Source of the DNA: Methanoculleus oceani | GTDB lineage: Archaea > Halobacteriota > Methanomicrobia > Methanomicrobiales > Methanoculleaceae | Length of the DNA stretch: 64,000 nucleotides | Assembly (NCBI RefSeq): GCF_023702065.1 | Contig: NZ_QFDM01000002.1 | Location: forward strand, 310,001 to 374,000 | Reading direction: 5' to 3' | Part shown: in pieces, positions 1-64,000 of the stretch | Position numbering within the stretch: position 1 is the stretch's first letter | How the letters are laid out: every line of letters starts with the position of its first letter | Notes under the pieces: generated by a model | Database searches by the model: none | What the model was told of the DNA's origin: nothing | Seen by the model: the letters and a program-made list of their open reading frames with translations, nothing else | Position numbers and translations under genes: made by a program

Positions 1-1714
1 CCTGCCGCTCGTAGAACCCGAGGCCGGCGTGGACGCGGTAGGGGACGCCGTAGCGCCCGAGCGCCCACTCGTAGTAGGCGAGGTTCGTCCGCCGCTCGAG
101 CAGGACGGCCACGTCGCCGTAGCCCGCCGGCCGGACCTCCCCGTCCTGGTAGACCGGTTTCTCCCCCCGCTCGACGATGGCCCGGATCTTCCGGGCGACC
201 AGCTCCGCTTCGGCACGGCGGCCGGCCGCCCGGTCCCTGGCCTTCGGACAGAGGAGGAGTTCGACCGAACCGGTGTCGCCATCCCGGTTCGCACGCAGCG
301 GCTCGTACAGGAACTCCCAGGGCCGGGAGCCCTCCGCCATCAGGGCGCCGAAGACGGCGTTCGTGAACCCGACGACCCCGGGCGTGCTCCGGAAGTTGAC
401 GTCGAGCGGGACCGCCTCCCCGCCGAGGTCCCGCTCGATCAGGTCGCGGATCCGCCCAAACTGCGTGACGTCGGCCTCCCGGAAGAGGTAGATGGACTGT
501 TTGGGGTCGCCGACGACGAAGAGTTTCGCCGACTCCCGGGTCAGATCGCCGAGGATGGCGCAGAGGATGGCGATCTGGACGGGATCGGTGTCCTGGAACT
601 CGTCGACCAGGACGAACCGGAACCGGTCCCGGAAGTGCGCCGCCACGATATCCTCGTGGGCGGAGAAGAGCCGGTGGGTGCGGTCGATCAGGTCGTCGAA
701 GTCGAGGGCGTTCTTCCGCCTCTTCTCCGCCTCCAGCGCTCCGGTAAAGGCGCCAAAGACCGTGCCGAGGTCCCGGAGGAAGTCGAGTGTCGCCCGGGTG
801 AAGGGATCCGCCGGGTCGACATCGAGCGAGAGAGCCCATGCATGGGCTTTGATGCAGTCGTTAAGAACCCGGTAGGCCGCCCGGAGGCGTTCGAGGTCGT
901 CCCCCGCCCAGTTCTTCTTTTGCCCCATGTTCGCCCGGAACCGCCGGTCTTTGTGGACTTCCACGAGCGCGGCGACCGCGATCCTGCCGGCAAGGCAGGG
1001 CTCGACGGCCCGGAGGTAACTCTCGCCCGGGTCGCGCTCACCGGGGTAGCGGGCGGCAAGGTCCCGCAGCGTCTCGATCGAATCCCCGGCACGCTCGAGG
1101 AAGGCCGCGAGCGCCTCCGCCCGGCGCCGTTCCACGGCCGTCCGCCAGGCGTCGAGCACCCCCTCCTCGCTCTCTGCGAGGGCGGCAAAAAACGCCTCCG
1201 AGGCCTCGCGGCGCGAATACAGCGCCTCAAGGTAGTTCTTCAACTCGTAGTCCCCGACCGCACGGAGAGCGCAGATCACCGCCTCCCGGCACTCCGCGGG
1301 CGGATCGCCGTGGATGAGGGCATCGGCCGCCTCCTCGCGGAGCAGGATCGCCTCCCGCTCGTCGAGGACGGCGAAGGCGGGCCCGACACCGGCTTCGAGC
1401 GGGAACTCCCGAAGAACGGAGGCGCAGAAGGAGTGGAAGGTCGATACCTTCGCCCACAAAAACTCGTCGCGGACCGCGTCCCACCGCTCGCCCTCCTTCT
1501 CCGCGAGAGCCTGGCGGACCCGGACCTTCATCTCGCCGGCCGCCTTCTCGGTGAAGGTCAGCGCGAGGATGTTCCCGACGCCGACGCCGGTTTCGAGCAG
1601 GCTGATGTACTTCTGCACCAGGACGTGCGTCTTTCCCGTCCCCGCCCCGGCGGTGACGCACTTGCTCCTCGTGTGGTCGAGCGCGGCCTGCCTCTGGCGT
1701 TCAGTCAGTTCCAT
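1..1714 (-). CDS. UvrD/RecB-type DNA helicase (AddA-like), C-terminus outside window
   Basis: The N-terminal 571 codons of a superfamily 1A helicase are visible; the gene runs off the left edge. The start at 1714 gives MELTERQRQAALDHTR and the Walker A loop AGAGTGKT at residues 22-29. Further along are FVLVDEFQDTDPVQ (Walker B/DEFQD), VVGDPKQSIYLFR (motif III), LDVNFRSTPGV (motif IV), and a YRVHAGLGFYERQ segment near the edge, in the expected UvrD/RecB order. Its start overlaps the end of the upstream nuclease gene by 14 bp, so the two are translationally coupled, as addB-addA are in bacteria. The pair should unwind and resect double-strand breaks. Whether this protein also carries a C-terminal nuclease domain cannot be seen here. 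Confidence 0.9.
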   Translation of the reverse strand, partial: MELTERQRQAALDHTRSKCVTAGAGTGKTHVLVQKYISLLETGVGVGNILALTFTEKAAGEMKVRVRQALAEKEGERWDAVRDEFLWAKVSTFHSFCASVLREFPLEAGVGPAFAVLDEREAILLREEAADALIHGDPPAECREAVICALRAVGDYELKNYLEALYSRREASEAFFAALAESEEGVLDAWRTAVERRRAEALAAFLERAGDSIETLRDLAARYPGERDPGESYLRAVEPCLAGRIAVAALVEVHKDRRFRANMGQKKNWAGDDLERLRAAYRVLNDCIKAHAWALSLDVDPADPFTRATLDFLRDLGTVFGAFTGALEAEKRRKNALDFDDLIDRTHRLFSAHEDIVAAHFRDRFRFVLVDEFQDTDPVQIAILCAILGDLTRESAKLFVVGDPKQSIYLFREADVTQFGRIRDLIERDLGGEAVPLDVNFRSTPGVVGFTNAVFGALMAEGSRPWEFLYEPLRANRDGDTGSVELLLCPKARDRAAGRRAEAELVARKIRAIVERGEKPVYQDGEVRPAGYGDVAVLLERRTNLAYYEWALGRYGVPYRVHAGLGFYERQ

Positions 1715-4700
1715 CGGCGTTCACCTCCGCATTAAGCAGCCGCAGGGCGTCGAACCGGCAGACCGTCTTAAACCCGCAGTAGCCCGGGCAGGGGCCGGCG
1801 TCCGACCGGGGCGGGAAGCAGCCGCCGCGTATCCCGGCGAGGTAGTGCTTCGTCCAGAAGAGAGCGGTCTCGACCAGCTCCCGGACGTCCTCGACGCCGC
1901 CCTGCCGCGACCCCGGGAAGCAGGCAAAGCAGTCCTTCAGCCCTGCGTCCCAGAAGACCGGTCTGTTCCGGACCTCCCCGCGCCTCAAGGTGTAGTAGGT
2001 GCCGGCGACTCCTTCCATCCCGGTCAGCGTCTCGACCGCCCGGAGGTAGAGCGGCAGCTGGAGCGCTTTACCCGCTGCAATATCCTTGAGCCCGGGGTGG
2101 GAGGTCCCGGTCTTGTAGTCGGTGATCGTGAACCGCCCGTCGGGCAGCACATCGACCCGGTCGACCCTGCCCCGCAGGCGGATGGTCTCCCCGCCGAGCG
2201 GGATCGCGACCGCATCGGTCGTCGAGGCCGCGTCGACCTCCCCCGGTACCAGCGGGAGGCCGAACGAGACCTCGAAGGCCTGCGGGAGGAGGCCGGAGCC
2301 CGCAATCTCCGCCTCGTGCCGGAGGAACCGCTCAAGGAGGCCTCTTCCGGCGGCGGGCGACCCGAGGAGGTGCTCCTTATCCGCGACCCATGCCGGGCTT
2401 GTGAAGGCGAACCGGTCCGCCTCCTCCCGGCCGGTGCTGAGGATCAGCCGGAGGGCGTCCGGGTAACACGCTTCGGTGACCGCCCCGTTACCGTCGCGCT
2501 TCCAGCCGGAGTAGAACCGGCAGGCGATCCGGTGGACGAGGCTCCCCCGCTCCTGCGCCGTCAGGTCGGGATCGGCCGGAGGGAGCGGGGCAAGGCCGAG
2601 GGCCCGCTCCAGGTAGAACCGGAACGGGCAGTCCGCGTAGGTCTCGAGCGCCGTCGGGGAGAAGACGGCCATATCGCCGAACCGTTCGGCGAGCGCCGCG
2701 ACGATCGCCGGATCGCCGGCGAGCAGGCCGTCGTAGGGGGAGTCGTAGCCGCCCTTCCGGTGGTAATTCTCGACGTTGAGCCTGCGGACGGCCTCGCGGA
2801 TCGTAAGCCCCGGCGGCATCCCGGCAGGGGTCTCCCCCCGGGCGAGGAGGACGCCGGCCCGCCGGGCTGCTGCGAGCGCAGAGTCCGGGAAGTCGCCGCT
2901 CCCCCACGTCTCCGGGGAGAAGGCTTCCCGGACGGCGTCCACGAACCCGGAGCGGATCAGCGGTGTCGCGCCGTCGGCCGCGGGGTAACTCAGGTAGACC
3001 CGGGAGCGGGCGGCAAGGAGGGCTGCCATAAAGTGGTAGCGCTCCTCCCGGAGGATGTCCTCCTTCGACCGCGTCGCAAGGCGCCGGGTCTCGGCATCGG
3101 TGGTGAACGGCAGCCGGGTGGTGAGCCGCGGCATCGCGCCCTCGACGAGGTCGCCGATGAAGAGGTAGGGGACGGCGAGGTGCGCAATCTCCCGGACGCC
3201 GACCACCCGGACGGCGCCCGAGTTCCGTCGACGGCCGGTCCGGGTTCCGGCAGCGAAGAGCCCGAGCAGGGAGGAGAACTCCGAAAGCGGCACCTTCTCC
3301 TCCGGGAGTAGCCGGGCGAGGCGTTCGAGCGCCGCGAGGGTCTCCATGAATCCCCCCAGATCCCGCGCTTCGTCCTCCAGCAGGTCGGGATCGCCCTCCG
3401 CCGGCATCGCCGGAGCCTGCCAGCGGTCAAGGAGCGAGCGGTAGGCGGCGAGGTGCCCGGGGAGCGTCTTTTTCCCCTCGAGCGCCGCGAGGTCGGCGAA
3501 AAGTTCCCGGATTCCGTCCCGAACCGCCCCGATTGCCGCGATCTTCGCTGCGAGCCGGTCTCTCGCGGACTCCGGTGTGTCCGGTCTGGTCCGTTCTTCT
3601 TCGAGAGCAGAAGTCAGCGCCGCGAGCCGCTCGTACCAGGCGGCCGCTCCGCCGGTGATCCGGGCCTCCCGGGAGAGGATGTCGACCTCGCACCCCCGGG
3701 CGTTCGGCAGGTAGGGGGAGGACGTGAGGGCGACGACATCCTCCCGGCGGTAGCCGCGGGCCGGGACGGCGGGAACCAGAAGAAGTGCCTGGACAAGCGG
3801 CGATGCAGAGAGCGGCCGCCCGGCAGACGCGGAGTACGGGATCCCGAAGTCGGGGAAGACCTCTTCGACATACGGCACCGCCGATGCGAGGTCGGGGAAC
3901 GCGACCGCGATCTCTCCCGGCCGGGCCCCGGCGACGATCAGGTCCCGGACCTCCTGCGCGATCGCCCTGACCTCGTCGAGTCGGTCCCGCCGTTCTGCGA
4001 TGCGGATGAATCCTCCGCAATCCCCGGGCTCCCGCCGGGAGAAGAGGCCGGCGATCTTTGATGGGTGGTCTTCCGGAAGAACGACCTCATCCGGGTGCAG
4101 CCACTCGCCGTCGTCTGAAAAGACCGCCGGGTTTGCGGCATAGGGTATCGAATAGTGAAACTCCTCTGCGGACTCCCGCAGGGAAAGAAGCAGGTCGCGC
4201 TCGAGCGGCACCGGCTCGAAGAGACCGTAGACGAAGACCGTCCGGAACCCGCCGCCCGCGTCGGCGAGCAGCCGGACCGCCCGGGCAAAGAGCGTGCTCT
4301 CGTCGACGAGGTCGTGATCGTCGAGGAACCGGAGGTAGGCGTCGAAGAGGCGGGCGATCTCGGCGCTTTTGGTGCTCGCGAGGTCGCCGAGTGCGGCCGG
4401 GTAGTCGACCTTCCGCATGATGAGGACGTCAAAGAGCGTCGCGAGTTCGTCGACGGCCCCGGCGCCGGCAAGCAGCGGGTACCTGCCGGCGGCAAGCAGC
4501 CGGGCGAGGACGAGCCGGGACTCTGCGCTCGAGATCGGTGCCTCCGATGTCGCACGATCGTCGAAGACCTTTCGGGCGAACCCGGGGAGGGTCGTGACCG
4601 CATCGGCGACGAACGGGACACCCTCCTCCCCGAGGCGGCGGGCGACCTCCCGGGCGAGGTGGGACGTCGGGACGATGAAGACGGTCCCGAACGGGTCGCG

Positions 4701-4781
4701 GGCGGCGGCTTTCCGGAACCCTGCGATGAACGCGTCGAGACCCTCTCCGGGCAATTGGCGGTACAGAACGGCGGGGGACAT
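1701..4781 (-). CDS. AddB/RecB-like PD-(D/E)XK exonuclease with Fe-S cysteines
   Basis: This 1026-residue protein has a degenerate SF1 helicase-like N-terminus without a clear Walker A, and a RecB-family nuclease domain at the C-terminus. The nuclease motif is ITDYKTGT with D and K at residues 888-890, followed by LQLPLYLRA (the QxxxY motif). A cysteine in YADCPFRFY before the nuclease domain, plus Cys998, Cys1002 and Cys1008 (CPGYCGFKTVC), matches the four-cysteine iron-sulfur staple of AddB and Cas4. It is the first gene of a two-gene minus-strand operon with the UvrD-like helicase. The expected role is end resection in recombinational repair. The AddB name is a family inference; the nuclease call is firm. 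Confidence 0.85.
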   Translation of the reverse strand: MSPAVLYRQLPGEGLDAFIAGFRKAAARDPFGTVFIVPTSHLAREVARRLGEEGVPFVADAVTTLPGFARKVFDDRATSEAPISSAESRLVLARLLAAGRYPLLAGAGAVDELATLFDVLIMRKVDYPAALGDLASTKSAEIARLFDAYLRFLDDHDLVDESTLFARAVRLLADAGGGFRTVFVYGLFEPVPLERDLLLSLRESAEEFHYSIPYAANPAVFSDDGEWLHPDEVVLPEDHPSKIAGLFSRREPGDCGGFIRIAERRDRLDEVRAIAQEVRDLIVAGARPGEIAVAFPDLASAVPYVEEVFPDFGIPYSASAGRPLSASPLVQALLLVPAVPARGYRREDVVALTSSPYLPNARGCEVDILSREARITGGAAAWYERLAALTSALEEERTRPDTPESARDRLAAKIAAIGAVRDGIRELFADLAALEGKKTLPGHLAAYRSLLDRWQAPAMPAEGDPDLLEDEARDLGGFMETLAALERLARLLPEEKVPLSEFSSLLGLFAAGTRTGRRRNSGAVRVVGVREIAHLAVPYLFIGDLVEGAMPRLTTRLPFTTDAETRRLATRSKEDILREERYHFMAALLAARSRVYLSYPAADGATPLIRSGFVDAVREAFSPETWGSGDFPDSALAAARRAGVLLARGETPAGMPPGLTIREAVRRLNVENYHRKGGYDSPYDGLLAGDPAIVAALAERFGDMAVFSPTALETYADCPFRFYLERALGLAPLPPADPDLTAQERGSLVHRIACRFYSGWKRDGNGAVTEACYPDALRLILSTGREEADRFAFTSPAWVADKEHLLGSPAAGRGLLERFLRHEAEIAGSGLLPQAFEVSFGLPLVPGEVDAASTTDAVAIPLGGETIRLRGRVDRVDVLPDGRFTITDYKTGTSHPGLKDIAAGKALQLPLYLRAVETLTGMEGVAGTYYTLRRGEVRNRPVFWDAGLKDCFACFPGSRQGGVEDVRELVETALFWTKHYLAGIRGGCFPPRSDAGPCPGYCGFKTVCRFDALRLLNAEVNADGTD

Positions 4782-4923
4782 CCGGCAATCTCTCCTGGTG
4801 AGAGGTTTGGGGAGGAGGAGGGATGAGGGTTGTTATTTGGGTCGGGGAGGAGCCCGGGATCGTCCATACCCTCCCGGATACCCGCACGGTTTAAGTGCGG
4901 GAGTAGAGACGTATTGAACGCTC

Positions 4924-5343
4924 ATGGATCTGAACTTCTGCCGCCACTACACCGGCGACGGCACGCCGCCGTCGAACCGCTACTGCCGGGTCTGCCCGGA
5001 GGTCGCCTGCGACCGGCTGTGGCGGCGGGTTCTCGATCTTGCAGAGACAAACGGGGGAGACCCGGTCCCGCTCCCGGGAACGCGGGCCGTGCTCTTCCCG
5101 AACCCGAAGAACCCCGATTTCGTCAGGCTGCAGGTCAACTGCCGGTGGGGTCTCTCAAAGGAGGACTTCCTGCACTACATCGCCACCGGCCACGCGAAGA
5201 TGGGGCGGCGGGGGCAGCGGAGCGATCCCCGCGCATCCCCAAGCTGCACCCGCCAGGAGCCGTACGTGCACGCGATCGTCGAGCTGCTCGGCGGGACGGA
5301 TATACCTGAGATACGAGCGGTGCGAGAAGTGCAGGGCGGATGA
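4924..5343 (+). CDS. cysteine-rich hypothetical protein, possibly frameshifted at its end
   Basis: The 139-residue product has an N-terminal cysteine set, FCRHYTG at Cys6 and then YCRVCPEVAC, suggesting a bound metal. The rest (LWRRVLDLAETNG, FPNPKNPDFVRLQVNCRWGL, YVHAIVELLGGTDI) looks like a folded soluble domain. I do not recognise the family. The last 18 residues (PEIRAVREVQGG) are low quality, whereas the +1 frame from about 5300 reads RIYLRYERCEKCRADEP with a CxxC pair and stays open past 5600. A frameshift or sequencing error near 5295-5305 is possible. A TATA-like TTTAAGTG lies at 4889-4896, about 30 bp before the ATG. Confidence 0.6.
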   Translation: MDLNFCRHYTGDGTPPSNRYCRVCPEVACDRLWRRVLDLAETNGGDPVPLPGTRAVLFPNPKNPDFVRLQVNCRWGLSKEDFLHYIATGHAKMGRRGQRSDPRASPSCTRQEPYVHAIVELLGGTDIPEIRAVREVQGG

Positions 5344-5528
5344 GCCCCGGGATTATCGGGCCGCAGAGAACGCCGGCCGGAACGGCGCTCCCCATCCACG
5401 GCCAGGCCCGTACGCCAGCACGACGACCGGGGAGGCCATATGTGGTGCCGACCCGGTGGAAGAAGACGGACTCACCCTCGTAGTCCGGCCGGCAAAACCT
5501 ATATCTCCCGGGCGGGAAAGGGTTTTTT

Positions 5529-5663
5529 ATGCCGACCTGCAGCGACTGCGCCCTCTATACGAAGAAGACCGAGACCGACGGGGAATGCAGCATCAACGGC
5601 TCCGTTCCCGCCGACCGGGACGCCGGACGGTGCCCGTCCCGGACGTTTCGGCCACGCAGATGA
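5529..5663 (+). CDS. 44-residue four-cysteine protein
   Basis: A short frame begins MPTCSDCALYTKK and ends CPSRTFRPRR, with cysteines at 4, 7, 20 and 35 (C-x2-C-x12-C-x14-C). A TATA-like CCTATATCTCC ends about 20 bp before the ATG, consistent with a leaderless transcript. The spacing resembles the small iron-sulfur subunits that accompany some glycyl-radical enzymes (HpdC, BssB/BssC), but no such enzyme is nearby, so a general metal-binding role is safer. It is too short for routine ORF calling. The evidence for reality is the regular cysteine spacing and the promoter placement. Confidence 0.5.
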   Translation: MPTCSDCALYTKKTETDGECSINGSVPADRDAGRCPSRTFRPRR

Positions 5664-5880
5664 TGTCGTAAGGTTCAGAGACCCTGCCCGATCGAGCAGA
5701 TGCTTTCCATGCGGCCTGAACGCCGCGACAATGAGATGCACGGTCGAGACAACCGTTCCCGTACACACCGGCGACTGCCGTTTTGATCGACCGGGCGGCA
5801 TGCAGGGGATACGACAGATAACGAACGCTGCAATCGCAAACAATCAATGTTAATACTCTCTCGCACCACCGGATAATTAT

Positions 5881-5961
5881 ATGAAGGATCTCCGGCACAT
5901 CGCCAGTGGTCTTACTCTCGGGGGATTCACGGCGGTCCGTGAGGGGGCAGAGACGGCATGA
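5881..5961 (+). CDS. 26-codon upstream frame overlapping the fic start
   Basis: ATG at 5881 opens a 26-codon frame (MKDLRHIASGLTLGGF...) whose TGA overlaps the ATG of the Fic gene by ATGA. A TATA-like GTTAATAC at 5849-5856 would put transcription start within a few bases of this ATG. It may be a leader peptide that couples translation to the Fic gene, or only a chance frame. The Fic protein already carries its inhibitory motif, so an antitoxin role is not needed. Confidence 0.25.
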   Translation: MKDLRHIASGLTLGGFTAVREGAETA

Positions 5962-7067
5962 CGGCTGCGCCTTACGTGCCGGAGCCGCTGCCTCCCGACG
6001 GGATCGACTGGGAGGCCCATATTCCACAAATAGCGTCGGCGAACCGCGCCCTCGCCCGGTACGACGGCATTCTCCAGGCGATCCCGAACCCCGAACTCCT
6101 GCTCTCCCCGCTCCTGACGCAGGAAGCGGTGCTGTCGTCCCGGATCGAGGGGACGCAGGCATCGCTCGAGGACGTCCTGCGGTTCGAGGCGAACCCGAAA
6201 GAGCGGATCAACGATGCCGCTCTTGCCGATATCCAGGAGATCATCAATTACCGGGAGGCCCTGCATGCTGCGGTGGACGCCCTCAGGACCCGGCGGCTGG
6301 ATACGGCCCTGATCTGCGACCTGCACCGGATCCTCCTGACCGACAGCCGGGGCATGGACCGGGAGCCGGGGTGCATCCGGAATATCCAGAACTTCATCGG
6401 GCGGGATGCTTATGTCGAGCACGCGATCTTCGTCCCGCCGGCACCGGAGATGGTTCCCGGGGCGCTTGAGGACTGGGAGGCCTACCTGCACCGTGAAGAA
6501 AAAGACGTCCTCGTCCAGCTCTCCGTCTTAAAAGCGCAGTTCGAACTCATTCACCCGTTCTGCGACGGCAACGGCCGTATCGGGAGGATGCTCGTCCCGC
6601 TGATCATGTACGAGAAGGGGCTGATTCGAAGTCCGATGTTCTACATCAGCGCCTACCTCGAACGGCACCGGCCGGTCTACTACGAGCGGCTGCTCGCGGT
6701 CTCCCGGGAAAGAGACTGGAACGGCTGGATCGCGTTCTTCCTCCGTGCCATCGAGGAACAGGCGGAGGAGAACGGCAAAAAAGCAAAGGCGATCCTCGAT
6801 CTCTACGACGAGATGAAACGGACGGTGCCGGAGGTGACCCGGTCGCAGTACGCCGTCGCCGCGATCGATGCCGTCTTCAGGACGCCGATCTTCAGTTCGT
6901 CCGAATTTTACGACCTGTCGGCGATTCCGAAAGAGAGCGGGGCAAAGATCCTCAGGGATCTGGAGGAGAGCGACATCATCCAGCTGGTGCAGAAAGGACG
7001 AGGAAGAAAAGCAAGCATTTACATCTTCCCGCGCCTGGTCGTCATCACCGAGGGAGACCGGTTGTGA
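5958..7067 (+). CDS. Fic-domain adenylyltransferase, class II (self-inhibited)
   Basis: The 369-residue protein has the Fic signature HPFCDGNGRIGRM starting at His199, the catalytic loop that transfers AMP from ATP to a hydroxyl of a target protein. At residues 60-65 it carries SSRIEG, matching the inhibitory [S/T]xxxE[G/N] helix of class II Fic proteins; Glu64 is expected to block ATP binding until relieved. The first ~100 residues fit the Fic N-terminal domain, and the last ~90 (YDLSAIPKESGAKILRDLEESDIIQL) look like a winged helix. No separate antitoxin gene is adjacent. The target is unknown. This type is widespread as a stand-alone regulator, so calling it a toxin would be speculative. 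Confidence 0.92.
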   Translation: MTAAPYVPEPLPPDGIDWEAHIPQIASANRALARYDGILQAIPNPELLLSPLLTQEAVLSSRIEGTQASLEDVLRFEANPKERINDAALADIQEIINYREALHAAVDALRTRRLDTALICDLHRILLTDSRGMDREPGCIRNIQNFIGRDAYVEHAIFVPPAPEMVPGALEDWEAYLHREEKDVLVQLSVLKAQFELIHPFCDGNGRIGRMLVPLIMYEKGLIRSPMFYISAYLERHRPVYYERLLAVSRERDWNGWIAFFLRAIEEQAEENGKKAKAILDLYDEMKRTVPEVTRSQYAVAAIDAVFRTPIFSSSEFYDLSAIPKESGAKILRDLEESDIIQLVQKGRGRKASIYIFPRLVVITEGDRL

Positions 7068-7191
7068 GTGCTCTGGTACCTGCAAGCCCATTTGTGCGTA
7101 TCAAAACCGCGATCCAATATACACAAAAGATCTTGCGAGTACCGGGATATACACAAACACGTCACGGAGGCGGTTGTGGGTCGTCTGCGAT

Positions 7192-7209
7192 CCACAACAC
7201 AATTTGTGG
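7192..7209. promoter_or_regulatory. CCACAA...TTGTGG inverted repeat, possible operator
   Basis: Within the 296-bp gap between the Fic and HD genes lies CCACAACACAATTTGTGG, with 6-bp arms around an inner CACAA-T-TTGTG palindrome. Related CACAAA/TTTGTG words recur at about 7091, 7119, 7151 and 7242. This is a plausible dimeric regulator site, but no adjacent regulator gene identifies it. The rest of the gap holds no convincing gene. Confidence 0.25.
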
Positions 7210-7363
7210 CCCGTAAAGTGCATAATATGACCCAAAAAAGTGTTTGTGGGACACCGGTGACGGACAACGATCGAACCCGGCCGGCCGCGGGGGTGGCGGC
7301 ATGAGCATGGGAACGGGACGACCGAAAGCGAATCTTTTCGAGCCCGGAAGATAGAGATCTACC

Positions 7364-7966
7364 ATGGATGAAGAGGCTACCGCGATGCTCAATTACGTCA
7401 GGACGGCGCTCCGGGGATCGGGGGCGCACGGGTTCGACCATACCGAGAGGGTCGTGCGCCTCTGCGAGATGATCGGCGCCCGCGAGGGTGCGGATATGCG
7501 GATCCTCATCCCTGCCGCCCTCTTCCACGACATCGCACGACCGCTCGAGGAGGAGACGGGCGTCCGCCATGAAGAAGCAGGAGCGGCGATGGCGGAGGCC
7601 TACCTCCGGTCGATCCGTTACCCCGAGGACCGCATCGTGGGCATCGTCCACGCCGTCCGCGCGCACCGGTATAGTTCGGGCATCGCCCCCGAAACCCTGG
7701 AAGCCCGGATCCTCTCGGACGCGGACAACCTGGACGCGATGGGCGCAGTCGGGATCGCGAGGACGTTTATGCAATCCGGAGAGCAGGGACGGGGCATCGC
7801 GGACGCAACAGGCCATTTTCATGAGAAACTGCTGAACCTCAAGGACCTCATGTACACGGAGAGCGCCCGGAACATCGCCGAAAAGAGGCACGCGTTCCTC
7901 GTTGCGTTCATCGAGGCCCTGGAGGGCGAGATGAAGGCACGCACTCCCCCGGAGTTGTCCCGGTGA
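7364..7966 (+). CDS. HD-domain phosphohydrolase
   Basis: The 200-residue protein contains the HD-superfamily metal motifs in order: His in HGFDHTERV, the paired LFHDIARP, histidines in VHAVRAHRY, and Asp in LSDADNLDAMG. It belongs to the small stand-alone HD group (YedJ/YpgQ-like) that hydrolyses phosphate esters or nucleotides; the substrate cannot be told from sequence. The start lies behind AAGATAGAGATCTACC. Nothing suggests co-transcription with the Fic gene, since the gap is 296 bp, and the 253 bp after it hold no gene. Confidence 0.85.
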   Translation: MDEEATAMLNYVRTALRGSGAHGFDHTERVVRLCEMIGAREGADMRILIPAALFHDIARPLEEETGVRHEEAGAAMAEAYLRSIRYPEDRIVGIVHAVRAHRYSSGIAPETLEARILSDADNLDAMGAVGIARTFMQSGEQGRGIADATGHFHEKLLNLKDLMYTESARNIAEKRHAFLVAFIEALEGEMKARTPPELSR

Positions 7967-8219
7967 TCCGCCCGGGGAGGCTTCCGGTTCCCGCAGGCGG
8001 AACGCGTGCCTGCGTTCTCCTCTCTCCGTGCGATAAAGAAATGCTTAACGGCATACGGGAATGTCGGCATCGGTGGGGCGGGTTATCCCTGCCGTGCCCT
8101 TTTGGGGCGATGGAGAGACCACCCGTATCTTCCGCGACATTTTTCGGTGCAGATCACCGGTGAATGCATGTATCCGGAATTTTCAGAATGATGAGCAGGG
8201 GGATGCCGCCCGTCCCCGT

Positions 8220-10139
8220 TCAGCGGTTGCGCTTACCCCCGCCGCCATGTCCTGCAGCATCTGCGGCGGCAGCGTGGTGCGGACTGACCGTGCCGACGTA
8301 TCCTGCGTGAGCGAGTGAAACGGCGGCGTTGATGATCCCGATGTGCGAGAACGACTGCGGGAAGTTGCCCATATGGGTTCCGGTCGTCGGCTGGAGTTCT
8401 TCGGCGTAGAGGCCGAGCGGACTGGCGCGTGCGAGGAGGTTTCGGAACATCCGGTGCGCCTCATTCTTGCGCCCGGCACGTATCAATGCGTTGACGAGCC
8501 AGGTCGTGCAGACGACAAAGGTCCCTTCCTTCCCGGCCACGCCTTCCGGGGCGTCGACGTAGCGGTAACAGAGGCCGTCGACGACAAGGTGTTTCAGCGT
8601 GGCGTCTATCGTCGAGAGCATCCGCGGATCGTCCCCCTCGATGAAATTGATGGTCGAGAGGCGCAGGTTTGCGGCATCGAGTTGCTCGTCTTCGTAAGAC
8701 TGTTTGAATGCGCCCAATGCATCGCTCCATCCCTTATCGAGCACCTCCTCATGGATCGCGTCGCGTTCGCGGCGCCACCCTGCAAGATCGCCCGGGAGCC
8801 GCATCTCTTCCGCGATTCCGATTCCGCAGTCGAGGGCGAACCACATCATGGCCTTACTGTAGACGAAATGCCGCACCCCGCCCCGGACCTCCCAGAGCCC
8901 GCTGTCCCGGTCGTGCCAGTGACGGGTCACCCAGTCGAGCATCTGCCGCATTGTCCCCCAGATCGGCGTCGGGTCGTACTTCCCGATCCGCCAGGCGAAC
9001 TGGATGGCGCCCATGACTTCGCCGTAGACATCGAGTTGTTCCTGGACCGCCGCCCGGTTCCCGATCCTCACCGGTCGGGAGTCCCGGTACCCCCGGAAAT
9101 TGTCGAGTATCTCTTCGGTGGTGCTGCTCTCCGGAACGATCGGGTAGAGGATCGAGATGCCCGTTCCCTTCAGTTTGGCCGTGCGCACGAGCCAGTCGAA
9201 GAACGGCTGCTCGTCGTCGAGGTAGCCGGCAAGGAGGAGCGCGTACAGGGTGAACGACGCATCGCGGATCCAGGTGAAGCGGTAATCCCAGTTCCGCTCG
9301 CCGCCGAAGGTCTCGGGAAGCGACGTCGTCGGCGCCGCAACGATGGCCCCGGAAGGCTCGTAGGTCATCAACTTGAGGGCGAGAGCGCTGCGGATCACGA
9401 TGTCACGATACGGCCCCTGATACGTGCAGGCGCCGCTCCATTTTTTCCAGTAGTCGGTCGTCACCTTCAGAGCATCTGCCGGGCTGAGCTGCGGCAGGGC
9501 GGCATCGTCCTCCGTTGCGAGCGTAAACGCTGCCGTCTCGCCCGCGTGAAGCACGTCCCGGCAGGCCAACGCTTCGTTCGCATCGTCCACCTGCCATGCT
9601 GCCGGTCCGGTGAGCGTATATCCCCCGAACACCGCCTGATTCTCCTGGAGTGCAAATTCCAGCTGCGTGCGGGCGTAATTCGGCCGGGGCAGGCAACTGC
9701 TGGCGATCCCGACCTTCCCGTCGGTGCATTCCGCGACGCGCACTATCCTGCCGGGGGCCGGGAGCCGGCGGAGCCGGGCAACACATGCGATATCCATGAA
9801 GTCCCGGAGGATCACGGTTCCGTCGGTGCACCGGAACGTCGTCTCAAGGATGTTCGTCCCCTCACGATACCGGCGAGAACTATCGGATGGTTCCTCCGGC
9901 TGTATGCTCCAGTAGCCGCCGCGGTCCGGATCGAGAATACGGGCAAAGAGCGACGGCGAATCGAACCGATGAAAGCAGAGCCAGTCGATTGAACCGCTGC
10001 TGCTGACGAGCGCCGCGGTGTGACCGTTCCCGATCACCCCGTAGTCTTCGATTGGCCGGTACTCATCATAGGACGCGCCTTCACGGCGAGGGGACTGCAG
10101 GGGAATTTTTGACCGGTTTCCCTGGATGGTATCCGACAT
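8220..10139 (-). CDS. glycoside hydrolase family 15 (glucoamylase/trehalase-like)
   Basis: The 639-residue protein has the GH15 layout: an N-terminal beta-sandwich starting YRPIEDYGVIGNGHTAALVS and SGSIDWLCFHRFDSPSLFA, then an (alpha/alpha)6 barrel with NWDYRFTWIRDASFTLYALL. The two catalytic acids are probably Glu417 in GLWEVRGG and Glu580/581 in LYAEELQP. Members hydrolyse terminal alpha-glucosidic bonds of glycogen-like glucans or trehalose to glucose. There is no signal peptide, so it should act in the cytoplasm. It starts 7 bp after the end of the sugar transporter gene, so the two form an operon. Whether the substrate is glucan or trehalose is undecided. Confidence 0.9.
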   Translation of the reverse strand: MSDTIQGNRSKIPLQSPRREGASYDEYRPIEDYGVIGNGHTAALVSSSGSIDWLCFHRFDSPSLFARILDPDRGGYWSIQPEEPSDSSRRYREGTNILETTFRCTDGTVILRDFMDIACVARLRRLPAPGRIVRVAECTDGKVGIASSCLPRPNYARTQLEFALQENQAVFGGYTLTGPAAWQVDDANEALACRDVLHAGETAAFTLATEDDAALPQLSPADALKVTTDYWKKWSGACTYQGPYRDIVIRSALALKLMTYEPSGAIVAAPTTSLPETFGGERNWDYRFTWIRDASFTLYALLLAGYLDDEQPFFDWLVRTAKLKGTGISILYPIVPESSTTEEILDNFRGYRDSRPVRIGNRAAVQEQLDVYGEVMGAIQFAWRIGKYDPTPIWGTMRQMLDWVTRHWHDRDSGLWEVRGGVRHFVYSKAMMWFALDCGIGIAEEMRLPGDLAGWRRERDAIHEEVLDKGWSDALGAFKQSYEDEQLDAANLRLSTINFIEGDDPRMLSTIDATLKHLVVDGLCYRYVDAPEGVAGKEGTFVVCTTWLVNALIRAGRKNEAHRMFRNLLARASPLGLYAEELQPTTGTHMGNFPQSFSHIGIINAAVSLAHAGYVGTVSPHHAAAADAAGHGGGGKRNR

Positions 10140-10146
10140 AGCAATC

Positions 10147-11562
10147 CTAGTATTGTTTTGGTACGCCCTTCAGCTCGCGAGGATGCCGACCTGCTCTGAA
10201 ATGTTCTTCGATCTCTTCAAGTGTGAGTCCTTTTGTCTCCGGCACCAGCCTGAGGACGAAGAACCATGCAACAATGCCCACGAGTGCGTAGAGCCAGAAG
10301 ACGCCTGCTCGCCCTAATACCCCGGCCAGTGTCAGGAATGTCAGGGTGATGAGAAAGTTCGCAGTCCAGTTGGCGACGGTTGCGACGCTCATGGCACGCC
10401 CCCGCACGTTGAGCGGGTAAATCTCAGCTATCAGCAGCCAGAAGACCGGTCCAAGGCCGATGGCAAATGAGGCGACGTATGCCATCAGGCTGACCGCGGT
10501 TATCAGTCCCAGGAGATTGCCGCCCTGAACCGTTCCACCTAAAGCAAACCCCGCCCCGAGCACGGCGAGGCTCACAACCATGCCGCCGATTCCCACTAAG
10601 AGAAGGGGGCGGCGCCCTGCCCGGTCCACGAGGATAACGGCGGCGACGGTGGCGAGGACGTTCACGACGCCGACCCCCGCAGTCGCTGCGATCGAGGCCC
10701 CGGCAGAGTGCAGTCCTGCAAACTGGAAGATCGTCGGGGCGTAGTAGATGACGGTATTGATGCCGGTCAGCTGCTGCAGGATAGCCAGGCCGAGGCCGAC
10801 GATCAGGGGCATCCAGATCGACGGCGCCAGCAGGTCCGACCAGCTCCCGGCTTTCTGCACGTTGATCGATTTCTGGATCTCGGTGAGCTCGCCCGATACG
10901 TCCCGGGTTCCGCGGACCCTCCGGAGAACGGCGGCTGCCCGGTCAGGCTGCTGCCGGGACATAAGCCACCGGGGACTGCCCGGGAGCAGGAACATCCCGA
11001 CGATGAGGATGACGGCCGGCACGGCACCGAATGCGAACATGGCACGCCAGTTGCCGCTTGCGGAGAGGAGGTAATCGACCCCGTAGGAGACGAGGATTCC
11101 GAGAGTGATGAAGAGTTGATTGAGCGAGACCATGCCGCCGCGGAGCGCTGAAGGTGCGATCTCCGAGATATAGAGAGGAACGACGAATGATGCGACACCG
11201 ATGGCAATACCGATCAGCACGCGGCCGACGAGGAAAACGGGCAGACCCGCTGCAACGACGACAAACCCCGTACCCGCAAGGAAGACGGCCGATGCAGCGA
11301 TGATCGAGAGGCGCCGCCCGATCCTGTCGGCAAGGAGGCCGCCGGCGATAGCCCCCAGGATCGCGCCGACGAGCACCGAACTGGTCGCCACCTCTTCCAG
11401 GGTAGGGGAAAGACCGAACTCACCGGTGATGAAGAGGATCGCTCCGGAAATAACCCCTGTATCGTACCCGAAGAGGACCCCTCCGATGGCCGCCACTGCA
11501 ACGGCAATGTAGACGAATAGGGTGAGACCGGATCTCTCTGGCTCTCCATCCTGTGGTTTCAT
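10147..11562 (-). CDS. MFS sugar porter (XylE/GalP-type sugar/H+ symporter)
   Basis: The 471-residue protein has 12 predicted membrane helices and the sugar-porter signatures: FGYDTGVISGAILFI in TM1, ADRIGRR after TM2, PGSPRWLMSR after TM6, QQLTGINTVIYYAPTIF in TM7, DRAGRRPLL after TM8, and the C-terminal PETKGLTLEEIEEHF. I choose the start MKPQDGEPERS at 11562, preceded by GGGGATGGAGA; 40 further in-frame codons upstream are not sugar-porter-like. This subfamily couples sugar uptake to protons. The operon with GH15 and the nearby H+-ATPase fit sugar import, which is unusual for a hydrogenotrophic methanogen. The 450-bp gap to the next gene holds divergent promoters only. Confidence 0.9.
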   Translation of the reverse strand: MKPQDGEPERSGLTLFVYIAVAVAAIGGVLFGYDTGVISGAILFITGEFGLSPTLEEVATSSVLVGAILGAIAGGLLADRIGRRLSIIAASAVFLAGTGFVVVAAGLPVFLVGRVLIGIAIGVASFVVPLYISEIAPSALRGGMVSLNQLFITLGILVSYGVDYLLSASGNWRAMFAFGAVPAVILIVGMFLLPGSPRWLMSRQQPDRAAAVLRRVRGTRDVSGELTEIQKSINVQKAGSWSDLLAPSIWMPLIVGLGLAILQQLTGINTVIYYAPTIFQFAGLHSAGASIAATAGVGVVNVLATVAAVILVDRAGRRPLLLVGIGGMVVSLAVLGAGFALGGTVQGGNLLGLITAVSLMAYVASFAIGLGPVFWLLIAEIYPLNVRGRAMSVATVANWTANFLITLTFLTLAGVLGRAGVFWLYALVGIVAWFFVLRLVPETKGLTLEEIEEHFRAGRHPRELKGVPKQY

Positions 11563-12009
11563 TCTCCATCCCCTGTTTGATGTTCGAGCCGGTTTGTTCC
11601 GGAGCAGATAGCCCGGAAGAGACGAACATCCCGGGCGAGGCACGGAGCACGTATCGTGCATTCCATACCTCTCAGGACACAAATCGCGCGTTCAACAACT
11701 TTTCGTCAGGTGGCGGGATGCTTCATCCGCATCTACATAAACATAGTGATGAAATCACGCCCGGCAGGTCGGCGCTGTAGTGCGGAGGGGGCTCCACTCG
11801 CATCCCGCCAGAACCGCTCCATCCGGCTCTGCTGGTTGTTCGATTGCCTCTCTCCTCCTTACTCTTCCTTGCCGGGCGAGTTATACCGGGACAGGAGACC
11901 CTGTGTTCCCGTGCCCGTACGATAGATATTAAAGAGCGAAGGGGGATCACGAGCCGACGAGGCACAACAGGGATTAGAGGATCGTGAGGGATGATATGGG
12001 CTTGTATAT

Positions 12010-12038
12010 CCCCGGCGGCAGAGCAGGCCGCGCCGGGG
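12010..12038 (+). promoter_or_regulatory. 5'-UTR hairpin before the phosphohexomutase gene
   Basis: CCCCGGCG and CGCCGGGG form an 8-bp perfect stem with a 13-base loop, directly after a TATA-like TTGTATATC at 12002-12010 and 23 bp before the chosen ATG. It could be a leader hairpin or a terminator for upstream transcription; no T-run follows it, so a terminator is less likely. Confidence 0.3.
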
Positions 12039-12060
12039 ACTCCCCCGTAGGATGGTGCGT

Positions 12061-13422
12061 ATGGGAACGATCTTCAAAGCATACGATATCCGGGGTGCAT
12101 ACCCGGACGAGCTTGATGAGGACATGGGCCGCCGGATCGGTGCCTGTTTCGTCAGGCTCCTGCACGCAGAGGCGATCGTCGTCGGGCGTGACATGCGGCT
12201 CTCCTCGCCGTCACTGACCGAAGCCTTCATCGAGGGGGCGCTCTCTGCCGGAGCGTCGGTGACCGATATCGGAATGGTGAGCACGCCGCTCCTCTACCAT
12301 GCCATCATCGACGGCGGGTTCGACGGAGGGGCCATGGTGACGGCATCGCATCTGCCCGGTCGGATGAACGGGTTCAAACTCTGCCGCGAGAACGCGATTC
12401 CGCTCGGCGGGGATACGGCGCTGCCCGCACTGGAACGCCTGGTCCGGGAATCGCCGCCGGTCCCGCCGCGGCCTATAACCGGGCCGTACCGCAGGGACTC
12501 CGCAATGGAACGCTATATCGAGATGCTCCACTCGTTCGTCCGGCCGGGACGGCCGCTCAAGGTCGTCGTCGATGCCGGCAACGGCATGGCCGGGCCGGAA
12601 GTCCCCCGCATCGCGGCGAGGGTTCCGGAATGGACGTTTACCTTCAGGGACATCGAACCCGACGGCAGGTTCCCCGACCATATCGCAAACCCCCTGATCC
12701 CCTCGACGACCCTTGAATTGCAGGCCGAGGTGGTGCGGGAACAGGCCGATATCGGCGTCGCGTTCGACGGGGACGCCGACCGGTGCGGGTTCATCGACGA
12801 AGAGGGGAATCGTGTTCCGGAAGACCTGGTGACGGCGCTTATCGCCGAGGCGTTTTTACAGCGCCAGCCCGGGGGCACGATCCTCTACGATCTCCGATCA
12901 AGCCGCATCGTCCCGGAGACGATCGGGAAACACGGAGGGAAGGCTGTGCGATGCAGGGTGGGCCATGCGTTTATCAAGGCGCAGATGCGCCGGGAGGAGG
13001 CCCTGTTCGCCGGAGAACTCTCCGGGCACTACTATTACCGCGATACCGGCTACACCGACAACGCCGTGATGACGATGATCCGGATGCTCGACCTCCTCTC
13101 CGCAGAACAGGAACCGCTCTCCCGCCTGGTCGCACCGCTGAAGAAGTACGCGTCGACGGGCGAGATCAACATCCGGGTGACGGACAAAGACGCCGTCCTT
13201 GCCGGCCTTGAGGAACGCTACGGCGACGCTGGGATCGATCACCTCGACGGCCTGACGGTCGATTACCCGTCGTGGTGGTTCAATATCCGTCCTTCCCACA
13301 CCGAACCCGTCCTCCGGCTCAACCTGGAGGCGGAAGACGCCGGTGCCGTCGCAGCAAAGCGGGAGGAGGTGTTTGCACGCATAACAGCGATCGATCCCGG
13401 GATGCGGCGCGCAGCCTCCTGA
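12061..13422 (+). CDS. phosphomannomutase/phosphoglucomutase
   Basis: This 453-residue alpha-D-phosphohexomutase interconverts hexose 1- and 6-phosphates. Visible motifs are FKAYDIRGAYPDEL (N-terminus), the phosphoserine loop TASHLPGRMNGFK, the Mg-binding loop FDGDADRCGF, the sugar-binding GELSGHYYYRDTGYTDN and the phosphate-binding RPSHTEPVLRL. The active-site loop reads SHLPG rather than the usual SHNP. I prefer the ATG at 12061 (MGTIFKAYDIRG) to the one at 12052, because AGGATGGTG then sits as the ribosome site. With the phosphorylase at 19.7 kb it would convert glucose-1-P to glucose-6-P. The GAPDH gene follows in the same direction with its own promoter. Confidence 0.9.
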   Translation: MGTIFKAYDIRGAYPDELDEDMGRRIGACFVRLLHAEAIVVGRDMRLSSPSLTEAFIEGALSAGASVTDIGMVSTPLLYHAIIDGGFDGGAMVTASHLPGRMNGFKLCRENAIPLGGDTALPALERLVRESPPVPPRPITGPYRRDSAMERYIEMLHSFVRPGRPLKVVVDAGNGMAGPEVPRIAARVPEWTFTFRDIEPDGRFPDHIANPLIPSTTLELQAEVVREQADIGVAFDGDADRCGFIDEEGNRVPEDLVTALIAEAFLQRQPGGTILYDLRSSRIVPETIGKHGGKAVRCRVGHAFIKAQMRREEALFAGELSGHYYYRDTGYTDNAVMTMIRMLDLLSAEQEPLSRLVAPLKKYASTGEINIRVTDKDAVLAGLEERYGDAGIDHLDGLTVDYPSWWFNIRPSHTEPVLRLNLEAEDAGAVAAKREEVFARITAIDPGMRRAAS

Positions 13423-13450
13423 TCGACTTTGGGGGGGTGAGAGCAAGATA

Positions 13451-13457
13451 CTATATA
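13451..13457 (+). promoter_or_regulatory. TATA box of the GAPDH gene
   Basis: CTATATA in an A/T-rich patch lies 43 bp before the GAPDH ATG, inside the 77-bp gap after the phosphohexomutase gene. Transcription would begin near 13480, leaving a leader that contains GGCAAGGGGGATGC. Confidence 0.5.
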
Positions 13458-13499
13458 CGCCCGGGATCAGGAACCCTTCTCCGGCAAGGGGGATGCGGC

Positions 13500-14513
13500 A
13501 TGAAAAAGGTTGCAATCAATGGATTTGGGCGTATCGGGCGGATGGCTCTCTTCAATTACCTGACCGACCCGCCGGGCAACATCGAGATCGTTGCGGTCAA
13601 CGATCCGAAAACGCCTGAGGTACTCGCCTACCTGACGAAGTACGATTCGGTGCACGGAAGAGCGCCCTTCCCGGTCGAGGCAGGGCCGGATCACCTCCGG
13701 TTCGGGTCGCGGGAGGTTGCCGTGCTCGGCGAGCGGAACCCTGCCGCCCTTCCGTGGAACGATCTCGGCGTTGATCTGGTGCTCGAATGCACAGGAAGGT
13801 TCACCGACAGGAACGACGCTGCAAAACATCTGGAGGCAGGGGCGTCCCGGGTCGTCATCAGCGCACCATCGCATAACACCGACCTGACGGTCGTGCTGGG
13901 CGTCAACGAAGCAGCCTACGATCCGGAGAACCACACCGTTGTCTCAAACGCGTCCTGCACGACCAACGCTCTGGCGCCGGCGGCGAAGGTGCTCAACGAC
14001 GCCTTCGGTGTCGACCACCTGATGGCGACGGCGATTCACGCCTATACCGCCACCCAGGCGCTGGTCGATAAGGCCGCAAAGAAGGTGCGCCGCGGGCGTG
14101 CCGCGGCGGTCTCGCTGATTCCGACGACGACCGGCGCCGCCGTCGCAACCACCCGTGTCCTGCCGGAACTTGCCGGGAAAATGGACGCGGTCGCGGTGCG
14201 GGCGCCCATCCCGGATGGATCGATCATCGATATCGTCGCAGAGCTGAAGCGGGAGGTAACCCGGGACGAGGTGAATGTGGCTCTGAGGCGGGCTGCCGAG
14301 GGACAGATGAAAGGCATCCTGTCGTACACGGAGGAGTACCTCGTCTCGGTGGATATCATCGGCGACCCGCATTCCGGCATCGTTGACGGACTGTCCACCG
14401 GCGTTGTCGACGGGCGGATGGCCCGGGTCATGGTCTGGTACGACAACGAGTTCGGGTATGCCCGGCGCATGGTCGACCTCGCTTCGTACATGGCGTCGCG
14501 GGAGGAGGGATGA
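13500..14513 (+). CDS. gap: type I (bacterial-type) glyceraldehyde-3-phosphate dehydrogenase
   Basis: The 337-residue protein starts MKKVAINGFGRIGRMALF, the NAD-binding Rossmann motif, and contains the catalytic-cysteine segment SNASCTTNALAP, the HAYTATQ segment and WYDNEFGYARRMVDL at the C-terminus. These are features of the bacterial/eukaryotic GAPDH class. Archaea usually use the unrelated-in-sequence type II enzyme, so this copy was probably acquired from bacteria. The in-frame region upstream of 13500 overlaps the previous gene and is not GAPDH-like, so ATG 13500 is the start. The enzyme links glyceraldehyde-3-P and 1,3-bisphosphoglycerate and lies just before PEP synthase, which suggests a glycolytic or gluconeogenic cassette. 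Confidence 0.93.
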   Translation: MKKVAINGFGRIGRMALFNYLTDPPGNIEIVAVNDPKTPEVLAYLTKYDSVHGRAPFPVEAGPDHLRFGSREVAVLGERNPAALPWNDLGVDLVLECTGRFTDRNDAAKHLEAGASRVVISAPSHNTDLTVVLGVNEAAYDPENHTVVSNASCTTNALAPAAKVLNDAFGVDHLMATAIHAYTATQALVDKAAKKVRRGRAAAVSLIPTTTGAAVATTRVLPELAGKMDAVAVRAPIPDGSIIDIVAELKREVTRDEVNVALRRAAEGQMKGILSYTEEYLVSVDIIGDPHSGIVDGLSTGVVDGRMARVMVWYDNEFGYARRMVDLASYMASREEG

Positions 14514-14552
14514 TGCGCAGGCCGCACCGGCGGCACGGTAGGGGAGTATAGC

Positions 14553-17000
14553 ATGAAACAGGATGCGAAGTATATCCGCTGGTTCGAGGATATCAGAAAC
14601 AAAGATGTTCCTCTGGTCGGCGGGAAAAACGCCTCAATCGGCGAGATGTACAGTGAACTGACTGCGAAAGGCGTGAAGGTTCCCGATGGGTTTGCTATCA
14701 CCGCCGACGGATACTGGCATGTGCTGAAGTCCGGGGGAATCCTCGACGACATGAAATCCGCCATGGAAGGGCTGGACAGAAATGACGTCGCCGATCTTGC
14801 GAGGCGGGGAAAACGTGCACGCGACCTCATCCTCGGGGCAGGCGTTCCGGACGACCTCTGGGCCGAGGTAAAGACCGCGTACGATATGCTCTGCGATGAG
14901 TACGGTGCGGAGATCGATGTTGCGGTCAGGAGCTCGGCCACGGCGGAGGACCTCCCCACGGCATCGTTCGCCGGCCAGCAGGAGACGTACCTGAATATCC
15001 GCGGGTATCAGGCGTTGCGGGAAGCAGTGAACAAATGTCTTGCCTCCCTCTTCACCGATAGGGCGATCGCATACAGGATAGACAACCATTTCGACCACTT
15101 CAGGGTCGCCCTCTCGGTCGGGGTTATGAAGATGGTTCGCTCGGACCTCTCTTCGAGCGGGGTCATCTTCACGCTCGACACCGACACAGGATTCCGAGAT
15201 GTGGTGCTCATAACCGGGTCATACGGGCTCGGTGAGAATATTGTCCAGGGCGCCGTCAACCCCGACGAGTTCTACGTCTTCAAACCGACCTTCCGGAAAG
15301 GCTCTCGGGCACTTGTGCGGAAGAATCTCGGCGATAAAAGGATAAAACTGATCTACGGCCGCGGCGGGGAAAAAGAGGTGACCCGGAACGTCGAGGTTCC
15401 CGAAACAGACCGCAGAAGGTTCTGTATCACGGACGACGACGTGCTGACGCTCGCCGGATACGCGCTCACCATCGAGGACCACTACTCAGAGAAATCTGGC
15501 AAACCGATGCCGATGGATATCGAATGGGCGAAAGACGGCGAAACCGGGGAACTGTTCATCGTACAGGCCCGTCCCGAGACGGTGCAGTCGCAGAAGACCG
15601 GGGATGTCCTGGAGACGTTCCATATGGACGAGCGAGGAGCTGTCCTGGTTACGGGGAAGAGCATCGGTGATGCGATCGCCACAGGAAAGGCTCGCGTCAT
15701 CACCGATGTTTCCAAACTATCCACCTTCAATCCGGGCGAGATCCTGATATCGGACACGACCACGCCGGACTGGGAGCCTGTGATGAAGACGGCCGCCGCT
15801 CTCGTGACCAATCGCGGAGGGAGGACCTCCCATGCCGCTATCGTCAGCCGCGAGCTCGGCATTCCCGCCGTCGTCGGCACGGGCGACGCAACCGAGAAGG
15901 TCCCGACCGGCACCGACGTGACGGTCAGCTGCGCCGAGGGCGAGGAAGGTTTCGTCTACAGCGGGACCCTGCAGTTCCACGTGGAAAAGACCAGCCTGAA
16001 GGACCTCCGGCGGCCGAGGACCGAGATGATGATGAACCTCGGGAACCCGGACGAGGCGTTCGGGCTTGCGACGATTCCGAACGACGGCATCGGACTTGCC
16101 AGGATGGAATTCATCATCGCAAGTTATATCAAAGTCCATCCGATGGCGCTTGTTCATCCGGAAAAGGTTCAGGATGACGATGTCCGGCAGGCGATTGCGG
16201 ATCTTACCTTCGGGTATGAGGATAAAAGCGAATATTTCGTCGAAAAACTTGCAGAGGGTGCCGGCACCATCGCAGCGGCGTTCTACCCGAACCCCGTCGT
16301 CGTTCGCATGAGCGACTTCAAGACCAACGAATACGCGAATCTGCTCGGCGGGAAGTACTTCGAGCCGGAAGAAGCCAACCCCATGCTCGGCTTCCGCGGT
16401 GCGGTCAGGTATTACGACGAGCGGTACCGGGAGGGCTTTGCGCTCGAGTGCCGGGCGATGAAACGTATCCGGGACGAGATGGGGCTCACGAACCTGATCA
16501 TCATGATCCCCTTCTGCCGCCGGGTAGAGGAGGCGAGGAGAGTCCTTGAGGAACTGAAGAAGAACGGTCTTGTGCGGGGCGAAAACGGACTCCAGGTCTA
16601 CCAGATGTGCGAAATTCCAAGCAATGTCGTATCGATCGACGAATTCAGTGAATTCTTCGACGGGTTTTCGATTGGGTCCAACGACCTGACCCAGCTGACG
16701 CTCGGCGTCGACCGTGATTCCGCGATCCTCGCGCAGGCGTTTGACGAGCGCGATCCGGGCGTCGAAAAGATGGTCGCCATGGCTGTCGAAGGATGCCGGA
16801 GAAATGGCCGGCACAGCGGGCTGTGCGGGCAGGCGCCGAGCGACTTCCCGGAGTTCGCCGACTTCCTGGTCGAGCAGGGGATCAACTCCATATCGGTCAA
16901 CCCGGACGCCCTGCTGAAGATCACGCTCCGGGTGGTGGAGATGGAGGAGCGGATGACGGCAGAAAGAGAGGAGAGGAAGGTCGCAGCGGCACCCCGGTAG
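14553..17000 (+). CDS. ppsA: phosphoenolpyruvate synthase
   Basis: The 815-residue enzyme makes PEP from pyruvate and ATP. Domain order is the ATP-grasp nucleotide-binding part (VGGKNASIGEMY near the start, AVRSSATAEDLPTASFAGQQ), the swivelling phosphohistidine domain with GGRTSHAAIVSRELGIPAVVG (His427), and the C-terminal TIM barrel with FSIGSNDLTQLTLGVDRDS and SGLCGQAPSDFPEFADFL. Length is normal for the family. It begins 39 bp after gap, behind GGGGAGTATAGC, and is probably co-transcribed with it. In methanogens PEP synthase feeds gluconeogenesis and glycogen storage. Confidence 0.95.
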   Translation: MKQDAKYIRWFEDIRNKDVPLVGGKNASIGEMYSELTAKGVKVPDGFAITADGYWHVLKSGGILDDMKSAMEGLDRNDVADLARRGKRARDLILGAGVPDDLWAEVKTAYDMLCDEYGAEIDVAVRSSATAEDLPTASFAGQQETYLNIRGYQALREAVNKCLASLFTDRAIAYRIDNHFDHFRVALSVGVMKMVRSDLSSSGVIFTLDTDTGFRDVVLITGSYGLGENIVQGAVNPDEFYVFKPTFRKGSRALVRKNLGDKRIKLIYGRGGEKEVTRNVEVPETDRRRFCITDDDVLTLAGYALTIEDHYSEKSGKPMPMDIEWAKDGETGELFIVQARPETVQSQKTGDVLETFHMDERGAVLVTGKSIGDAIATGKARVITDVSKLSTFNPGEILISDTTTPDWEPVMKTAAALVTNRGGRTSHAAIVSRELGIPAVVGTGDATEKVPTGTDVTVSCAEGEEGFVYSGTLQFHVEKTSLKDLRRPRTEMMMNLGNPDEAFGLATIPNDGIGLARMEFIIASYIKVHPMALVHPEKVQDDDVRQAIADLTFGYEDKSEYFVEKLAEGAGTIAAAFYPNPVVVRMSDFKTNEYANLLGGKYFEPEEANPMLGFRGAVRYYDERYREGFALECRAMKRIRDEMGLTNLIIMIPFCRRVEEARRVLEELKKNGLVRGENGLQVYQMCEIPSNVVSIDEFSEFFDGFSIGSNDLTQLTLGVDRDSAILAQAFDERDPGVEKMVAMAVEGCRRNGRHSGLCGQAPSDFPEFADFLVEQGINSISVNPDALLKITLRVVEMEERMTAEREERKVAAAPR

Positions 17001-17010
17001 AGATGCACGC

Positions 17011-19455
17011 CTACCGGGAGAACCGTATCCCGCTATGGTCGATGATGCTGTACGTCCTGACCTTGATGAAATCCATGACCAGGAATCCGATGAGCGCATA
17101 AATCCAGACGAACCCTGCCAGGTACCAGCCGATCGGCGTGACGAAGATGCCGTATACCACGATAAGGGTTGCAATGATCTTTGTGACGATTGCCGACCAG
17201 AGCAGGGCCGATCCCGGCCTGATTGACCAGAAGGGGCCTCTCGTGCGGGTGACGAAGATGGTGAGGTGCCCCGCGACCGCCAGCTTCAGGAAGATGAGAG
17301 ACTGAATGACCGGAAGGCTCAGGTTCAGCGGTCCCACTGCAATATAGAGAAGGGCGAATGAAAAGACGAGCCCCACAAACCCGAAGATCGTGGAGAGGGT
17401 GAGGATCTCCCGCATCTTCCACTTTTCAGGGGATTTTGAGTAGATGACGTTGTCGTAGGCGATGGTCATGATCGGAATATCGTTCAGGAGCGCCAGCAGC
17501 ACGATCATGAGAGCGGTGATCGGGAAGAAGTTGAAGAGCAGAATGGAGAGGGTGACGAAGAAGAGCACGCGAATGGTCTCGGTAATACGGTAGATAACAT
17601 AGTGATTCATCCGCTGGAAGATCTTCCGGCTCTCTTTTATCGCGTCGATGATGACCGAGAGTCCGGGCTTTGTGAAGACGATCGATGCCGCCGATTTCGC
17701 CGCATCCGTGGCGCCGGCAACTGCGATGCCGACGTCCGCCTTTTTGAGAGCGGGCGCATCGTTCACACCGTCGCCGGTCATGCCGACGATATGCCCCCGG
17801 CCCTCCAGGAGTGAGACGATACGGTACTTGTGTTCGGGAAACACTTCGGCAAAACCGTCCGCCTTTTCCACGGTCTCTCCCGCCTCGGCGTCGTGTTCTT
17901 TCAAGAAGGCGTCGGCGGTGACGATATCGGGCTTCAGGTTCACCTCCCGTGCAATCTCCCTCGCGATTGCCACATGGTCGCCGGTGACCATCTTGACCTC
18001 AAGCCCCATCTCCTGCGCCGTCTTGATGGTCGCCGCCGAATCGGCACGGGGAGGATCGTGGAGACCGAGCACCCCGGTATAGACCCAGGTGTCGTTGTCG
18101 CTGCTCTTTGCGACGCCAAGCATGCGAAAACCCTTCGTTGCGAAGTCGTTCGAGAGCTCGTCGATGCGCTCTTCGAGTTCCCTGCTCCCGCCCGTGAGCT
18201 GCAGGATCACCTGCGGCGCACCCTTTGCCACGGCAAAGTGGCCGCCGTCCGCATCCTCTACGGTGGCCTGCGTGCGTTTGATGACCGGATCGAAGGGTTT
18301 GAAGTTCAGCACCCTGTAGTTGGCGACTTGTCCCTGCTGGCTTTTGGCCTGCTCCGACGTGAGGATCGCCGTATCGATGGGGTCCTGATCCTCCTCCCTG
18401 GAGGCGAGTACGGCGTCCAGCAGTACATCCTCCTTCGAGGCGCCTTCGAACGGCACGATATCGGAGAGAGTGAGTCTGTTCTCCGTTATCGTACCGGTTT
18501 TATCGGAACAGAGGATGTCGACCCCGGCCATCTCCTCGATGGCAACGAGTTTGCTGACGATTGCCTCTTTCTTCGCGAGCGCCACCGCCCCGACCGCCAT
18601 GGTGATGGACAGGACGGCCGGCATCGCCGCAGGAATCGCCGCCACGATCAGGACGAGGGCGAACTGGAGCGCCTCAAGCAGGTTTTCCTGGCGGACAATT
18701 GAGACGATGAAGGTGATGGAGACCAGTGCGATCGCGAGGATGATCAGGTAGTCCCCGATTTTAATAACGGCTTTCTGGAAATGGCTGACCGTCACCGCCT
18801 CTTCGGCGAGCCGGGCGGTTTTTCCGAAGAAGGTGTTCAAGCCTGTGGACACCACCAGTCCGGTCATTTCACCCTGTTTCACGACGGAGCCGGAATAGCC
18901 GACGTCTGAAAGATGTTTATCGACCGGCAGCGACTCCCCGGTCAGTGCGGACTCGTCCGCCGAGAGGTAATCCCCCTCGATGAGCTTGAGGTCCGCGGGG
19001 ACGACATCGCCCAGCCGTACACGGACGATATCACCAGGAACCAGGTCGCGTGCAGGCAGTTTCTGCCACCTGCCGTCGCGCAGCACCCGTGCCTCGAGTG
19101 CAAGCCGCTCCCTGAGCATCTCGATGGCGTTTCCCGCCTGGCGTTCCTGCCAGAAACCGACGATCGCGTTGATGAGGAGCAGCGATAGGATTATCGCGAA
19201 GTCCTCCCAGCGCCGAATGACGGCCGAGATGATCAGTGCGGCTTCGATCATCCACGGGATAGGGCCCCAGAAGTATCTCAGGAACTTGATGATCGGGTTC
19301 TCTTTCTTCTCCGGAATCTCGTTGTGACCGTACCTCTGAACGCGGTTTTGAGCCTCGGATCGGGTCAGCCCTTCCCGCCGGGATGAGAGAGTCTCAAATA
19401 AATCATCAATGGATCTGTCCCTGGCTCCTTCCGTCGTAATCTCCTGCCCGGCCAT
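17011..19455 (-). CDS. P3A-type plasma-membrane H+-transporting ATPase
   Basis: The 814-residue P-type ATPase has the phosphorylation motif CSDKTGTIT with Asp318, the actuator TGES loop (SALTGESLPV), the hinge GMTGDGVNDAPALKKADVGIAV, and about ten membrane helices. The N-terminal LTRSEAQNRVQRYGHNEIPEK and membrane-segment patterns such as LLALLNDIPIMTIAYDN match the proton-pumping P3A subgroup shared with fungal and plant enzymes and with Methanocaldococcus, rather than Ca2+ pumps. It is convergent with ppsA (10 bp apart). A proton pump beside a sugar/H+ symporter and an APC permease fits energising of uptake. Ion specificity is an inference. Confidence 0.9.
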   Translation of the reverse strand: MAGQEITTEGARDRSIDDLFETLSSRREGLTRSEAQNRVQRYGHNEIPEKKENPIIKFLRYFWGPIPWMIEAALIISAVIRRWEDFAIILSLLLINAIVGFWQERQAGNAIEMLRERLALEARVLRDGRWQKLPARDLVPGDIVRVRLGDVVPADLKLIEGDYLSADESALTGESLPVDKHLSDVGYSGSVVKQGEMTGLVVSTGLNTFFGKTARLAEEAVTVSHFQKAVIKIGDYLIILAIALVSITFIVSIVRQENLLEALQFALVLIVAAIPAAMPAVLSITMAVGAVALAKKEAIVSKLVAIEEMAGVDILCSDKTGTITENRLTLSDIVPFEGASKEDVLLDAVLASREEDQDPIDTAILTSEQAKSQQGQVANYRVLNFKPFDPVIKRTQATVEDADGGHFAVAKGAPQVILQLTGGSRELEERIDELSNDFATKGFRMLGVAKSSDNDTWVYTGVLGLHDPPRADSAATIKTAQEMGLEVKMVTGDHVAIAREIAREVNLKPDIVTADAFLKEHDAEAGETVEKADGFAEVFPEHKYRIVSLLEGRGHIVGMTGDGVNDAPALKKADVGIAVAGATDAAKSAASIVFTKPGLSVIIDAIKESRKIFQRMNHYVIYRITETIRVLFFVTLSILLFNFFPITALMIVLLALLNDIPIMTIAYDNVIYSKSPEKWKMREILTLSTIFGFVGLVFSFALLYIAVGPLNLSLPVIQSLIFLKLAVAGHLTIFVTRTRGPFWSIRPGSALLWSAIVTKIIATLIVVYGIFVTPIGWYLAGFVWIYALIGFLVMDFIKVRTYSIIDHSGIRFSR

Positions 19456-19484
19456 GACGTCACGGGCACTCTCTTCGAACTGCC

Positions 19485-19494
19485 ATATATAACT
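19485..19494 (-). promoter_or_regulatory. TATA box of the H+-ATPase gene
   Basis: Read on the minus strand, AGTTATATAT lies 30-39 bp before the ATPase ATG at 19455, the distance expected for an archaeal promoter with a very short leader. Confidence 0.5.
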
Positions 19495-19736
19495 ATAGTG
19501 ATTCGCCAGGGGAACGCAGCTACAGGTCTATCACCTCCATTTCCGGGTAAACAGTCGGATGAATCGCATGGCTGTCAGTACCAGACCCCGGAGGGCTGAT
19601 AGTGCATGGGTGAATGACCTGCGATCAGATTGCCGTACCATACACTCAGGCACTCCTGCACAAGTCCTGCCCCCCTCACCCCGGAGTGCGGGTGTGAAGG
19701 ACAATCGTTAAGTACGACCCCCGGGAATCCGGGACC

Positions 19737-21509
19737 ATGGTTATCAGGGACCCTGTCTGCGGGATGCCGCTGGAGCCGGAGAGTGCACCGTATACAGCTG
19801 AAGTTCGGGGAGGGATCTACTATTTTTCAAGTAAGCTGTGTAGGGATACGTTCCTTGAAGGGGCCAGGATCGCCTATTTTTCGATGGAGATTGGAATCGA
19901 AAGCGGCATCCCGACATACAGCGGCGGTCTCGGTGTTCTTGCGGGAGACGTCATCAAATCGAGTGCCGACCTGCTGCTCCCGATGGTCGCGGTAACCCTT
20001 GTCAACCGCAGAGGATACGTGCGGCAGCAGTTGACCCCCGCAGGCGAGCAGATCGATCTCCCTGACGAATGGAACCCTGCGGAGCACCTGCGGGAACTGC
20101 CCGAACGGGTGACGGTGCGCATCGAAGAGCGGGACGTTGCCGTCCGGGCGTGGCTGCATGACTACTGGAGTCCGGTTGGCGGGCTGGTACCGGTACTCTT
20201 TCTCGATACGGATCTCGAAGAGAACGCTCCCGAAGATAGGGGTATCACCGACTACCTTTACGGCGGGGATCAGGAGTACAAGCTGAAGCAGTCGATCGTC
20301 CTCGGGATCGGCGGAGTGCGGATGCTCGAAGCAGTTGGATTTCGGATCAGCAAGTACCATATCAATGAAAGCCATTCCAGCCTCCTTACCCTTGAGCTCC
20401 TGAAGCACCGTGACATGGATGAGGAAAAGGTGAGGACACGGTGCATTTTCACCACCCACACCCCGGTTCAGGTCGCGTTCGAGACGTTCCCCCGCGAGAT
20501 GTCGGTCCCCCTGCTCAGAAGCGAGATTCCACCGGTCTTGATGGACCGCTACGTCGAGACAGACGGACTTTCTCTGACAACCCTTGCGTTCGACCTGAGC
20601 AAATTTGTGAATGGCGTGAGCCCGGCGCACAAGAACTACTCACAGCAGCTCTTCCCCGGTTTCCATATCCGGGCAGTTACAAACGGCGTGCATCCGCATA
20701 CGTGGACTTCGAGGCCCTTTCGGTCTCTTTTTGACCAATACATCCCCGGCTGGGCGCACGAGCCCGAGCTGCTCGTCAGGGTGGACGAGATCCCGCATGA
20801 AGATATCCGGCATGCTCACCAGCGGGCAAAGCAGATCCTTATCGAGTATATCAGCCGGGTGACGAATGTTGAGATGGATGATGGGGTGCTCACGATAGGG
20901 TTTGCCCGGCGAGCGGCGGCATACAAACGAGCAACCCTGATCTTTTCGGATCTGGACAAGATCCGTGAGATCAACAGGCGGGGAGCCTTCCAGCTGGTTT
21001 TCGCCGGCAAGGCTCATCCGGCAGATCAGGTCGGCAAACAGGAGATCCGCCAGATTCATGAGTACATCCGCCAGCTGGACGGTGATGTGAAGGTCGTGTA
21101 CCTGGAGAACTATTCGATGGACATGGCGGCCATCATGACCGCCGGGTCCGATGTCTGGTTGAATACGCCCCTGCCGCCGTACGAAGCCTCGGGAACGAGC
21201 GGGATGAAAGCGGCTCTCAACGGGGCAATAAATTTCTCCGTGCTCGACGGCTGGTGGATTGAGGGCTGGATTGAGGGCACGACGGGGTGGGCGATCGGTC
21301 CCGGTCCTGATGAACAGATTAGCGATGACGAACGCCGGAGACGCGAACTTCAAGACCTCTACAGCAAACTGCAGTACCTGATCATTCCGACATACTATCA
21401 TAAGACGGACGAGTGGGCGACGATCATGAGGAGTTCGATCGCGAAGATCGCCTACTACTTCAATACTCACCGCATGATGCGGCGCTACGCATCCGAGGCC
21501 TATCTGTAG
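19737..21509 (+). CDS. glgP: YHS domain fused to alpha-glucan (glycogen) phosphorylase
   Basis: Residues 1-45 form a YHS-type metal-binding module (IRDPVCGMPLEPES...YYFSSKLCRDTF, with Cys8 and a second Cys about 30 residues on). Residues 46-590 are a short-form GT35 alpha-glucan phosphorylase: IAYFSMEIGIESGIPTYSGG, FTTHTPVQVAFETF, TNGVHPHTW, FARRAAAYKRATL, and the PLP-lysine segment EASGTSGMKAALNG with Lys491. It should release glucose-1-phosphate from glycogen. The fused YHS module is unusual for the family and could bind a metal or tether the enzyme. Its ATG lies about 280 bp from the divergent H+-ATPase start; that gap carries the ATPase promoter and nothing else I recognise. Confidence 0.9.
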   Translation: MVIRDPVCGMPLEPESAPYTAEVRGGIYYFSSKLCRDTFLEGARIAYFSMEIGIESGIPTYSGGLGVLAGDVIKSSADLLLPMVAVTLVNRRGYVRQQLTPAGEQIDLPDEWNPAEHLRELPERVTVRIEERDVAVRAWLHDYWSPVGGLVPVLFLDTDLEENAPEDRGITDYLYGGDQEYKLKQSIVLGIGGVRMLEAVGFRISKYHINESHSSLLTLELLKHRDMDEEKVRTRCIFTTHTPVQVAFETFPREMSVPLLRSEIPPVLMDRYVETDGLSLTTLAFDLSKFVNGVSPAHKNYSQQLFPGFHIRAVTNGVHPHTWTSRPFRSLFDQYIPGWAHEPELLVRVDEIPHEDIRHAHQRAKQILIEYISRVTNVEMDDGVLTIGFARRAAAYKRATLIFSDLDKIREINRRGAFQLVFAGKAHPADQVGKQEIRQIHEYIRQLDGDVKVVYLENYSMDMAAIMTAGSDVWLNTPLPPYEASGTSGMKAALNGAINFSVLDGWWIEGWIEGTTGWAIGPGPDEQISDDERRRRELQDLYSKLQYLIIPTYYHKTDEWATIMRSSIAKIAYYFNTHRMMRRYASEAYL

Positions 21510-21612
21510 ATGGGAAAACCAAATTTTGCGCCGCCGACCTCGCATTGCTTGGGGCTTACACTTCTCAGGTCGCCGCGGCTCTCCCGGTGCGGTTGATACG
21601 CCGGGAGCCCCG

Positions 21613-23025
21613 TCACAGTGAGCGGATCCTGACCAGGATCCGCTGGTAGGCGAGGTGCAGGAGCCTTATGAAGTTTCCGAGATAGCGATTTCGGATCTCT
21701 ACCTGGCGGAGCAGCACTGTCTCTTCTGCGAGGAAAAGACGTTTGAGATGGTGGATATCCTCCTTCGGGGAGAAGTAGATGTAAAGCGGGATCCCCGCAA
21801 GAATCACGAGCGTTCCGGCGATCTTGTCGGAAAGCGTGGTCGAATAGAGCAGAAACGTGCAGATGGCGATCCCGATCAACGGAAGGATCCGCTGCCCGAC
21901 GAGGTGTTGTTGCTGGTGCCGCACCAGGACGATCAGCGCAATGCAGGTGAGCAGGTAGGCGAAGGCAATGTTAAAGACGGAGAACGAGATCAGTTCGGAG
22001 AGGCTGCCGTAACCGGAGAGGAGGAAGGCGATCGCACCCTGCAGGATCAGGATGGCGTATGGCGTTCCGAACCGTGGATGAAGGCGGGCGAAGATCCTCG
22101 GGAGGAGCCCGTCGAGGGCCATTGCGTAGGCAAGACGGGAGGTGCCGAGCATGCCTGACTCGTCCGAGCCCGATACCGAGAAGAGGGCGCCGATGGTCAT
22201 CACGGCAGCGCCGGCGGTGCCGAAGAGGATGGTGCCTGCGAGAACGAGCGGAGTCTTGCTTTCGGTAAGAACCGTCCAGTTGATGAGGCCGTAGAGAACA
22301 AAGTTTGTCAGTATATAAAAGAGCCCGACGATGGCCATCCCGTTGATGATCGCTCTGGGAATTGTACTGCGGGGTTTCTCGACTTCGGATGCGGGAAACG
22401 TGCCCATCTCAAAACCAACGTATGCCCAGAAGACGAGTACGACCGCATATGCAACATTCTGGAATCCAAGAGGGAGAAGGGGGCTATAATTTGCCGCTAC
22501 TGCTTCCGGCTTTGTGAAGAACGCGAGTAATCCCGCCAGAATGAGCAGAATGAGCGGGAACAGTTTGACGACGGTCAGGACATCGTTGAAGCGCCCGGCT
22601 GCCTTCACACCGATGATATTCACCAGGGTAAGGGTCCCGATGAAGAGAGCCCGAACGACTATCTGTCCTTCCAGGTTGAGTGTGACGAAGGACTGGAGGT
22701 AGAGGACAAAAGCGATAGCGAAGACAGGCAAAGCCATCAGTTCTGCTATCCAGAGGCTCCAACCGGTCAGGAAACCATAAAATTGATCCAGCGCGGCAGA
22801 GACGTAGGCAAAGGGCCCGCCGACGTGTGGGACATAGAAGCTGCAGTATGCAAAGACCATAGCGATAATTCCGGCAAAAACGCCGGCGACCATCCAGACA
22901 ACGATTGAGAACGGGCCGACCAGCCCCGCCGTGAGTGCGGATGCGATGTAGATATCGGCCCCGACAATGGCCCCCACGATGATATTGGTCAGGTCGAACT
23001 GCGTCAGCCGGTGTTTCGGTTCCAT
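21613..23025 (-). CDS. APC-family amino acid permease
   Basis: The 470-residue protein has 12 or more hydrophobic helices and the amino acid/polyamine/organocation layout: LTQFDLTNIIVGAIVGADIYIAS in TM1, AYCSFYVPHVGGPFAYVSAALDQ at TM2-3, and FWAYVGFEMGTFPASEVEKP in TM6. I place the start at 23025 (MEPKHRLTQFDL); the longer in-frame extension reaching 23403 is low-complexity and crosses GC-rich hairpins. Substrate is unknown, probably an amino acid with proton coupling. The phosphorylase converges on it with a 103-bp gap containing a short inverted repeat. Confidence 0.88.
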   Translation of the reverse strand: MEPKHRLTQFDLTNIIVGAIVGADIYIASALTAGLVGPFSIVVWMVAGVFAGIIAMVFAYCSFYVPHVGGPFAYVSAALDQFYGFLTGWSLWIAELMALPVFAIAFVLYLQSFVTLNLEGQIVVRALFIGTLTLVNIIGVKAAGRFNDVLTVVKLFPLILLILAGLLAFFTKPEAVAANYSPLLPLGFQNVAYAVVLVFWAYVGFEMGTFPASEVEKPRSTIPRAIINGMAIVGLFYILTNFVLYGLINWTVLTESKTPLVLAGTILFGTAGAAVMTIGALFSVSGSDESGMLGTSRLAYAMALDGLLPRIFARLHPRFGTPYAILILQGAIAFLLSGYGSLSELISFSVFNIAFAYLLTCIALIVLVRHQQQHLVGQRILPLIGIAICTFLLYSTTLSDKIAGTLVILAGIPLYIYFSPKEDIHHLKRLFLAEETVLLRQVEIRNRYLGNFIRLLHLAYQRILVRIRSL

Positions 23026-23289
23026 TGATCCCGTCAGCGGATGGGCTGGGGATAGGGCATAAGCGTTTCGTCCGATATCCGGTTGTAGCGATCTGACAGG
23101 AAACTTCTCCCGGTCATCTTTGGAACCTGATCCCGATCGAATACGGGGCGGAAGCAAAGGATGCCTCATCTGGGCGGCAGTGCATCCTGTCACTTTATTT
23201 TCGGAATTTTGGCGTGTGGGAGCGGGCGCTATGGTCGCACGCCGGGGATACTCTGGAGCACGGCTTTCCCCCGGGTATCGCCATGACTG

Positions 23290-23310
23290 CCCCCGCCCCC
23301 GGGGCGGGGG
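23290..23310. repeat. 21-bp perfect GC palindrome
   Basis: Ten-base arms CCCCCGCCCC and GGGGCGGGGG flank a single C. It is non-coding and very stable as a hairpin, with no T-run on either side, so it is not an obvious terminator. Confidence 0.6.
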
Positions 23311-23369
23311 AGGAGGCCGGAGGCCGGGTGGGGTGGGGGTTACGGGTATCCCATTCTGCGGTAGAGACA

Positions 23370-23392
23370 GGGGAGGGGGAGACCCCCTCCCC
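23370..23392. repeat. 10-bp-arm GC hairpin
   Basis: GGGGAGGGGG, loop AGA, CCCCCTCCCC. It lies 60 bp after the previous palindrome. The paired arrangement suggests a structured element or dispersed repeat rather than chance. Confidence 0.6.
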
Positions 23393-23806
23393 GTCGGCCC
23401 CACCCCCGCGAGGCGATATCCCCACGGTCCACTTGCAGGGCATGCCCGGGGTGATTCCTCATCCCGGGCCTATGCTTCCATATTCATGCCCGATTCACCA
23501 GAACTGAAATTTCGTAGCTTCGCGTGAAGCAACCCATGGTGCAGATCGGAATAGGGTCCCACACAGAAGGCAGACCGTGAGGGATGCGAAGGGCGGGAAA
23601 GGGAATTCAGAGACGTAAATGACAACGAGTACTAGTTAGGAATTATCCAGAGATGACGAGAGGACCGGGTTGTACAGCCTCCTGACAAATCGGCGGCGTT
23701 GTGCCCGGCAACCGGCAGCCCCGCCGGGACCGCAGAGGTGCCCGCATCCGTCACATTTAACATGGAGGAGGGCCCCTCCCGAGACAAAACGGAGGTATGG
23801 AGTGTG

Positions 23807-24031
23807 ATGAAAGTAACCATCGACAGGCCGGGATGCACCAGCTGCGAATCCTGCTGGACGCTCTGCCCGGACGTTTTCGAACAGGACCCAAACGACGACT
23901 TAAGCTCGATCAAGGAGCAGTACCGGGTCAACGGCAACCCCGCGGAGGGCGAGGTGCCCGACGAACTTGCCGACTGCGTCCTGGAGGCCGCCGACTCGTG
24001 CCCGGTGGCGGTCATCTTTGTGGAAGAGTGA
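23807..24031 (+). CDS. single-cluster ferredoxin
   Basis: The 74-residue protein starts MKVTIDRPGCTSCESCWTLC and ends ADSCPVAVIFVEE. C-x2-C-x2-C-x3-CP plus a distant CPV supply the ligands for one [4Fe-4S] cluster, as in the one-cluster archaeal and Thermotoga-type ferredoxins, with an acidic middle insertion (QDPNDDLSSIKEQYRVNG). I choose ATG 23807, preceded by GGAGGTATGGAGTG; the longer in-frame start at 23699 is not ferredoxin-like. It would be a soluble electron carrier. No partner oxidoreductase is adjacent. Confidence 0.88.
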   Translation: MKVTIDRPGCTSCESCWTLCPDVFEQDPNDDLSSIKEQYRVNGNPAEGEVPDELADCVLEAADSCPVAVIFVEE

Positions 24032-24104
24032 GATCATCCTGAGGGAGGAGAACGCCCGTCTGGGCCATAGAACATAGGACAATTATTATTCGTGCTTTGA
24101 GATA

Positions 24105-24120
24105 AAACTATATACTTTTA
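24105..24120 (+). promoter_or_regulatory. strong TATA box ahead of a non-coding stretch
   Basis: AAACTATATACTTTTA is one of the clearest archaeal TATA elements in the window. No reading frame of note follows in the forward direction, which points to a non-coding transcript starting near 24136-24140. Confidence 0.5.
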
Positions 24121-24137
24121 GCGCCATGGGGGATCTT

Positions 24138-24290
24138 GCCTGAGAGTGGGGTCAACCAGAAGGCACACTATCACATGATGCAGCGGGTTCACAGGCCAGA
24201 ACGGTTGCGGCCTGCGAACACAAAAAACACTGCATCATGAACCGAAATGTGCCCGGGCGTAAGGCCTTATCTCTCGGGCACCCTGTTTTC
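24138..24290 (+). ncRNA. candidate structured small RNA with terminator hairpin
   Basis: Downstream of the TATA box is a nested fold. The outer stem pairs CATGATGCAG (24174-24183) with CTGCATCATG (24230-24239). The inner stem pairs GTTCACAGGCC (24187-24197) with GGCCTGCGAAC (24209-24219), one mismatch, closed by an 11-base loop. A further 7-bp stem, GTGCCCG (24249-24255) with CGGGCAC (24275-24281), encloses the palindrome TAAGGCCTTA and is followed by TTTT at 24286-24289. Start and end are estimates. I match it to no known RNA family. The 3' hairpin could instead serve the converging DUF421 gene. Confidence 0.4.
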
Positions 24291-24299
24291 CACCATCCG

Positions 24300-24848
24300 T
24301 CACCGCCGGACCCCTGCCACATCGACGAGCGATCCCATGCCGTCGCTCTTGCTCTTCGTAAGCACCGAGAGGTTCCCATTCGTTTCGAGGACGATTGAGC
24401 GCACGCTCTCGAGGGAACCCGCCCCCTCCGATCGCAGCGCCTGCCGGATCTCGCTCTCGGCGATTCGCTCCCGCCGCATTGCGTCATGCAGGAACTCTCC
24501 CGCGTGAAAGAGGAGACGGGGCTCCGACTTCACCGCCTTCTGCACCCGCTCCGACCGGACGGAGAACCAGGAGACGACGTACTGCAGCCCGACCAGGAGA
24601 CCGAGGGCGAGGACCCCCTCCGCGAGCGAGACGTCTCTTGAGGTGATCACCGATGCAAGGGTCGAGCCGAGAGCCACGGTCACGATGAAGTCGAAGGCGT
24701 TCATCGCCGAGAGCGTCCGCTTCCCCGAGAGGCGGAGGATGATCACGAGGGCAACATACGCGAGGATGCCGATGATCAGGACCCGTACCAGGTAGGTAGG
24801 GTTTCCAAGAAAGATCTCCTGCAAAAATCCGGACAGGCCGTCGGTCAT
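24300..24848 (-). CDS. DUF421 (YetF-like) membrane protein
   Basis: The 182-residue protein has three N-terminal membrane helices (YLVRVLIIGILAYVALVIIL, then the FDFIVTVALGSTLASVI and ALGLLVGLQYVVSWF segments) with LSGKRTLSAMNAFDF between them, the DUF421 signature. A soluble C-terminal part (EPRLLFHAGEFLHDAMRRERIAESEIRQALRSEG) follows. Homologues such as Bacillus YetF are inner-membrane proteins of poorly defined role. It ends close to the candidate RNA and starts 61 bp after the peptidase operon. Confidence 0.88.
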   Translation of the reverse strand: MTDGLSGFLQEIFLGNPTYLVRVLIIGILAYVALVIILRLSGKRTLSAMNAFDFIVTVALGSTLASVITSRDVSLAEGVLALGLLVGLQYVVSWFSVRSERVQKAVKSEPRLLFHAGEFLHDAMRRERIAESEIRQALRSEGAGSLESVRSIVLETNGNLSVLTKSKSDGMGSLVDVAGVRR

Positions 24849-24909
24849 ACCGCACCGCTCTGCATGGAGGATACTTTAATCCTTCCTGTGCAGGGAAATG
24901 TCAAAAAAA

Positions 24910-25947
24910 TTAGAGCGCGGGTTTGCCCTTCAGCGCCTCGACGAGGAGCCGGACCCCCGCCTCGAGATCGGCGGTGTCGATCACCTCGACCGGGGAGTGG
25001 ATGTAACGGGCCGGGATCGAGAGCGGGATGCTCGGAATACCGCCCCGCTCCAGGTGGATGATCGTCGCGTCGGTGTTGCCGCCGGTGCCGACCTCGAGCT
25101 GGCAGGGGATACCGTTCTTCTCCGCGGTCTCCCGGAGCCACGCGGTCATCCGCGGGTCGGCCATGAGCCCGCGCCCGCTCGCGCTGACGAGGACGAGGAC
25201 CGGGCCCTTGCCCATCTCGACGCTCGCGTCCTTCTTATCGATCCCGGGGTGGTCGCCGGGGATGGTGACGTCGGTCGCGATCGCGCAGTCGGGATTTAAG
25301 GAGTAGGCGCTGACGCGGGCCCCCTTCAGCCCCAGCTCCTCCTGGACCGTGAAGACGCCGTAGATCGTGTGGGGCGACTCCGCCTGCTGCAGGGCCCGGA
25401 TGAGCATCGCGACGCCGACCCGGTTATCGAGCGCCTTCCCCGTGACGCGGTTGCCGGCAAGCTCCGTGAACTCGCGGTCGATGGTGATCGGGGTGCCGAT
25501 CTCGATCCCGAGGTTCTTCACCTCCTCCTCGCTCGCCGCACCCACGTCGACGAACATATTCTCGATCTTGATCTCTTTTTTCCGCTCGTCCTCCTTCATG
25601 ACGTGGGGGGGCTTTGCGCCGAGGACGCCCGGAACCGGGCCGTTCTTCCCGTGCAGGACCACCCGCTGGCAGTAGAGCACCGGCCCGTACCAGCCCCCGA
25701 TGGGGACGACCCGGATGAACCCCTTCTCGTCGATGAACTGGACCATCAGGCCGATCTCGTCCATGTGGGCGGCGAGCATGATGGAGAAGTCGCCGCCGCG
25801 CTTCACGGCGATCAGGTTTCCCATCGCATCCTCGCGGAACTCGTCGACCGATCCCGCGAGTTCCGCCCTGACGATCTCCCTGATGCTCCCTTCGCTGCTT
25901 GAGACGCCGTGGGCGTCCGAGAGCTTCCTGAGTAACTCTTTCACCAT
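24910..25947 (-). CDS. M42-family metallo-aminopeptidase
   Basis: The 345-residue protein has the M42 (TET aminopeptidase/deblocking peptidase) motifs: AAHMDEIGLMV (first metal His and Asp), GKALDNRVGVAML (bridging Asp), VFTVQEELGLKGA (catalytic Glu and metal Glu), IATDVTIPGDHPG (metal Asp) and the late RYIHSPVEVIDTADL (metal His). It forms tetrahedral dodecamers that trim peptides in the cytoplasm. It is last in a three-gene operon, 7 bp after the aminotransferase. Confidence 0.93.
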   Translation of the reverse strand: MVKELLRKLSDAHGVSSSEGSIREIVRAELAGSVDEFREDAMGNLIAVKRGGDFSIMLAAHMDEIGLMVQFIDEKGFIRVVPIGGWYGPVLYCQRVVLHGKNGPVPGVLGAKPPHVMKEDERKKEIKIENMFVDVGAASEEEVKNLGIEIGTPITIDREFTELAGNRVTGKALDNRVGVAMLIRALQQAESPHTIYGVFTVQEELGLKGARVSAYSLNPDCAIATDVTIPGDHPGIDKKDASVEMGKGPVLVLVSASGRGLMADPRMTAWLRETAEKNGIPCQLEVGTGGNTDATIIHLERGGIPSIPLSIPARYIHSPVEVIDTADLEAGVRLLVEALKGKPAL

Positions 25948-25954
25948 TCTTCTC

Positions 25955-27061
25955 TCACCTCATCAGCGTCTCAAGCCTTCCGACCGCCCGGGAGAGATTC
26001 TCCCGGGACGTCGCGTAACTCAAGCGTGCATATTCGGGTGCCCGCGAGCCGAACGCCCCGCCGGGCACGATAATGAGACCGTTCTCGACGGCCTTCTCGA
26101 TGAGGGCCCGTCCCATCGGGACGAAGGCGTAGAACGCACCCTCCGGCCGGGGGAAGTCGAACCCGAGACCGGTGAGCCCGTCGTAGAGGAGGTCCCGCCG
26201 TGCGCGGTACTCCTCCCGCATCCGGGCGACAGCGCTCTGGTCGCCGGTGTACGCGGCGAGCGCGGCATACTGCGATATCGACGTCGCGCACGCCTGGGCG
26301 TACTGGTGCACCTTGATGCACTCGGGGATGTAGTCCTCAGGTGCCGCGAGGTAGCCGACCCGCCACCCGGTCATGGCGTAGGTCTTGCTCGCGGCGTTGA
26401 CGGTGATGACGTCCTCGCCGAAACGGGCCGCACTGACGTGCTTCTTCTCGTAGACAAAGTGCTCGTAGACCTCGTCGGAGACGACGGTGACGCCCCGGTC
26501 GCCCGCGTACTCCACGAGGGCGCGGATCGACTCCTCGCTCTCGACGGCGCCCGTCGGGTTCGCGGGGGAGTTCAGGACGAAGAGCCGTGCCCCGTCCATC
26601 TGCTCCTTCGCCCGCTCGACGTCGATATGCAGGGTCGCATCCAGCCCGACGCCCTCCGGGCGTCCGCCGGCAAAGGCTGCAAGGGCGGCGTAGGAGACGA
26701 ACCCCGGGTCGGTGAAGAGGACGCGGTCGCCCGGGTCCACGAGCGCCTCCATGACGAGATGAAGCGCCTCGCTCCCCCCTGCCGTGACCAGGATCTGCTC
26801 CGGCCGGTAGGCAAGAGCGTTCTCCCGCTCGAACTTTTCGCAGATCGCCTCCCGGAGTTCCGGTATCCCGGCGTTCGGGGTGTAGCCGGTCTTACCCTCC
26901 CTGATGGCGGCGATCGCGGCCATCTTGATGTGGTCGGGCGTATCGAAGTCCGGCTGCCCGATGCCGAGGTTGATCGCATCCGGCCCTCCTGCTTCGAAGA
27001 GCTTCCGGATGCCCGACATCTCTACCGACCGGACCCGGCCGGCATACCTGTGTTCGTTCAT
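25955..27061 (-). CDS. PLP-dependent aminotransferase, class I
   Basis: The 368-residue fold-type I aminotransferase shows INLGIGQPDFDTPDHI near the N-terminus, FVLNSPANPTGAV, VTVVSDEVYEHFVY, the PLP-lysine region VNAASKTYAMTGWRVGYLAAP, and a late YARLSYATSRE with the substrate arginine. It resembles archaeal aspartate/aromatic aminotransferases (AspC subgroup I-gamma); exact substrate is uncertain. The ATG at 27061 (MNEHRYAGRVRSVEMSGIR) is preferred over 27085 because GAGGT precedes it and it clears the upstream gene. It is the middle gene of the hxlB-aminotransferase-peptidase operon. Confidence 0.9.
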   Translation of the reverse strand: MNEHRYAGRVRSVEMSGIRKLFEAGGPDAINLGIGQPDFDTPDHIKMAAIAAIREGKTGYTPNAGIPELREAICEKFERENALAYRPEQILVTAGGSEALHLVMEALVDPGDRVLFTDPGFVSYAALAAFAGGRPEGVGLDATLHIDVERAKEQMDGARLFVLNSPANPTGAVESEESIRALVEYAGDRGVTVVSDEVYEHFVYEKKHVSAARFGEDVITVNAASKTYAMTGWRVGYLAAPEDYIPECIKVHQYAQACATSISQYAALAAYTGDQSAVARMREEYRARRDLLYDGLTGLGFDFPRPEGAFYAFVPMGRALIEKAVENGLIIVPGGAFGSRAPEYARLSYATSRENLSRAVGRLETLMR

Positions 27062-27068
27062 GGTAACC

Positions 27069-27668
27069 TCACTCGATGTTCGCATGCCGGCACTGGAGGT
27101 CTTCGGGCCTGCACTGGGTGATCTCCATCAGCCGGGATATGATCGCGTCCGCAAAGACCATGGCGGTCGTCTCGAAGATGGTGCCGAGCGGTGCAAACGA
27201 CTTGTGCTCGCCCATCATCTGCCTTATCTCGAACTCCGCCGACTCGTCGGCCACCCTGTCCCGCTGGCTCTCGATGATGACGATACAGTCGGCGATGCGG
27301 CCGATCCTTGAATCTCTCTTTGAGGAGATAAGGCAGATCCTCCCGCCGATCTCCTTTGCTGTCTCGGCGATATCCGCAACCGTCTTGGTCGCGCCGGACC
27401 CGGAGAAGACGATAATGACGTCTCCCGGCTTCATGGCCGGGGTCACGGTCTCCCCGACGACGAACGCGGCGAGCCCGAGGTGCATCAGGCGCATGGCAAA
27501 CGATTTCGCTACCAGCCCGGAGCGTCCCGCGCCCATGGTGTAGATGCGGTTTGCGTTCAGGATCTCGCCTAAGAGCGCATCGATCTCGTCGTCGGACATC
27601 ACGTCCGCGATGGTCCGGATCTTGGTCGCCATCAACCGCATCATGTTCTTAACCGGGTGATTTGTCAT
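27069..27668 (-). CDS. hxlB: 6-phospho-3-hexuloisomerase
   Basis: The 199-residue SIS-domain isomerase has YTMGAGRSGLVAKSFAMRLMHLG, VVGETVTPAMKPGDVIIVFSGSGAT, and the late segment MGEHKSFAPLGTIFETTAMVFADAII, which together mark hexuloisomerases. In archaea lacking the oxidative pentose-phosphate route it interconverts fructose-6-P and hexulose-6-P, working with hexulose-phosphate synthase to supply ribulose-5-P. I choose ATG 27668 (MTNHPVKNMM), preceded by AGAGGAAC; the start at 27704 would place that ribosome site inside the gene. It heads the operon with the aminotransferase and peptidase. Confidence 0.92.
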   Translation of the reverse strand: MTNHPVKNMMRLMATKIRTIADVMSDDEIDALLGEILNANRIYTMGAGRSGLVAKSFAMRLMHLGLAAFVVGETVTPAMKPGDVIIVFSGSGATKTVADIAETAKEIGGRICLISSKRDSRIGRIADCIVIIESQRDRVADESAEFEIRQMMGEHKSFAPLGTIFETTAMVFADAIISRLMEITQCRPEDLQCRHANIE

Positions 27669-28197
27669 CGTAGTTCCTCTGTTACGTTTTACCAGATCAT
27701 ACATTAGAATATCTCAGATGCGCCGGGACACGGAGTAATTCCCCGGACCCCCGGACCCGCCGGAATCCGGCATGAGAGGGGAGCGGGAATTGCCGTAAAG
27801 TATCGGGAAGTCGACCCTCCGAGGGGGAGGAGTCACGGCTCGCGGCCGGGATCTCATATCGTTATATTCAGGCCCAAAATTCAAAACAGGCGCCAAATTT
27901 CCGGAAAATAGCATTCAACCACCTCGCTCGATCGCTCCAGGAGACGCAAAAGGCTATTCCGGATGACCGCAGAATATATACAAAATTCGGCGCGGCGTTC
28001 CGGTCGCAAAAGGGGATCGATTGTTGTTGAAATTCTTTTCTGCAGCAGTATTTCTTCCTTTAGCCACCCCTGCTCGCCGATGTGGGTAAATTCTCCTGCA
28101 CGAAGGGCAGATCAGGGATAACGCGGGCCTGCAGTTCTCCGCATCGCTATGCGGGAGGGCGCACGGCAGGACACAAGGGACAACAGCAGGTGAAGAG
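27669..28197. other. 529-bp divergent intergenic region
   Basis: This lies between hxlB and the Lhr helicase. AT-rich patches at about 27705 (CATTAGAATATC), 27857-27866 (ATCGTTATAT) and 27970-27980 (GAATATATAC) are candidate TATA boxes for the two directions. I find no convincing gene or RNA. Confidence 0.4.
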
Positions 28198-30816
28198 ATG
28201 GAGAAACGGGCGGCAGGGCATTCGGACGAGGAGATCCTCGATCTCCTCGACGAGAACGTACGGGAGTGGTGCATACGACGACTGGAGGGCCGGTTCACGC
28301 CGCCGCAGCGGATGGCGGTCCCGCTCATCCACGAGGGGAAGAACGTCCTCATCTGCTCGCCGACCGGGTCGGGGAAGACCCTCTCGGCGTTCCTTGCAAT
28401 CATCGACGCCCTTTTTTCCCGGGCACGGACCGGAGGGCTCGAGGACAGCGTCTACTGCCTCTACATATCGCCGCTCAAGTCGCTCGCAAACGACATCCAC
28501 AAGAACCTCAGCCAGCCCCTCGAGGGGGTCGGGGAGATCGCCCGCGGGCGGGGGATCGGGCATACCCCGATCCGGCACGCGATCCGGCACGGGGACGTCT
28601 CGCGGGCGGATAAAGCAAAGATGGCACGGAAACCCCCCCACATCCTCAACATCACCCCCGAGACCCTCGGGATCCTCTTAAACTCCCCGAAGTTCCGCGA
28701 GAGTCTCCGGACGGTCCGGTGGGTCGTCGTCGACGAGATCCACTCCCTTGCGGGTTCGAAGCGCGGCGTCCACCTCTCGGTGAGCCTCGAACGCCTCGAG
28801 AAGCTGGTTAAGGAAGCCGGCGGCGGCTTTACGCGGATCGGGTGCTCGGCGACGATCGAGCCCCTCGAAGAGGTCGGCCGGTTTCTGGTCGGCACCGGGC
28901 GCGAGGTGGAGATCGTCGATACCCGGTTCGCGCGGGAGTTCGACTTAGAGCTCCTCTGCCCGGTCCCCGACCTGATCGACACCACCCCCGAAGACCTCGC
29001 GCAGCACCTTTATTCGACGATCCACCGCCTCGTCCAGGAGCACAACAACACGCTCGTCTTCACGAACACCAGGAACGGCGCCGAGCGGATCCTCCACAAC
29101 CTCAGGGTCCGCTACCCCGAGTGCTACACGGAGGAGAACACGGGGTGCCACCACGGCTCGATGGGGACGGAGGGGAGACTTCTGATCGAGGAGAAGCTCA
29201 AAGCCGGGAGGGTGAAAGTGGTGACGACCTCGACGTCGCTCGAACTCGGGGTCGATATGCCCCACGTCGACCTCGTCCTCCAGGTCGGGTCCCCGAAGTC
29301 CGTGGCCGCGCTCCTCCAGCGGATCGGGCGTGCCGGGCACCGCCTCGGCGAGGTGGTCAAGGGAAGGATCGTCGTCCTCGACCGCGACGAACTCGTCGAG
29401 TGCGCGGTGATGCTCCGGGAGGGGCAGAGCGGGTTCGTGGACCGGATCCACATACCGGAGAACTGCCTCGACGTCCTTTCGCAGCACGTCTTCGGGATGG
29501 CGCTCGAGGGGAGGACAGAGATCGATACGATGCTCGAGGTCGTCCGCCGGTCCCACTGCTACCAGAACCTCGAGGAGGACGACCTCATGAGCGTCGTCCG
29601 TTACCTCGCCGGGGAGTACGCGGGGCTCGAGGAGCGACGGATCTACGCGAAGATCTGGCACGACACGGAGGCCGGGACGATCGGGAAGCGGGGCAGGAAC
29701 GCCCGGATGATCTACTTCTTAAACTCCGGGACCATCCCGGACGAGTTCTCCTGCGACGTCCTCACCCGGGACGGGGCCTTTGCCGGCAACCTGGACGAGA
29801 AGTACCTGGAGCGGATGAACAAGGGCGACGTCTTCGTCCTCGGGGGACGGCGCTACAAGTTCGCCTACCGCCGGGGCGGGAAACTTTACGTCGATCCGAC
29901 GACCGACCGCCCGACGATACCGAGCTGGTTCTCGGAGAAGCTCCCCCTCTCGTTCGACCTCGGCCTGCACGTCCTCCGGTTCAAGGAGATGATGCTTCGT
30001 GCAATGCAGACGATGGGGACCGAGGACCTCGTCGACACGCTCCTTACCCGGTACCCGATCGACGAGAACAGCGCCCGGAGCATCTGTGCGATCTTCGAGC
30101 AGCAGGTGCGCTACATGGGTGAACTGGCCGTTCCCACGCCGGACCGGATCGTCGTCGAGGAGCAGGTCGACCGGGAGAACCACCGCCGCCTCTACTACTT
30201 CATGACCAACTACGGGCTGCGGTTCAACGACGGGTTCTCCCGGATCGTCGCCTTCACGATCGCGCGGGACGTGACGACGAACGTCTCGGTCGGGATCAGC
30301 GATACCGGGTTTCTGGTCTCGATCCCGCTCGAGAAAAAAGCCGACCCCGTGCGCATCCTCCGGGGCATCCGGGCCGAAGAGTGCTGCGACGTCCTCAAGG
30401 AGGCCGTCGGGGATACCCAGCTCTTAAAGCGGGTCTTCCGGATCAACGCAGCCCGGTCGTTCATGATCCTCCGGAATTACATGGGAAAGAGGAGGAGCGC
30501 CCGCCGCCAGCAGGTGAGCGCCGACATGCTGATTGCGTTTGCCAAACGGCTTGACGGGTTCGCCGTGATGCGAGAGACCTACCGCGAGGTGATCGAGGAC
30601 CGGTTCGAGGTCGAGAACATCAAGAGGATCGTCGACGGGATCGACGCAGGCGTAATCGAGGTCGTCCTGACCCGCGCCGCGTCCCCGAGCCCGCTTGCGT
30701 TCGGGATCGCGACCCTCGGCGTCTCCGACGCGGTCTACGCACAGGACAGGCTCTCGATGCTCCGCGAGTTCCAGCGGCGGGTGATGAGCAGTATCGGAAG
30801 CGAGGCGGCGGCATGA
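28198..30816 (+). CDS. Lhr-family DEAD/DEAH helicase
   Basis: The 872-residue SF2 helicase has Q-motif-like RFTPPQRMAVPLIHEGKNVL, Walker A CSPTGSGKT (Lys60), DEIH at 179-182, SAT in GCSATIE, TSTSLELGVDMPHVDLV and QRIGRAGHRLGEV, followed by a winged-helix and Lhr-core C-terminus. Its length is that of archaeal Lhr-core proteins and lacks the long extension of enteric Lhr. Lhr unwinds and remodels DNA/RNA hybrids in repair or replication-fork rescue. The ATG follows CAGGTGAAGAG. Its last 4 bp overlap the next gene, so the two are translationally coupled. Confidence 0.93.
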   Translation: MEKRAAGHSDEEILDLLDENVREWCIRRLEGRFTPPQRMAVPLIHEGKNVLICSPTGSGKTLSAFLAIIDALFSRARTGGLEDSVYCLYISPLKSLANDIHKNLSQPLEGVGEIARGRGIGHTPIRHAIRHGDVSRADKAKMARKPPHILNITPETLGILLNSPKFRESLRTVRWVVVDEIHSLAGSKRGVHLSVSLERLEKLVKEAGGGFTRIGCSATIEPLEEVGRFLVGTGREVEIVDTRFAREFDLELLCPVPDLIDTTPEDLAQHLYSTIHRLVQEHNNTLVFTNTRNGAERILHNLRVRYPECYTEENTGCHHGSMGTEGRLLIEEKLKAGRVKVVTTSTSLELGVDMPHVDLVLQVGSPKSVAALLQRIGRAGHRLGEVVKGRIVVLDRDELVECAVMLREGQSGFVDRIHIPENCLDVLSQHVFGMALEGRTEIDTMLEVVRRSHCYQNLEEDDLMSVVRYLAGEYAGLEERRIYAKIWHDTEAGTIGKRGRNARMIYFLNSGTIPDEFSCDVLTRDGAFAGNLDEKYLERMNKGDVFVLGGRRYKFAYRRGGKLYVDPTTDRPTIPSWFSEKLPLSFDLGLHVLRFKEMMLRAMQTMGTEDLVDTLLTRYPIDENSARSICAIFEQQVRYMGELAVPTPDRIVVEEQVDRENHRRLYYFMTNYGLRFNDGFSRIVAFTIARDVTTNVSVGISDTGFLVSIPLEKKADPVRILRGIRAEECCDVLKEAVGDTQLLKRVFRINAARSFMILRNYMGKRRSARRQQVSADMLIAFAKRLDGFAVMRETYREVIEDRFEVENIKRIVDGIDAGVIEVVLTRAASPSPLAFGIATLGVSDAVYAQDRLSMLREFQRRVMSSIGSEAAA

Positions 30817-31529
30817 ACGCAGTCGGTGAGGCCGACCTCCTCCGCCGGTTCGGCTTCTACAAAGGAGCGCTCTACGTCCGGGACCTCGGCCTTTGCGTCG
30901 TCTCCGACGTCCATATCGGGCTTGCGGAGACCCTCTACCGGCAGGGCCTCCACTTCCCCCTCCACGAGGAGGAGACGCTGCTTGAGCGGTTCGAGGCCAT
31001 CCTTGAGAGGTTCCGGCCGACGGTCTTCGTCCTCGATGGGGACATCTTCCACTCCTTCGACCGGGTGAGCCGGGCCGTAAAGGAGACGTTCGCGACGATC
31101 CTTGCTGCACTCAGGGCCGAATGCGAGGTCGTCCTCGTTCGGGGCTCGCACGACGCCATGCTTCCCTCGGTCACGGGAGGGGCGGTCGACCGCTACGACC
31201 GCGGCGGCTACACGGTGGTCCACGGCGACAGGGCGGTCGAGGACCACGGGACGCTGATCATCGGCCACGACCACCCGGCGATCGAGATCGATATGGCCCG
31301 GTTCCCCTGCTTCCTCTACGGGCAGGGCGTGGTGAGGGGCAAAGACATCATCGTGATGCCGGCCTTCAACCCGCTCTCCCCGGGCGTCATGATCAACTAC
31401 GCGAGGGGGCGGGACTTCCTCTCGCCCATCCTCCGCCGCGTGGATGCGGGCGCCCTGCAGCCGGTGGTGGAGGTCGACGGCGAGGCGGTGGTCCTCCCGC
31501 CGCTTGCCGGCATCCGCCGGTTCGCGTGA
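30813..31529 (+). CDS. Lhr-associated calcineurin-like phosphoesterase
   Basis: The 238-residue protein has the metallophosphoesterase motifs in order: VVSDVHIGLAETL, VLDGDIFHSF, VRGSHDAML (the usual GNHD reads GSHD), VVHGDR and IIGHDHPAIEI. It belongs to the COG1407 group commonly found next to Lhr. The overlap ATGA with the helicase gene supports joint function, probably nucleic-acid end or nuclease processing. It is shorter than Mre11/SbcD and lacks their capping domain. Confidence 0.9.
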   Translation: MNAVGEADLLRRFGFYKGALYVRDLGLCVVSDVHIGLAETLYRQGLHFPLHEEETLLERFEAILERFRPTVFVLDGDIFHSFDRVSRAVKETFATILAALRAECEVVLVRGSHDAMLPSVTGGAVDRYDRGGYTVVHGDRAVEDHGTLIIGHDHPAIEIDMARFPCFLYGQGVVRGKDIIVMPAFNPLSPGVMINYARGRDFLSPILRRVDAGALQPVVEVDGEAVVLPPLAGIRRFA

Positions 31530-31535
31530 GTAACC

Positions 31536-31545
31536 CCTATATATC
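31536..31545 (+). promoter_or_regulatory. TATA box of the sugar dehydrogenase gene
   Basis: CCTATATATC lies 36 bp before the ATG at 31581, with CCTCCCGGCC and GGAGTCCCGGAG following as leader. Confidence 0.5.
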
Positions 31546-31580
31546 CTCCCGGCCATCCGGAGTCCCGGAGATGACCCTCC

Positions 31581-32735
31581 ATGACACGCCGGACTGTTAT
31601 CATCCTTGCCGCTGTTGCGGTGATTGCCCTCCTCGGGATCGCCGTGGCCGTCGTGATGCCGCCGGGGGGCACCACAGGCACCCTGCCGCTCGATACGATC
31701 ACCCTGCCGCCGGGGTTTGCGATCGACGTCTATGCCGGGAACGTCACCGGGGCGCGGTCCATGACCATGTCCCCGAACGGGACGCTCTTTGTCGGGAGCC
31801 GCGGCCCCGGGAACGTCTACGCCATACCCGACCGCGACGGCGACGGGAGGGGGGACGAGGTGATCACCATCGCAAGCGGTCTTGATTCCCCGAACGGCGT
31901 CGCGCTCCGGAACGGTTCCCTCTACGTTGCCGAGATCGGCCGCGTCCTGCGGTATGACGATATCGAGGCGAACCTTGCCGATCCGCCTGAGGCGGCGGTG
32001 GTGAGCGAAGACTTCCCGGGCGATGCGTCGCACGGGTGGAAGTTCATCGCGTTCGGGCCCGACGGAAAACTCTACGTCCCGGTGGGCGTGCCCTGCAACG
32101 TCTGCGACCCCGAAGACGAGCGGTTCGGCACCATCCTCCGGATGAACCCGGACGGGACCGATCTCGAGGTCTATGCCCGGGGCATCAGGAACACCGTGGG
32201 CTTCGACTGGCACCCCCGGACCGGCGACCTCTGGTTCACCGACAACGGCCGGGACTGGCTCGGCGACGACGTCCCGCCGGACGAGCTGAACCGGGCACCG
32301 GAAGCGGGGATGCACTTTGGGTTCCCCTACTGCCACGGGCGGTCGATCCCCGACCCGGAGTTCGGGGCGGGGCAGTCGTGCGGGAACTTCACGCCGCCGG
32401 AGCAGGAACTCGGGCCGCACGTCGCCGCGCTCGGGATGCAGTTCTATACCGGCGAGCAGTTCCCGGAGGAGTACCGGGAGAGGATCTTCATCGCCGAGCA
32501 CGGTTCCTGGAACCGGCTGGAACCTATCGGCTACCGGGTGACGATGGTCGAACTCGAGAACGGCACGCCCGTCTCCTACGAGGCCTTCGCGGAGGGCTGG
32601 CTCCAGGGGCGCGATGCATGGGGACGGCCGGTTGACGTCGAGGTCGCGAACGACGGCTCGCTCCTGGTCTCGGACGACCGGGCGAACGCCGTCTATCGGA
32701 TAACCTACCCCGGGGTCACTTCCCCTTCCGGATGA
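31581..32735 (+). CDS. exported PQQ-type glucose/sorbosone dehydrogenase-like beta-propeller
   Basis: The 384-residue protein starts with a signal or anchor helix ([20 protein letters not shown], then [10 protein letters not shown]). The propeller follows: [104 protein letters not shown] and [14 protein letters not shown]. These match the sGDH/YliI family (aldose sugar dehydrogenase). Members need PQQ, which methanogens do not make, so the substrate and cofactor state are open. It should act outside the membrane. Cys pairs in CNVC may form a disulphide. Confidence 0.88.
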
Positions 32736-33315
32736 CCCGTCCCAGGTGGAACGGGGCCGGGCCCGGCACAGTGACCGGGAACGTCCCCTCCGCCGCCCGC
32801 CGGACATCCTCGATCGAGTAGAACGCCTTCGGGTTGAACTCGTGGATGGCGTCCTCCACGTCGCGGATGTTCTTTCTCTTGACCACCGAGAAGAGAACCT
32901 TGCCGGGGCCCTGTTTCCCCTGGGCGTCGAGGACGGTCACCCCGTAGCCGGCGGCACGGAGGTAGTCGATGAGGTTGGTCGCGTCCCGCTGGGTGATGAT
33001 CCGGACAAGAGCAAGCCCCATCGCCAGCCGTTCTTCGACGAGCATCCCGATGTAGTTCCCGGTGCCGAACCCGGCCGCGTAGGCGAAGTAGTTGAGCGGG
33101 TTCGTGAGGTTCTGAAAGATCTGCCCGACGGCGATGATCCAGATGAAGACCTCGACGAACCCGAGGACCGGGGCGACCATCTTCATCCCCCGGGACACAA
33201 AGATGATCCGCATCGTCCCGATGGTGACGTCACAGATCCGCGCAAAGAAGATGAATAACGGGACTATGACCAGCGAGAAGACCTCCGGGTCGATCTCCGG
33301 GACGATGCCGAGCAT
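32716..33315 (-). CDS. UPF0316/DUF2179 membrane protein
   Basis: The 199-residue protein has three N-terminal helices ([61 protein letters not shown]), then a soluble part that includes [29 protein letters not shown] and [31 protein letters not shown], the DUF5698/DUF2179 arrangement. Function is unknown; relatives are proposed to bind small ligands through the DUF2179 domain. It ends by overlapping the dehydrogenase gene by 20 bp in opposite orientation. A TATA-like AT-rich run at 33335-33350 serves it. Confidence 0.85.
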
Positions 33316-33673
33316 GGATCATGGTTGACGGGCGGGTATTATATTTTTATCCATATTGAAATATATGTCGGACACAAAAAATCCCGGAAACCCATTTTTA
33401 AGGGATACTGCACAAAAATGCACGGGAAACAGGTTGAAATGGTGCGCAGATCATGCGGATGATCGCGGCGTCCGACAGCGTTTCACCCCCACGCCCGGAG
33501 GGAGAAGACATTCTCCCGGAGAGGATCGACACCGGCTCTCCATGACCACGGGCCCGTCGGCATCGCGAAGATCGTCACCCGGGGGATGGCAGCCCGTAAC
33601 CGGAGTTCCGACGGAACATCCCTGGCATAGCCTTATGACATTAGAGTCGGATGGGAATGTGTGGTGAGATACC
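33316..33673. other. 358-bp intergenic region, no gene seen
   Basis: The left third is AT-rich and probably holds the DUF2179 promoter. The remainder shows no frame with protein-like composition. A CCTTATGACATTAGAG patch around 33630-33645 may be the promoter of the small zinc-ribbon gene. Confidence 0.4.
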
Positions 33674-33802
33674 ATGCCGAAGTGTTACAGTTGCGGTGCA
33701 GAGATCAACCCGAAGAAGACGCGATGCCCCAAATGCGGGGCGAAGGTTGAGGCCGGAAGCGGAAAACAGCCACAAGCCGGAGTTGCCGGGAGGAGACCGT
33801 AA
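33674..33802 (+). CDS. 42-residue zinc-ribbon protein
   Basis: MPKCYSCGAEINPKKTRCPK begins the protein and CGAKVE continues the ribbon, so two CxxC knuckles (CYSC and CPKC) form a minimal zinc ribbon, followed by a basic tail (GKQPQAGVAGRRP). It is preceded by GTGGTGAGATACC. Such tiny ribbons are common in archaea and are often missed. The role may be nucleic-acid or protein binding, but nothing more specific can be read. Confidence 0.6.
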   Translation: MPKCYSCGAEINPKKTRCPKCGAKVEAGSGKQPQAGVAGRRP

Positions 33803-33820
33803 AAGACCCCGGAAACGCTC

Positions 33821-34456
33821 TCACCGGACCTCTTCTATCCGTTCCTGCTCTTTTTCCACCCGGTAGCGCGGGGAGGTGCGCCACCAGTAGAAGACCTCGT
33901 AGACCAGCAGCGCCAGCAGCACCGCGCAGGCGCCGAAGAAGAAGCCCATCACCAGGTCGTGGACCGGCGGCGCCCCGGCACCATCGAGGGTGGGGGCCTG
34001 GAGCGTCGAGAACTCTTTATCCTCTCCGACGCTCCTTGAGGCGGGTTCCACGTTCCAGGATGGCGGCAGCACCGCCGGGAGGATTGCCCAGAGTCCGAGG
34101 CTCGCGAGGACGACGACCCCGAAAAGCGTCGCGTACTTCTGCAGCACCGACCGCAGATCGCTTGCCGGCGACGCGATGATGAGGACCTGGTTCGCAAGGC
34201 CGTAGACCTTCACCTCGCGTCCTTTCTCGCTCCACCGGGTCTCCATAACCTCAAGGAGCCCGGCGTCGAGGAGGTTCTCGATGTGGTAAGAGGCGGTGGT
34301 GATGGGGATCTTCATCTGCCGGGCGACCTGCGACGACGTCAGCGGCCCGCCACCGAAGGCCTGGATGACCGCGTTCGCCGTCTGGCTCGCCATTGCCCGG
34401 GCGATCTTCTGTGCCCGCTCATCGCCCGGCTGAATAACTACGACATCGTCAACCAT
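33821..34456 (-). CDS. membrane-anchored winged-helix (ArsR-like) regulator
   Basis: The 211-residue protein starts MVDDVVVIQPGDERAQKIAR at 34456, overlapping the end of alaS by 8 bp. An ArsR-type helix-turn-helix (NAVIQAFGGGPLTSSQVARQMKIPITTASYHIENLLDAGLLEV) is followed by two membrane helices (YATLFGVVVLASLGLWAILPAV and DLVMGFFFGACAVLLALLVYEVFYWW). DNA binding from a membrane anchor suggests a sensor-regulator. The longer start at 34537 lies inside alaS and is rejected. It is probably co-transcribed with alaS. Confidence 0.82.
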   Translation of the reverse strand: MVDDVVVIQPGDERAQKIARAMASQTANAVIQAFGGGPLTSSQVARQMKIPITTASYHIENLLDAGLLEVMETRWSEKGREVKVYGLANQVLIIASPASDLRSVLQKYATLFGVVVLASLGLWAILPAVLPPSWNVEPASRSVGEDKEFSTLQAPTLDGAGAPPVHDLVMGFFFGACAVLLALLVYEVFYWWRTSPRYRVEKEQERIEEVR

Positions 34457-37193
34457 GGAGTGCTTCAAGAATCCGACTGCGCCCGTGTTCGAGCGCCTCT
34501 TCGAGCCGGGAGGCGTCCGAGCCTGCGCCCTGCGCAAGGTTCGGCTTGCCGCCGCCCTTCCCGCCGAGGACGCCGCAGGTCTCCCGCACGATATCGGCGG
34601 CGTTCACCGTCGGTACTCCCGACGCCGCCACCACCTTCACGTTTCCGTCCCCCGATGCAAAGAGTGCCACGCCGCCCCCGTCGGCGACGGTGGTGGCGAG
34701 TGCGACGAGTTCCTTATGGGTCGCGTCCAGTTCTCTGACGACGATCCTGACCCCGTCCACCATCTCGCCGTCGAGGTTCTGCATCTCGAGGTCCACCACC
34801 TTCTTCTGGAGGCGTTCGATCTCTTTCTTCTGTTCCTTCCACTCCCCAAAGAAGCGTGCTACCGTCGCCGGAAGGTTCTCGGGCTGGACGCTCACCACAT
34901 CGGCAGACGTCTCGAGGAGTTCCGCCATGTGCTGTACTGCATGCACGGCAGCGATACCGGCCGCAAAGACCAGCCGCTCGACGCCGTCCTGGATGTGCTC
35001 GACGCCGAGGATCCTGATAGGCCCGATCTCGCCGGTTGTCCGGACGTGCGTTCCCGCACACGCCTGCACGTCGCTCCCCACCTGCACCGTCCTGATCTCC
35101 CGGCCCGGCGGGACGCCGCCCTGGTAGAGGCCGAACCCGTACTTCTGCTCGGCCTTCGTCCGCTCCTCGATATGGACGTAGACCGGCGTATCGGCCATGA
35201 CCAGACGGTTCGCCTCAAGCTCGATCCTCCTGAGCTCTTCGGGCGTGATATGCGTGTAATGCCGGATATCCAGGCGGGAAGCCTCGCTCCCCTTCTGGGC
35301 GCCCGCCTGGTGCACGTGGACGCCGAGCACCTGCTGTGCGGCGTGCAGGAGGACGTGGGTCGCCGTGTGGTGGCGCATCAGCGACCACCGGCGTTCCTCG
35401 TCCACCATGCCCTTCACCCGGTCGCCACGCATCAGGGGGCCCCCCGTGACCCGGTGAAGGATCACCTCCCCGAGTTTCACGACCTCCTCCACCCGCACCA
35501 TGCTATCGGACGTCACCAGGGTGCCGGTATCGGACGGCTGACCGCCTCCCTCGGGGTAGAAGAGCGTCTGGTCCAGCACCGCCATCCCGTCGAAGTAGTC
35601 GAGCACCATCGCCTCGAACTCGATCTCGTTCGGGAGCTCGTAGTAGAGTTTCTTTGTGGGAGGGAGAGCTTTCGCCCGCTCGCGGTATCGGGCAAGCGGG
35701 TCCTCCCCCTTCGCCTCCTTCTGTGCCTCCGAATGAGAGTCGGCAATCAGCGAGTAGAAGTTGTCGGGGATCTCCACGACGGCGCCCTCGGCGGCGGCGA
35801 CCTCCTTTATCATCTCGGGCGGGATGCCGTGCGAGTCGTAGAGGGTGATGACCTCCTCGAGGGGGACACGGGAACTCTTTGCCTTGTAGTTCCGGGCGAT
35901 CTTCTGGACGATCCGGGTCCCGCGCTCGAGGGTGCTTGCGTACCTCACCTCCTCGTTTGCCACGATCTCCCTGACCACACCCACGTCCTGCTCGAAGTTC
36001 TCGGTCCCCACGACCTGCATCTGTGCTTCGATCAGGTCTGAGAGGTCGTCGTCCATCGAGAGGTCGTTCATCATCCGGAGCGTCCGGCGAAGGACGAGCC
36101 GGGCGAGGTACCCCTCACGGATATTGGAGGGGACGATGCAGTCGCCGAGCATGTAGGCGAGACAGCGGGTGTGGTCGGCGATCGAGTAGACCTTCTCGAT
36201 CGGGACGACGATCCGCTCGAGCCGTTCGACGGGTACGTCGATCGCTTCGGCGACCTTCCTCCTGAGGTTGTAGAGGTTCGTCCCGGAGATGTCCATCACC
36301 CCGGCGAACCGGGCGCTGAGCCCCATGATCTTCGTGAACTCGGGGTTGTCGAGGAGGTTCTCCAGGTGGGCCGAATGCATCAGGCGGCTCACCATCTCCG
36401 GGAAGACCGCGTCGTAGATCGTCGGCGAACCCTTCGAGGCCCAGACGAACCGCTCGAGGCCGTAGCCGGTATCCACGATCTTCAGCCGCATCGGGTAGTA
36501 GGGCACCCCGTTCACGTCGACGGGCGGCTGATCGGTCTTCTGCCGCCCGAGGTTCATGAAGACCAGCGTCGCGACCTCGAGACCGCCGATGAGCACCTCG
36601 ACGGAGGCTCCGGCGTTCCCGCCGCCGTACCAGGGGTGCTCCTTGTAGCTGACCCGGTTGAGATCGCCCCCGATGGACTTGACGAACTCGTCGCAGAGGG
36701 CGACCGTCTGGTCCTTCCAGTAGATCTGCTCCTCCGGGGTGTTGAAGGCGTGGTGCGCCATCATCTCAAAAAGCGTCAGGTGGCGTCCGGATCTCCCAAC
36801 GGAGTCGAGGTCGTTTAGGCGGATGCAGGGCTGGGAGATGGTCAGCGGGTTCGCCGGCGGGGGGACGACCCCGCTCGTGACGAACGGCTGGAAGTCGGCG
36901 ATGGATGCGATGGTGAGGTAGATATCGTCTCTCCAGCGGGCGGCTACGGGGTATCGTTCGAGGCGTGTATGACCGTGCCGCTCAAAGAACGAGAGGAAGG
37001 CCTCCCGCATCTCATCAACGCTATGGGGCTTGAAGACCGGGTTGCCGATGAAGTTATACGTTACACACGGAGCGTCGCCGCAGAACTCTTGTTCGGGGTC
37101 CCGGGTCCAGAAGGCCGCCCCGCAACTCCTGCAGACCTTCCGCTCAAACCCTTCGGACCTGAAATAATCGAGCGTATATTCTTCCTCGAGCAT
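34449..37193 (-). CDS. alaS: alanyl-tRNA synthetase, archaeal type
   Basis: The 914-residue enzyme charges tRNA-Ala. The N-terminus has the archaeal extension with a CRSCGAAFWTRDPEQEFCGDAPC zinc site, then the class II core (FFERHGHTRLERYPVAARWRDDIYLTIASI, motif 2 region). The editing domain carries HHTATHVLLHAA and CAGTHVRTTGEIGPI (Cys/His zinc ligands), and the C-terminal DHHA1 glycine-rich segment is GGKGGGKPNLAQGAG. Length fits archaeal AlaS. The ATG at 37193 is preceded by an AATTTATGC TATA-like element on the minus strand. Confidence 0.97.
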   Translation of the reverse strand: MLEEEYTLDYFRSEGFERKVCRSCGAAFWTRDPEQEFCGDAPCVTYNFIGNPVFKPHSVDEMREAFLSFFERHGHTRLERYPVAARWRDDIYLTIASIADFQPFVTSGVVPPPANPLTISQPCIRLNDLDSVGRSGRHLTLFEMMAHHAFNTPEEQIYWKDQTVALCDEFVKSIGGDLNRVSYKEHPWYGGGNAGASVEVLIGGLEVATLVFMNLGRQKTDQPPVDVNGVPYYPMRLKIVDTGYGLERFVWASKGSPTIYDAVFPEMVSRLMHSAHLENLLDNPEFTKIMGLSARFAGVMDISGTNLYNLRRKVAEAIDVPVERLERIVVPIEKVYSIADHTRCLAYMLGDCIVPSNIREGYLARLVLRRTLRMMNDLSMDDDLSDLIEAQMQVVGTENFEQDVGVVREIVANEEVRYASTLERGTRIVQKIARNYKAKSSRVPLEEVITLYDSHGIPPEMIKEVAAAEGAVVEIPDNFYSLIADSHSEAQKEAKGEDPLARYRERAKALPPTKKLYYELPNEIEFEAMVLDYFDGMAVLDQTLFYPEGGGQPSDTGTLVTSDSMVRVEEVVKLGEVILHRVTGGPLMRGDRVKGMVDEERRWSLMRHHTATHVLLHAAQQVLGVHVHQAGAQKGSEASRLDIRHYTHITPEELRRIELEANRLVMADTPVYVHIEERTKAEQKYGFGLYQGGVPPGREIRTVQVGSDVQACAGTHVRTTGEIGPIRILGVEHIQDGVERLVFAAGIAAVHAVQHMAELLETSADVVSVQPENLPATVARFFGEWKEQKKEIERLQKKVVDLEMQNLDGEMVDGVRIVVRELDATHKELVALATTVADGGGVALFASGDGNVKVVAASGVPTVNAADIVRETCGVLGGKGGGKPNLAQGAGSDASRLEEALEHGRSRILEALHG

Positions 37194-37254
37194 TGAAAAT
37201 CACGCAGCATAAATTGGTATGATTGTGACCGATATAGTTGTTTGTGCGGATTGT

Positions 37255-37572
37255 TCAAGGTTTCCAGGTGTCCTGGTACCAGAGGTCGTAGGATTCATAT
37301 AATCCCGTCCTCTCGGCGATGCGTACTGCAAGGATGTGCCAGCATTCGCGTCCCCGGAAGAGAAAGTCGCTGCAGGTGCAGAAGTCGCCTTCAACGATAT
37401 ACTCGTCGCTGCGTCCGACCACGATGAAGAAGTCCCGGTAGCGCTTCACCTGCCCTGCATCGACGGCTTCAAGCGCTTTTCTCCCCCGCTCCCCGTAGAC
37501 CCGCTCGATGCAGGTGCGGAACTCCGGTGTCAGCGCCCGGTCCCGCTCGATCCTCTGCCAGATGCTGCTCAT
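37255..37572 (-). CDS. SWIM zinc-finger protein
   Basis: The 105-residue protein contains FCTCSDFLFRGRECWHILAV, which fits the SWIM finger CxCx(n)CxH, after a small alpha/beta part (RDFFIVVGRSDEYIVEGD). SWIM fingers bind DNA or protein partners. The ATG overlaps the stop of the Nif3-like gene by ATGA, so it is the second gene of that operon. Homologues are small archaeal proteins of unknown role. Confidence 0.8.
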   Translation of the reverse strand: MSSIWQRIERDRALTPEFRTCIERVYGERGRKALEAVDAGQVKRYRDFFIVVGRSDEYIVEGDFCTCSDFLFRGRECWHILAVRIAERTGLYESYDLWYQDTWKP

Positions 37573-38279
37573 GGAACTACCACTACGTGTGGCGGATCAG
37601 GGATATAATGCCACCCCATGCGGGATGCGAGAGCCTCCATGGCCGGGGCCTCGAGCGCGTAGTGGGTGGCCTCGAGGCAGGGTATGGGCGATGCACGGGC
37701 CACGCTGTGCTTCAGCTCCGCCGAGAGGAACGCCTCCGCCCCGAGGTCGACGGCCTCCCGGATCAGGTCGGGATCAAACCCGCTCCCCCCCACGACCGCC
37801 AGGCGCCGGATCGTCCCGACCTCCCCGTAGACCCGGATCCCTCCGCCGGGGAGGCGGCGGGCGATCTCGTTCGCGTCGAGGGAGCAGTCGCCGACGAGGC
37901 CGGCGGCCATCCGCTCCGTCCGTGATAGATCGAGCCGGGATGCCAGGACGTCGTTGACGCCTCCGGGGGCATGGTCGAAGTTCGTGTGCATGACATAGAG
38001 GTTCATGCCGGCGGCAAGGAGGGTCCGGAGCAGGCGCGACGTCGGGCCCCTGACCGCCGTGACCGGGCTCCAGAGGGGCGTATGGTGGACGACCAGCATA
38101 TCCGCACCGGCGAGAACTGCGGCCTCCGCCACGCGCTCTGTGGCATCGAGCGCACAGCAGACGGTCCCGATCTCGTCCTTCCCCTCGACGACGAGACCGA
38201 TCCTCCCGGCATCGTATTCCTCGGCCAGTTCGGGCGGAGCGACCTGCTCCAGTGCGGCGATGATCCTCCGGATATCCAT
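37569..38279 (-). CDS. Nif3-like dinuclear-metal protein
   Basis: The 236-residue protein starts MDIRRIIAALEQVAPPELAEEYDAGRIGLVV. It has the Nif3 metal ligands in VVHHTPLWSP (His-His), YVMHTNFDHAPGGVNDVLA (His, Asp), and ELKHSVARA with ALEATHYALE near the C-terminus. Members (GTP cyclohydrolase-like, YbgI/NIF3) form toroidal hexamers; function is unsettled. The start at 38279 is chosen because the longer frame to 38408 is GC-noise. It leads a two-gene operon with the SWIM protein. Confidence 0.87.
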   Translation of the reverse strand: MDIRRIIAALEQVAPPELAEEYDAGRIGLVVEGKDEIGTVCCALDATERVAEAAVLAGADMLVVHHTPLWSPVTAVRGPTSRLLRTLLAAGMNLYVMHTNFDHAPGGVNDVLASRLDLSRTERMAAGLVGDCSLDANEIARRLPGGGIRVYGEVGTIRRLAVVGGSGFDPDLIREAVDLGAEAFLSAELKHSVARASPIPCLEATHYALEAPAMEALASRMGWHYIPDPPHVVVVP

Positions 38280-38537
38280 GCAGTACCCCGTATGGATCTC
38301 ACGGGATAAAAAGAGTGGATGAAGTTGCCGGGAACCCCCGCTCAGAGGAGGGCCGTTCGACCCCACCGCGTGAGAGTGGTTCGGGCCGGGCGAACCCCGG
38401 CATCCCATGATATTTTGCTGTCTTCCGGGAGAAAAAGAGCCGGTATCGTCGAAAAGCCGAGGAGATTCGATAGATCAAATAGAAATAGTTATCCCCAAAA
38501 AAACCGAAATTCGTTTGTCATCCATCGGAGATAGATC

Positions 38538-39833
38538 ATGGTGAAAAAGTTTGTTATCGGAATGATGCTTCTCTTTCTCTGCGCCGGCATTCCTGCCGTA
38601 TCCGCAATCGGAGGAGATGAGGGATGGTACCGCGTCCACTGCAACATCGACGGTGCCAATGTTTACTTTGACGGAAGCTACCAGGGTACCACGTACGGAG
38701 GATCGCTCGATGTCCCGGTCTACACCACCGGGGCGCCCTACAGTTCCTTCCGGGTAGAGAAGAGCGGTTACCAGGCATACTCCGGCAGCCTGCCCTCGAG
38801 CCCCGCGGCGGGCCAGACCGTGGACGTCTACGCGACGCTGCAGCCGATCGAGACCGCCGGTTCGATCCGCGTCTCGTCGAGCCCCTCCGGATCGGCGATC
38901 TACCTGAACGGGAACTACCGGGGAGTGGCGCCGCTCACGATCCAGAGCCTCTCCCCCGGCACCTACTCCCTTGAGGCAGACCACTCGGGCTACCAGTCCG
39001 ACTATGCGACCGTCACGGTCAAAGCAGGGCAGCAGTCGAATGTCCAGTTCACCCTGACCCCGATCGAGCAGTACGGGTCGATCAAGGTCACTTCCTCCCC
39101 TTCCGGTGCGTACGTCTACATGGACGGGACCTACAAGGGCAAGACTCCCCTGACGCTCACGAGCGTCTCTACCGCGAAGCACAACATCGAGCTCGACCTT
39201 GCCAACTACTATGACTGGAGGTCGAGCGTGACCGTGAGCCCCGGCGTGACCAGTTACGTCAACGCCCAGTTGTCGGCCGTTCCCTCCGAGACTACCGGGG
39301 GTATCGACGTGGTCTCCTACCCGGCAGGAGCCGACGTCTTCCTTGACGACAAGTACCAGGGCAAGACTCCCTCGGCCGGAGTGTATACGATCTCGAACGT
39401 CCCGGTCGGCTCCCATACCGTCAGGGTAGCTCTCTCCGGCTACCAGGACTACACGACGGGGGTCGTCGTCAGCGGGGCAACCACGAGCCATGTCAGTGCG
39501 GCGCTCCAGCCCGGTCAGGCCAGCACGACGGGCTCCATTGCGGTCACCTCCTCTCCCTCCGGCGCCGAGGTCTACATCGACAACGCCTATAAGGGCATCA
39601 CCCCGCTGACCGTCGACGGCGTTGCCGCCGGAACCCACGCGGTCAGGGTGGCGCTTGCAGGCTACGGCGACTGGTCGACCAGCGTCCAGGTCGGTGCCGG
39701 AAGCACCGCCTCGGCCTCGGCCTCGCTCTCGCCCGTGCCGACCCAGGCGCCCCACACAGGCACGGCGCCCTTCGCCGTGATAGGGGCGCTCGGCGTCCTC
39801 GGGCTCCTCGTTGTCCTGCACAGGCGGGACTGA
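38538..39833 (+). CDS. PEGA-repeat surface protein
   Basis: The 431-residue protein has a signal peptide (MVKKFVIGMMLLFLCAGIPAVSA), five PEGA-like beta repeats of about 70 residues, and a C-terminal membrane helix (FAVIGALGVLGLLVVL) ending in HRRD. Typical repeat cores are SPSGSAIYLNGNYRGVAPLT, SPSGAYVYMDGTYKGKTPLT and SPSGAEVYIDNAYKGITPLT. Such proteins are anchored in or near the S-layer of methanogens. The 258-bp region before it is AT-rich just upstream of the ATG, and GGAGATAGATC supplies the ribosome site. Confidence 0.88.
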   Translation: MVKKFVIGMMLLFLCAGIPAVSAIGGDEGWYRVHCNIDGANVYFDGSYQGTTYGGSLDVPVYTTGAPYSSFRVEKSGYQAYSGSLPSSPAAGQTVDVYATLQPIETAGSIRVSSSPSGSAIYLNGNYRGVAPLTIQSLSPGTYSLEADHSGYQSDYATVTVKAGQQSNVQFTLTPIEQYGSIKVTSSPSGAYVYMDGTYKGKTPLTLTSVSTAKHNIELDLANYYDWRSSVTVSPGVTSYVNAQLSAVPSETTGGIDVVSYPAGADVFLDDKYQGKTPSAGVYTISNVPVGSHTVRVALSGYQDYTTGVVVSGATTSHVSAALQPGQASTTGSIAVTSSPSGAEVYIDNAYKGITPLTVDGVAAGTHAVRVALAGYGDWSTSVQVGAGSTASASASLSPVPTQAPHTGTAPFAVIGALGVLGLLVVLHRRD

Positions 39834-39850
39834 ACGTAGAGAACCCCACC

Positions 39851-39858
39851 TTTTTTTT
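39851..39858 (+). terminator. T-run terminator after the PEGA gene
   Basis: Eight consecutive T residues lie 18 bp after the stop codon. Oligo-T alone is enough for archaeal intrinsic termination. Confidence 0.5.
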
Positions 39859-39983
39859 GCCCGGGCACGGAGCGGCCGGGTCGTGAAGCGGGAGATGCAT
39901 GCCTCCCGGGGGTTATTCCGGATCGACCGTGCCGGCAGGGCTCCATACCCGGACACAATATTACCTAAAGTAATAATCAACAC

Positions 39984-39994
39984 CTATAAATATT
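39984..39994 (+). promoter_or_regulatory. TATA box of the homocysteine operon
   Basis: CTATAAATATT lies 20-30 bp before the ATG at 40014, within a strongly A+T-rich 60-bp patch. The spacing implies an almost leaderless mRNA. Confidence 0.55.
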
Positions 39995-40013
39995 CTAAAA
40001 TGAATATACGTTC

Positions 40014-41522
40014 ATGGAAAAGTCCCTGGACCTCATCAACGCCCGGATACGCGACGGTACTGCACGAGTCGTTACCGCCGAAGAGATGCCGGGCATTGTC
40101 GACGAGTTAGGAGAGGAAGGGGCACTGGAGGAGGTCGACGTCGTCACGACCGGGACGTTCGGGGCAATGTGCTCCTCCGGCGCATTCTTCAACTTCGGGC
40201 ACGCCGACCCCCCCATCCGGATGGAGCGCGTCTGGCTCAACGACGTGGAAGCATACGCGGGAATAGCGGCGGTCGACGCCTACCTGGGCGCAACCCAGGA
40301 GGCCGACGCCAAGGACCGCCTCTACGGCGGCGCCCATGTCCTCGAAGAACTCGTGGCGGGGAGTACCGTCGAACTGCGGGCGACCTCCCGCGGGACCGAC
40401 TGCTACCCGCGCCGGAGCATCGTCACGGAACTGCTGCTCGAGGATATGAACCAGGCGGTCATGGTGAACCCGAGAAACGCCTACCAGCGCTACAACGCGG
40501 CGGCGAACACCACCGACCGGACGCTCCACACCTACATGGGGACCCTCCTCCCGCGGTGCGGCAACGTCTCCTACTCCGGCGCAGGGACGCTCTCGCCGCT
40601 CGCAAACGACCCCGGATTCAGGGTCATCGGGAGCGGCATCCCGATCTTCCTTGCCGGTGCACAGGGCATGGTGGTCGGCGAGGGCACCCAGCACTCGGCG
40701 GGCGGCGGATTCGGGACGCTGATGGTGACCGGGGACATGAAACGGATGCGTCAGGAGTTCCTGCGGGCGGCGGTGATGAACGGCTACGGCGTGACGCTGT
40801 ACGTCGGCATCGGCGTCCCGATACCGGTGCTCGATACCGGTATCGTCCGGAGCACGGCGGTGCGGGACGAGGATATCCTGACCGATATCATCGATTACGG
40901 CACCCCCCGGCGGGACCGGCCGTCGCTTGCGAAGGTCAGTTACGCCGACCTCAGGAGCGGGTCCGTCGAGGTCGGGGGGGAGACGATCAGGACGTCGTCG
41001 CTCTCCAGCTATCGGCGGGCACGGGCGGTGGCGCTGGAACTCAAAGACTGGATAGAGAGAGGAAAGATGGAACTTGCGCTCCCCACCCGGCTGCTTGACC
41101 CGACAAAACGCTCAAAACCCATGCGGGAGACGGCGGTCAGCCCCCGCGTCCGCGACATCATGAACCGGCAGGTGATCAGCATCACGGAAGACGAGGAGAT
41201 CCGGGTGGCGGCAAAGCGGCTCTTGAAAGACGAGACGAATCACCTCCCGGTCCTTGACGGCAACGGCACGCTGGTCGGGATCATCACCACCTACGACGTC
41301 TCGAAGGCGGTGGTGACCGACGGGAAACTGCGGCAGGTGAAGGATATCATGACCCGGAAGGTGATCAAGACCACCCCCGACGAGCCGGTGGATGTCGCCG
41401 CCCGGAAACTGGAGCAGAACAACATCAGCGCACTCCCGGTAGTCGATACGACGAACCGGGTGGTCGGCATCCTCTCGGCGATCGATCTCGGAAAACTCTT
41501 CGGCGGGAGGCGGCGACGATGA
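40014..41522 (+). CDS. L-aspartate-semialdehyde sulfurtransferase (DUF39/HcyBio + CBS)
   Basis: The 502-residue protein has a DUF39 (HcyBio) domain in residues 1-360 (VVTTGTFGAMCSSGAFFNFGHADPPI with the key cysteine, GAGTLSPLANDPGFRVIGSGIPIFLAGAQG, GEGTQHSAGGGFGTLMVTGD) and a C-terminal CBS pair (VRDIMNRQVISITEDEEIRVAAKRL and VKDIMTRKVIKTTPDEPVDVAARKL). It is the counterpart of Methanosarcina acetivorans MA1821, needed for making homocysteine from aspartate semialdehyde and sulfide. It overlaps the next gene by 4 bp. The CBS domains may sense adenine nucleotides or SAM (inference). Confidence 0.92.
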   Translation: MEKSLDLINARIRDGTARVVTAEEMPGIVDELGEEGALEEVDVVTTGTFGAMCSSGAFFNFGHADPPIRMERVWLNDVEAYAGIAAVDAYLGATQEADAKDRLYGGAHVLEELVAGSTVELRATSRGTDCYPRRSIVTELLLEDMNQAVMVNPRNAYQRYNAAANTTDRTLHTYMGTLLPRCGNVSYSGAGTLSPLANDPGFRVIGSGIPIFLAGAQGMVVGEGTQHSAGGGFGTLMVTGDMKRMRQEFLRAAVMNGYGVTLYVGIGVPIPVLDTGIVRSTAVRDEDILTDIIDYGTPRRDRPSLAKVSYADLRSGSVEVGGETIRTSSLSSYRRARAVALELKDWIERGKMELALPTRLLDPTKRSKPMRETAVSPRVRDIMNRQVISITEDEEIRVAAKRLLKDETNHLPVLDGNGTLVGIITTYDVSKAVVTDGKLRQVKDIMTRKVIKTTPDEPVDVAARKLEQNNISALPVVDTTNRVVGILSAIDLGKLFGGRRRR

Positions 41523-41917
41523 AACTCCTGCTGACGTTCTCCCGGAAAGGGAAAGCCGACCCCGGGAGGGAACCGGTGATCGCCCGGGTGGTGAAGGAGA
41601 CCGGCGTCCTCGTCAACGTCGAGAAGGCCAACATCGACTCGATGGCCGGCGAGGTGCTGATCGACATCCCTGACGCGGACGCGGACCTGGTCCGGCGGCG
41701 CCTCGAGGAGATGGGGGTCGCGGTACGCGTGATGGAGAACGCCGTCGCTCTCGACGAGGCGGAATGCGTCGACTGCGGCGCCTGCATCAGTGTCTGCCCC
41801 CAGGAGGTCTTCTCCTTCGACGAAGAGTGGCGCCTCCGCGTGAGATCCGAGCGGTGCGTCCTCTGCGGCAAGTGCATCCAGGCGTGCCCGCACGGGGCCC
41901 TCTCGCAACAGGGATGA
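41519..41917 (+). CDS. NIL-domain ferredoxin partner of the homocysteine enzyme
   Basis: The 132-residue protein has an N-terminal NIL domain (KLLLTFSRKGKADPGREPVIARVVKETGVLVNVEKANID) and two [4Fe-4S] motifs: CVDCGACISVCPQEVF and CVLCGKCIQACPHGAL. It corresponds to MA1822, the ferredoxin-like partner of MA1821 in homocysteine synthesis. Start and stop overlap its neighbours by 4 bp each (ATGA), giving a tightly coupled operon. Confidence 0.92.
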   Translation: MKLLLTFSRKGKADPGREPVIARVVKETGVLVNVEKANIDSMAGEVLIDIPDADADLVRRRLEEMGVAVRVMENAVALDEAECVDCGACISVCPQEVFSFDEEWRLRVRSERCVLCGKCIQACPHGALSQQG

Positions 41918-42630
41918 TCCGGGAGCACTTCGAGTTCCGGCAGACGATCGCGACGATCCTCGCCGACGACTCCCGGCACATCGCGGCGGCAAAATCCGGC
42001 ATGCTGAACGCCCGGCGGGAGGTCGAGCGGCAGATCGCTCTCGACCCCTATTTTTCGGCAACGCTCGAGCCGTATCTCCCAAAGATCCCGGAGAGGACAC
42101 CCGATCGCATGGCCCGGGCCGCGGCAGCTGCCGGGGTCGGGCCGATGGCTGCGGTGGCGGGTGCGATAGCCTGGGCCGGGGTGGAGGCGATGGTCGAGGA
42201 GGGCGCGACGTTTGCCCTCATCGACAACGGGGGGGATATCGCTCTTGTGAGCGACCGCGAGGTCAAAATAGGCATCTACGCGGGCACGTCTTCCTTAAGC
42301 GGGCGTATCGCGTTCCTGTTACCGCCGCAGAACGAGATCCTCGGCATCTGCACCTCATCGGCGACGGTGGGCCCCTCGATCAGTTTCGGCGTCGCCGATG
42401 CCGTGACGGTCTTTGCCCCCGACGTCGCCGCCGCGGACGCCTGGGCGACGGCGATCTGCAACCGGCTAACGGCAGACGACACCTCCGTCCTCGACGCCCT
42501 CCCGGGGACGGGCATACGGGGCGTGCTTGCCGTCGTCGGCGACGCGGTCGTCCGCTGGGGGGACCTCCCCACGGTCGTGCGGGCGAAGGTGGACGAACGG
42601 CTGATCACCGCCGGCCGATCGCCCGTCTAG
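41914..42630 (+). CDS. UPF0280 (COG2122) protein, third homocysteine-synthesis gene
   Basis: The 238-residue protein reads MIREHFEFRQTIATILADDS, then RMARAAAAAGVGPMAAVAGAIAW and ALIDNGGDIAL, with GICTSSATVGPSISFGVADAVTVFAPD further on. This is the ApbE-like UPF0280 family. COG2122 members (MA1715 in Methanosarcina acetivorans) improve sulfide use in homocysteine formation. ATG 41914 overlaps the ferredoxin stop by ATGA; the longer in-frame start lies within that gene. Its stop shares the CTAG tetranucleotide with the stop of the converging downstream gene. Confidence 0.9.
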   Translation: MIREHFEFRQTIATILADDSRHIAAAKSGMLNARREVERQIALDPYFSATLEPYLPKIPERTPDRMARAAAAAGVGPMAAVAGAIAWAGVEAMVEEGATFALIDNGGDIALVSDREVKIGIYAGTSSLSGRIAFLLPPQNEILGICTSSATVGPSISFGVADAVTVFAPDVAAADAWATAICNRLTADDTSVLDALPGTGIRGVLAVVGDAVVRWGDLPTVVRAKVDERLITAGRSPV

Positions 42631-43019
42631 AGGCACTCGTCCAGGTACCGGATCGTCTCCTCGTATGCGTGCTCCCCTTCAAACCGTGCCAGTGTATTCT
42701 CGCCGTCGGTGATCAGGAGGACGGGCTCTCCATCTTTCATGCCAAAGATCACCTCGTAGAGATCGATCTCGTCGATGACGACCCCCGGCGCGAGGTCGGA
42801 TGCCGCGTGGAGCTGCAGCCGTTCCATCGTCAACTCGTCCGGCGTCTCCCGGAAAAAGTAGTAGAATACCTGGTAGGCGTTGAGGAGGTCGGAGGAGAGC
42901 AGCGCTCCCCGGGTCTCTCCGTCAAGCGTATCAAGCCTCTTCGCAAGAAGTTCGTCGTCGTCGCCGCTCGCCTCAAAGAGTCCGTCGGCAAGGTCCGCCA
43001 GTTCTGCATAATCGACCAT
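42627..43019 (-). CDS. conserved hypothetical protein
   Basis: The 130-residue acidic protein (MVDYAELADLADGLFEASGD; later YQVFYYFFRETPDELTMERL, VVIDEIDLYEVIFGMKDGEPVLLITDGENTL) has no membrane helix or cysteine motif. Composition and the ITDGENTLARFEG strand pattern suggest a small alpha/beta domain. I do not recognise the family. It converges on the homocysteine operon, with the two stop codons overlapping in CTAG, and is divergent from the small winged-helix gene, separated by a 129-bp gap that contains an AT-rich promoter patch. Confidence 0.65.
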   Translation of the reverse strand: MVDYAELADLADGLFEASGDDDELLAKRLDTLDGETRGALLSSDLLNAYQVFYYFFRETPDELTMERLQLHAASDLAPGVVIDEIDLYEVIFGMKDGEPVLLITDGENTLARFEGEHAYEETIRYLDECL

Positions 43020-43148
43020 ACTCGGTTCCCACCATACCTTCCGCCGCCCTGCACCGGCCTGAGAACCGCCGATAGCGGCCCGCAGAGCCGGAACGGTGCG
43101 GGCAGTGCATGAATAACTATATCGGTCTGTCCGGAAAAAAGAATAGGT

Positions 43149-43427
43149 GTGCGTGAGGAAGATCTGGACTGGGCAATATATCACCTGATTCCCGAAACCG
43201 GCGGCATTGCGGTCGGAGACCTGGCAGCAGCCACCGGCTTTGAACCAGGTGTGGTCACGGCGTCGCTTGAGCGTCTCAAGCGCTATCTCCTGGTCCGGCA
43301 GGCCGGGGAGACGGTGCGCCTCCTCTCCATCCAGGAGTCGTTGATCGAGTGCCAGTGCCGGTACACGAATGATATGCCGTTCGTCATCGAGAACGGCGTT
43401 ATCAGGGCGAAGAGGAGCGAGGAGTGA
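43149..43427 (+). CDS. small winged-helix protein
   Basis: The 92-residue protein starts at GTG 43149 ([20 protein letters not shown]). Residues 10-60 look like a winged helix ([30 protein letters not shown]), and a C-terminal CQCRY is present. A TATA box (ATAACTATATCGG, about 43111-43123) precedes it. It shares a 4-bp overlap with trm56, making it the first gene of a three-gene operon, and may act as a DNA- or RNA-binding partner. Confidence 0.7.
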
Positions 43428-43957
43428 GCGATATGCCCGACGTAGCGGTGCTCCGGATAGGCCACCGGCCCGAACGCGACCAGCGGGTGACGACCCATGT
43501 CGGGCTCGCGGCGCGGGCGCTCGGGGCCCGGGGAATGTACCTCGCCGCAGACGACCACGGCGTGATCGCGAGCATCGAGGACGTGGCCTCACGGTGGGGA
43601 GGAGACTTCTTCGTGGAGAACGACGTGAAGTGGCGGCGGTGCATCCAGGACTGGAAAGCCGCCGGCGGCAAGGTCGCCCACCTCACGATGTACGGACTCC
43701 GGATGACCGACGTCATCGACGAGATCCGCGGAGAGGAGCGGGTGCTCGTCGTGGTGGGGGCGGAGAAGGTGCCGGGCGACATCTACGGCCTTTCCGACTA
43801 CAACGTCTCGGTGACGACCCAGCCCCACTCCGAGATATCGAGCCTCGCCCTCTTCCTCGACCACCTCTTCGAGGGGAAGGAACTCAACCGTGAGTACCCG
43901 GACGCGAAGATCCGGATCGAGCCGACGAAAGTGGGGAAGAAGACGGTGGAGCAGTGA
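43424..43957 (+). CDS. tRNA (cytidine-56-2'-O)-methyltransferase
   Basis: The 177-residue archaeal Trm56 makes Cm56 in the T-loop of tRNAs. The N-terminus is [31 protein letters not shown], the SPOUT-fold knot region is [22 protein letters not shown], and [21 protein letters not shown] follows. Length is typical. GTG 43424 overlaps the preceding stop; ATG 43433 ([16 protein letters not shown]) with GGAGTGAGC upstream is an equally plausible start. Confidence 0.95.
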
Positions 43958-45030
43958 GAGGCCGGGTTCTGGTTGCGGGGTTCGCCACGCGGCACGTGGC
44001 GCAGTCGGCCCGCCGGGCCGGCTACACGGTCTACGCCGTCGACCATTTCTGCGACCAGGACCTCGGCTGGTACGCGGAGGACTGCCTCTCGTTCGACGAA
44101 CTCGCCGAACTCCCGGAGAAGATAGCCGAACTTGCCGCCCGCCACCCGGTGGACGCGCTGGTCGTCGCCTCGGGCGCCGAGGCTGTCGGGACGACGATCC
44201 CGCTCTGCGGTACGCCGCCTGCGAAAGTGGAGCGGTTCCTCGACAAACTGGAGATCCAGCGGTTCTTCGAGGGGCTGGAGGTGCCGGTCCCGCCGCTCGC
44301 CGGGGGCGAAGACTTCCCGGTGATGGTCAAGCCGCGCCGGGGAGCGGGAGGATGGAGGAACGCGGTCGCGAGGACCGCAGAGGAACTCCGCCGGTGGGAG
44401 GAGGCCTGGCCGGACGTGCCCTACGTCGCCCAGCACCTCGTCGACGGGGTCCCGTCGAGCGTCTCCTGCGTCGCCGACGGCCGGCGCGCCCGGGCAATCG
44501 CGGTCAACCGGCAGATCCTGCGGGGCGAGGGCGAGAGTGCGCACGGGTTTGCCGGGTCGGTCACCCCGTTCTCTCATCCCCTCGCCGGGGAGATGGTAGC
44601 GTGCGCGGAGAGGATCGCGGCGGCGAGCGGATGCGTGGGCTCGGTCGGGATCGACTTCATGGCGGGGGAGAGACCCTGGGCGATCGAGATCAACCCCCGG
44701 TTCCAGGCAACCCTGGATACGGTCGAGATGGCGATCGGGGAGAGCGTCTTTGCCATGCACATGAACGCCTGCCGCGGGGTGATCCCGGCGGCCAGGCCTG
44801 CGGCACGGCAGGTCGCGGTCCGGCGGATCCTCTTTTCGGAGCGGGATATGCGGCTTGACGCGGACCTCTCGGCGCTTGCGCCCCGGATCGCCGACATCCC
44901 CTGGCCCGGAACCGAGTTCGAGGAGGGGCACGCCATCGTGAGCGTCTTCGGGTGCGGAAAGACGGAGGCAGCGGCGTATGCAGACCTGGAGAGGAATACC
45001 GGGGCTGTCCGGAGGCTGATCGGGGAATGA
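43954..45030 (+). CDS. ATP-grasp ligase-like protein
   Basis: The 358-residue protein has a Rossmann-like N-terminus ([30 protein letters not shown]) and an ATP-grasp domain ([67 protein letters not shown] with the metal-binding NPR). It starts at GTG, overlapping the trm56 stop by 4 bp. It could be a carboxylate-amine ligase; MfnD (tyramine-glutamate ligase of methanofuran synthesis) is one methanogen ATP-grasp enzyme to compare, but the sequence does not settle the substrate. Confidence 0.85.
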
Positions 45031-45179
45031 ACCCCATGAAATCCTCATCTCTGCCGTGAGAGGCTGCCCGGCCCCACATACACGGGAAAGGGAATTAAGG
45101 ATTGAGAGCAGAGTATGGTAAGCATCGATGCTGGAACATATACTATTATACGATTATCCATTATGGGAGAGATTTGAGC

Positions 45180-45701
45180 ATGGTATCCGTCACTGAACTG
45201 TTAAACGATCCGGCAATCAACGCCTACATTCTGCGCATGATCGGAGAGGAGGGAATCGAACTTCTCAGGCGGTTCCCCGAAGGAGGGGAGCACAGTGACG
45301 AGGAACTTGCCGAGATGACCGGGGTCAACCTCAACACCGTCCGCCACACTCTCTACACGCTCTACGAGAGGCGCCTCGCCGAGTACCGGCGGCTGAAGAA
45401 CACCGAGACCGGCTGGCTCACCTACCTCTGGCACCTCCGCCTGGACCGCGTCCACGACGTGCTTGAGGAGGAGATCCGGGATGTGCTCGAGCACCTTGAC
45501 GCCCGGCTCACCTATGAGGAGAAGAACGACTTTTACATGTGCAAGAACTGCAGCGTCGTCTACACCTTCACGGATGCGGCGAACTGGAACTTCGAATGCC
45601 CGAACTGCGAGGAGATGCTCGAGCACTTCGACAACGAACTCATCGCCAGCGCCCTCAGGAGAAGGGTCGATAAGATCAAGGAGAGCCTCGGGAGTGCGTG
45701 A
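45180..45701 (+). CDS. tfe: transcription initiation factor TFE (TFIIE-alpha)
   Basis: The 173-residue protein has an N-terminal winged helix ([44 protein letters not shown]), a central coiled segment ([22 protein letters not shown]) and a zinc ribbon ([23 protein letters not shown]). TFE helps open promoter DNA for archaeal RNA polymerase. ATG 45180 ([16 protein letters not shown]) is chosen over the in-frame upstream ATG. A TATA-like CATATACTATTATACG lies at about 45137-45152. It overlaps the next gene by 8 bp. Confidence 0.95.
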
Positions 45702-46179
45702 AGAGGACTGCATCGCCCTCCTCAGGCGCGCCGGATGCTCCGGGGGGGTCATCGCCCACTGCCGGGCGGTGCGCGACCTTGCGCTCACCTACGCGTCCGA
45801 CTCGATAGTCGACCGCGACCAGGTCCAGGCCGGGGCCCTCCTCCACGATATCGGCAGGGGGGTGACGCACGATCTACGCCACGCCGAGGTCGGCGGCGCA
45901 CTATGCCGGTCGTTCGGTCTCGACGAGGCGATCGCCGCCATCGTCGAGCGGCACATCGGCGCCGGGCTGACGGCCGACGAGTGTTCGCTCTTAAACCTCG
46001 TGCCGCGCGACTGCATGCCCCGGACGCTCGAGGAGAAGATCGTCGCCCACGCGGACAACCTGGTGAAGGGGACCCGCACCATCACGCTCGAAGAGCGGCT
46101 GCAGCGTTCAATTGCCCTCCCGCGGAGGCAGAGAGAGCGGATCCGCCGGCTCGGGCTTGAGATGGAGCTCTTCAGATAA
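45694..46179 (+). CDS. HDIG-type HD-domain phosphohydrolase
   Basis: The 161-residue protein starts at GTG 45694, overlapping tfe by 8 bp. HD metal motifs are in [13 protein letters not shown] (His), [22 protein letters not shown] (HD, His), VERHIGAGL and [12 protein letters not shown]. It belongs to the small archaeal HDIG family (TIGR00295 type). The substrate is unknown. Coupling to tfe suggests a nucleotide- or RNA-related housekeeping task, but this is an inference. Confidence 0.87.
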
Positions 46180-46675
46180 TCAACTGTTTTACCTGCGGGA
46201 GCGCACGCAGGCGTTCGTAGACCGATGCCGGGACCGGGGCCTCGTCCACGATCATCACGAGTTTGGGCTCTTGTGCGAGGTAGGGGTCGGTGACGAAGAT
46301 CTGGCGGATGGTGAGGTCATGGTCGACGAGGACTTTGACCGCCGCGCCGACGATCCCCTTCTGGTGCGCGTCTTTAGGGAAGAGCGTGATGACCGAGAGG
46401 CCGAGGGCCTCGGCGACCCTGCTTAAGTCGGGCGCGGCGCGCATCCGGATAAAGACCTCCCGCAGTTCCGGGTTCTCGAGAATACGGCGGGCTGTGGCGT
46501 CGACGACCCTGCGGTCGGTCTCGATCGCCCTGCCGATATGCGTGGCCGGGATCTCGATGCCGTTGCAGACGATGCGCCCCTCTTCGTTGATGCCGAACCC
46601 ATTCTCGAGCAGGAACCGGACGACGCGGCCCTGGGACGGTGAATCGGCGAACTCCCGTGAGATGTCAGCCCACAT
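46172..46675 (-). CDS. ACT-domain amino-acid metabolism regulator (COG2150-like)
   Basis: The 167-residue protein has an N-terminal helix-turn-helix-like part (SPSQGRVVRFLLENGFGINEEGRIVCNGIEIPATHIGRAIETDRRVVDATARRI) and an ACT-like C-terminus (SVITLFPKDAHQKGIVGAAVKVLVDHDLTIRQIFVTDPY). This fits the archaeal predicted amino-acid-responsive regulators of COG2150. Its 3' end overlaps the HD gene by 8 bp on the opposite strand. Confidence 0.82.
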   Translation of the reverse strand: MWADISREFADSPSQGRVVRFLLENGFGINEEGRIVCNGIEIPATHIGRAIETDRRVVDATARRILENPELREVFIRMRAAPDLSRVAEALGLSVITLFPKDAHQKGIVGAAVKVLVDHDLTIRQIFVTDPYLAQEPKLVMIVDEAPVPASVYERLRALPQVKQLII

Positions 46676-46855
46676 GCGGGATCGTTGGAACCGGGCGCAT
46701 AAATACGCATCGAAGACGGTTCAGGGGCGCTGGAGCACGGGTCTGTGCACAACGGGAAGGTCACGCGGGGACGTGCGGCCATCTCGTCCACGAGAGGCCG
46801 GGTTCCGGCAGAGCAAGATATTTTATGTTGCAGCGCGTTGTATAGAGGGAACAGA

Positions 46856-46940
46856 GCGAGGGTTGCCAAGCCAGGTCAAAGGCGCCAGGTTGAGGGCCTG
46901 GTCTCGTAGGAGTTCGAGCGTTCGAATCGCTCCCCTCGCA
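46856..46940 (+). tRNA. tRNA-Leu (anticodon GAG)
   Basis: The acceptor stem GCGAGGG pairs with CCCTCGC (46933-46939) and A46940 is the discriminator. The anticodon stem CCAGG/CCTGG encloses TTGAGGG, giving anticodon GAG (reads CUC/CUU leucine). A long variable arm around TCTCGTAGGAGT fits a class II tRNA. The T-arm is GAGCG-TTCGAAT-CGCTC. CCA is not encoded. A TATA box (AAGATATTTTATG, about 46815-46827) lies upstream and T-runs follow. Confidence 0.95.
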
Positions 46941-47462
46941 TTTCGATTTTCGGTTATAAGTATCTCCGACGAATCGGACTCTTGTTAACAGGTAAGCAAC
47001 TTTCGTTTTCATCTCCCGGGCTGTTCTGGCGTGCGGAGCGCGGATAAGTAGAGTTTACATTAGAATCCCTGGAGAGCCGTATTCCACCTTTAAGCCGGTC
47101 GGAGGGTTGTGTGAGTGCGGGCATGTTAAGGATTGATCCGGTTCGAATTGTCACCCCTGCTCCCTGTATCGTGGGTATATAGAACGAAAACCCACCCCTG
47201 TCATCATGGGGGGTTTCAGGGCCAAAAAAGACTATTCATCGTTCGCAAGGAAGTATCAACTCCGGATTCGACTCGCCTATCACCGGCGAAATCTTTTTGT
47301 GATGAACAGTTATCATCGGGGGTCTGCCTGCCGGGAGGATCTTCGGTCTTATTTTGGGATAAGAAGGGTTTCCCATCGGAGGCGGACAGGAAATCTTCCA
47401 GTGCCACTGACTGCCCCGGCACTGGAACCAGATGAAATGGTGCAACCAGGACGGTGAGTACA
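46941..47462. other. 522-bp gap after tRNA-Leu, with a hairpin, no clear gene
   Basis: No frame here has convincing protein character. It contains a TATA-like GTATATAG (about 47173-47180), a hairpin from ACCCACCCC/GGGGGGTTT arms around 47188-47217, and a strong 10-bp stem at 47396-47427. The GC content is lower than in flanking housekeeping regions, consistent with the start of an accessory segment. Confidence 0.4.
47396..47427. repeat. 10-bp perfect inverted repeat upstream of the hydrolase gene
   Basis: TTCCAGTGCC (47396-47405) and GGCACTGGAA (47418-47427) surround a 12-base loop, 35 bp before the alpha/beta hydrolase ATG. It may be an operator or a leader hairpin; no T-run follows. Confidence 0.5.
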
Positions 47463-48341
47463 ATGCCTACTATCAGGACGAAAGATAACACCCAGATTTA
47501 CTATAAGGATTGGGGAAGCGGACAGCCGGTGGTCTTCAGTCATGGCTGGCCGCTGAGTTCGGATGCCTGGGAAGACCAGATGATCTTCCTGGCCGACCAT
47601 GGATATCGTTGCATTGCCCATGACCGTCGCGGTCATGGACGATCCGACCAGCCCTGGAACGGGAACGACATGGACACCTACGCGGATGACCTCGCGACCC
47701 TGGTCGAAGCGCTCGACATCAGGGATGCGATCCACATCGGCCATTCCACAGGAGGTGGCGAAGTCGCCCGCTACATCGGTCGCCACGGCACTGACCGTGT
47801 GGCGAAAACTGTGTTGATCGACGCGGTGCCGCCTCATATGCTCAAAACGGCTGCCAACCCCGGCGGGATCCCGATAGAGGCCTTCGATGAGGTCCGTGCT
47901 GCTGTCCTCGCCGACCGTTCGCAGTACTTCAAGGACTTTAGTTCCCCGTTCTATGGTGCCAATCGGCCGGGTTCCAGGGTCTCGCAGGGTCTTCGGGACA
48001 CGTTCTGGCTTCAGAGTGTGACGGCCGGACATAAAGCCGTATACGACTGCATCAAGGCCTTCTCCGAGACTGATTTTACTGAAGACCTCAAGAAGTTCGA
48101 TGTCCCGACCCTCATTATCCACGGCGACGACGATCAGATCGTGCCCATCGGAGTCTCCGCAATGCTTTCATCCAGGATAGTCAGAGGCGCCATTCTCAAA
48201 GTATATCCGGGCGCTCCGCACGGCATCTGTTCGACCCACAAGGACCAGATCAATGCGGATCTGCTCGCGTTCATCAAGGGTGAGAGGGTCCCCGATATAT
48301 CCATGGAGTCCAGGATGGAGCCGGCCGCAGGGGCGAGATAG
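47463..48341 (+). CDS. alpha/beta hydrolase (non-haem chloroperoxidase/esterase type)
   Basis: The 292-residue protein has the cofactor-free haloperoxidase/esterase layout: [23 protein letters not shown] (oxyanion HGW), [13 protein letters not shown], the nucleophile elbow [14 protein letters not shown] (Ser), late Asp in [11 protein letters not shown] and His in PGAPHGIC. The ATG 47463 ([14 protein letters not shown]) is preferred; a GTG at 47454 is in frame. The family is bacterial-rich, so horizontal transfer is likely. Natural substrate is unknown. Confidence 0.88.
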
Positions 48342-48351
48342 AATAATTCAA

Positions 48352-48357
48352 TTTTTT
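48352..48357 (+). terminator. T-run after the hydrolase gene
   Basis: Six T residues in an AT-rich patch 11 bp past the stop codon are consistent with archaeal termination. Confidence 0.4.
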
Positions 48358-48465
48358 GATTCCCTGCCGATTGATAAATGTCTATACTTCAACAAAAGAC
48401 GGTGAAAATGTTAGATGCCTACCTGTGCCCGCTGATCCCCTCGCGACTCTGGATTTCCATGACAA

Positions 48466-48891
48466 TTACGGCACGCCCCATTCTGCCAGCCGCTCCCGCA
48501 CATGCTTATTCAGCGTAAACGATTTCCCGTTCTTCGTGTTCTGCTTCATGTAGTGGAGCGTTCCCTTCGAGAATCCCATCTTCTTCCATTCGGCATACGG
48601 CACATTCAGGATTTTTTGCCGAATCTCATCCGAATCCTGCCGCTCAACCGTATACATAGGAGTCACGAAAGCCGACATCGTCTTCTTGCCAATCAGATAG
48701 TGCGCCAGCTCTCGGGCCTTCAGGAGCATGACGTAGTGCCAGGGGTACTCCTTCCCCAGATACGGCACCGTTTTGTTGAACCAACGGTTCACCTCCCCGG
48801 TAACGTTGCGCGTGCCGGCAACCCGAAGGAAGGCGCTGCATTCAGATTTACGTTCAAAACCGGCCGGGCAAGAAAGCAGAGAAGGATTCAT
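48466..48891 (-). pseudogene. Cas1-like C-terminal remnant
   Basis: The 141-residue frame contains WFNKTVPYLGKEYPWHYVML with LKARELAHYLIGKKT, and later RQKILNVPYAEWKKMGFSKG with TLHYMKQNTKNGKSFTLNKH. This pattern resembles the C-terminal helical end of some CRISPR integrase Cas1 proteins. The catalytic core of Cas1 (a further ~200 residues) is missing, and the first ~35 residues (MNPSLLSCPAGFERKSECSA...) look unrelated and overlap a segment also found at 52.5 kb. I see no array, cas2 or other cas gene nearby. It is probably a relic. The Cas1 assignment is from pattern memory and could be wrong. Confidence 0.4.
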
Positions 48892-48949
48892 TTAACCTAA
48901 CTCACAGTTATTTAATAACCGATAGTTATAATATGAATGAGAATGATGA

Positions 48950-49140
48950 TCCTTTAGTGAAACTGCCTCCGGGCAGAATCCCGGAGATTGCACCTCCCTG
49001 TGGGAGAGGGATGAATCACATGGATTCTCGACGCAAAAGCGAGAATCCTGTAGAAACAGGGGTAGATCGGAAAGGCCCAGGCCAGAGTCCCGTGAGCGTG
49101 AAATCGAATGAAAGGCGTTGAATGTGGAATTCATCCACAA
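48950..49140 (+). ncRNA. candidate structured RNA: run of consecutive hairpins
   Basis: Behind a TATA-like GTTATAATATG (about 48924-48934) come consecutive stems: CTCCGGG/CCCGGAG, CTCCC/GGGAG (loop TGT), GATTCTCG/CGAGAATC, CCTGT/ACAGG (loop AGAA), GGCC/GGCC, and TGTGGA/TCCACA at 49123-49139. Density of perfect stems is far above the surroundings. A 62-residue frame (48933-49121, MNENDDPLVKLPPGRI...) also spans it, so a tnpB-like 3' coding end overlapping an omega-RNA scaffold is one reading. No TnpB gene is present. Boundaries are estimates. Confidence 0.35.
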
Positions 49141-49157
49141 TTGATGGAGTAAATGAA

Positions 49158-49982
49158 ATGAAAACGGAATCCGTGAAACTGGTTTACTTTTCGCCTACTG
49201 GAACGACAAAAGCGGTTGTTTTGGGCATTGCACGCGGATTGAATCCCGCCAACGTGGAATTGCTGGATATTACCCGACCCGATGCGAGAAAACAGCCACT
49301 AAAAACATCGGAAAAAGAACTACTCATTATCGGCGTGCCGGTATATATGGGAAGGGTGCCGGCACTGGTAACCGAATGGCTGCACGCGATGAAAGCCCAA
49401 AATACGCCTGCAGTATGTGTCGTCGTCTATGGTAATCGTGCATATGAAGATGCACTCCTCGAGCTGAAAGATATCCTGGCTAAGTGCGGATGTAAACCGG
49501 TCGCCGGCGCAGCATTTATCGGGGAGCATTCGTTTTCCACCGACGAAACACCGACCGCCGTGGGTCGCCCGGATTCGGGGGACCTGGAACATGCAGAATT
49601 ATTCGGGCAGAAGATATGGGAAAAACTTCAGTCTGTTTCATCAGCCGACCGGATTTCTGAAGTAATAATCCCCGGCTGTCATCCGTATCGGGTAGAGCCG
49701 TGCCATCCTTACCGGAGAGATTCGATATTCTGGAATGTTGATTTCATTGCGGTCAGCGATGCGTGCATACAGTGCGGGATTTGTGCAGAGAGATGCCCTG
49801 TCGGTGCCATCGATCCGGAAAACAGCAGGGCGATCGACACTGAAAACTGCATCACGTGCTGCGCCTGCATCAAACACTGTCCCGAGCATGCGAGAACGAT
49901 GAAACCCGGTCTGGTCAGGGACGCTTCACTGCGCCTTTATACGCTTTATAACGAGCGAAAGGAGCCGGAATACTTCCTGTGA
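49158..49982 (+). CDS. flavodoxin-ferredoxin fusion (EFR1 family)
   Basis: The 274-residue protein joins an N-terminal flavodoxin-like domain (VYFSPTGTTKAVVLGIARGL phosphate loop, IGVPVYMGRVPAL) to a C-terminal two-cluster ferredoxin (CIQCGICAERCPVGAI and CITCCACIKHCPEHA). It should shuttle electrons between flavin and [4Fe-4S] clusters. ATG 49158 (MKTESVKLVYFSPTGTTK), preceded by GATGGAGT, is chosen over 49122. Codon use is less GC-rich than in the housekeeping genes, suggesting acquisition. Partner enzymes are not evident. Confidence 0.9.
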   Translation: MKTESVKLVYFSPTGTTKAVVLGIARGLNPANVELLDITRPDARKQPLKTSEKELLIIGVPVYMGRVPALVTEWLHAMKAQNTPAVCVVVYGNRAYEDALLELKDILAKCGCKPVAGAAFIGEHSFSTDETPTAVGRPDSGDLEHAELFGQKIWEKLQSVSSADRISEVIIPGCHPYRVEPCHPYRRDSIFWNVDFIAVSDACIQCGICAERCPVGAIDPENSRAIDTENCITCCACIKHCPEHARTMKPGLVRDASLRLYTLYNERKEPEYFL

Positions 49983-50041
49983 TGAGCACCACACTTCGGG
50001 CACAAAGGAGAACTTCCACGGATACATACTGAGGATATCAT

Positions 50042-50884
50042 ATGGAGCACCGCCCATTCTACGCTGTCCATCCCCTCCTCCCGGTCTACCCCGAACCGGA
50101 GGACCCGTCGCCTGCACGGAAACGCTGGATCCTGGTCCGGGACGGTTCCGTGCTCTTCAAGAGCAACCCGGCATCCGGCACCGTTCTCATGCCGAACCCG
50201 CTCCCCGCCGGTCTGGCGTGCGGTGCGCCGGTGTATCTCGGCACCCGCGACGACATCATCTATTACGCAGCCGAGGTCCCTGCCGGTGCCACGCCGCCGG
50301 GCGGCTGGCAGCAGTCGCCGGTCCGGGAACTTTCCGGAAAGGTTTCGGACAGCGACATGGCCGTTGCCTCCTATGCCGTGCGGATCCTTGACTTCGACCG
50401 GTCGAATACCTTCTGCGGCAGGTGCGGTGCAAAAACCCGCCCGCTCACGACCGAGCGGGCACGGATCTGCACGGCCTGCAGCCGCATCGTCTACCCCCGG
50501 ATCTCCCCCGCCATCATCGTGCTGATTAAAAAGGGGGAGGAGGTCCTGCTCGCCCGTTCCCCCCGCTCCCCGCCGGGGGTCTTCTCGGTCATCGCCGGCT
50601 TCAATGAACCCGGTGAGAACCTCGAGCAGACCGTCCACCGCGAAGTCGGCGAGGAAGTCGGCGTTGCGGTGCAAAATCTCCGGTACTTCGGGAGCGAGCC
50701 ATGGCCGTTTCCCGATTCGCTCATGATCGGCTTTGTCGCAGACCATGCCGGAGGAGAGATCCGGATCGACAACCGGGAGATTGAAGCCGCCGGCTGGTTT
50801 ACCCGCGGCACCCTGCCCCCCGTTCCCTCGAAGGCGAGCATCTCGCGGGCGCTCATCGAGGCCTGGATCCGGCGGGAGGTCTGA
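50042..50884 (+). CDS. nudC: NADH pyrophosphatase / RNA NAD-decapping hydrolase
   Basis: The 280-residue protein has the NudC zinc ribbon (FCGRCGAKTRPLTTERARICTACSRIVYPR) and the Nudix box GFNEPGENLEQTVHREVGEEVGV, with the NudC-specific SQPWPFPxS-type motif present as SEPWPFPDSLMIGF. It hydrolyses NAD(H) to NMN(H) and AMP and can remove NAD caps from RNA in bacteria. The ATG follows TGAGGATATCAT. It stands alone between two redox genes. Confidence 0.93.
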   Translation: MEHRPFYAVHPLLPVYPEPEDPSPARKRWILVRDGSVLFKSNPASGTVLMPNPLPAGLACGAPVYLGTRDDIIYYAAEVPAGATPPGGWQQSPVRELSGKVSDSDMAVASYAVRILDFDRSNTFCGRCGAKTRPLTTERARICTACSRIVYPRISPAIIVLIKKGEEVLLARSPRSPPGVFSVIAGFNEPGENLEQTVHREVGEEVGVAVQNLRYFGSEPWPFPDSLMIGFVADHAGGEIRIDNREIEAAGWFTRGTLPPVPSKASISRALIEAWIRREV

Positions 50885-50999
50885 CCCCGCCGGGTGTAAC
50901 AAACGAAAGGAGCATGAATGTTTTCTCCTACCGAATTGAATTGACGGGAAAGATCAAAATCCGAATTGCATGGACAAAAAAGGTAACGAGGGATTCATC

Positions 51000-51584
51000 A
51001 TGACGAAAGTGATCGCGATCAACGGCAGCCCCCGGAGAGATGGAAACACTTCCATTCTGATGAGACATATCATAGAAGAACTTGAAAAAGAAGGTATCAC
51101 CACTGAAGAAGTGAATCTGGGCGGATGCGTGGCACGGGGATGTACTGCCTGCATGAAATGTCGGGAGAATCAGGACGGACATTGTGTTTTTGACGATGAT
51201 ACCGTCAACACCTGCATCGACAAAATGGTCGAAGCGGATGGGATTATTCTCGGTTCACCGGTGTACTTCCTGGACGTCACGGCCGAGATGAAGGGATTGA
51301 TCGACCGGGCAGGGTTTGTAGCAATGGCCAATAGAGACCTTTTCCAGCGCAAGGTCGGCGTTGCAGTAACCGTAATGCGCAGGGCCGGAGCCACCGCCGC
51401 TCTGAATACGATGATCAACTTCATGGTATTTTCCGGCATGATCATCCCGGGCAAACCCGTTATCGGCCTTGGGAGAGAGATCGGAGCTGTTAATCGGGAT
51501 GAGGAGGGAATCGGGCGTGCCCATGATACCGGAAAGAACATGGCGTGGCTGCTTAAAGCGCTTGAGGCCTCGCGTGAATCATAA
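51000..51584 (+). CDS. iron-sulfur flavoprotein / NADPH-dependent FMN reductase family
   Basis: The 194-residue protein has the FMN-binding loop INGSPRRDGNTSILM, a cysteine cluster GCVARGCTACMKCRENQDGHC (ISF-type C-x2-C-x2-C plus C), and ILGSPVYFLDVTAEMKGLIDR. This is the Isf family of methanogens and anaerobes, reducing O2 or other acceptors with ferredoxin. ATG 51000, preceded by GAGGGATTC, is preferred to 50970. It lies 33 bp before a TetR regulator, which probably controls it. Confidence 0.9.
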   Translation: MTKVIAINGSPRRDGNTSILMRHIIEELEKEGITTEEVNLGGCVARGCTACMKCRENQDGHCVFDDDTVNTCIDKMVEADGIILGSPVYFLDVTAEMKGLIDRAGFVAMANRDLFQRKVGVAVTVMRRAGATAALNTMINFMVFSGMIIPGKPVIGLGREIGAVNRDEEGIGRAHDTGKNMAWLLKALEASRES

Positions 51585-51617
51585 ACCAGAAGACCAGACA
51601 ATAACTGGAGAATCGGG

Positions 51618-52343
51618 ATGGGAATAGCCGATAGACGACAACGAGAAAAGGAACAGCGAAAGACCGAGATCATAGATGCAGCCGAGCGTCTCTTTTTTTC
51701 CCGGAGTTACGAAGATGTTTCCATGGATGATATCGCCCAAGAGGTCGAACTGAATAAGGCTACCATCTATCTGTATTTTAGAAATAAGGAGACACTTTAC
51801 GCTACTATTGTTCTCCGTGGCGTCCAGATCCTCAAGGAAAAATATACGGAATGCATGGAGAAACAGGTTCCCGGAATCGTCAAGGTAGCCCTGATGGGCC
51901 AGGCCTATTATCAGTTCTCACAGGAATACCCCGACTATCTTCGAATGATCCATTTTTACGGTTCTGAGCGTTTTTCCAGAGAGAACCCGTGTACCGCAGA
52001 GATTGGAAAGGGATATGGTACCTGCCGTATGATCCTGGCGGATGCGATCCGGGAGGGTATCGATGACGGCACAATACGAGCCGATCTCGATCCGTTCCTG
52101 ACTTCGATGTATCTTATGATCTCCTTCATGGGTATCCTCTCCATGGAAAACAAATGGAAACTGGTGATCGAGGCGGAAGGGTTCAGTTACGAACAGTTCA
52201 CGAGTGAATTCTTCCGCTTCATTACTCCGGCAATTTCTTCCGGTGAGCAATCTCACAAAATGGATGTCAAGGATTTCCCAGCATCTGGATTCTTTTTAAC
52301 CGGATCTGTGGCACCTGAGAAGAAAAAGGGAGAAAAATCTTAA
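51618..52343 (+). CDS. TetR-family transcriptional regulator
   Basis: The 241-residue protein has the TetR helix-turn-helix in KTEIIDAAERLFFSRSYEDV and DIAQEVELNKATIYLYFRNKETLY, then a helical ligand-binding part. The ATG follows AACTGGAGAATCGGG. It sits 33 bp after the iron-sulfur flavoprotein gene, so it likely represses this two-gene unit in response to an unknown ligand or stress. TetR regulators are mostly bacterial, so transfer is likely. Confidence 0.9.
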   Translation: MGIADRRQREKEQRKTEIIDAAERLFFSRSYEDVSMDDIAQEVELNKATIYLYFRNKETLYATIVLRGVQILKEKYTECMEKQVPGIVKVALMGQAYYQFSQEYPDYLRMIHFYGSERFSRENPCTAEIGKGYGTCRMILADAIREGIDDGTIRADLDPFLTSMYLMISFMGILSMENKWKLVIEAEGFSYEQFTSEFFRFITPAISSGEQSHKMDVKDFPASGFFLTGSVAPEKKKGEKS

Positions 52344-52366
52344 CCTTTTAGAATTTTGAAGTCGGA

Positions 52367-52374
52367 TTTTTTTT
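52367..52374 (+). terminator. T8 terminator after the TetR gene
   Basis: Eight T residues lie 23 bp past the stop codon in an AT-rich patch. Confidence 0.5.
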
Positions 52375-52850
52375 ACATCTGTTGCATTTTATATTCTTGA
52401 TTCGTGCCTGTTCCATACGAGACAGGCGATCTCAGCCCGGGATCATAAAAACGCTGATTTCGGTCTACAAGAATCTGACCCATTTGGAGCGATCTGCCCG
52501 GCGACAAAATGCCTAACTTTGAAAAGTCAGGGGAATCGTGAATCGGCGGTTGACCTCCTCGGTAACTTTGCACGCGCCCGTGGGTCGGAGCCGGACGACG
52601 CCGGCCCCCTCGCTCTGCGTTGAGGGCTGTGCCCCTCCGTGCGGACTGTCGGTGGGCAGAGAATGCCCGAGCACCGCCTGCCGGGTGGGGAACAGTACTG
52701 TTGTGACGGAGCCCAGAGCTCCTGCCGTATCGAAAGCCCCCCGGCGCACAAACAGGGTGGGCGGGCTGCCCGGACGGGCCGGCAGACAGACTATTATACT
52801 TTCCGTGACGTTACCCCCGTGGAGAACCCTGCACGAGGATCTCCCTGCCG
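52375..52850. other. 476-bp gap with a relic segment
   Basis: No intact gene is seen. Bases 52547-52579 resemble 48785-48817 (27 of 33 identical), part of the Cas1-like remnant, and several GC-rich short inverted repeats surround it. A TATA-like CTATTATACTTT (about 52792-52803) probably serves the downstream kinase. Confidence 0.4.
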
Positions 52851-55241
52851 ATGGCGATCCTGCCGGACGGGGCTGGCCGTATGCAGACCACTGAGCCGGA
52901 CATGGAGGTGCGACCCGAGATACTGCAGGTACTGGATGCCATGGAGGATGCCGTCATCCTCGCCGATTCCGACATGAACGTCCGCACCATCACCCCTTCC
53001 ATGGAGTGCCTCGCCGGGATCTCCGCCGATGACGCCCGCGGTGCGGATGCGGCCCGCCTCGTCGCCGACCGAATCCTCCCGGAAGCGGATGGAGACCAGA
53101 GGGAGCGGATCCTCTCGCTGCTGCAGAACCGCACCGGGTCCGGGGAGATCACGGTCAGGGTATCCTCGGCCGCCGGGGAGCGGTGGTACGTCTTCTCCTC
53201 CCGGCAGGTGTTGGCGACCGGGGACTGGCTCGTCCGCTTCCGCGACGTCACCCGCCGGGAGGCCGCAAAAGGAGAGGTGCGGCGGAGATCGGACGATCTG
53301 GCCTTCCTCTCCCGGGCGGCGACGGAACTTGCCGGGATGCCGGACGAGGCCGACGTCTTCTCCGCCATCGGGGCCTACCTCCATGAACTCGCGCCCGGTT
53401 CCGTCGTCATCGTGAGCGCCGCCGATATCCGGGCGGGCACCCTGAGCCCGCGGGCGTTCTTCGGCATCGAGCCGTTCCTGCCGGACATCACCGAGACCTT
53501 CGGGGAGGACCTCACCAGGCTCTCGCTCGAAATCCCCCCGCATATCCGGGCAATCATGACCCGCGGCGAGATCGAGGAGGTGAAAGGAGGGCTGCAGGAA
53601 GTCGCCCTCGGGCAGATCTCGCAGGAGATCTGCCGTAAATTCGAGGCTATTGCCGGCCTCGGCGCAATGTACTGCATTCCATTCACCTGGAAAGGCGAAA
53701 TCTTCGGGTCGGCCGTGATCCTCACCCGGTGGGAGGGTGGAGAGGTCAATTTCCGGGTCGTCGAGGTCTTCCGGAGCCTTGCTTCGATCGCCCTCCAGCG
53801 GCACCGGGCGGAGGCCGACCTGCGAGGGAGCGAAAAGACGTTCCGGGCTCTCATCGAGAAGGGCTCCGAGTTCATCCTCGTCATCGACGAGCAGTTAACG
53901 ATCCGGTTTGCGAGCCCGCCTATCGAGCGGTTGGACGGGTTTCCACCCGAGACGCTGATCGGGAGGCATGCGTTCGATATGATCCAGCCCGAGGATCTGC
54001 CGCGGGTGAAGGAGGTGGTATCGACCCTGGCAGAGAGGCCGGGAGGGAGCGTGCAGTTCGAGGTCCGCTTCAGGGGCCCGCGCGGCACGCACGTGATCGA
54101 GGCAAGCGTGACCAACCTCCTTGACGACCCCCACATCAGGGGCTTTGTCGTGAACGCATGGGACATCACGGAGCGAAAGCGGACCGAAGAGGCCCTGCGC
54201 CGGGCAGAACGGGAAAAAGCCCTTATTCTTGACTCGACTGTCGAGATGTTTACCTACTACGACACGGATCTCAGGGTGCTCTGGGTCAACCGCGCCGCCG
54301 CCGCATTCATCGGCAGGGAACCGGAGGACCTGGTCGGGCACCGGTGCTACGAGATATGGCACAACCGTACAGGTGTCTGCGATATATGCCCCGTCGTTAT
54401 TGCCCGGGAGACCGGACAGCCTCAGGAGGCCGAGATCACCACTCCCGATGGAAGGATCTTTCTCCTCCGGGGGTATCCCGTCACCGACGAGACGGGGGAG
54501 ATTGTCGGTCTGATCGAGTTCGCGCAGGATATCACCGACCGCAAGCAGGCCGAGGATGAACGGGCCCGGCTCCTCCACGCTCTGGAGGTCGCAAACCGTG
54601 AGGCGAACCTGTACCTGGACATCCTCACGCACGACATCAGGAACGCCAACTGCGTCGCCACCCTGTATACCGACCTGCTGATGCAGGTCCTGAAAGGAGA
54701 GCCCAAGATGTATGTCCGGAAGATGAAGGGGAGCATCGATAAAAGTACGGAGATTCTGGCGAATGTTGCAATGATCCGCAAAATTCATCTGGAACACGCG
54801 CCGTTGAAGCCGATCGACCTTCACGGCGTGATCGTCAGCGAACAAAAGAACTTCCCCGAAGCCGAGATCAGGTACGGGGGGGTCTCTCGCGTGGTCCGGG
54901 CGGACGATCTCCTTGCCGAAGTCTTCCACAACCTCATCGGGAATGCCGTCAAATTCGGCGGCCCCGACGTCGTTATTACCATCTCGGTCGAGACGCTCGA
55001 CGGCAGCGTCGTCGTCACCGTGGCCGACACCGGCCCCGGCGTTCCCGACGAACTGAAGGAGTCGATCTTCCGTCGGTTCGAACGAGGGCGGACCCGGGCA
55101 CGGGGGGAGGGGCTCGGCCTCTATATCTGCCGCACGCTCCTGGAGCGTTACGGTGGGCGCATCTGGGTCGAGGATCGGGTGACCGGTCACCCGGAAGCGG
55201 GCGCTGCGTTCCGGTTCACGCTCAAGGAGGTTGTGGAATGA
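52851..55241 (+). CDS. PAS/GAF sensor histidine kinase
   Basis: The 796-residue soluble kinase has an N-terminal PAS (VLDAMEDAVILADSDMNVRT), a GAF-like domain (about 170-325), a second PAS (FILVIDEQLTIRFASPPIERLDGFPPETLIGR), a third PAS with VLWVNRAAAAFIGREPEDLVGHRCYEIW and a C-x2-C pair nearby (CDIC), and a HisKA-like helix LDILTHDIRNANCVATLYTD with His594. The ATPase has N-box HNLIGNAVKFGG and G-boxes DTGPGVPDELKESIF and GEGLGLYICRTLLERYGG. There are no membrane helices, so it senses a cytoplasmic signal. No response regulator is adjacent. Start 52851 has GAGGATC upstream; Met at 52881 is an alternative. Confidence 0.92.
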   Translation: MAILPDGAGRMQTTEPDMEVRPEILQVLDAMEDAVILADSDMNVRTITPSMECLAGISADDARGADAARLVADRILPEADGDQRERILSLLQNRTGSGEITVRVSSAAGERWYVFSSRQVLATGDWLVRFRDVTRREAAKGEVRRRSDDLAFLSRAATELAGMPDEADVFSAIGAYLHELAPGSVVIVSAADIRAGTLSPRAFFGIEPFLPDITETFGEDLTRLSLEIPPHIRAIMTRGEIEEVKGGLQEVALGQISQEICRKFEAIAGLGAMYCIPFTWKGEIFGSAVILTRWEGGEVNFRVVEVFRSLASIALQRHRAEADLRGSEKTFRALIEKGSEFILVIDEQLTIRFASPPIERLDGFPPETLIGRHAFDMIQPEDLPRVKEVVSTLAERPGGSVQFEVRFRGPRGTHVIEASVTNLLDDPHIRGFVVNAWDITERKRTEEALRRAEREKALILDSTVEMFTYYDTDLRVLWVNRAAAAFIGREPEDLVGHRCYEIWHNRTGVCDICPVVIARETGQPQEAEITTPDGRIFLLRGYPVTDETGEIVGLIEFAQDITDRKQAEDERARLLHALEVANREANLYLDILTHDIRNANCVATLYTDLLMQVLKGEPKMYVRKMKGSIDKSTEILANVAMIRKIHLEHAPLKPIDLHGVIVSEQKNFPEAEIRYGGVSRVVRADDLLAEVFHNLIGNAVKFGGPDVVITISVETLDGSVVVTVADTGPGVPDELKESIFRRFERGRTRARGEGLGLYICRTLLERYGGRIWVEDRVTGHPEAGAAFRFTLKEVVE

Positions 55242-55305
55242 TCGGGGAGTCCTCGCCGGAAGCAGTCGGTCGGAGAGCAATGCAACTCGTGTGACAGAGG
55301 GAACA

Positions 55306-55518
55306 ATGATGTCCGAGCAGCAGAACGAAGAACAGCGTCTTTTCACAGCCCTTGACGGAGAAGACGACGGCATCTTCGTGTTCGATGAGGACCGGACGGT
55401 GGTCTCCCTGCAGAGGGTCACTGTAGACCTGCAGAACAACAGGAGCATCCGCCGGGCGCAGCGGGAAATACGGGCACTGTTACCCTTTGACAGAATTGTG
55501 CAACACAGCACGCTATGA
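55306..55518 (+). CDS. 70-residue hypothetical protein at an island edge
   Basis: MMSEQQNEEQRLFTALDGED begins a small acidic protein; DDGIFVFDEDRTVVSLQR looks like a beta-hairpin, and IRRAQREIRALLPF like a helix. GACAGAGGGAAC precedes it and it starts 64 bp after the kinase, so co-transcription is possible. The last residues (RIVQHSTL) run into a palindrome and the AT-rich island, so the original C-terminus may be lost. The family is not recognised. Confidence 0.45.
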   Translation: MMSEQQNEEQRLFTALDGEDDGIFVFDEDRTVVSLQRVTVDLQNNRSIRRAQREIRALLPFDRIVQHSTL

Positions 55519-55533
55519 GCCTTTGGCTCATAG
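55513..55533. repeat. 9-bp perfect hairpin at the GC/AT boundary
   Basis: CTATGAGCC, loop TTT, GGCTCATAG. It lies where GC-rich sequence gives way to the AT-rich island and overlaps the last codons of the small gene. It may be a terminator or the end of an inserted segment. Confidence 0.6.
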
Positions 55534-55893
55534 AGGGGACCAAAAACGATAATCTGATGAATTCTGGTTTTTAACGTAATGCTTCACAAGGGTATGAGAT
55601 GCTTTTCATACCATCAGTTTCATTTCTGCTGTACGTTTCTCAAGCCTCAGTTCTTCACTAATTTTAGAAGGCGAAAATAGTCCACCATACCGGGAAACCA
55701 TCACAAAAACGAAAGATCTATAAGGGTTGCAGGCGTCCCTTCATGCACTTTGGCCAAAAGAAGGGGGACTCCTGCGGGAAGAAGAGCCACCCTGAATCAA
55801 TAGATTGACAATTAATCGTATTGGCTTGACGGATTATTGGAATGGAAAGGTATAACCGCACATTTTATAATATAAGCCCCGGTAATTGAATGT
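55534..55893. other. 360-bp AT-rich leader region of the island
   Basis: Apart from the promoter near its end I see no coding frame or RNA fold. Composition changes from the GC-rich background to clearly AT-rich here. Confidence 0.4.
55864..55874 (+). promoter_or_regulatory. TATA box of the AT-rich island genes
   Basis: TTTATAATATA lies 20-30 bp before the ATG at 55894, predicting a leaderless bicistronic transcript. Confidence 0.5.
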
Positions 55894-56817
55894 ATGGAGC
55901 AACGCGATCCATATAGCCATATTATCAAATATCTAGGCCTTGAGGGGAATAATCAATTAATTGACAGCTTAAAATCAAAAATTTCGTCAATACAGGAGAC
56001 CTATTATAAGAGCGATTTCAATTCTTACGATTATGATGATCCTCTCTTCCAAGCAGCATATCTGATGGCATACTATCCTCTATATATAGACCCTATTCAA
56101 GATGCGCTTTGGACTGCATCACACCCACAGGCCTTTTATATTGATGGGAGTATGAAAGATAAATTAGGTTGGGAGGGAAAAGTAAATCTAGACGTATCAA
56201 TTTATGGTGGTGGAGCGGAACCTGAACTATTAGGATTGTTGAAATTCATTAATCAAAAGTATCCTTTGATAAGGGCAGTCAGATCCCATTACATCGACAA
56301 TCATAACTGGGAAAATTTTAGAGCGCACGCATACACGAATATGGTTCCGGATTATTGGAGAGGAGATTTCATTCCAGGCAATACAGTGATATCAAACCTC
56401 GGAAGCATCTTTAATAATGATGATGCGATGAGTATTTTACAAAATTCTGATGTACATGTAATGCAAAATTGTGCAACAGATCTAATGCATTCCTTCCAAA
56501 GTGTGGACCGATATGTTAGTTTTATGCATCGTTGTTTTAACAGTATGAAGGAAGGATCAATTTTGATTGGAATTGATGTGCCCTTATTTGACATTCCTCT
56601 ACCATCAAATCCATCAGAAGTTATTGATGTTCGAGGAAGCTTCAATAGGATCGCTAAGAATATAAGAGATAGTCCTAAAGGAACGATCATTAAAAGCCCA
56701 TCCACCGGAGCACCTAAGGCGATTGCCCCAGACATATGTAGAGACCATCCATTAGTATCTAGTTTTAACTTGAAGCGAACAGTAAAATATCATTCATTTA
56801 TTGCTAAAAGGGTGTGA
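55894..56817 (+). CDS. Rossmann-fold methyltransferase-like protein
   Basis: The 307-residue protein has a class I SAM-methyltransferase-like motif I, DVSIYGGGAEPELLGLL (residues 100-116), and a later strand-helix VHVMQNCATDLMHSFQSVDRY and FMHRCFNSMKEGSILIGIDVP, which fits the motif IV-post region. An N-terminal helical part (1-80) precedes the fold. The target is unknown. The gene is AT-rich, unlike its neighbours, and the next gene starts 7 bp later, so both form one transcript. I cannot name the family. The methyltransferase call rests on motif I and the fold pattern. Confidence 0.65.
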   Translation: MEQRDPYSHIIKYLGLEGNNQLIDSLKSKISSIQETYYKSDFNSYDYDDPLFQAAYLMAYYPLYIDPIQDALWTASHPQAFYIDGSMKDKLGWEGKVNLDVSIYGGGAEPELLGLLKFINQKYPLIRAVRSHYIDNHNWENFRAHAYTNMVPDYWRGDFIPGNTVISNLGSIFNNDDAMSILQNSDVHVMQNCATDLMHSFQSVDRYVSFMHRCFNSMKEGSILIGIDVPLFDIPLPSNPSEVIDVRGSFNRIAKNIRDSPKGTIIKSPSTGAPKAIAPDICRDHPLVSSFNLKRTVKYHSFIAKRV

Positions 56818-56824
56818 TAAATAA

Positions 56825-57874
56825 ATGTCAAATAGCACTTGGCCAAAAAGCATAACTAAGGTTAGGATACGGGGTTCTGATAGAAGTGTTCCATCTATAT
56901 CTCCTCCGATATTATCGGTAAGCAGATCGACTGATATTCCAGCATTCTATTCAGAATGGTTTATCGAACGGTTACACAAAGGTTACTCAGTCTGGCTCAA
57001 CCCAATGAATCAGAAGCCTCAGGTTATCAACTTTGAAAATGCTAAATTCATTGTTTTTTGGACAAAAAATGCCTCTTCCATGCTGAAGCACTTATCAGAC
57101 ATTGACAATATGGATATCAGATATTATTTCCAATATGCGGTAAATAATTATGAGAGAGAAGGTTTCGAATCAAATCTCCCCCCACTATCTGAGAGAATTG
57201 CCTCATTTATCGAGTTATCAAAAGTTATTGGAAAAGAGAAAGTAATTTGGAGATTTGATCCCCTCATTCTATCAAATGATATTACTATTGATTCCTTACT
57301 TGAAAACGTAAAAACAGTCGGTGATGCTCTCCATCAATACACAGAAAAACTTGTAATAAGCTTTGTTGATATCAACCCCTATACAAGAGTAAGAAATAAT
57401 TTGAATAATGCTAATTATGAAGATGTTCGTGAATTTACCGAGAATGAGATGAGGATGTTCAGTGAAAAGCTTGCTCAGATGAATGAAGAATGGGGATTAC
57501 AGATTTCGACTTGTGGTGAAATTATCGATTTATCTGATTTTGACATCATGCATAACAGATGCATTGATCCTGAGTTGATAAGAAGAATATGTTCCGACAT
57601 GCCCGCCTTTCTTACTTATATCAATGAGCATTCAAATAAGGACAAAGGTCAGCGTAATTCCTGTGGTTGTATTCCAAGTAAAGATATTGGTCAATATAAT
57701 ACTTGCATGCATCAATGTACATATTGCTATGCAAATCATTTCTCTAAAACTGTGGAAAATAACTACCAAAGCCATCTCAAGTCCATTGACTCTCCCACAA
57801 TAAACGGATCTAACAGTTGGGAAAGATACTTCCTCAATGAGAAAACAGAACAGTTATCTTTCGACAGGTTTTAA
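56825..57874 (+). CDS. DUF1848 protein with C-terminal radical-SAM-like cysteine motif
   Basis: The 349-residue protein has the DUF1848 start pattern (ILSVSRSTDIPAFYSEWFIE, NFENAKFIVFWTKNASSMLKHL, VIWRFDPLILSNDIT) and a C-terminal cysteine block: NSCGCIPSKDIGQYNT, then CMHQCTYCYANHF with C294-x3-C298-x2-C301. That spacing and the aromatic residue before the last cysteine match the radical-SAM cluster motif, but here it is at the end rather than the start of the barrel. Pfam notes the same resemblance for DUF1848. Function is unknown. It is co-transcribed with the methyltransferase-like gene. Confidence 0.85.
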   Translation: MSNSTWPKSITKVRIRGSDRSVPSISPPILSVSRSTDIPAFYSEWFIERLHKGYSVWLNPMNQKPQVINFENAKFIVFWTKNASSMLKHLSDIDNMDIRYYFQYAVNNYEREGFESNLPPLSERIASFIELSKVIGKEKVIWRFDPLILSNDITIDSLLENVKTVGDALHQYTEKLVISFVDINPYTRVRNNLNNANYEDVREFTENEMRMFSEKLAQMNEEWGLQISTCGEIIDLSDFDIMHNRCIDPELIRRICSDMPAFLTYINEHSNKDKGQRNSCGCIPSKDIGQYNTCMHQCTYCYANHFSKTVENNYQSHLKSIDSPTINGSNSWERYFLNEKTEQLSFDRF

Positions 57875-57979
57875 GCGAAAAAGTATAAGAATAGACGGCA
57901 GATTCCAGGAATTTGTACTGCCGAAACGTCGAAAAGAGAGAGTATCATAAAAGAATCAACGCTCCGGGAGATTGTGTTC

Positions 57980-58088
57980 ATGGAAAAGATAACTACCGTC
58001 ATGATCGTGTTAGTTTCGCCTGCCTGTGCGTGCTCGCCGCCGGATGCGCAGGTGACTCAGGGAGTGTCAGCACACCACCAACCGCCCG
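57980..58088 (+). pseudogene. broken lipoprotein signal sequence
   Basis: ATG 57980 begins MEKITTVMIVLVS, and a different frame continues FACLCVLAAGCAGDSGSVST, a near-perfect lipobox (LAAGC). Joining them needs a one-base shift near 58018. In the actual frame the sequence goes on SPACACSPPDAQ and stops about 100 bp later. It looks like the remains of a lipoprotein gene just before the YkgJ gene. Confidence 0.4.
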
Positions 58089-58589
58089 GTGCTCAGGGAG
58101 GGGGCCACCATCGCCGGTAAGTGCTGCCGGTGCGGCAGCTGTTGCAGCCACATGCGGGACGTCCACAGGGTTATCGAAGAGCGTGGCAACAACACGTTTG
58201 TCGTGCACAACCACTACACCGGGGATGCAGAAGAGGTGCGGGTCGATCCGGACAAGATCGCCCTCTTCGAGGATGAGAGCAGCATCGAGGGACTGCCGAA
58301 CGCATGCCCCTTTCTGAGATTCGATGCAAAGGCCGGAAAGGCATGGTGTACGGTCCACCTGACACGCCCCGACCTCTGCCGCGAATACTGCTGCCGCCTG
58401 CTCGTCCTTGATGCACAGGGGAAGCTGGCGGGACGTGTGACGTATCAGACAGCGCTGATTCCGGACACTGACGAGCTCGGCCGGCTCTGGGAGGAGGTGC
58501 AACCGACGTTGAACGGGCTCTCCGGCACGGAATGGGACGACGCCTTCATCGAGATCCTCACGGCAGCCGGATACAGGGTTCGCCGGTAG
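58089..58589 (+). CDS. YkgJ-family cysteine-cluster protein
   Basis: The 166-residue protein has KCCRCGSCCSHM near the N-terminus, then CPFLRF, WCTVH, and DLCREYCCRLLVL, the YkgJ (CxxCxxCC ... C ... C) zinc/iron-cluster pattern. Start is uncertain: GTG 58089 is the first in-frame start, and it falls inside the broken lipoprotein region. Function of the family is unknown. A terminator hairpin lies between it and the converging hydrolase. Confidence 0.82.
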   Translation: MLREGATIAGKCCRCGSCCSHMRDVHRVIEERGNNTFVVHNHYTGDAEEVRVDPDKIALFEDESSIEGLPNACPFLRFDAKAGKAWCTVHLTRPDLCREYCCRLLVLDAQGKLAGRVTYQTALIPDTDELGRLWEEVQPTLNGLSGTEWDDAFIEILTAAGYRVRR

Positions 58590-58605
58590 TTGCCGGGAGA
58601 CTCCG

Positions 58606-58626
58606 AAAAAAAGGGGCGATATCCCC
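58606..58626 (-). terminator. hairpin and T-run terminator of the lipoprotein hydrolase
   Basis: Read on the minus strand, GGGG-ATATCG-CCCC is followed by seven T residues, 14 bp past the hydrolase stop at 58640. The opposite strand lacks the T-run, so it mainly serves the minus gene. Confidence 0.5.
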
Positions 58627-58639
58627 CGACCCGACCCCT

Positions 58640-60019
58640 TTATTTGCTCATTCCCATCTGATCGTCGAGCCAGTCGAACCTGGCGGCAAACGATTGCGCG
58701 AACGCCCCGAGCTGACAGTGCGACCCGGCACCGTAATCGTCGGAGAAGACCATAAGTTCACGCTCGCAGGTGAGGTGGTCGTAGAGTGCCTTTGCCTGCA
58801 CCCCATCCGGGTCGAAGTGATCGGCCGCACCGGCACCGACCAGCGTGGGGCACCGAATCTCTTCGGCAACTCCGACGAGTGAGAAATCCATCCATTTCGC
58901 CCAGAACTGTGCCGGCGAGCCGGCATCGAAGACGAACATCCCGTTCTCGTTCAGCCAGCGGGTGCCGGTATCGCGTGCCATGGCATCGCGGATGGCGTCG
59001 TTGAACTCAACCGGATCCGTCTGCAGCCACTCCTGCAGCTCAATTTTTGTCATGTTCGCGGACGCTCCCCCGCCGTTCTGCAGGTTCGCGAGGAGAGTCT
59101 GTCCGACGTCGTAGGTACCTCCGTCCGCGATTAGCGCCGTGATCCGGGGCTCGTATGCGGCACCGCGGGGGGCGAGGTAGCCTCCGAGCGAGATCCCCCA
59201 GAGTGCAACCCGGTCTTCGTCGACGTCGGGCCGGCTCACCGCATAGTCCACGACCGGTCCGATCACGTTCTCCCAATCGTGGCGGAACGGGATGTTCTGG
59301 ACCCGTATCACTTCGCCCTGGCCCGGCCCCTCGAATGTCAGGACGTTATATCCGCGTTTGATCCCCTCAATTGCATACGGATGGAGTTCCTCCTGGCAGC
59401 CGTCAAAGCCGGTCTGGACGATGAGCAGCGGCCGGGACGTACCGGAGTCATCGACCATATAGAAGTAACCCGGCAGCGTCGTATTCTCGTACGGGATGGC
59501 GACGATCTCGTAAGGAACGACGTCGAGTGAGAGCGCATCGCGAAATGATTCCCGGCTCTTTCCCCATGTCTCTACGATGCGGGGATCGGCGGGGTTACCA
59601 TGCAGGAAGAACTCGGCCGTGCGGTAATACGTTGCGGCCCGGTAGTATGCTTCCATTGCGGTAACCCTGTGCCCGGCTGCGAGACTCCCGTCGCCCGCTG
59701 TCCTGAAGTTGTCCGCGGTCTTGTTCCATTCGCTGTACCAACTTTCGAAGTCTCCTTCCTTTATCCTGGACGCAGTGGCAAGGCACTCGCCGATATCGGC
59801 CTCGCCCGAATACGAGGCGCCAAGTGTCCGCTGGAGCTCGAAAGCAAATTCACGATCCGTAAATACGAGCGCCGGGCAGTCAGGGGCAGGTGCGGCAACC
59901 GCAGTGGGGAGAGGTGATGCCGGCGATTGCTGACCGGTCGCGGTACAGCCTGCAGAAACGACAGAAAAAATTGCGATGGAAAGAATGATCATGATGATTA
60001 AGGCTCTGTTGGGCTTCAC
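58640..60019 (-). CDS. lipoprotein alpha/beta hydrolase (FrsA/DPP-like)
   Basis: The 459-residue protein has a lipoprotein signal (LIIMIILSIAIFSVVSAGC), an N-terminal helical part, and an alpha/beta-hydrolase domain: RPLLIVQTGFDGCQEEL, VLTFEGPGQGEVIR, the nucleophile elbow ALWGISLGGYLAPRGAA (Ser), and late CPTLVGAGAADHFDPDG (Asp) and DYGAGSHCQLGAF (His). It is probably anchored outside the membrane as an esterase or peptidase. Substrate unknown. It is transcribed away from the STAS gene. Confidence 0.88.
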   Translation of the reverse strand: MKPNRALIIMIILSIAIFSVVSAGCTATGQQSPASPLPTAVAAPAPDCPALVFTDREFAFELQRTLGASYSGEADIGECLATASRIKEGDFESWYSEWNKTADNFRTAGDGSLAAGHRVTAMEAYYRAATYYRTAEFFLHGNPADPRIVETWGKSRESFRDALSLDVVPYEIVAIPYENTTLPGYFYMVDDSGTSRPLLIVQTGFDGCQEELHPYAIEGIKRGYNVLTFEGPGQGEVIRVQNIPFRHDWENVIGPVVDYAVSRPDVDEDRVALWGISLGGYLAPRGAAYEPRITALIADGGTYDVGQTLLANLQNGGGASANMTKIELQEWLQTDPVEFNDAIRDAMARDTGTRWLNENGMFVFDAGSPAQFWAKWMDFSLVGVAEEIRCPTLVGAGAADHFDPDGVQAKALYDHLTCERELMVFSDDYGAGSHCQLGAFAQSFAARFDWLDDQMGMSK

Positions 60020-60167
60020 GGTGGATCATAGGAGGATCACATAACCGGAGGGATAATGGTTACGAAGTTTGTGCGCCCAATGAAGCCTGTCACGGCACGA
60101 CACGCCGACGGCAAAGCGGATTTGGGAAAAATTAACCTGCAACAGCCCGATACTGTACAGAACACAT

Positions 60168-61451
60168 ATGGATCTGCAGACCGAGAGAAGAGACGGGATT
60201 CTGACATTCGTTATACGCGGAAGGCTTGACGGCTACGGCGCGGGACAGGTAACGGACGCCGTACAGGCGTCTCTGCAGGACGACGACCGGTCGGTCGTCT
60301 TCGACCTTGCAGGGTTGAGTTACCTGAGCAGCGCAGGCATCAGGGTTCTCCTCGCCGTAAAAAAACAATTAAAAGAACGCAACGGCATCCTGGCCCTTGC
60401 CGGGATCCAGGAGTACCCGAAGAACGTTCTCGACATGGCCGGGGTGACACCGATATTCTCCCTCTATCCAGGGGTCGAGGAGGCCGTCGCCGCCTGCAGG
60501 AGGCCGCAGGACAGCCTTTCGGTCATCAACGAGCTTGCCCGGACCCCGGTCGTCAGGAACGGCGTTGCCTATACCGTCGAGCGGGTTTCCACAAAGCAAT
60601 CGTCGCTCCGGGTCACCGGCAGCCTGGATAAGGTATTGCACGCCCGCCTGACCGAGGGGGACATCCGTGCGATACCTTTCTCGGCTCTCCGGTATTCGCT
60701 CGGCCTCGGCGCGCTCGGGGGGAGCGTGGCGGACGCCCTCCCGCTCCTCGGGGAGATGATCACGCTGCACGGCTCGATGGTCTGGCTGCCGACGGACGGG
60801 AACGAGACGCCGGACTTCTTCACGCCGGTGAAGGAGACCGGAGAACTCTACGTCTACTCCGGGTACAACGTCGCGCTTGAGGGACCGTTTCACGAGATCG
60901 TCACCGTCGATGCCGGAGACGACGGCAGCGTCACGCTCTCCGAATTATACAGTACAATCTTCGACGTTGCCCGGGAGCAGAGGCGCGACTTCTCCGGCAT
61001 CGTCGCTCTTGCCATCTGGGCCGTCGTCGACGGGGTCTGCAGCACCGGGGTGAAAAAGTCCCCCATCGCCGCGTCCGCCCCGGCAAACGGCCTTCCCATC
61101 AACGCGGAAGAGAACGTCCGGGAATGGTTCGCAGAGGACGACGAGCCGAAGTACCGCGGCGACACGATGGTCGGCTTCGGGTTCGGGATCGACCGTTCCG
61201 CCTGCGGCGACGAGCGCATCGCAGCCCTCGTCGACCCGGGCCATACGGGAGGGGAGCCGGTGCAGCTCCACAACCACGGCGTCGTCTTCCGGGGGGTGCC
61301 GTGGGATGCAACCCTCGATCTCTCCCGGCAGATCGAGAAGATCGTGACCGAGGGCGAGTTCGTCGATATGCGCCATCTCAAGGAGAGCACCCGGATAAGG
61401 CGGGCGAAACTGGGCGTGGCGTATATTTCCGGAATTGACGTGGACGCATAG
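60168..61451 (+). CDS. STAS-domain protein with unassigned C-terminal domain
   Basis: Residues 1-105 form a STAS (anti-anti-sigma-like) domain: ILTFVIRGRLDGYGAGQVTD, VVFDLAGLSYLSSAGIRVLLAVKKQLKERNGILALAGI, including the DLAGLSYLSSAG phosphorylatable-serine region. Residues 110-427 are a large domain with LGLGALGG, SGYNVALEGPFHEIVTVDAGD, ALAIWAVVDGVCSTGVKKSPI and GFGIDRSACGD, which I do not recognise. A signalling or partner-switch role is likely, but nearby genes do not show the partner. The 148-bp region upstream has no clear TATA box. Confidence 0.8.
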   Translation: MDLQTERRDGILTFVIRGRLDGYGAGQVTDAVQASLQDDDRSVVFDLAGLSYLSSAGIRVLLAVKKQLKERNGILALAGIQEYPKNVLDMAGVTPIFSLYPGVEEAVAACRRPQDSLSVINELARTPVVRNGVAYTVERVSTKQSSLRVTGSLDKVLHARLTEGDIRAIPFSALRYSLGLGALGGSVADALPLLGEMITLHGSMVWLPTDGNETPDFFTPVKETGELYVYSGYNVALEGPFHEIVTVDAGDDGSVTLSELYSTIFDVAREQRRDFSGIVALAIWAVVDGVCSTGVKKSPIAASAPANGLPINAEENVREWFAEDDEPKYRGDTMVGFGFGIDRSACGDERIAALVDPGHTGGEPVQLHNHGVVFRGVPWDATLDLSRQIEKIVTEGEFVDMRHLKESTRIRRAKLGVAYISGIDVDA

Positions 61452-61606
61452 GCCGGGCCAGGATGCGCTCATAGCATCCCTTATCATTTTTAAGAGGCAC
61501 CGCGTGTAAACAGGCCCTTACCCTGTCCGAGATGGCATGCCTCCATTTATCCGAAGATTTCCAGCCGAAGGTTCGCAGAAATAGAAGAGAACGCGGTGGA
61601 GACGGC

Positions 61607-64000
61607 CTACAGGTCTCCCGACCCTTCCCCGGCCCGCTCCCGGATTCGCTCCACCGCATTCTCGGCGGCCCTCCGGGCATACCAGTCCTCATCGTCGGAG
61701 ATGCCCTCGAGGGCCTCGATTACCCGTGCATCCCCGATCTCGGCGAGCACATCCGCCGCACGCTTCCGGACATCGCCGTCAGGGTCGCCGAGTGCGGATG
61801 CGACCGGCCCCGTCGCCGGGGTCCCTATGGAGACGAGCGCCGCCGCAGCCTCCCGCCGGACGCTGTAGTAGTCGTCGTGAAGGAGAGGCATGAGTGCCGG
61901 GACCGTGCGCGGGTCGCCGATCTCGCCGAGGACCTTCGCCGCCCGCCGCCGGATGCTGTCGTCGCGGTCGTTCAAGACCGCGACCAGCGGCTCGACCGCA
62001 GGCGGGCCCACCCGGACAAGATCGCCCCATCGTTCCTTCGCGATCAGGTAGTGGACCGTCTCCGCCCCCGCCTCAGGCGACCAGCCCAGGCGGTCGAGGG
62101 CGTCCGCGGCCCCGGCACGGACGCGGAAATGCCCGTCGGTGAGCGCACCGAGGAGCAGGCGGCACGCCTGCTCCCCGATCAGCACAAGAGCCGTCACCGC
62201 ACCCTTCCGGGCCGTATCGTTCCCTTCCCGCAGGACGCACAGGAGCGGTTTGACCGCCACCTCGCCCATCATGCCGAGCGCCCGCACCACGACACGCCCC
62301 TGGCGCCAGTCCTCCTGGAGGAGCGCAGCGGTAAGCGGCTCGATTGCTGCCGGGTTCCCGATCTTGCCGAGCGTTGCGGCCGCTCCCATCCGGATCGCCG
62401 GAGCGGCGGCGCGGAGAGCCAGGACCAGCGGCTCGACGGCGGGATCCCCGATGCCGACAAGCGCCCGTGCCGCTCCGAGGCGGATGTGCCAGTCCCGGTC
62501 CTGGAGAGCGTCGATGAGCGGTACGACCGCCGGCTCCCCGATCATCTTGAGCGCCTCGATCGCCTTTCTCTGCCCGCCGTCCTGCTCGGTGCGGAGTTCG
62601 TGGATCAGCCTGCTGACTGCAGGCGCCCCGATCATGCCGAGCGCCCGCGCCGCACCTATCTGGATCGCGCTGTCGGGATCGTTGAGCGTCCGGATCAGCG
62701 GCTCGACGGCCCCGGCCCCGATCTCGGCGACAGAGGCCCATTGCTCCTTTGCAATCAGGTAGCAGACGGTCTCGCTCTCGGTCCCCGGCACCCATCCGGC
62801 TCTTCCGAGGACCTCCGCCGCACCCAGCCGCACAAGGTAACGCTCGTCTGAAAGCGCCTCCGTGAGATCGGCGACGGCCGGTCTGCCGGCCCGGGTGAGC
62901 GTATCGATCGCCTCCAGGCGGACGACGTCGTTTTGGTGTCCCAGTACCCCGATGAGCGGGCCGACGGCCGCATCCCCAATGCCGATAAGCACTTCCCCGG
63001 CCCGCTGCCGGATCCGGGGATCGTCGTTCCCGAGCGCCTCGACCAGCGCATCGAGGGAAGACTCCCCCATCGCCCCAAGGATCTCGGCTGCAGTCTGCCC
63101 GATGTCGGGACGCCCGAGACCGGGGACGAGCGGACCGGCGGCAGGACGCCCGATCCTGACCAGCACCCCGGCGGCCGTTTTGCGGAGCCGGGTCTTGTCC
63201 AGTGCCTGGATCAGTGGTTCCACTGCCGCTTCCCCGATCCGCACCAGCGTCTCTTCCGCCGGCCCACGGAGGTTCTTTCTGCCGAGCAGGCGGATCAGGG
63301 GGGGAACCGCAGGAGCCCCGAGACAGGCCAGCGACTCTGCGGCCCCGGCCTGCACCCCGGTATCAGGATCGCCGAGCCGCGCCACCAGGAGGTCGGCGGC
63401 GGGGGCCCCGAGATCCACGATCTCCGACCACCGCTGCAACGCGATCAGGTAGACGGCCTGTTCCTCTACTCCCGTGGGAGCCCACCCGAGCCTCTCAAGG
63501 ACCGTGGCAGCCCCCATGCGGGTCAGGAAGTTCTCATCGCCGAGTGCTTCGACAAGCGGCGGGAGTGCCGGGTCGCCGATCCCGGTGAGCGCCGCCGCCG
63601 CTCCCGCATGCCCGTCGCCGTCCTCACCGAGGAGGGGGATGAGCGAGCCTATCGCAGGCGCACCGATGCCGACCAGGGCATCGACGGCCTTCCGGTGAAG
63701 GCGGTCGCCGCCGCTCCTGACGAGTTCGATGACGGCCGGGACCGCCTCGGGCGCCTCGAGCCTGCCCAGGACCTCGACGGCGTTCTCCCGGGCGGCCCCG
63801 GCCTCCCCTTCGAGCAGTCCGAGGACAGGGGCCACGGCCGGTTTCCCGATGGCAACGAGCGCATCCGCCGCCACCGGGGCAACGGCATCATCGGCGAGGG
63901 CGTCCACGAGCGGCCTCACAGCCGCCGGATCGCCGATCTCGCCGAGTGTCGCCGCAGCCTCGCCGCGTATTCGGTCGTCGTCGCCGTTGAGCGTCCTGAT
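61607..64000 (-). CDS. long HEAT/PBS-lyase repeat protein, N-terminus outside window
   Basis: At least 797 codons of a HEAT-repeat solenoid are visible and the frame stays open through the right edge. About 30-residue repeats recur with the pattern xAVxPLIxALxDxDxxVRxxAAxALGxIGDP; examples are AVEPLIQALDKTRLRKTAAG, AVEPLVLALRAAAPAIRMGA and ALPPLVEALGDENFLTRMGA. At three places the repeat is interrupted by LGWxPxxxxExxxYLIAxxRW segments. It is likely a scaffold or lyase-like chaperone for another protein. The GTG at 63919 is inside the gene, not its start. Confidence 0.85.
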   Translation of the reverse strand: MRTLNGDDDRIRGEAAATLGEIGDPAAVRPLVDALADDAVAPVAADALVAIGKPAVAPVLGLLEGEAGAARENAVEVLGRLEAPEAVPAVIELVRSGGDRLHRKAVDALVGIGAPAIGSLIPLLGEDGDGHAGAAAALTGIGDPALPPLVEALGDENFLTRMGAATVLERLGWAPTGVEEQAVYLIALQRWSEIVDLGAPAADLLVARLGDPDTGVQAGAAESLACLGAPAVPPLIRLLGRKNLRGPAEETLVRIGEAAVEPLIQALDKTRLRKTAAGVLVRIGRPAAGPLVPGLGRPDIGQTAAEILGAMGESSLDALVEALGNDDPRIRQRAGEVLIGIGDAAVGPLIGVLGHQNDVVRLEAIDTLTRAGRPAVADLTEALSDERYLVRLGAAEVLGRAGWVPGTESETVCYLIAKEQWASVAEIGAGAVEPLIRTLNDPDSAIQIGAARALGMIGAPAVSRLIHELRTEQDGGQRKAIEALKMIGEPAVVPLIDALQDRDWHIRLGAARALVGIGDPAVEPLVLALRAAAPAIRMGAAATLGKIGNPAAIEPLTAALLQEDWRQGRVVVRALGMMGEVAVKPLLCVLREGNDTARKGAVTALVLIGEQACRLLLGALTDGHFRVRAGAADALDRLGWSPEAGAETVHYLIAKERWGDLVRVGPPAVEPLVAVLNDRDDSIRRRAAKVLGEIGDPRTVPALMPLLHDDYYSVRREAAAALVSIGTPATGPVASALGDPDGDVRKRAADVLAEIGDARVIEALEGISDDEDWYARRAAENAVERIRERAGEGSGDL

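Follow-up and report, generated by a model that had tools for sequence, protein, structure and literature searches.

An AT-rich island in Methanoculleus oceani pairs a methyltransferase-fold protein with DUF1848, a possible oxygen-independent counterpart of AlkB

The window analyzed here (64,000 nucleotides of Methanoculleus oceani, NZ_QFDM01000002.1:310,001-374,000) contains an AT-rich island with two co-directional genes that, as originally predicted, lie 7 bp apart (Table 1). The start first noted for this region, 55519, falls 375 bp ahead of gene 1, right behind the stop of the preceding open reading frame, and the interval 55519-55893 is intergenic. An Rfam scan of 55200-58200 found no RNA family.

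Table 1. Features of the two-gene island, in window coordinates
Feature	Position	Strand	Remarks
Foreign AT-rich block	55460..58075	.	38% GC; absent from congeners; flank matches end at 55459 and 58076
TATA-like box TTTATAATATAAG	55864-55876	+	Upstream of the gene 1 ATG; read by eye; putative function
Gene 1	55894..56817	+	307 aa; predicted class I SAM-methyltransferase fold; DUF1848 partner
Altered SAM-binding motif I, IYGGGAEPE	56200..56226	+	From family alignments; most archaeal relatives have GCGPAPE
Gene 2	56825..57874	+	DUF1848, 349 aa; barrel with a cysteine motif at the C-terminus
C230	57512..57514	+	First of four further invariant cysteines; from alignment
C246	57560..57562	+	Second of four further invariant cysteines; from alignment
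C280-x-C282	57662..57670	+	Third and fourth further invariant cysteines; from alignment
C294-x3-C298-x-Y300-C301	57704..57727	+	C-terminal motif of the radical-SAM [4Fe-4S] type; without exception in 58 aligned DUF1848 proteins

The composition of the island does not match that of its host. An AT-rich block in a GC-rich chromosome had been described, and the GC content of gene 1 (37.3%) and gene 2 (35.6%) does fall far below the replicon mean of 62.0% (SD 4.9%, 441 one-kb windows sampled); none of these background windows goes down to 37.8%, and both genes lie below all of them. Milder dips to 50-51% GC occur at window positions 48001-50000 and 51001-52000, near genes for a ferredoxin-type protein, an FMN reductase, and a TetR regulator.

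The flanks of the block match congeners at about 85-92%, whereas the block itself is missing there. At one congener locus only about 110 bp separate the equivalents of window positions 55250 and 58076, compared with about 2.8 kb in the window, and another congener carries different DNA at the island site; these matching flanks without the block indicate insertion in a variable site. DUF1848 is listed in no genome of the genus except that of M. oceani, which fits horizontal gain of the island. The flanks were searched and show no repeats of note and no nearby tRNA. Other genes near the pair encode hydrolases, a Fer4 protein, a NUDIX protein, an FMN reductase, a TetR regulator, a histidine kinase, a STAS protein, and one protein without a match; profiling of the neighboring proteins revealed no reverse transcriptase, helicase, or nuclease beside the pair.

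Gene 1 matches no family above cut-off in Pfam, NCBIfam, PADLOC, or PHROGs (the best Pfam match, Methyltransf_34, has E=0.03 and lies below cut-off), and PDB sequence searches with gene 1, gene 2, and profiles found no relatives. A Rossmann-type class I SAM-methyltransferase fold is well supported by an AF2 model made from eight relatives (pLDDT 88.9, pTM 0.89). Foldseek matched this model best to NRMT2 (E=6.7e-8, probability 1.0) and returned 111 matches under 1e-3; nearly all of the 50 best PDB matches are class I SAM methyltransferases. The first protein is thus predicted to have the SAM fold expected of it, but the SAM-methyltransferase motif I by which it had been recognized is altered, GGGAEPE being a weak form of GxGxG. 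Nearly all aligned members of the gene 1 family retain an N-terminal Y-x5-Q-x-AY-x3-Y-x-P-x-Y signature and a Q-N motif. Rsm22-like archaeal methyltransferases (PF09243) are weak profile relatives (E down to 2e-11) that have an FPxY helix and a QNxxNEL motif in common with gene 1; they differ in having a standard DIGSGPG motif I and extra domains.

Gene 2 certainly belongs to DUF1848 (PF08902; E=3e-93, 312.9 bits against a gathering score of 30.5), a family with no assigned function, and matches the model over its full length (positions 1-262 of 262). Seven cysteines (C230, C246, C280, C282, C294, C298, and C301) are invariant across 58 diverse aligned members of the family, and gene 2 has all of them. 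The last three form the C-terminal C-x3-C-x2-C motif with an aromatic residue before the final cysteine that was reported from the sequence, Y300 being the aromatic residue; the other four possibly hold a second Fe-S cluster. We take it that the Pfam family note for DUF1848 already likens the C-terminal cysteines to those of radical-SAM proteins.

Whether this motif marks a permuted radical-SAM protein was approached through profiles and structure. The Radical_SAM profile gives no whole-domain match to native gene 2 (E=0.4), and rotated DUF1848 sequences give weak matches in five of seven members (best E=5e-4, with the cut-off unmet in the member shown). The spore photoproduct lyase (SPL)/PA0069-like proteins of the COG1533 group have CxxxCxYC in common with DUF1848, but their cysteine motif is N-terminal and that of DUF1848 C-terminal; DUF1848 has four extra invariant cysteines, and the whole-length homology is weak. 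The DUF1848 profile was compared with ten such proteins both in its native order and with the cysteine end rotated ahead of the barrel. In native order the score was 58.0, with the alignment confined to the cysteine motif; after rotation it was 81.5, with the barrel motifs TKN/TKS and EPxxP aligning in order. Column-shuffled barrels reached at most 62.4 in the rotated arrangement, and the barrel alone scored 36.5 against a column-shuffled maximum of 19.5. Shuffling in 20-column blocks gave a median of 65.5 and a maximum of 88.4, above the observed score, which weakens the permutation claim. The AF2 model of gene 2 is confident (pLDDT 93.9, pTM 0.92) and resembles TIM barrels, but no radical-SAM entry appears among the top 50 matches of Foldseek, an aligner that follows sequence order. 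The permuted signature of the original prediction is thus favored by profile alignment after rotation without being settled by it, and DUF1848 is likely, although unproven, to be a circularly permuted relative of SPL-type radical-SAM proteins.

The association of the two genes recurs. The gene 1 family is present in six of 200 relatives' genomes and in one Cloacimonadota bin, with eight copies in these seven genomes, and DUF1848 adjoins all eight; a neighborhood survey, proposed as a check of the pairing, therefore finds that the two genes regularly co-occur. A UvrD-type helicase gene lies upstream of the pair at three archaeal loci, one of which adjoins DndCDE and GmrSD genes. Viral contigs searched for the gene 1 family itself yielded none, but nine phage or prophage loci, some of them near-copies of each other, have a gene of a partner family related to it (hhalign probability 96%, E=2e-9; profile matches of 6e-7 to 6e-5) immediately upstream of DUF1848. 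A second methyltransferase family with no detectable relation to that of gene 1 (hhalign 0.9%) adjoins DUF1848 in gut phage contigs, where it is mostly fused to helicase domains. Searching with individual members of the phage partner family or of this unrelated family added no further contigs. In the DUF1848 tree the paired copies fall into more than one clade, and the window protein sits among unpaired chromosomal ones, so that the pairing arose more than once (at least two origins) or partners were swapped.

DUF1848 itself is found in only 88 of 199 relatives' genomes, and many of the chromosomal genes lack a methyltransferase partner and are situated beside tRNA or rRNA genes. Conserved spots for stand-alone copies are the argS-taw1-SepRS cluster and ksgA (both named by eye from sequence) or an ADP-ribosylglycohydrolase gene, leaving room for a role in RNA.

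Several other neighborhoods were recorded. In one relative (G182; L012:4758-7253) the gene immediately downstream of the cassette encodes a DEAD helicase with an MrfA-type zinc-binding domain, and a second DUF1848 copy in another is split into two adjoining open frames and is probably a broken gene (G172:C18:108747-109618). On the plasmid of Roseburia 831b, DUF1848 comes directly after genes for a Sir2 family protein and a protein-ADP-ribose hydrolase (L069:5022-6918). One methanogen lineage has DUF1848 between acetyltransferase-like and zinc-finger genes at five loci (L123, L126, L130, L132, and L133), with an ADP-ribosylglycohydrolase gene nearby (PF03747, E=5e-37 in L126). At locus L151 (G059:C44), the DUF1848 gene is followed after about 160 bp by a gene for an SPL/PA0069-like radical-SAM protein. 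Seven phage contigs (L100, L102-L105, L107, and L108) have a conserved small protein upstream of DUF1848, mostly with a 4-bp overlap, and most have ParB-like genes downstream. In most members of another phage group (L077, L080, L082, L083, and L106) a conserved 109-aa protein overlaps the DUF1848 start, and one DUF1848 gene lies on a 673-kb viral contig, apparently of a jumbo phage (L084).

On cyanobacterial plasmids, members of the gene 1 family are found directly downstream of AlkB in three distinct contexts on four plasmid types: Synechocystis 6803 and 6714 (same synteny), Picosynechococcus 7117, and Planktothrix, where AlkB and the gene 1 homolog are followed by DUF1848 on the opposite strand. 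The second methyltransferase family is in turn followed by AlkB within 10 bp (PF13532, E=9e-31) on plasmids of the aerobe Moraxella osloensis. This case comes down to a single locus, present on two plasmids from the same strain; its neighbors were examined after the AlkB idea had formed, which makes it a small independent test. The same plasmids also encode a prokaryotic viperin (L174:1745-2671).

AlkB dioxygenases (PF13532) thus occupy the same gene slot as DUF1848 beside two unrelated methyltransferase families, an exchange that suggests for DUF1848 a role equivalent to that of AlkB but independent of oxygen. The two differ in domain and cofactor, AlkB requiring oxygen, iron, and 2-oxoglutarate; neither window protein matches PF13532, so the gene slot alone is held in common. 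No AlkB was found in 150 methanogen genomes of the archaeal order, M. oceani included. One DUF1848 gene lies directly behind an O6-methylguanine transferase gene. The AlkB of Synechocystis plasmid pSYSA, slr7097 (sis1), has been tested on methylated single-stranded DNA and RNA phages: in alkB-minus Escherichia coli it raised the survival of MMS-treated M13 about 8-fold and of MMS-treated MS2 about 7-fold, and it left MMS mutagenesis uncorrected (PMC3265494). Judging from the locus-tag series and the AlkB annotation there, slr7097 is probably the AlkB gene beside the gene 1 homolog on pSYSA.

The island may therefore be a mobile two-gene module that handles alkylated or methylated bases of DNA or RNA. 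The gene 1 protein would bind nucleic acid and perhaps SAM; a C-terminal [4Fe-4S] cluster in DUF1848 would, with SAM, generate a 5′-deoxyadenosyl radical, which would attack an alkyl group on a base that is damaged or modified; the outcome that AlkB obtains by means of oxygen and 2-oxoglutarate would in this way be reached without oxygen. We infer the radical chemistry, the substrate, and the direction of the reaction, and repair, removal of a mark, and a second modification step would all look alike in sequence. We give a little less than an even chance to a module for nucleic-acid dealkylation (repair or de-modification) with DUF1848 as an oxygen-independent stand-in for AlkB. The TIM-barrel rather than radical-SAM matches of the DUF1848 model, the weak Radical_SAM scores, the block-shuffled controls, the uncorrected MMS mutagenesis with slr7097, the single Moraxella locus, and the many DUF1848 genes without a methyltransferase partner speak against this reading. 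More tentative is the fuller proposal that DUF1848 is a circularly permuted radical-SAM counterpart of AlkB that dealkylates DNA or RNA in anaerobes, together with methyltransferase-fold partners that join AlkB in aerobes.

The original prediction saw in the pair a modification or defense cassette, and the presence of a SAM fold beside a radical-SAM-like protein stands. A modification cassette, in which the methyltransferase would methylate a base and AlkB or DUF1848 would then functionalize the methyl group to give hypermodified RNA or DNA, is credible but rather unlikely. A methyltransferase with an oxidizing or radical enzyme suits such sequential chemistry, as in ALKBH8, whose two domains (for their layout see PMC3265494) work one after the other on the wobble uridine of tRNA; ALKBH8/Trm9 resembles the pair in that a methyltransferase works with an AlkB-type enzyme, but it is a eukaryotic tRNA wobble modification system, and the likeness is one of function. 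The stand-alone DUF1848 genes beside tRNA and rRNA genes would also suit modification, whereas the helicases, and in some relatives nuclease domains, that accompany the pair suit DNA handling, and the AlkB partners resemble repair-type AlkB by eye (WHxDDE, PRxNLTFR). The AlkB swap beside two unrelated methyltransferase families, together with the one O6-methylguanine transferase neighbor, points to dealkylation more than to the building of a modification. Anti-phage defense, in which DUF1848 and a helicase would join a sensor or modifier of methyltransferase fold to act on invading nucleic acid, appears a shade less probable still. DndCDE, GmrSD, a CARF-domain protein, and type III-B CRISPR genes lie near relatives of the pair, the neighboring helicases match PADLOC helicase models, the distribution is sporadic and mobile, and the PADLOC model RTasDUF1848 (DRT-associated DUF1848) matches gene 2 with E=3.8e-40; but the pair in the window has no reverse transcriptase nearby and no adjoining helicase or nuclease, phages themselves encode DUF1848, and repair genes travel in such islands too.

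That the genes form a writer/eraser or toxin-antitoxin-like pair, gene 1 setting a methyl mark that AlkB or DUF1848 takes off, is improbable: adjacency, mobility, and a methyltransferase fold with a demethylase-type partner would all agree with it, and both AlkB and DUF1848 suit the eraser slot, but the deviation of motif I from GxGxG, the lack of a known mark, and the DUF1848 genes of Roseburia and others without gene 1 count against it. Least credible by far is that the two are chance neighbors on a mobile island with no common function. The position of the window protein among unpaired chromosomal copies and the multiple origins of pairing would allow this, but adjacency at every archaeal and Cloacimonadota copy, the involvement of other methyltransferase families, and repeated pairing across DUF1848 lineages argue for selection, and recurrence largely refutes it.

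The superfamilies concerned are known, and neither the pairing nor the exchange of AlkB and DUF1848 was found described in the literature searched. No paper naming DUF1848 was retrieved, and targeted searches turned up nothing on a radical-SAM enzyme that substitutes for AlkB, subscription journals lying outside the coverage of both. The DUF1848 family is here tied to methyltransferase-fold partners and to an exchange with AlkB. AlkB depends on oxygen for its direct reversal of N-alkyl base damage, which raises the question of how anaerobes treat such lesions. If the dealkylation proposal is true, a radical-SAM enzyme in the slot of AlkB would be an answer for anaerobes that could be checked with one purified protein, and it would give a function to a family that is widespread among the relatives of M. 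oceani and in many phage contigs.
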